DNA from: Thermodesulfovibrionia bacterium
GTDB taxonomy: Bacteria > Nitrospirota > Thermodesulfovibrionia > UBA6902
Length of the DNA: 8,585 bases
NCBI GenBank assembly: GCA_947258735.1
Contig: CAMYJJ010000129.1
Span: forward strand, 1 to 8,585
Direction: 5' to 3'
In this document: in pieces, positions 1-8,585 of the stretch
Layout of the letters: every line of letters begins with the position of its first letter
Numbering within the stretch: the first letter of the stretch is position 1
Notes under the pieces: model-generated
Seen by the model: the letters and a program-made list of their open reading frames with translations, nothing else
Told to the model about the DNA's origin: nothing
Databases searched by the model: none
Translations under genes and position numbers: made by a program

Positions 1-1209
1 TTTATCGATAACTTCACGTTTATGGATTAATCCAAGTTTTTCCAGCTGGGTTACTGTGATTGAGGCAAGTTCTTCATCAGATGAGTTCCAGATAGTATCA
101 CCTTTAAAACAAAAGTATTCAGCAACGATATGGGTTTTCCCTTCAGGAGCCATACGGGGGCTCCAGTTTTTTGGCTCATGAATTCTTCCGAGAGGCATGC
201 TCTGTTCAGGCAGGTACATCCATGTCAGATCAGTGACCTGTTCACGGTCCAGCATAATGGCAACGATCACGATATCCCTGTACTTTAATTGTAATGCAGC
301 CTCAAGAACATCTGCCGGTGGAGCAGGATCAAGCATCTTGACGAGACTGGTAATCGGTATGCTGGAGATGAATTCACTGCCCTCAAAATTGGCATTCAGA
401 TTGCTCTTTTCAGTGCAGATATTGGTAATGTCAGAACCATTGTGACAGATTCTCTCAATACGTGCACCTGTAATCACCTGATTTTTTTGTGATATTTCGC
501 TGCTTAGATTATCAGAGATCTGACCTATGCCATAAGGGGGATATATAAACTCATCCAGCAGGGTGCTGATATTCTTATCACCAAATTTAAAGGCATTTTT
601 AATAGCTACCCCAAGCGATAATCCCTTAATTCTATGTGAAACCCATTCTTCACTTATCCTGTTGCATCCGATACCCCATACCTTTTCGCTGTATTCCTTG
701 AAATACAGGGTGAACATGGTCCTTCCAAAATGAGCTACGACCCAGTCTTCAAGAGAAATGTTTTTCGGGTCCCTGAAGACTTTTTTCAGCTTTTCCATTC
801 CATAATCTGATACTGCCTTTATGGTTGTTGGTAAGCCCATACCAAGAAGGGCATTAGAAGGTTTGAGTGGATAATTGAAAAACTTATTTTTCATGAATAT
901 TTTGCTTTTCCGGGGTACGGTCACATAATCACCATGAAGAATGTCCTTGATGAACCTTTCAGTTTCTTTATTCTTTGTATGAAATCTGTGCCCGCCAAGA
1001 TCAAACCTGAAATCACCATGACGAATGGTTCGTGACAGGCCTCCCACTTCACTGTTTCCTTCAAAGACCATTACGGGCAAGCCTGCTTTTGCAAGGACAT
1101 ACCCTGCTGAAAGTCCCGCAAGACCACCGCCCAGAATTATTGATGTCCTTCTGTCCCGGTGAGATGAAGAATCCATCTGATCTATTTGATTTTTCTTGAA
1201 AAATGCCAT
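1..1209 (-). CDS. FAD-dependent oxidoreductase, UDP-galactopyranose mutase / protoporphyrinogen oxidase-like (partial, 3' end missing)
   Basis: An uninterrupted frame runs 403 codons from ATG at 1209 to the window edge without a stop, so the C-terminus is missing. Seen: a beta-alpha-beta FAD-binding fold at residues 23-50 with the dinucleotide motif GGGLAGLSAG (27-36), the ribose-binding acidic residue E50, then EVGGLSR (54-60) and GGHRFHTKN (72-80). Further on come KEYSEKVWG (171-179) and YPPYGIGQISDNL (223-235), which resemble the substrate-domain motifs of the UDP-galactopyranose mutase/amine-oxidase superfamily. Such proteins use FAD in sugar-nucleotide, porphyrin or carotenoid chemistry; the substrate here cannot be read from sequence. 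The first 22 residues are polar and precede the Rossmann strand. There is no Shine-Dalgarno sequence before ATG 1209 or before the next in-frame ATG (codon 12, 1176), so the start is uncertain. It lies just after a terminator and is probably transcribed separately from the lipoprotein gene upstream. Confidence 0.85.
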   Translation of the reverse strand, partial: MAFFKKNQIDQMDSSSHRDRRTSIILGGGLAGLSAGYVLAKAGLPVMVFEGNSEVGGLSRTIRHGDFRFDLGGHRFHTKNKETERFIKDILHGDYVTVPRKSKIFMKNKFFNYPLKPSNALLGMGLPTTIKAVSDYGMEKLKKVFRDPKNISLEDWVVAHFGRTMFTLYFKEYSEKVWGIGCNRISEEWVSHRIKGLSLGVAIKNAFKFGDKNISTLLDEFIYPPYGIGQISDNLSSEISQKNQVITGARIERICHNGSDITNICTEKSNLNANFEGSEFISSIPITSLVKMLDPAPPADVLEAALQLKYRDIVIVAIMLDREQVTDLTWMYLPEQSMPLGRIHEPKNWSPRMAPEGKTHIVAEYFCFKGDTIWNSSDEELASITVTQLEKLGLIHKREVIDK

Positions 1210-1214
1210 GTTAC

Positions 1215-1243
1215 ATTATACAAAAAATTTCGGGGCACCTCAA
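1215..1243 (-). promoter_or_regulatory. Possible sigma70 promoter for the flavoprotein gene
   Basis: On the minus strand TTGAGG (1243-1238) is followed by a 17-bp spacer and a perfect TATAAT (1220-1215). Only GTAAC separates the -10 from ATG 1209, so a transcript would begin at or next to the start codon and be leaderless, consistent with the missing Shine-Dalgarno sequence. The -35 falls in the loop and the spacer in one arm of the terminator hairpin. Promoter activity is inferred from hexamer match and spacing only. Confidence 0.4.
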
Positions 1244-1263
1244 TAATGATGGCCCCGAAATTT
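1222..1263 (-). terminator. Rho-independent terminator of the GYG-repeat lipoprotein gene
   Basis: A perfect 12-bp inverted repeat (1225-1236 pairs with 1252-1263) has a GGGGC/GCCCC core and a 15-nt loop. Read on the minus strand it ends in six consecutive T before G. It starts 36 bp past the lipoprotein stop codon. On the plus strand the hairpin is followed by a poorer T-run, and no plus-strand gene feeds it. Confidence 0.8.
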
Positions 1264-1298
1264 ATTATTTAAATTGAAGAAAATATCGCTCGAGCTTT

Positions 1299-1712
1299 CT
1301 ATTTGCCGTAGCCCTTCATCATGTCTTTGGCTTTATCGCCATAGCCACCAGCAGCTTCTTTGGCTTTATCTCCATACCCGGATGCTGCTTCTTTGGCTTT
1401 ATCGCCATAGCCGGAAACAACTTCCTTTGCCTTATCACCATATCCGGAAACAGCCTCTTTCGCTTTTTCACCATACCCTGCTGTAGCTTCTTTCGCCTTA
1501 TCTCCATAGCCGGATGCTGCTTCCTGAGCTTTATCGCCATAGCCGGAAACTGCTTCCTTTGCCTTTTCACCGTATCCGGAAACAGCCTCTTTGGCTTTTT
1601 CACCAGGACTTCCGGCTTCTGTTGCATGCTCCTCCTTCTTCTGACAGGAGACAAAGATTAATCCAAAGACAAATACAGATATACACATGACTGCCAATGC
1701 TGCTTTTCTCAT
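1299..1712 (-). CDS. Small lipoprotein with nine 11-residue GYG repeats
   Basis: 137 residues. Residues 1-22 form a lipoprotein signal: K3, a hydrophobic core, then lipobox FVSC with C23 as the predicted acylated cysteine. The +2 residue is Q, not D, which in enterobacteria favours outer-membrane sorting. A short charged linker (24-36) leads into nine tandem 11-residue repeats (37-135) of the form G[E/D]KAKEAVSGY, ending GK. The 11-residue period with alternating K/A/E resembles LEA-type or apolipoprotein-like amphipathic repeats, but the invariant SGYG is not the LEA consensus. No enzymatic motif is visible; a periplasmic or surface structural or stress role is a guess. The start is supported by AGGAGG 8 nt upstream. 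It has its own promoter (1823-1850) and terminator (1222-1263), so it is a single-gene unit. It echoes the GGYGG-repeat protein encoded at 2494-2826. Confidence 0.88.
   Translation of the reverse strand: MRKAALAVMCISVFVFGLIFVSCQKKEEHATEAGSPGEKAKEAVSGYGEKAKEAVSGYGDKAQEAASGYGDKAKEATAGYGEKAKEAVSGYGDKAKEVVSGYGDKAKEAASGYGDKAKEAAGGYGDKAKDMMKGYGK
1308..1604 (-). repeat. Nine in-frame 33-bp tandem repeats within the lipoprotein gene
   Basis: Nine contiguous 33-bp units encode the 11-residue repeats. Units differ mainly at third positions and in the residues following KAKE. They have no spacers, so this is a coding repeat and not a CRISPR array. Arrays like this can vary in copy number between strains. 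Confidence 0.9.
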
Positions 1713-1822
1713 TACCAGGTCCTCCTTTGATTTTGGGGTAGTCCCCCTGTTTATAAATTGAGTAATTGTACTTTTGAATTCGTTATAATCAGGAATCGTT
1801 TTGTTCGCTGATAGTATAAAGA

Positions 1823-1850
1823 ATTATATATGATCTGTCTTATTTGTCAA
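1823..1850 (-). promoter_or_regulatory. Near-consensus sigma70 promoter of the lipoprotein gene
   Basis: On the minus strand a perfect TTGACA (1850-1845) is followed by a 16-bp spacer and a perfect TATAAT (1828-1823). Transcription would begin near 1815, giving a leader of about 100 nt before ATG 1712. The leader contains a short GGGG/CCCC hairpin just upstream of the ribosome binding site. The promoter lies between the stress-protein terminator and the lipoprotein gene, which supports separate expression. Confidence 0.7.
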
Positions 1851-1936
1851 TATCAATTCAAATTCACATATATATATTATGGTAACAAACCCCTGCATTC
1901 AAATGATTGTGGAGATTGTTTTGATTTTGAATCCAT

Positions 1937-1972
1937 AAAAAAAGAAGGACTGCAGATACACGCAGCCCTTCT
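1937..1972 (-). terminator. Rho-independent terminator of the sulfur/stress gene unit
   Basis: In the minus-strand transcript an 11-bp stem (AGAAGGGCTGC with GCAGTCCTTCT, one G-U pair) and an 8-nt loop are followed directly by seven T. It begins 15 bp past the stress-protein stop codon and is the clear 3' end of the minus-strand block. Confidence 0.9.
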
Positions 1973-1987
1973 GGTTTTATTGATATG

Positions 1988-2455
1988 TTATTTTGTTTTT
2001 GCAACAAACACCGGGATATCAGATCTGTTGACAACTTCCATGCTGACACTTCCCATAAAGGTGTGAGAAGTTCTGTTGCCCCTTGATCCGAGCATGATCA
2101 TTTCTGCACCTTCTTCTGCTGCAGCCTTCATTATTTCATCTGCAGGATGACCTCCCCTGATCTCAGATCTGACTCTGGTGATACCGTCAGATTCAAGGGC
2201 CTGTCTGTAGTAATCAAGCACTTTGTTTGCTTTTTTATCCAGCGCTTCCTTGTACTCTGTTCCTTCCAGGACTTCCTTCAGTGTTGACATTTCAGCATCA
2301 CCAAGCATTTCATCAATCAATGATCTTCCCTCAAACTTTTCTACAAATAGCAGAATTACTTCTTCAGGATTAATGCAGGAACACAGCTTGCTGCACGTTG
2401 AAAACGAACCTTTTATTCCTTTTGTATCATCTACGGCTATTAACACTTTTTTCAT
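1988..2455 (-). CDS. Universal stress protein, UspA family
   Basis: 155 residues, normal length for a single-domain Usp. Seen: first strand KKVLIAVDD (2-10), the HPADEIMKAAAE helix region (103-114), strand AEMIMLGSRG (117-126), and the C-terminal MGSVSMEVVNRSDIPVFVAK (134-153) with its ribose/phosphate-binding GSVS. Family members are cytoplasmic dimers, often ATP-binding, tied to stress or growth arrest. The usual G-x2-G-x9-G(S/T) motif is here G123-x2-G126-x8-G135, one residue short, so ATP binding should not be assumed. Helix 1 holds three cysteines in CSKLCSC (21-27), unusual for this family. The start is supported by AGGTG about 5 nt upstream. It is the last gene of the sulfur unit: 38 bp separate it from the GGYGG-repeat gene and a strong terminator follows. 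Confidence 0.93.
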   Translation of the reverse strand: MKKVLIAVDDTKGIKGSFSTCSKLCSCINPEEVILLFVEKFEGRSLIDEMLGDAEMSTLKEVLEGTEYKEALDKKANKVLDYYRQALESDGITRVRSEIRGGHPADEIMKAAAEEGAEMIMLGSRGNRTSHTFMGSVSMEVVNRSDIPVFVAKTK

Positions 2456-2493
2456 TTTTACACCTGACTTTTTATCCGTTTTTAAGATACGTA

Positions 2494-2826
2494 TTACTTG
2501 CCGCCGTAACCGCCGGAATGTGCGCCGCCGCCGTATCCACCGGAAGCTCCTCCGCCATAACCGCCTGCTGCTGCGCCGCCGTATCCACCGGAAGCTCCTC
2601 CGCCATAGCCGCCTGCTGCTGCGCCACCATATCCACCGGAAGTTCCTCCTCCATACCCGCCTGATGCCCCGCCATAACCACCAGCATCATGACCTCCTCC
2701 ATACCCGCCTGAAGCTACTCCTTGTACTGCGCCTCCTCCAATATTTCGGGGCGCCAGGCTATAGCCGACGATAAAACCAAGGATCCCAACCACGATGATA
2801 ATGATAATCCACAAACTGTTTTTCAT
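2494..2826 (-). CDS. Membrane-anchored glycine/tyrosine-rich repeat protein
   Basis: 110 residues, family not recognised. Residues 5-24 are one strongly hydrophobic helix (a run of isoleucines and valines, then GILGFIVGY) that can serve as an uncleaved N-terminal anchor. The rest (about 30-109) is nearly all Gly, Tyr, Ala and Ser. It has nine GGYGG cores, tyrosines at 42, 51, 58, 66, 74, 82, 90, 98 and 107, almost exactly eight residues apart. The tail has no cysteines and few charges, so it is likely disordered or stacked on the outer face of the inner membrane, though topology is inferred. AGGAGG lies 8 nt before the ATG. It sits between the TusA-like and stress-protein genes with short gaps, so it is probably co-transcribed. 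A link to sulfur metabolism rests on position alone. Confidence 0.82.
   Translation of the reverse strand: MKNSLWIIIIIVVGILGFIVGYSLAPRNIGGGAVQGVASGGYGGGHDAGGYGGASGGYGGGTSGGYGGAAAGGYGGGASGGYGGAAAGGYGGGASGGYGGGAHSGGYGGK
2500..2712 (-). repeat. GGYGG-coding tandem repeat (24/48-bp period)
   Basis: The GGYGG cores recur every 24 bp. A higher-order 48-bp unit alternates an Ala-rich linker (AAAGGYGG) with a GAS linker (GASGGYGG) and is nearly repeated twice at about 2524-2622. Strand composition is skewed: C-rich on plus, G-rich on minus. Confidence 0.85.
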
Positions 2827-2865
2827 AAATTGATCCTCCTGAAATAGTTAAAAGGGTTCCCGTTC

Positions 2866-3117
2866 TTATCCTTTTTCGATGATGTAGATGAGTTTACCGC
2901 CCTCTTCCTTTTTTTCAAGCAGATCATGTCCGCCCTGGTCAATCATCTGAATGATTGTTTCCCCTGATGAAGGGTTGTCAAATACCAACTCAAGGACATC
3001 CCCTTCTTCAATTTTTTCCAGGGATTTTTTTGTATATATCTGGGGATGCGGACATACATAGCCGCACACATCCAGCATATATTTTCCATCTTCAACTTTT
3101 TCAAATTTCATTGCCAT
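2866..3117 (-). CDS. TusA-family sulfur carrier protein
   Basis: 83 residues, the usual TusA/SirA/YeeD length. Seen: the N-terminal signature DVCGYVCPHPQ (16-26) with the family CPxP motif, C22 being the expected persulfide-carrying cysteine. A second cysteine, C18, lies four residues earlier. The following helix (KKSLEKI), the GDVLEL strand and a late Gly-His match the two-layer alpha/beta fold. TusA proteins receive sulfane sulfur as a persulfide and pass it to DsrE-type partners, tRNA thiolation or other acceptors. The gene directly follows a YeeE/YedE transporter gene (37 bp gap), the same pairing as E. coli yeeE-yeeD (TsuA-TsuB), where the TusA-like partner supports thiosulfate uptake. 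The first ATG is preferred because AAAGGAGG lies 9 nt upstream; the second Met (codon 3) would be further away. Confidence 0.93.
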   Translation of the reverse strand: MAMKFEKVEDGKYMLDVCGYVCPHPQIYTKKSLEKIEEGDVLELVFDNPSSGETIIQMIDQGGHDLLEKKEEGGKLIYIIEKG

Positions 3118-3154
3118 GATAAACTTCCTCCTTTAAATTAAGTGTTACGTATTT

Positions 3155-4597
3155 TTAAAATGCTTCCATTTCTTTGGCCATTTTTCTTTCTGTCCACCAG
3201 TTAAAGAATTTAACGCCGCCATAGCCACCGACAACCATACCTATGCCAAATAACCAGCCGCCCGGATCACCGCCGGCAACTCTTATAAAGAATGCGCCTA
3301 TATTGCATCCAAGTGCTACACGGGCACCAATCCCCATAAGTAATCCTCCGCCAAGACCCCAGACAATGAGTTCACCCTTTGGAAGCTTCCACTTAAACTC
3401 TTTATTTAATAAAGACATTACCATTGCTCCAAATATGATGCCAAAGGACATCCATAGTGCCGGGTTACGCCAGAGCTCAGGCAGGCCGTTCATGACGCCA
3501 AAGAACACATTATCCCTGACATTCCAGCCTACTTTCTCCATGATCCATCCTGCAAATTGTGCTTCCTGTGTCGTGATATACCAGTAGCCCGGATCGAAAA
3601 TTTTCCCCATTGTTGAGAGGTCGCCGGTATGTCCCATTCTCGCGAGAAGTTCACCAAAATTCGATACGCCGAACTTGTTCTGCATACCCTTCATCGCAAG
3701 AATATGAATACCTGCTGTAATCCCGATCAGCACGCCCATGAGGGTTGTTCTCTGGGATGCGGTAAGCATATTCCAGATACCCCTGAAGTCATCTCCCAGT
3801 CCTGTCTTTTGCTCTTTGCCTGCCTTCTTCAGCGCCTTCTTTGTCTTTTTTATATGAACTTTGCGCATAAAGAAATAGTAAATCAAAACCATAACCAGGA
3901 TAGCGGGAATGATAGTGTTAATAAGAGAGTTTGCAATAAAATTTCGTGCTATATCACCGCTCATTACGGAAAAAGCTTCTGTATCAGAAAGGATGATATT
4001 CTTTTTAAAGACGATGTTACCGAGAAAAAAGTGATCAAACCATGATGTGATCTTGTCTTTAGGGACCCATGTAGTGGCCTGCGCCTTTTCTATCCAGGAC
4101 TGGGGCAGTAAGTTGTTGAATATACCGCCCACATCAACAAAGATGGCCTGACCAAAAGATATACCCATGATAGACAGGATCGATGTTCCGTTGCCTTCCC
4201 CGATCTTATAAAGAGACCCAGATGCGCATCCGCCTGCCAGAACCATTCCGACTCCAAATATGATCCCCCCGATTAACTCATGAGTTCCCAATGGTCCGGC
4301 ATGAAAAGTACTCATGTTTGTCGCTGCAAGCACAACGCTCACCAGGCTGAAGAATATCAGGGCGATAAGAATACCCACTGCCATTCGAGGCACGCCTGCA
4401 GCGAACAGATCTCGCGACGCAGATGCCATGCAGAACCTTCCATACTGAAGCATCATTCCATAGGCAAAACCAAACCAGATATACACTATCAAATAAACGT
4501 AGTATATGTTTGCACTGTAGTACAACAGACTTATCAGAATCATTGCGCCGGTGACAATAAAGGCCCAGAGCTGATTTCTTTTTTCTACATTTTCCAC
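3155..4597 (-). CDS. YeeE/YedE (TsuA-type) thiosulfate/sulfur transporter
   Basis: 480 residues, mostly hydrophobic helices. Seen: three short cysteine motifs typical of the Sulf_transp (DUF395) family, GRFCMASASRD (C56), AGGCASGSLYKIGEGN (C124) and ARVALGCNIGAFF (C431). In the characterised YeeE homologue three conserved cysteines line the thiosulfate path. It is longer than E. coli YeeE (about 350 residues). The extra length falls mainly in a loop region around 160-225, a basic cytosolic-looking segment KVHIKKTKKALKKAGKEQK (247-265) and a soluble-looking stretch around 303-380. The substrate is probably thiosulfate, but YedE relatives are also linked to selenium, so related sulfur or selenium species are possible. 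The start is GTG, with AAAAGGAGG 11 nt upstream partly folded in a small hairpin; no ATG fits the frame nearby. It is followed by the TusA-like gene and preceded by a 197-bp gap after the DsrE-like gene. Confidence 0.92.
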   Translation of the reverse strand: MENVEKRNQLWAFIVTGAMILISLLYYSANIYYVYLIVYIWFGFAYGMMLQYGRFCMASASRDLFAAGVPRMAVGILIALIFFSLVSVVLAATNMSTFHAGPLGTHELIGGIIFGVGMVLAGGCASGSLYKIGEGNGTSILSIMGISFGQAIFVDVGGIFNNLLPQSWIEKAQATTWVPKDKITSWFDHFFLGNIVFKKNIILSDTEAFSVMSGDIARNFIANSLINTIIPAILVMVLIYYFFMRKVHIKKTKKALKKAGKEQKTGLGDDFRGIWNMLTASQRTTLMGVLIGITAGIHILAMKGMQNKFGVSNFGELLARMGHTGDLSTMGKIFDPGYWYITTQEAQFAGWIMEKVGWNVRDNVFFGVMNGLPELWRNPALWMSFGIIFGAMVMSLLNKEFKWKLPKGELIVWGLGGGLLMGIGARVALGCNIGAFFIRVAGGDPGGWLFGIGMVVGGYGGVKFFNWWTERKMAKEMEAF

Positions 4598-4617
4598 AGG
4601 TTGACAAACCTCCTTTT
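4598..4617 (-). promoter_or_regulatory. Ribosome binding site of the transporter gene, partly in a hairpin
   Basis: On the minus strand AAAAGGAGG (4617-4609) precedes GTG 4597 by 11 nt, longer than ideal. AGGTT-TGTC-AACCT (4611-4598) is a perfect 5-bp inverted repeat that includes the last three bases of the Shine-Dalgarno sequence. Folding would either shorten the effective spacing or mask the site. The effect on translation is inferred. Confidence 0.45.
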
Positions 4618-4710
4618 AAATTTTTTTAATCGGGGTAATCTTAGAGCGTTGGTTTTATTGACAGTTTTTTATATTAAAGACATCACATGATAATATACAC
4701 CGGAACAATA

Positions 4711-4735
4711 GTCCAATAAGAAAAAATTATTGGGC
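4711..4735. repeat. Inverted repeat in the gap between the transporter and DsrE-like genes
   Basis: CCAATAA (4713-4719) and TTATTGG (4727-4733) are perfect inverted arms around G plus six A; one outer G-C pair and a G-U extend them on the plus strand. It lies in the 197-bp non-coding stretch 4612-4808, the only sizeable gap inside the minus-strand unit. It could be an operator or an RNA hairpin. It has no T-run placed like a terminator, and no confident promoter was found in the gap. Confidence 0.4.
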
Positions 4736-4808
4736 AATTACCAATGTTTATCTGCTCATTAAATCAATGTGTTATTAAGTAGGGCTAAGGGGTGAACTAC
4801 CAAAGGTA

Positions 4809-5111
4809 CTAAAGAACGATAACTTTATCACAGTCATGGTTCATATTGGCGTTGTCAAACTGGCTGCCGCATACTATCTCATCAGAAATCCCCTCAGTAG
4901 TAATCTCTGAATTTTTGGCGCTATGGTCGCAAAAACTCAGCTTTACGCCCTCTTTGCCGCATAGTGACTGAAATTCAGATTTGCCAAGAAGTTTTGTACC
5001 AACATCCATATTAAAAATGGTTACTTCATGTCCTTTTGCAACGGCAGAGCTGGTAAGTCCAACTATATCATTAAGATGTTTGTCGGTTGTGACAAGTATT
5101 CCAAGTTTCAT
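4809..5111 (-). CDS. DsrE/TusD-like sulfur relay protein
   Basis: 100 residues; DsrE/DsrF-like alpha/beta fold. Seen: first strand MKLGILVTTD, a helix, then strand GHEVTIFNMD (27-36). Next GVKLSFCDHSA (55-65) lines up with the segment of E. coli TusD around its active cysteine (GVALNICVAAA, recalled from memory), making C61 the likely persulfide cysteine. The C-terminus DCDKVIVL matches the TusD ending TCDRVVQF, including the cysteine (C94). Cysteines C51 and C81 are additional. DsrE/TusD subunits accept sulfur from TusA-type carriers within an E/F/H (D/C/B) complex. It is the only cysteine-bearing member of the local trio, so it is the probable catalytic subunit. AAAGGAG lies about 11 nt before the ATG. 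At 100 residues it is shorter than classical TusD (about 128). Confidence 0.8.
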   Translation of the reverse strand: MKLGILVTTDKHLNDIVGLTSSAVAKGHEVTIFNMDVGTKLLGKSEFQSLCGKEGVKLSFCDHSAKNSEITTEGISDEIVCGSQFDNANMNHDCDKVIVL

Positions 5112-5138
5112 GTTAATCTAGTCTCCTTTCAGATGTAT

Positions 5139-5156
5139 GACAGACCCTGATCTGTC
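5139..5156 (-). promoter_or_regulatory. Intercistronic hairpin between the DsrH-like and DsrE-like genes
   Basis: GACAGA (5139-5144) and TCTGTC (5151-5156) form a perfect 6-bp stem with a 6-nt loop. It begins in the stop codon of the 55-residue gene and ends about 15 nt before the next Shine-Dalgarno sequence. There is no T-run, so it is not a terminator; it may affect mRNA processing or relative translation. Confidence 0.35.
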
Positions 5157-5323
5157 TACCATGTAATGACTTTATCATTTCCGGCGATAGCGTCAACTAT
5201 CTCGTCATAATTCTTATTTGCATTAATATCGATTATTGATACATCATTGGACTGCTTCTGCACCTCAATCATCTTGTTTACCGTATCATCCGGGGTGCTT
5301 CTCATGAGATAGAGAATCTTCAT
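5156..5323 (-). CDS. 55-residue TusB/DsrH-like mini-protein
   Basis: 55 residues, cysteine-free. Seen: first strand MKILYLMRSTPDD, a helix TVNKMIEVQKQ (14-24), strand DVSIIDIN (27-34), helix YDEIVDAIAGN (39-49) and terminal strand DKVITW. The last third resembles the C-terminus of TusB/DsrH proteins, which end in a strand finishing with Trp after a YxxFVxL-type helix. Classical members have about 95 residues, so roughly 40 are missing. ATG 5323 was chosen because GGAGG lies 10 nt upstream. The same frame opens further upstream, but that extension overlaps the DsrF-like gene and has no family-like sequence. Between the DsrF-like and DsrE-like genes it completes an F-H-E trio. Its role as a third, non-catalytic subunit is inference from position and C-terminus. 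Confidence 0.7.
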   Translation of the reverse strand: MKILYLMRSTPDDTVNKMIEVQKQSNDVSIIDINANKNYDEIVDAIAGNDKVITW

Positions 5324-5381
5324 GCTTTCATGACCTCCATTCCTTTTATGTTTATTCAATATAAATAATCTGTTGCTTTGT

Positions 5382-5654
5382 TTAGTAAGGCAGTATGGTA
5401 TCAAACTCAAGAAGCTTTTGTGCCATGTCTTCAGTGGATATGAATTCCATGTTCTCATTACCCTTGAAATTGGTATACAGCTTTACATCCATATCCGGCA
5501 TGGTTTCCAGGTTCATATCGTTATCATCATTCTTCTCAACTTCCCTGTCCAGAACAAATACACTTACTTCATCATCAGCAAGGATCATTCCTATTCCCAT
5601 CCTGAGGGCTTCTCCCTGTCTGTCTCTCACCAGAATTGCTATCTTCTTTGCCAT
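5382..5654 (-). CDS. DsrF/TusC-like small protein
   Basis: 90 residues, no cysteine. Seen: first strand KKIAILVRD (3-11), an amphipathic helix GEALRMGIGMILADD, strand EVSVFVLDREV (29-39), an acidic Asp/Asn-rich loop (40-48), strand MDVKLYTN and a terminal helix-strand LLEFDTILPY. The start resembles TusC (KRIAFVFS) and the end resembles the TusC ending YDVILRF, both recalled from memory. TusC/DsrF subunits form the alpha/beta partner of TusD/DsrE; the lack of cysteine fits a structural role. AAGGAGG lies about 7 nt before the ATG. It follows the rhodanese gene by 43 bp, so co-transcription is likely. Classical TusC is about 119 residues; this one is shorter. Confidence 0.72.
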   Translation of the reverse strand: MAKKIAILVRDRQGEALRMGIGMILADDEVSVFVLDREVEKNDDNDMNLETMPDMDVKLYTNFKGNENMEFISTEDMAQKLLEFDTILPY

Positions 5655-5697
5655 TGTTTCACCTCCTTTTAATGAATAAGACTTGATATGTTCTTGT

Positions 5698-6663
5698 CTA
5701 ACAATTTTTTATACAGGCAGGATATGTTGCAGGATCCAGTCTATTACCCCATTCACCCCATGAACCAACGTAATTTTTAACATTTGGATATCCAAGAAGG
5801 TGTTTCAGTACAAAATATGTGTGAGAAGCGCGTACGCCGCCTTCACAGTATAGTACGATCTCCTTGTCCTTTGTTATTCCTTTTGCTTCATATGCAGCTG
5901 CTAAATCAGCTGACGATTTGAATGTTCCATTACCATTAAGGTTTGTCGAATAAAACTCCATATTGAGCGCTCCCGGGACATGCCCTGTCCTCTTGATTTG
6001 TGATGGATTATCTTTCCCAACAAATTCCCCCTGTGTACGTACATCAACAATTTTTACTCCTGAGTTTTTTATATTTTTCAGCACATAATCAGCGCTGGAA
6101 TAAATTGAGGTATCAGGCGAGGCTGAGTATTGAGTAGGTTTGACCTTTGCAGGGCCTGCGGTTGTACTGCGGCTTTCTTTCATCCACTTTCCCATACCGC
6201 CGTTAAGAAAACTGACCGTCGTATGCCCGTTATATTTCATTACCCATAATGCAGCAACAGTGAAAGGATTATCCGAGCCACCCACAATTATTACATGCGT
6301 ATTATCACTGATCCCGAGCCTGCCCATCATTGCTTCAGACATTGCCTTGTCCGGAGCTGCACTGCCATTTCCCATGACACCCATGAGCTCACCAATACCA
6401 AGATATATTGAGCCCGGAATGTGTTTCATATTGAAATACTTTTCTGACTCAGGATTTAAACTTCCAACGTGCACAATTCGTATATCAGGATTTTTTAAAT
6501 TATCTGCCAGCCACTGGGTTTCAACAAGAGCGGGCTTTCCTCCATTAAAATGTGCATGCACCGATTGAACTGAGAATGAAAGTACTAACAGAAAAACACA
6601 CACAATAACAAGAGCAGTGAATGAGCCCTTTCCTGTACTGATCAGGTTGCGCAAAGATAACAT
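5698..6663 (-). CDS. Exported tandem-domain rhodanese (thiosulfate sulfurtransferase)
   Basis: 321 residues. A signal peptide or N-terminal membrane segment spans residues 17-37 with a likely cleavage SVHA|HF after A37. Two rhodanese domains follow, about 43-165 and 185-312. The first has the fold (ALVETQWLADNL, HIPGSIYLGI) but GGSDNPFT replaces the cysteine loop, so it is inactive, as is usual in tandem rhodaneses. The second has VDVRTQGEF, GHVPGALN and the active loop CEGGVRA with C273. Rhodaneses move sulfane sulfur from thiosulfate or persulfides to an acceptor. Export places this one in the periplasm or membrane-bound outside the cytoplasm. The protein ends CIKNC (C317, C321), an unusual terminal cysteine pair. 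AAGGAGG lies 8 nt before the ATG. It is the first gene of the minus-strand sulfur unit, divergent from mlaE. The physiological donor and acceptor are unknown. Confidence 0.92.
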   Translation of the reverse strand: MLSLRNLISTGKGSFTALVIVCVFLLVLSFSVQSVHAHFNGGKPALVETQWLADNLKNPDIRIVHVGSLNPESEKYFNMKHIPGSIYLGIGELMGVMGNGSAAPDKAMSEAMMGRLGISDNTHVIIVGGSDNPFTVAALWVMKYNGHTTVSFLNGGMGKWMKESRSTTAGPAKVKPTQYSASPDTSIYSSADYVLKNIKNSGVKIVDVRTQGEFVGKDNPSQIKRTGHVPGALNMEFYSTNLNGNGTFKSSADLAAAYEAKGITKDKEIVLYCEGGVRASHTYFVLKHLLGYPNVKNYVGSWGEWGNRLDPATYPACIKNC

Positions 6664-6976
6664 TGCAAAATCCTCCTTATTGAGTTTAAAGTTATCAGGG
6701 TTACGTTGAACGATACTCTACATTTTAGATACTTACACTTCAACATATTTATTGTCCTAATGTCAAATTCATGCTCATACAAAAGGAAAATTCCCCTTGC
6801 ATGGTGATGAACAGGAGATGAACATAGTAATTCATGAATTCTGCAATATATGTCCTTTAATCTTAAAGTCTGTTCATTCAGAGTTTAATGTAACCCTAAT
6901 ATATGACAAGATGTTATAATCATCGGGAAATTGTTGTTCAATAACGTACCGTTAACTATATAAAGGATATCTTGCC
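6664..6976. other. Divergent intergenic region with palindromes and a direct repeat
   Basis: This 313-bp AT-rich, gene-free stretch separates the rhodanese and mlaE genes. Seen: direct repeats GATGAACA at 6806-6813 and 6817-6824 (11 bp apart, about one helical turn), with an inverted near-copy AATGAACA (complement of 6871-6878). There are also palindromes AATTCATGAATT (6829-6840) and CTTTAA-TC-TTAAAG (6855-6868). An isolated TTGACA on the minus strand (6766-6761) has no matching -10 at normal spacing, so the rhodanese promoter could not be placed. Regulator binding is inferred. Confidence 0.5.
6912..6920 (+). promoter_or_regulatory. Extended -10 promoter candidate for the mla operon
   Basis: TGTTATAAT (6912-6920) is a perfect extended -10 element (TGnTATAAT). 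The -35 region 17 bp upstream (AACCCT) is poor, as is common with extended -10 promoters. Transcription would start near 6927, giving a leader of about 50 nt before mlaE. Confidence 0.45.
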
Positions 6977-7756
6977 TTGTCCATTGAACTTGTAAAGACA
7001 AAGGATGCCATTGCCAGGCTGCAGGATTATTATGCACTTGCACTTAAGGCCCCATTTGGTATTTTTCGCAAGCCCTTCTACATCAAGGAAACGATCGAGC
7101 AGATGGATTATGGCGGTTCCGGGTCATTTTTTATTGTCTTTCTTGTGTCTCTTTTTATAGGGATGGCATTGTCGCTGCAGACCTCCGCAGAACTGGCAGA
7201 AATGGGCCTTAAGATGTATACAGGGAGGGTGGTGGGTCTTTCGATCATAAAGGAGATAGGCCCGGTTGCGATTGCGCTCAGTTTCGCAGGCAGGGTAGGT
7301 TCGGGCATGGCTTCAGAGATCGGCTCAATGACCCTTGGTCATCAGGTTGATATTCTCAGGGTCCATGGTGTCAGCCCGATAAAAAAACTCGTGTCCCCGA
7401 GGGTAATCAGTTCGATCATTATGCTTCCGGTTTTGACTGTTATCGGAGATGCTGTTGCCCTGCTTGGCGGATATATTGTTGCTGTGACTGCTGCCAATCA
7501 GAGCGGCTCTGTTTACTGGAGTCAGATAAAGCAGATTATGGAATTTACCACTATCTTCTCCGGGGTCATAAAACCATTTATATTTGGGTATCTTATATCC
7601 ACGATCAGTTGTTATATGGGCCTTTCAACAAGAGGCGGAGCGCGCGGGTTGAGGAAATCAACAACTGAGGCAGTGGTGTACTCAACGATAATGATTATTG
7701 TGTCTGATTTTCTGGTAACAAAAATTCTTATTTTAGCCCTTGGGATTCCGGTATGA
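6977..7756 (+). CDS. mlaE: MlaE-type ABC transporter permease (YrbE family)
   Basis: 259 residues, normal MlaE length. Inner-membrane permease of the MCE/Mla lipid transporter, which moves phospholipids between the inner and outer membranes. Seen: an N-terminal amphipathic interface segment, a membrane segment around 50-66, then the family core IIKEIGPVAIALSFAGRVGS (90-109) running into GMASEIGSM. Hydrophobic helices lie around 143-171 and 193-213, with GLSTRGGARGLRKSTTEAVV (215-234) and a last helix around 233-256. The start is TTG at 6977 with AAAGGA 9 nt upstream; no ATG is available before the first membrane region except codon 43. Its stop overlaps the mlaF start (ATGA), so translation is probably coupled. 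Confidence 0.95.
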   Translation: MSIELVKTKDAIARLQDYYALALKAPFGIFRKPFYIKETIEQMDYGGSGSFFIVFLVSLFIGMALSLQTSAELAEMGLKMYTGRVVGLSIIKEIGPVAIALSFAGRVGSGMASEIGSMTLGHQVDILRVHGVSPIKKLVSPRVISSIIMLPVLTVIGDAVALLGGYIVAVTAANQSGSVYWSQIKQIMEFTTIFSGVIKPFIFGYLISTISCYMGLSTRGGARGLRKSTTEAVVYSTIMIIVSDFLVTKILILALGIPV

Positions 7757-8508
7757 TTGAGTTCAAAAATGTGACATTGGCGTATGGAAGTCATGTCGTG
7801 CTGAATGACGTCAGTTTTAAATGTCACTTTCATGAAAAAATCGCTGTGCTGGGAGGAAGCGGCGGAGGGAAGACCACTATCCTGAAGCTCATGCTCGGTC
7901 TTGTCAGGCCGGATTCGGGACAGATATTAATAGACGGCGAAGACATAACAGAATTCTCCGAATCGGAGTTGAGAGACCCCAGGCTTAAATTCAGTATTGT
8001 ATTTCAGGAGGGAGCATTGTTTGACTCGATGAATGTCAAGGAGAATGTTGCGTTCTCTCTCAGGGAATACACAAAATCTACTGAGGAGGAAATTGAGAAA
8101 CGGGTCAGAGACCTGCTGAAGATTCTGAAAATCGAACATGCTATCGATCTTATGCCCGAAGAGCTGAGCGGCGGGATGCAGAGAAGGGTGGCCATAGCAA
8201 GGTCCCTGGCCGGGACCCAGCCGAAAATGATGCTGTATGATGAAGCCACCACCGGCCTTGATCCGCTTACAGCGGATAATATCTGTAATCTCATAAATGA
8301 ACTTTCCAAGGGCAGTCCTCCGGGCCGGGTGGGTTTTATCATTGTTACTCATAAGGTTACCGATGCTGCAAAGGTTGCTGAACGGTATATTTTTGTGAGA
8401 AATGGTAATATAATTTTCGATGGAAATATAGATGAGCTTAAGAATACGGAAGATACGATACTGAGGACATTTATCAATGAACTGTATGTCGTTGATGGAT
8501 GTAAATAA
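7753..8508 (+). CDS. mlaF: MlaF-type ABC transporter ATP-binding protein
   Basis: 251 residues, an intact ABC ATPase. Seen: Walker A GSGGGKTT (35-42) with K40, Q-loop Q85 in VFQEGALFDS, signature LSGGMQRR (138-145), Walker B MMLYDE (159-164) with D163 and catalytic E164, D-loop TGLD and switch H200. The ALFDSMNVKENVAF segment after the Q-loop is typical of MlaF/Ttg2A, separating it from amino-acid importers. It energises the MlaE permease in the cytoplasm. Its ATG overlaps the mlaE stop by the ATGA arrangement, and the mlaD-like start follows 11 bp after its stop, so E-F-D is one operon. Confidence 0.96.
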   Translation: MIEFKNVTLAYGSHVVLNDVSFKCHFHEKIAVLGGSGGGKTTILKLMLGLVRPDSGQILIDGEDITEFSESELRDPRLKFSIVFQEGALFDSMNVKENVAFSLREYTKSTEEEIEKRVRDLLKILKIEHAIDLMPEELSGGMQRRVAIARSLAGTQPKMMLYDEATTGLDPLTADNICNLINELSKGSPPGRVGFIIVTHKVTDAAKVAERYIFVRNGNIIFDGNIDELKNTEDTILRTFINELYVVDGCK

Positions 8509-8519
8509 GGGTGGTCTGA

Positions 8520-8585
8520 ATGTATGATTATATAAAACATGTCAGGTGGGCTTCTATAAAAGTCGGGCTGCTTACTACTGTTTCT
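8520..8585 (+). CDS. MlaD-like MCE protein (partial, N-terminal 22 codons)
   Basis: ATG 8520 opens a frame that stays open to the window edge: MYDYIKHVRWASIKVGLLTT and on. The start of a hydrophobic helix after a basic segment (W10-A-S-I-K-V-G-L-L) is what MlaD/MCE proteins show before their MCE domain (compare LKVGLF-type starts). AAGGGTGG lies 5 nt upstream. The assignment rests mainly on the mlaE-mlaF-mlaD order, since only 22 residues are visible. MlaD would form the periplasmic ring bound to MlaE and carry lipid. Confidence 0.65.
   Translation, partial: MYDYIKHVRWASIKVGLLTTVS

Follow-up and report, generated by a model that had tools for sequence, protein, structure and literature searches.

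The locus described here raises the question of where sulfur handled by a predicted exported sulfurtransferase, a membrane transporter and several small carrier proteins would be delivered. We analyzed a whole 8,585-nucleotide stretch of contig from a Thermodesulfovibrionia bacterium (the window) together with related loci and genomes. Our reading is that the gene set most likely brings extracellular sulfur atoms to the sulfite-handling enzyme DsrAB via DsrC. A set of this kind, the YTD cluster, is already known; the version found here travels with extra partner genes.

Open reading frame analysis bore out the initial annotation: the eight co-directional genes are real, lie on the minus strand and run up to a single intrinsic-terminator-like hairpin (positions 1943 to 1972; 12 pairs, 6 of them GC, with a T-run). 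This hairpin is the longest among the terminator-like sites listed for the window, in which 9 were found against 7.3 expected by shuffling. In transcriptional order, the genes encode a tandem rhodanese (5698 to 6663; Pfam Rhodanese, 112.6 bits, over the cut-off), a 90-aa DsrF-like subunit (Chp1-type; 5382 to 5654), a 55-aa minimal DsrH-like subunit (Chp2-type; 5156 to 5323), a 100-aa putative DsrE type II subunit (4809 to 5111), a 480-aa YedE-family transporter of a long subfamily with a GTG start (3155 to 4597; Sulf_transp, 152.4 bits, over the cut-off), an 83-aa TusA (2866 to 3117; Pfam TusA, 68.8 bits, over the cut-off), a 110-aa glycine-rich protein in which alignment revealed one N-terminal membrane segment and GGYG repeats (2494 to 2826), and a 155-aa universal stress protein (Usp; 1988 to 2455; Pfam Usp, 67.4 bits, over the cut-off). 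For the 55-aa gene a longer start is possible at 5458, and relatives favor the start at MKILY. Ribosome-binding sites, first claimed to be good throughout, are good by eye for every gene except usp. Also on the minus strand is a conserved neighbor, an FAD oxidoreductase gene of the PRK07208 kind (1 to 1209) that is truncated at the window edge and probably has its own transcript in this locus; its NF005548 score (381.4 bits against a cut-off of 389) comes from the portion inside the window. The window yielded no tRNA and no structured RNA above the Rfam gathering score. Viral origin was considered and discarded, there being two pattern matches only and no relative.

The cysteines that a sulfur relay would use are conserved. 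YedE has exactly three, at positions 56, 124 and 431, which align with C22, C91 and C293 of StYeeE (6leo), where the three cysteines stand in a row with the last adjoining the YeeD cysteine (PMC11073785, from the text accessible to us). The row of three cysteines through the membrane that characterizes the TsuA/YeeE superfamily is thus found in this alignment, and the motif cysteines first noted in the channel are real. TusA carries cysteines 18 and 22, the latter in its CPxP motif, and the DsrE-like protein carries cysteines 51, 61, 81 and 94, of which C61, the predicted transfer cysteine, is the only one invariant across 18 aligned DsrE sequences. The chain formed by YedE C431-C124-C56, TusA C22 and DsrE C61 is therefore intact; the 90-aa and 55-aa proteins have no cysteine. 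In the rhodanese, Cys273 lies in the catalytic loop (CEGGVR). The Usp of the window has a cysteine cluster, which is missing from that of locus L042, the sole relative compared.

The transporter had been called TsuA-type, a label that holds at the level of the superfamily and fails at that of the equivalog, since its scores against the TsuA models (94.5 and 64.3 bits) fall far under the curated cut-offs (400 and 645). It is likewise distant from the YedE of the Desulfobulbales YTD cluster (about 30% identity over about 100 aa), and by sequence comparison belongs to another subfamily. The closest solved relative of the rhodanese is 1uar (E 1.2e-51), and its signal-peptide-like N terminus, recognized by eye, predicts export. 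In loci L023, L030 and L040, an N terminus of the kind seen in the GGYG protein is fused to a rhodanese.

Of the three small proteins upstream of yedE, the 100-aa one scores 18.3 bits against Pfam DsrE (E 0.0027, below the cut-off of 22.7), and a PDB profile search gave weak matches to 3mc3 (E 0.017) and 2hy5_A (E 0.3); 635 proteins matched at or below E 0.001. No Pfam family reached its cut-off for the 90-, 55- or 110-aa protein. Foldseek by itself found nothing at or below E 0.001 for either the 90-aa or the 55-aa protein, and PDB sequence profiles yielded only weak, unrelated matches for them. The 90-aa protein nevertheless has a DsrF-like fold, and the 55-aa protein matches the DsrH-like fold, but unspecifically. 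The dsrE-related gene and the two small Chp1/Chp2-like proteins align with the tusA-dsrE-dsrF-dsrH sets of loci L018, L022, L050 and L054. The conserved DsrE transfer cysteine is a feature of DsrEFH type II, whereas the DsrH cysteine, which the 55-aa protein lacks, is reported as a feature of type I (PMC13047784, accessible text).

The initial annotation left the final acceptor unknown and proposed a search for dsrAB and dsrC. In relatives these genes lie elsewhere in the genome, away from the locus: among the 50 genomes behind related YedE loci, with profile cut-offs applied, dsrA was found in 46, dsrC in 48 and aprA in 39. Because dsrA and dsrC are present in so many YedE-bearing genomes, DsrC is the likely acceptor. 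A near relative (G002) has dsrAB, a dsrC with two C-terminal cysteines, dsrMKJOP, sat, aprA and Qmo-like genes; in the draft genome of a close relative (G003), neither dsrA nor dsrC was found. Across 198 genomes of one phylum, in raw counts that ignore kinship, dsrA occurs in 32 of the 36 genomes with this YedE (none was found in the other 4) versus 55 of the 162 without it, and DsrE in 35 of 36 versus 33 of 162. DsrD was tried as a mark of the reductive type; its carriers, 6 of the 50 genomes (those behind loci L018, L022, L026, L047, L050 and L054), are all Desulfobacterota-type, so that it is of no use for Nitrospirota.

A search for the same gene order, also proposed at the outset, found that it recurs among relatives beyond chance. 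Where the flank sufficed, tusA comes after this yedE at 73 of 76 loci, usp lies within 2 kb downstream in 60 of 69 and the FAD oxidoreductase is present in 51 of 65. Rhodanese is upstream in 30 of 55 loci, and dsrE lies within 5.5 kb of this YedE in 39 of 58, the trio often being elsewhere. Judged by score and length, the trio also adjoins at least three other YedE kinds; its place beside YedE is thus a habit, and the sharing of the same DsrEFH-like trio with a second YedE subfamily suggests that what stays constant is the trio and not any one transporter.

Whether the eight genes form one unit is a separate matter. The non-coding gap upstream of yedE, given earlier as 4612 to 4808, in fact spans 4598 to 4808 on the minus strand (211 bp) and may hold a second promoter and leader. 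Aligned with loci L001 to L003, it has a mean column identity of 80% with long invariant runs; a promoter scan picked out only a weak sigma-70-like site (4715 to 4687). Given this conserved non-coding block, and given that the halves lie apart in many relatives, a single transcript across all eight genes is doubtful. One possibility, which we rate as appreciable yet clearly the weaker side of the question, is that rhodanese-dsrFHE and yedE-tusA-GGYG-usp are adjacent units with a promoter each. Besides the block in the gap, a membrane-protein gene between the halves in many relatives and a trio on a separate contig in drafts G010, G174 and G227 favor such a division, which would be compatible with our main reading; the near-universal presence of DsrE in genomes with this YedE and the trio's habit of adjoining a YedE speak against it.

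From these features we infer a substrate and a direction of flow, together with roles for the rhodanese, the GGYG protein and Usp. The exported rhodanese would act outside on zero-valent sulfur (thiosulfate, polysulfide or persulfide), and the GGYG protein may help to keep it at the membrane. YedE would pass the sulfur inward along C431, C124 and C56 to C22 of a TusA docked at the inner face, from which it would move to C61 of DsrE within a DsrEFH-like complex. DsrC, and after it DsrAB, working with Apr, Sat and Qmo, would receive it next. Such a relay would feed sulfur oxidation, including the oxidizing arm of disproportionation. The outside-to-inside path first proposed, with import followed by cytoplasmic relay, is well supported by the conserved cysteines, the gene order and the dsr background. 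In cable bacteria, TusA and DsrE type II exchange sulfur via DsrE Cys67, and DsrEFH type II hands it to DsrC, one way; thiosulfate failed to load TusA, DsrEFH or DsrC there (PMC13293266, accessible text). That failure counts against our reading, as do the missing dsrA and dsrC in draft G003, the 4 of 36 YedE genomes in which dsrA was not found, the unspecific DsrH-like match, the distance of this YedE from the TsuA models and from the Desulfobulbales YTD YedE, and the frequent absence of the trio from its side.

Three further genes share much of this YedE's distribution. In the same raw, kinship-blind counts from the 198 genomes, a PMT_2-like membrane protein was found in 35 of the 36 genomes that have this YedE versus 6 of 162 without, a B12-radical-SAM enzyme in 34 versus 7, and an FAD oxidoreductase above 500 bits in 32 versus 7, a co-occurrence found in this analysis. 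The group occurs in dsr-bearing Nitrospirota, and the whole or part of it lies next to this YedE in loci whose titles name Desulfobulbaceae, Actinomycetota, Rokubacteria and Hydrothermarchaeota. One interpretation, which we advance tentatively and hold to fall a little short of an even chance, is that we see in the relay one half of a larger system that is as yet undescribed. The relay would then depend on a second module dedicated to it, consisting of a PMT_2-like membrane glycosyltransferase, an FAD oxidoreductase of the PRK07208 type and a B12-radical-SAM enzyme resembling HpnJ/BchE, in many cases accompanied by a radical SAM/SPASM enzyme and a GT2 glycosyltransferase. Its product would be an envelope lipid or glycan required for binding or holding zero-valent sulfur or for handing it on to the rhodanese and YedE. 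In G223, the PMT_2-like gene is separated from a YedE by a nucleotidyltransferase and a HepT-like gene; therefore neighborhood alone is no proof of function. On 12 stretches with an unlinked PMT_2-like gene, no other gene was common to all; pseudouridine synthase and transaldolase, each on 6 of the 12, look housekeeping and were dismissed as partners. Should the three genes prove to be genuine partners, which their common profile suggests, they would provide named, testable genes for how solid or polymeric sulfur reaches the membrane, a poorly understood step. This module was not found with a YTD-type relay in the openly licensed papers (text without figures or supplements), and the founding 2020 YTD paper may show it. 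The texts of PMC12998232 and PMC13047784 make no mention of glycosyl, radical SAM, universal stress or an oxidase term, nor that of PMC13293266 of universal stress or glyco. The word glycosyltransferase occurs once each in PMC6018796 and PMC6742746.

The same genes could instead mean that imported sulfur serves mainly biosynthesis, with the PMT_2-like, FAD and B12-radical-SAM enzymes (often joined by radical SAM/SPASM and GT2) making an envelope molecule that incorporates or requires sulfur, with the relay as its supplier. Their linkage at the locus and co-occurrence with this YedE fit such a role, as does the presence of the PMT_2-like gene in 15 of the 17 genomes in which its usual place at the YedE locus is without it. 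We nonetheless think it unlikely: dsrA is present in 37 of 41 genomes bearing the PMT_2-like gene, the relay proteins are matched by those of a system whose feeding of DsrC has been tested, and the module appears without any YedE on the G082 and G120 stretches examined, which end at contig edges. To our knowledge, moreover, no sulfur chemistry is known for these enzymes. Less probable again is defense against polysulfide or sulfide stress, not energy metabolism, in which sulfur would be taken up, diluted over carrier proteins and sensed. Usp would be its sign, and the frequency of usp downstream and rhodanese upstream of yedE is in its favor, but the tie to dsr genes is strong, and proteins of the known cluster reached higher levels during thiosulfate disproportionation than during sulfate reduction (PMC9751629, accessible text). 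Selenium transport and delivery (YedE/FdhT with YedF) we rejected as very improbable; selenium-named models do give the top NCBIfam scores for YedE and TusA, but far under their cut-offs (122.5 versus 350 and 49.9 versus 79), and the neighbors are sulfur-transfer, dsr-linked genes. Delivery to DsrAB via DsrC remains our preferred reading.

How, then, does the locus compare with known systems? The YTD cluster, credited to Umezawa et al. (2020) and known from Nitrospirota and Desulfobacterota, comprises yedE, tusA, dsrE and two to three small proteins (PMC12998232, PMC8780430 and PMC9751629, accessible text), which have been published as DsrF- and DsrH-like subunits (PMC13293266 and PMC13047784, likewise). 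Import and relay are already united in it, and the idea that this locus is the first merger of the three modules was abandoned. Our locus shares the yedE-related gene beside tusA with its CPxP motif, the dsrE-related gene and two small proteins. It differs in its 480-aa YedE, in the order dsrF-H-E ahead of yedE, in the membrane-anchored GGYG protein and Usp downstream of tusA, and in the upstream exported rhodanese, which is outside the YTD definition in the text of those papers. The role of YTD is itself in dispute, between disproportionation marker, a use contested in the text of PMC13293266, and sulfur oxidation through a reverse-running DsrAB. With the cable-bacterial DsrEFH type II, as described in the text of PMC13293266 and PMC13047784, the trio shares three subunits, the conserved DsrE cysteine, a DsrF-like fold, a DsrH-like protein without the DsrH cysteine and synteny with tusA and yeeE/yedE; Nitrospirota are reported to make up 57% of its subtype 1. 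The DsrH-like protein here is only 55 aa, and the DsrF-like protein has no cysteine versus two in its cable-bacterial counterpart. YeeE/YeeD (TsuA/TsuB; 6leo and 8j4c) offers the same three-cysteine ladder and CPxP partner cysteine (PMC11073785, accessible text), but our transporter scores low against the TsuA models, is 480 rather than 339 aa long with an unmatched middle, and stands in a dissimilatory context. Finally, the SoxT1 YeeE-like importers, to judge from the text of PMC11582611, resemble our system in that a YeeE-family protein imports sulfane sulfur for oxidation in the cytoplasm, in a sox/sHdr context there and a dsr context here.

The eight genes of the sulfur unit run in one direction on the minus strand of the window, from 6663 to 1988, and are followed by a terminator-like hairpin (1972-1943, minus strand), which bears out the co-directional, terminator-closed row proposed in the initial annotation. 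Family scans of the window's proteins named the rhodanese, the YeeE/YedE transporter, TusA, and a universal stress protein (Usp); the 100-aa protein approached the DsrE model without reaching the cutoff, and the 90-aa, 55-aa, and Gly-rich proteins reached no family cutoff. Ahead of yedE lies a 211-bp gap whose sequence shows strong conservation in an alignment of the window with the related loci L001 to L003. This conservation suits a candidate promoter and leader for yedE; the single promoter-like site within the gap is weak. The window holds 22 promoter-like sites (21.5 expected), among which only a perfect TTGACA-16-TATAAT sigma-70-like site at 1850-1823 (minus strand) matches all twelve bases. 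Since this site lies past the terminator and before the genes for a repeat lipoprotein and a FAD oxidoreductase, the latter probably belong to another transcript in the window's clade. The lipoprotein-like protein (137 aa; 1299-1712, minus strand), encoded between usp and the FAD gene, contains about ten GYGDKAKEA-type repeats, and some relatives have repeat proteins in the same slot. Divergent genes for an MlaE permease and an ATPase occupy 6977-8508 (plus strand); among 80 YedE loci, mlaE adjoins the sulfur unit only in L001 to L003.

Neighbors of the window's kind of YedE were counted among loci with enough flank, with denominators that differ by gene. Downstream of yedE we found tusA (73/76 loci), usp (60/69), and genes for the FAD oxidoreductase (51/65), a B12-radical-SAM enzyme (46/54), a radical SAM/SPASM protein (23/43), and a GT2 protein (21/43). 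Upstream lay a PMT_2-like gene (45/67), dsrE (39/58), dsrH (38/58), dsrF (20/56), and a rhodanese gene (30/55).

The PMT_2-like, FAD, and B12-radical-SAM genes form an apparent second module, whose association with YedE was examined in 198 genomes from the phylum of the near relative G002 (record titled Nitrospiraceae), with a threshold set per family. YedE of the window's kind was present in 36 genomes (E 1e-60), dsrA in 87 (E 1e-80; 84 over the cutoff), DsrE in 68 (E 1e-10), the PMT_2-like protein in 41 (E 1e-60), the B12-radical-SAM enzyme in 41 (E 1e-100), and the FAD enzyme in 39 at >500 bits, a line chosen once the scores were seen to drop from 519 to 467 bits, or in 56 at a looser E of 1e-80. 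The pattern is strong and the module well conserved: the PMT_2-like protein occurs in 35 of 36 genomes with this YedE versus 6 of 162 without it, the B12-radical-SAM enzyme in 34 versus 7, and the FAD enzyme in 32 versus 7, although Fisher values for this co-occurrence ignore kinship and are too small. The PMT_2-like and B12-radical-SAM proteins occur together in 40 of the 42 genomes holding either; dsrA tracks the module less closely, the PMT_2-like gene being absent from 50 genomes that carry dsrA. In four of the six genomes with a PMT_2-like gene but without the window's kind of YedE (G166, G168, G221, and G223), another YedE is encoded near it; in G223 (L150, 4458-5437), a nucleotidyltransferase and a HepT-like gene separate the two. 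G082 and G120 hold the module, and no YedE was seen on the stretches examined, which stop at contig edges. By the literature searches made, this co-occurrence is unreported.

In 17 genomes, a PMT_2-like gene was not seen at its usual place in the YedE locus; 15 of these genomes nevertheless encode one, including G004, whose YedE locus is cut short; in G044 and G046 it lies nearby on the opposite strand, and in G035 it lies beside a second YedE copy. It was not found in G032 or G041. The gene is also present in loci titled Desulfobulbaceae or Deltaproteobacteria (L018, L022, L026, L047, L050, and L054), Actinomycetota or Actinomycetes (L049, L052, and L056), Rokubacteria (L062, L063, L068, and L076), and Hydrothermarchaeota or Pyrohabitans (L060, L061, and L069). 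The FAD gene is absent from several of these loci, and neither it nor the B12-radical-SAM gene was seen in the three archaeal ones, where the yedE-tusA-usp row is as in the window and PMT_2-like, GT2, and radical SAM genes adjoin. At two other loci (L143, 10744-13809; L146, 5011-5747), an unlinked PMT_2-like gene lies a few kilobases from tusA and a DsrE-type gene, perhaps another sulfur-carrier set; in L143, the DsrE-type gene is of the DsrE_2 family and an outer membrane FadL-type gene lies in between.

The initial annotation had left the final acceptor of the sulfur unnamed. Among the 50 genomes behind 50 of the 80 YedE loci, dsrA was over the cutoff in 46, dsrC in 48, and aprA in 39. The dsr locus of G002 reads dsrAB, a cobB-like gene, dsrC, an RsbRD_N protein gene, and dsrMKJOP, along with two small unassigned frames (81 and 126 aa); sat and aprA lie elsewhere, and its DsrC ends in CRYAGLPKPTGCV. 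Neither dsrA nor dsrC was found in the draft genome of G003, another near relative; G028 has dsrC with no dsrA found, G045 has dsrC with a dsrA-like match below the cutoff, and G047 has a weak dsrA-like match with no dsrC found. Sulfur would most likely pass from the rhodanese through YedE to TusA, DsrE, DsrC, and finally DsrAB. In an alignment with YeeE of Spirochaeta thermophila, C56, C124, and C431 of the window's YedE fall at the positions of C22, C91, and C293; these YeeE cysteines are described as forming a row across the membrane that ends beside the YeeD cysteine (PMC11073785). By our reading of the alignment, the YeeD-contacting residues keep their identity in the window's YedE (R28 as R62, E101 as E134, and E261 as E400), and K131 stands at the position of R98. 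According to a passage in one 2026 report, the cable-bacterial proteins are not loaded by thiosulfate (PMC13293266); the natural donor may be polysulfide or a protein persulfide.

Between tusA and usp, according to an alignment, lies the gene for a small GGYG-repeat protein that has a single membrane segment. In 3 of the 80 loci (L040, 9506-10654; L030, 11770-12912; L023, 3359-4570), a membrane segment and GGYG-like N terminus continue into a rhodanese, and in L040 and L030 the fusion occupies the tusA-usp slot; the repeat form in L030 is AGYGGGG. These fusions suggest that the GGYG protein and the exported rhodanese cooperate outside the membrane; the roles of Usp and the GGYG protein are ones that we infer.

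The window's gene set is of a known kind. In the YTD cluster, which is described from Desulfobacterota and Nitrospirota, tusA is accompanied by genes related to yedE and dsrE and by those for two to three conserved hypothetical proteins (PMC12998232, PMC8780430, PMC9751629), the latter identified as DsrF- and DsrH-like in two 2026 papers, one of which names the set DsrEFH type II (PMC13293266, PMC13047784). The import and relay path that had been read from the gene order is well supported, but the merger of modules is not new, since the cluster was already published. The nearest named relatives of the window's YedE (L001, 94% identity; L003 and L055, 91%) are titled Thermodesulfovibrionia or Nitrospiraceae, and it is through them that the window is placed in Nitrospirota. 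The subfamily of the window's YedE shares at least 50% identity along the full length. The trio, whole or in part, also adjoins two further YedE kinds in Nitrospirota, separated by score and length only. Loci L118 to L121 and L130 have another order, rhodanese-dsrE-F-H-yedE-tusA-usp, and their YedE scores only about 104 bits on the window's YedE profile. Because the trio or part of it adjoins several kinds of YedE, the trio seems to be the constant part of the system and the transporter the variable one. In nine cases, a distant YedE beside the trio matches the window's at ca. 28 to 34% over ca. 80 to 110 residues only; compared with the YedE of the Desulfobulbales YTD clusters, that of the window is a separate subfamily, matching in a short stretch only.
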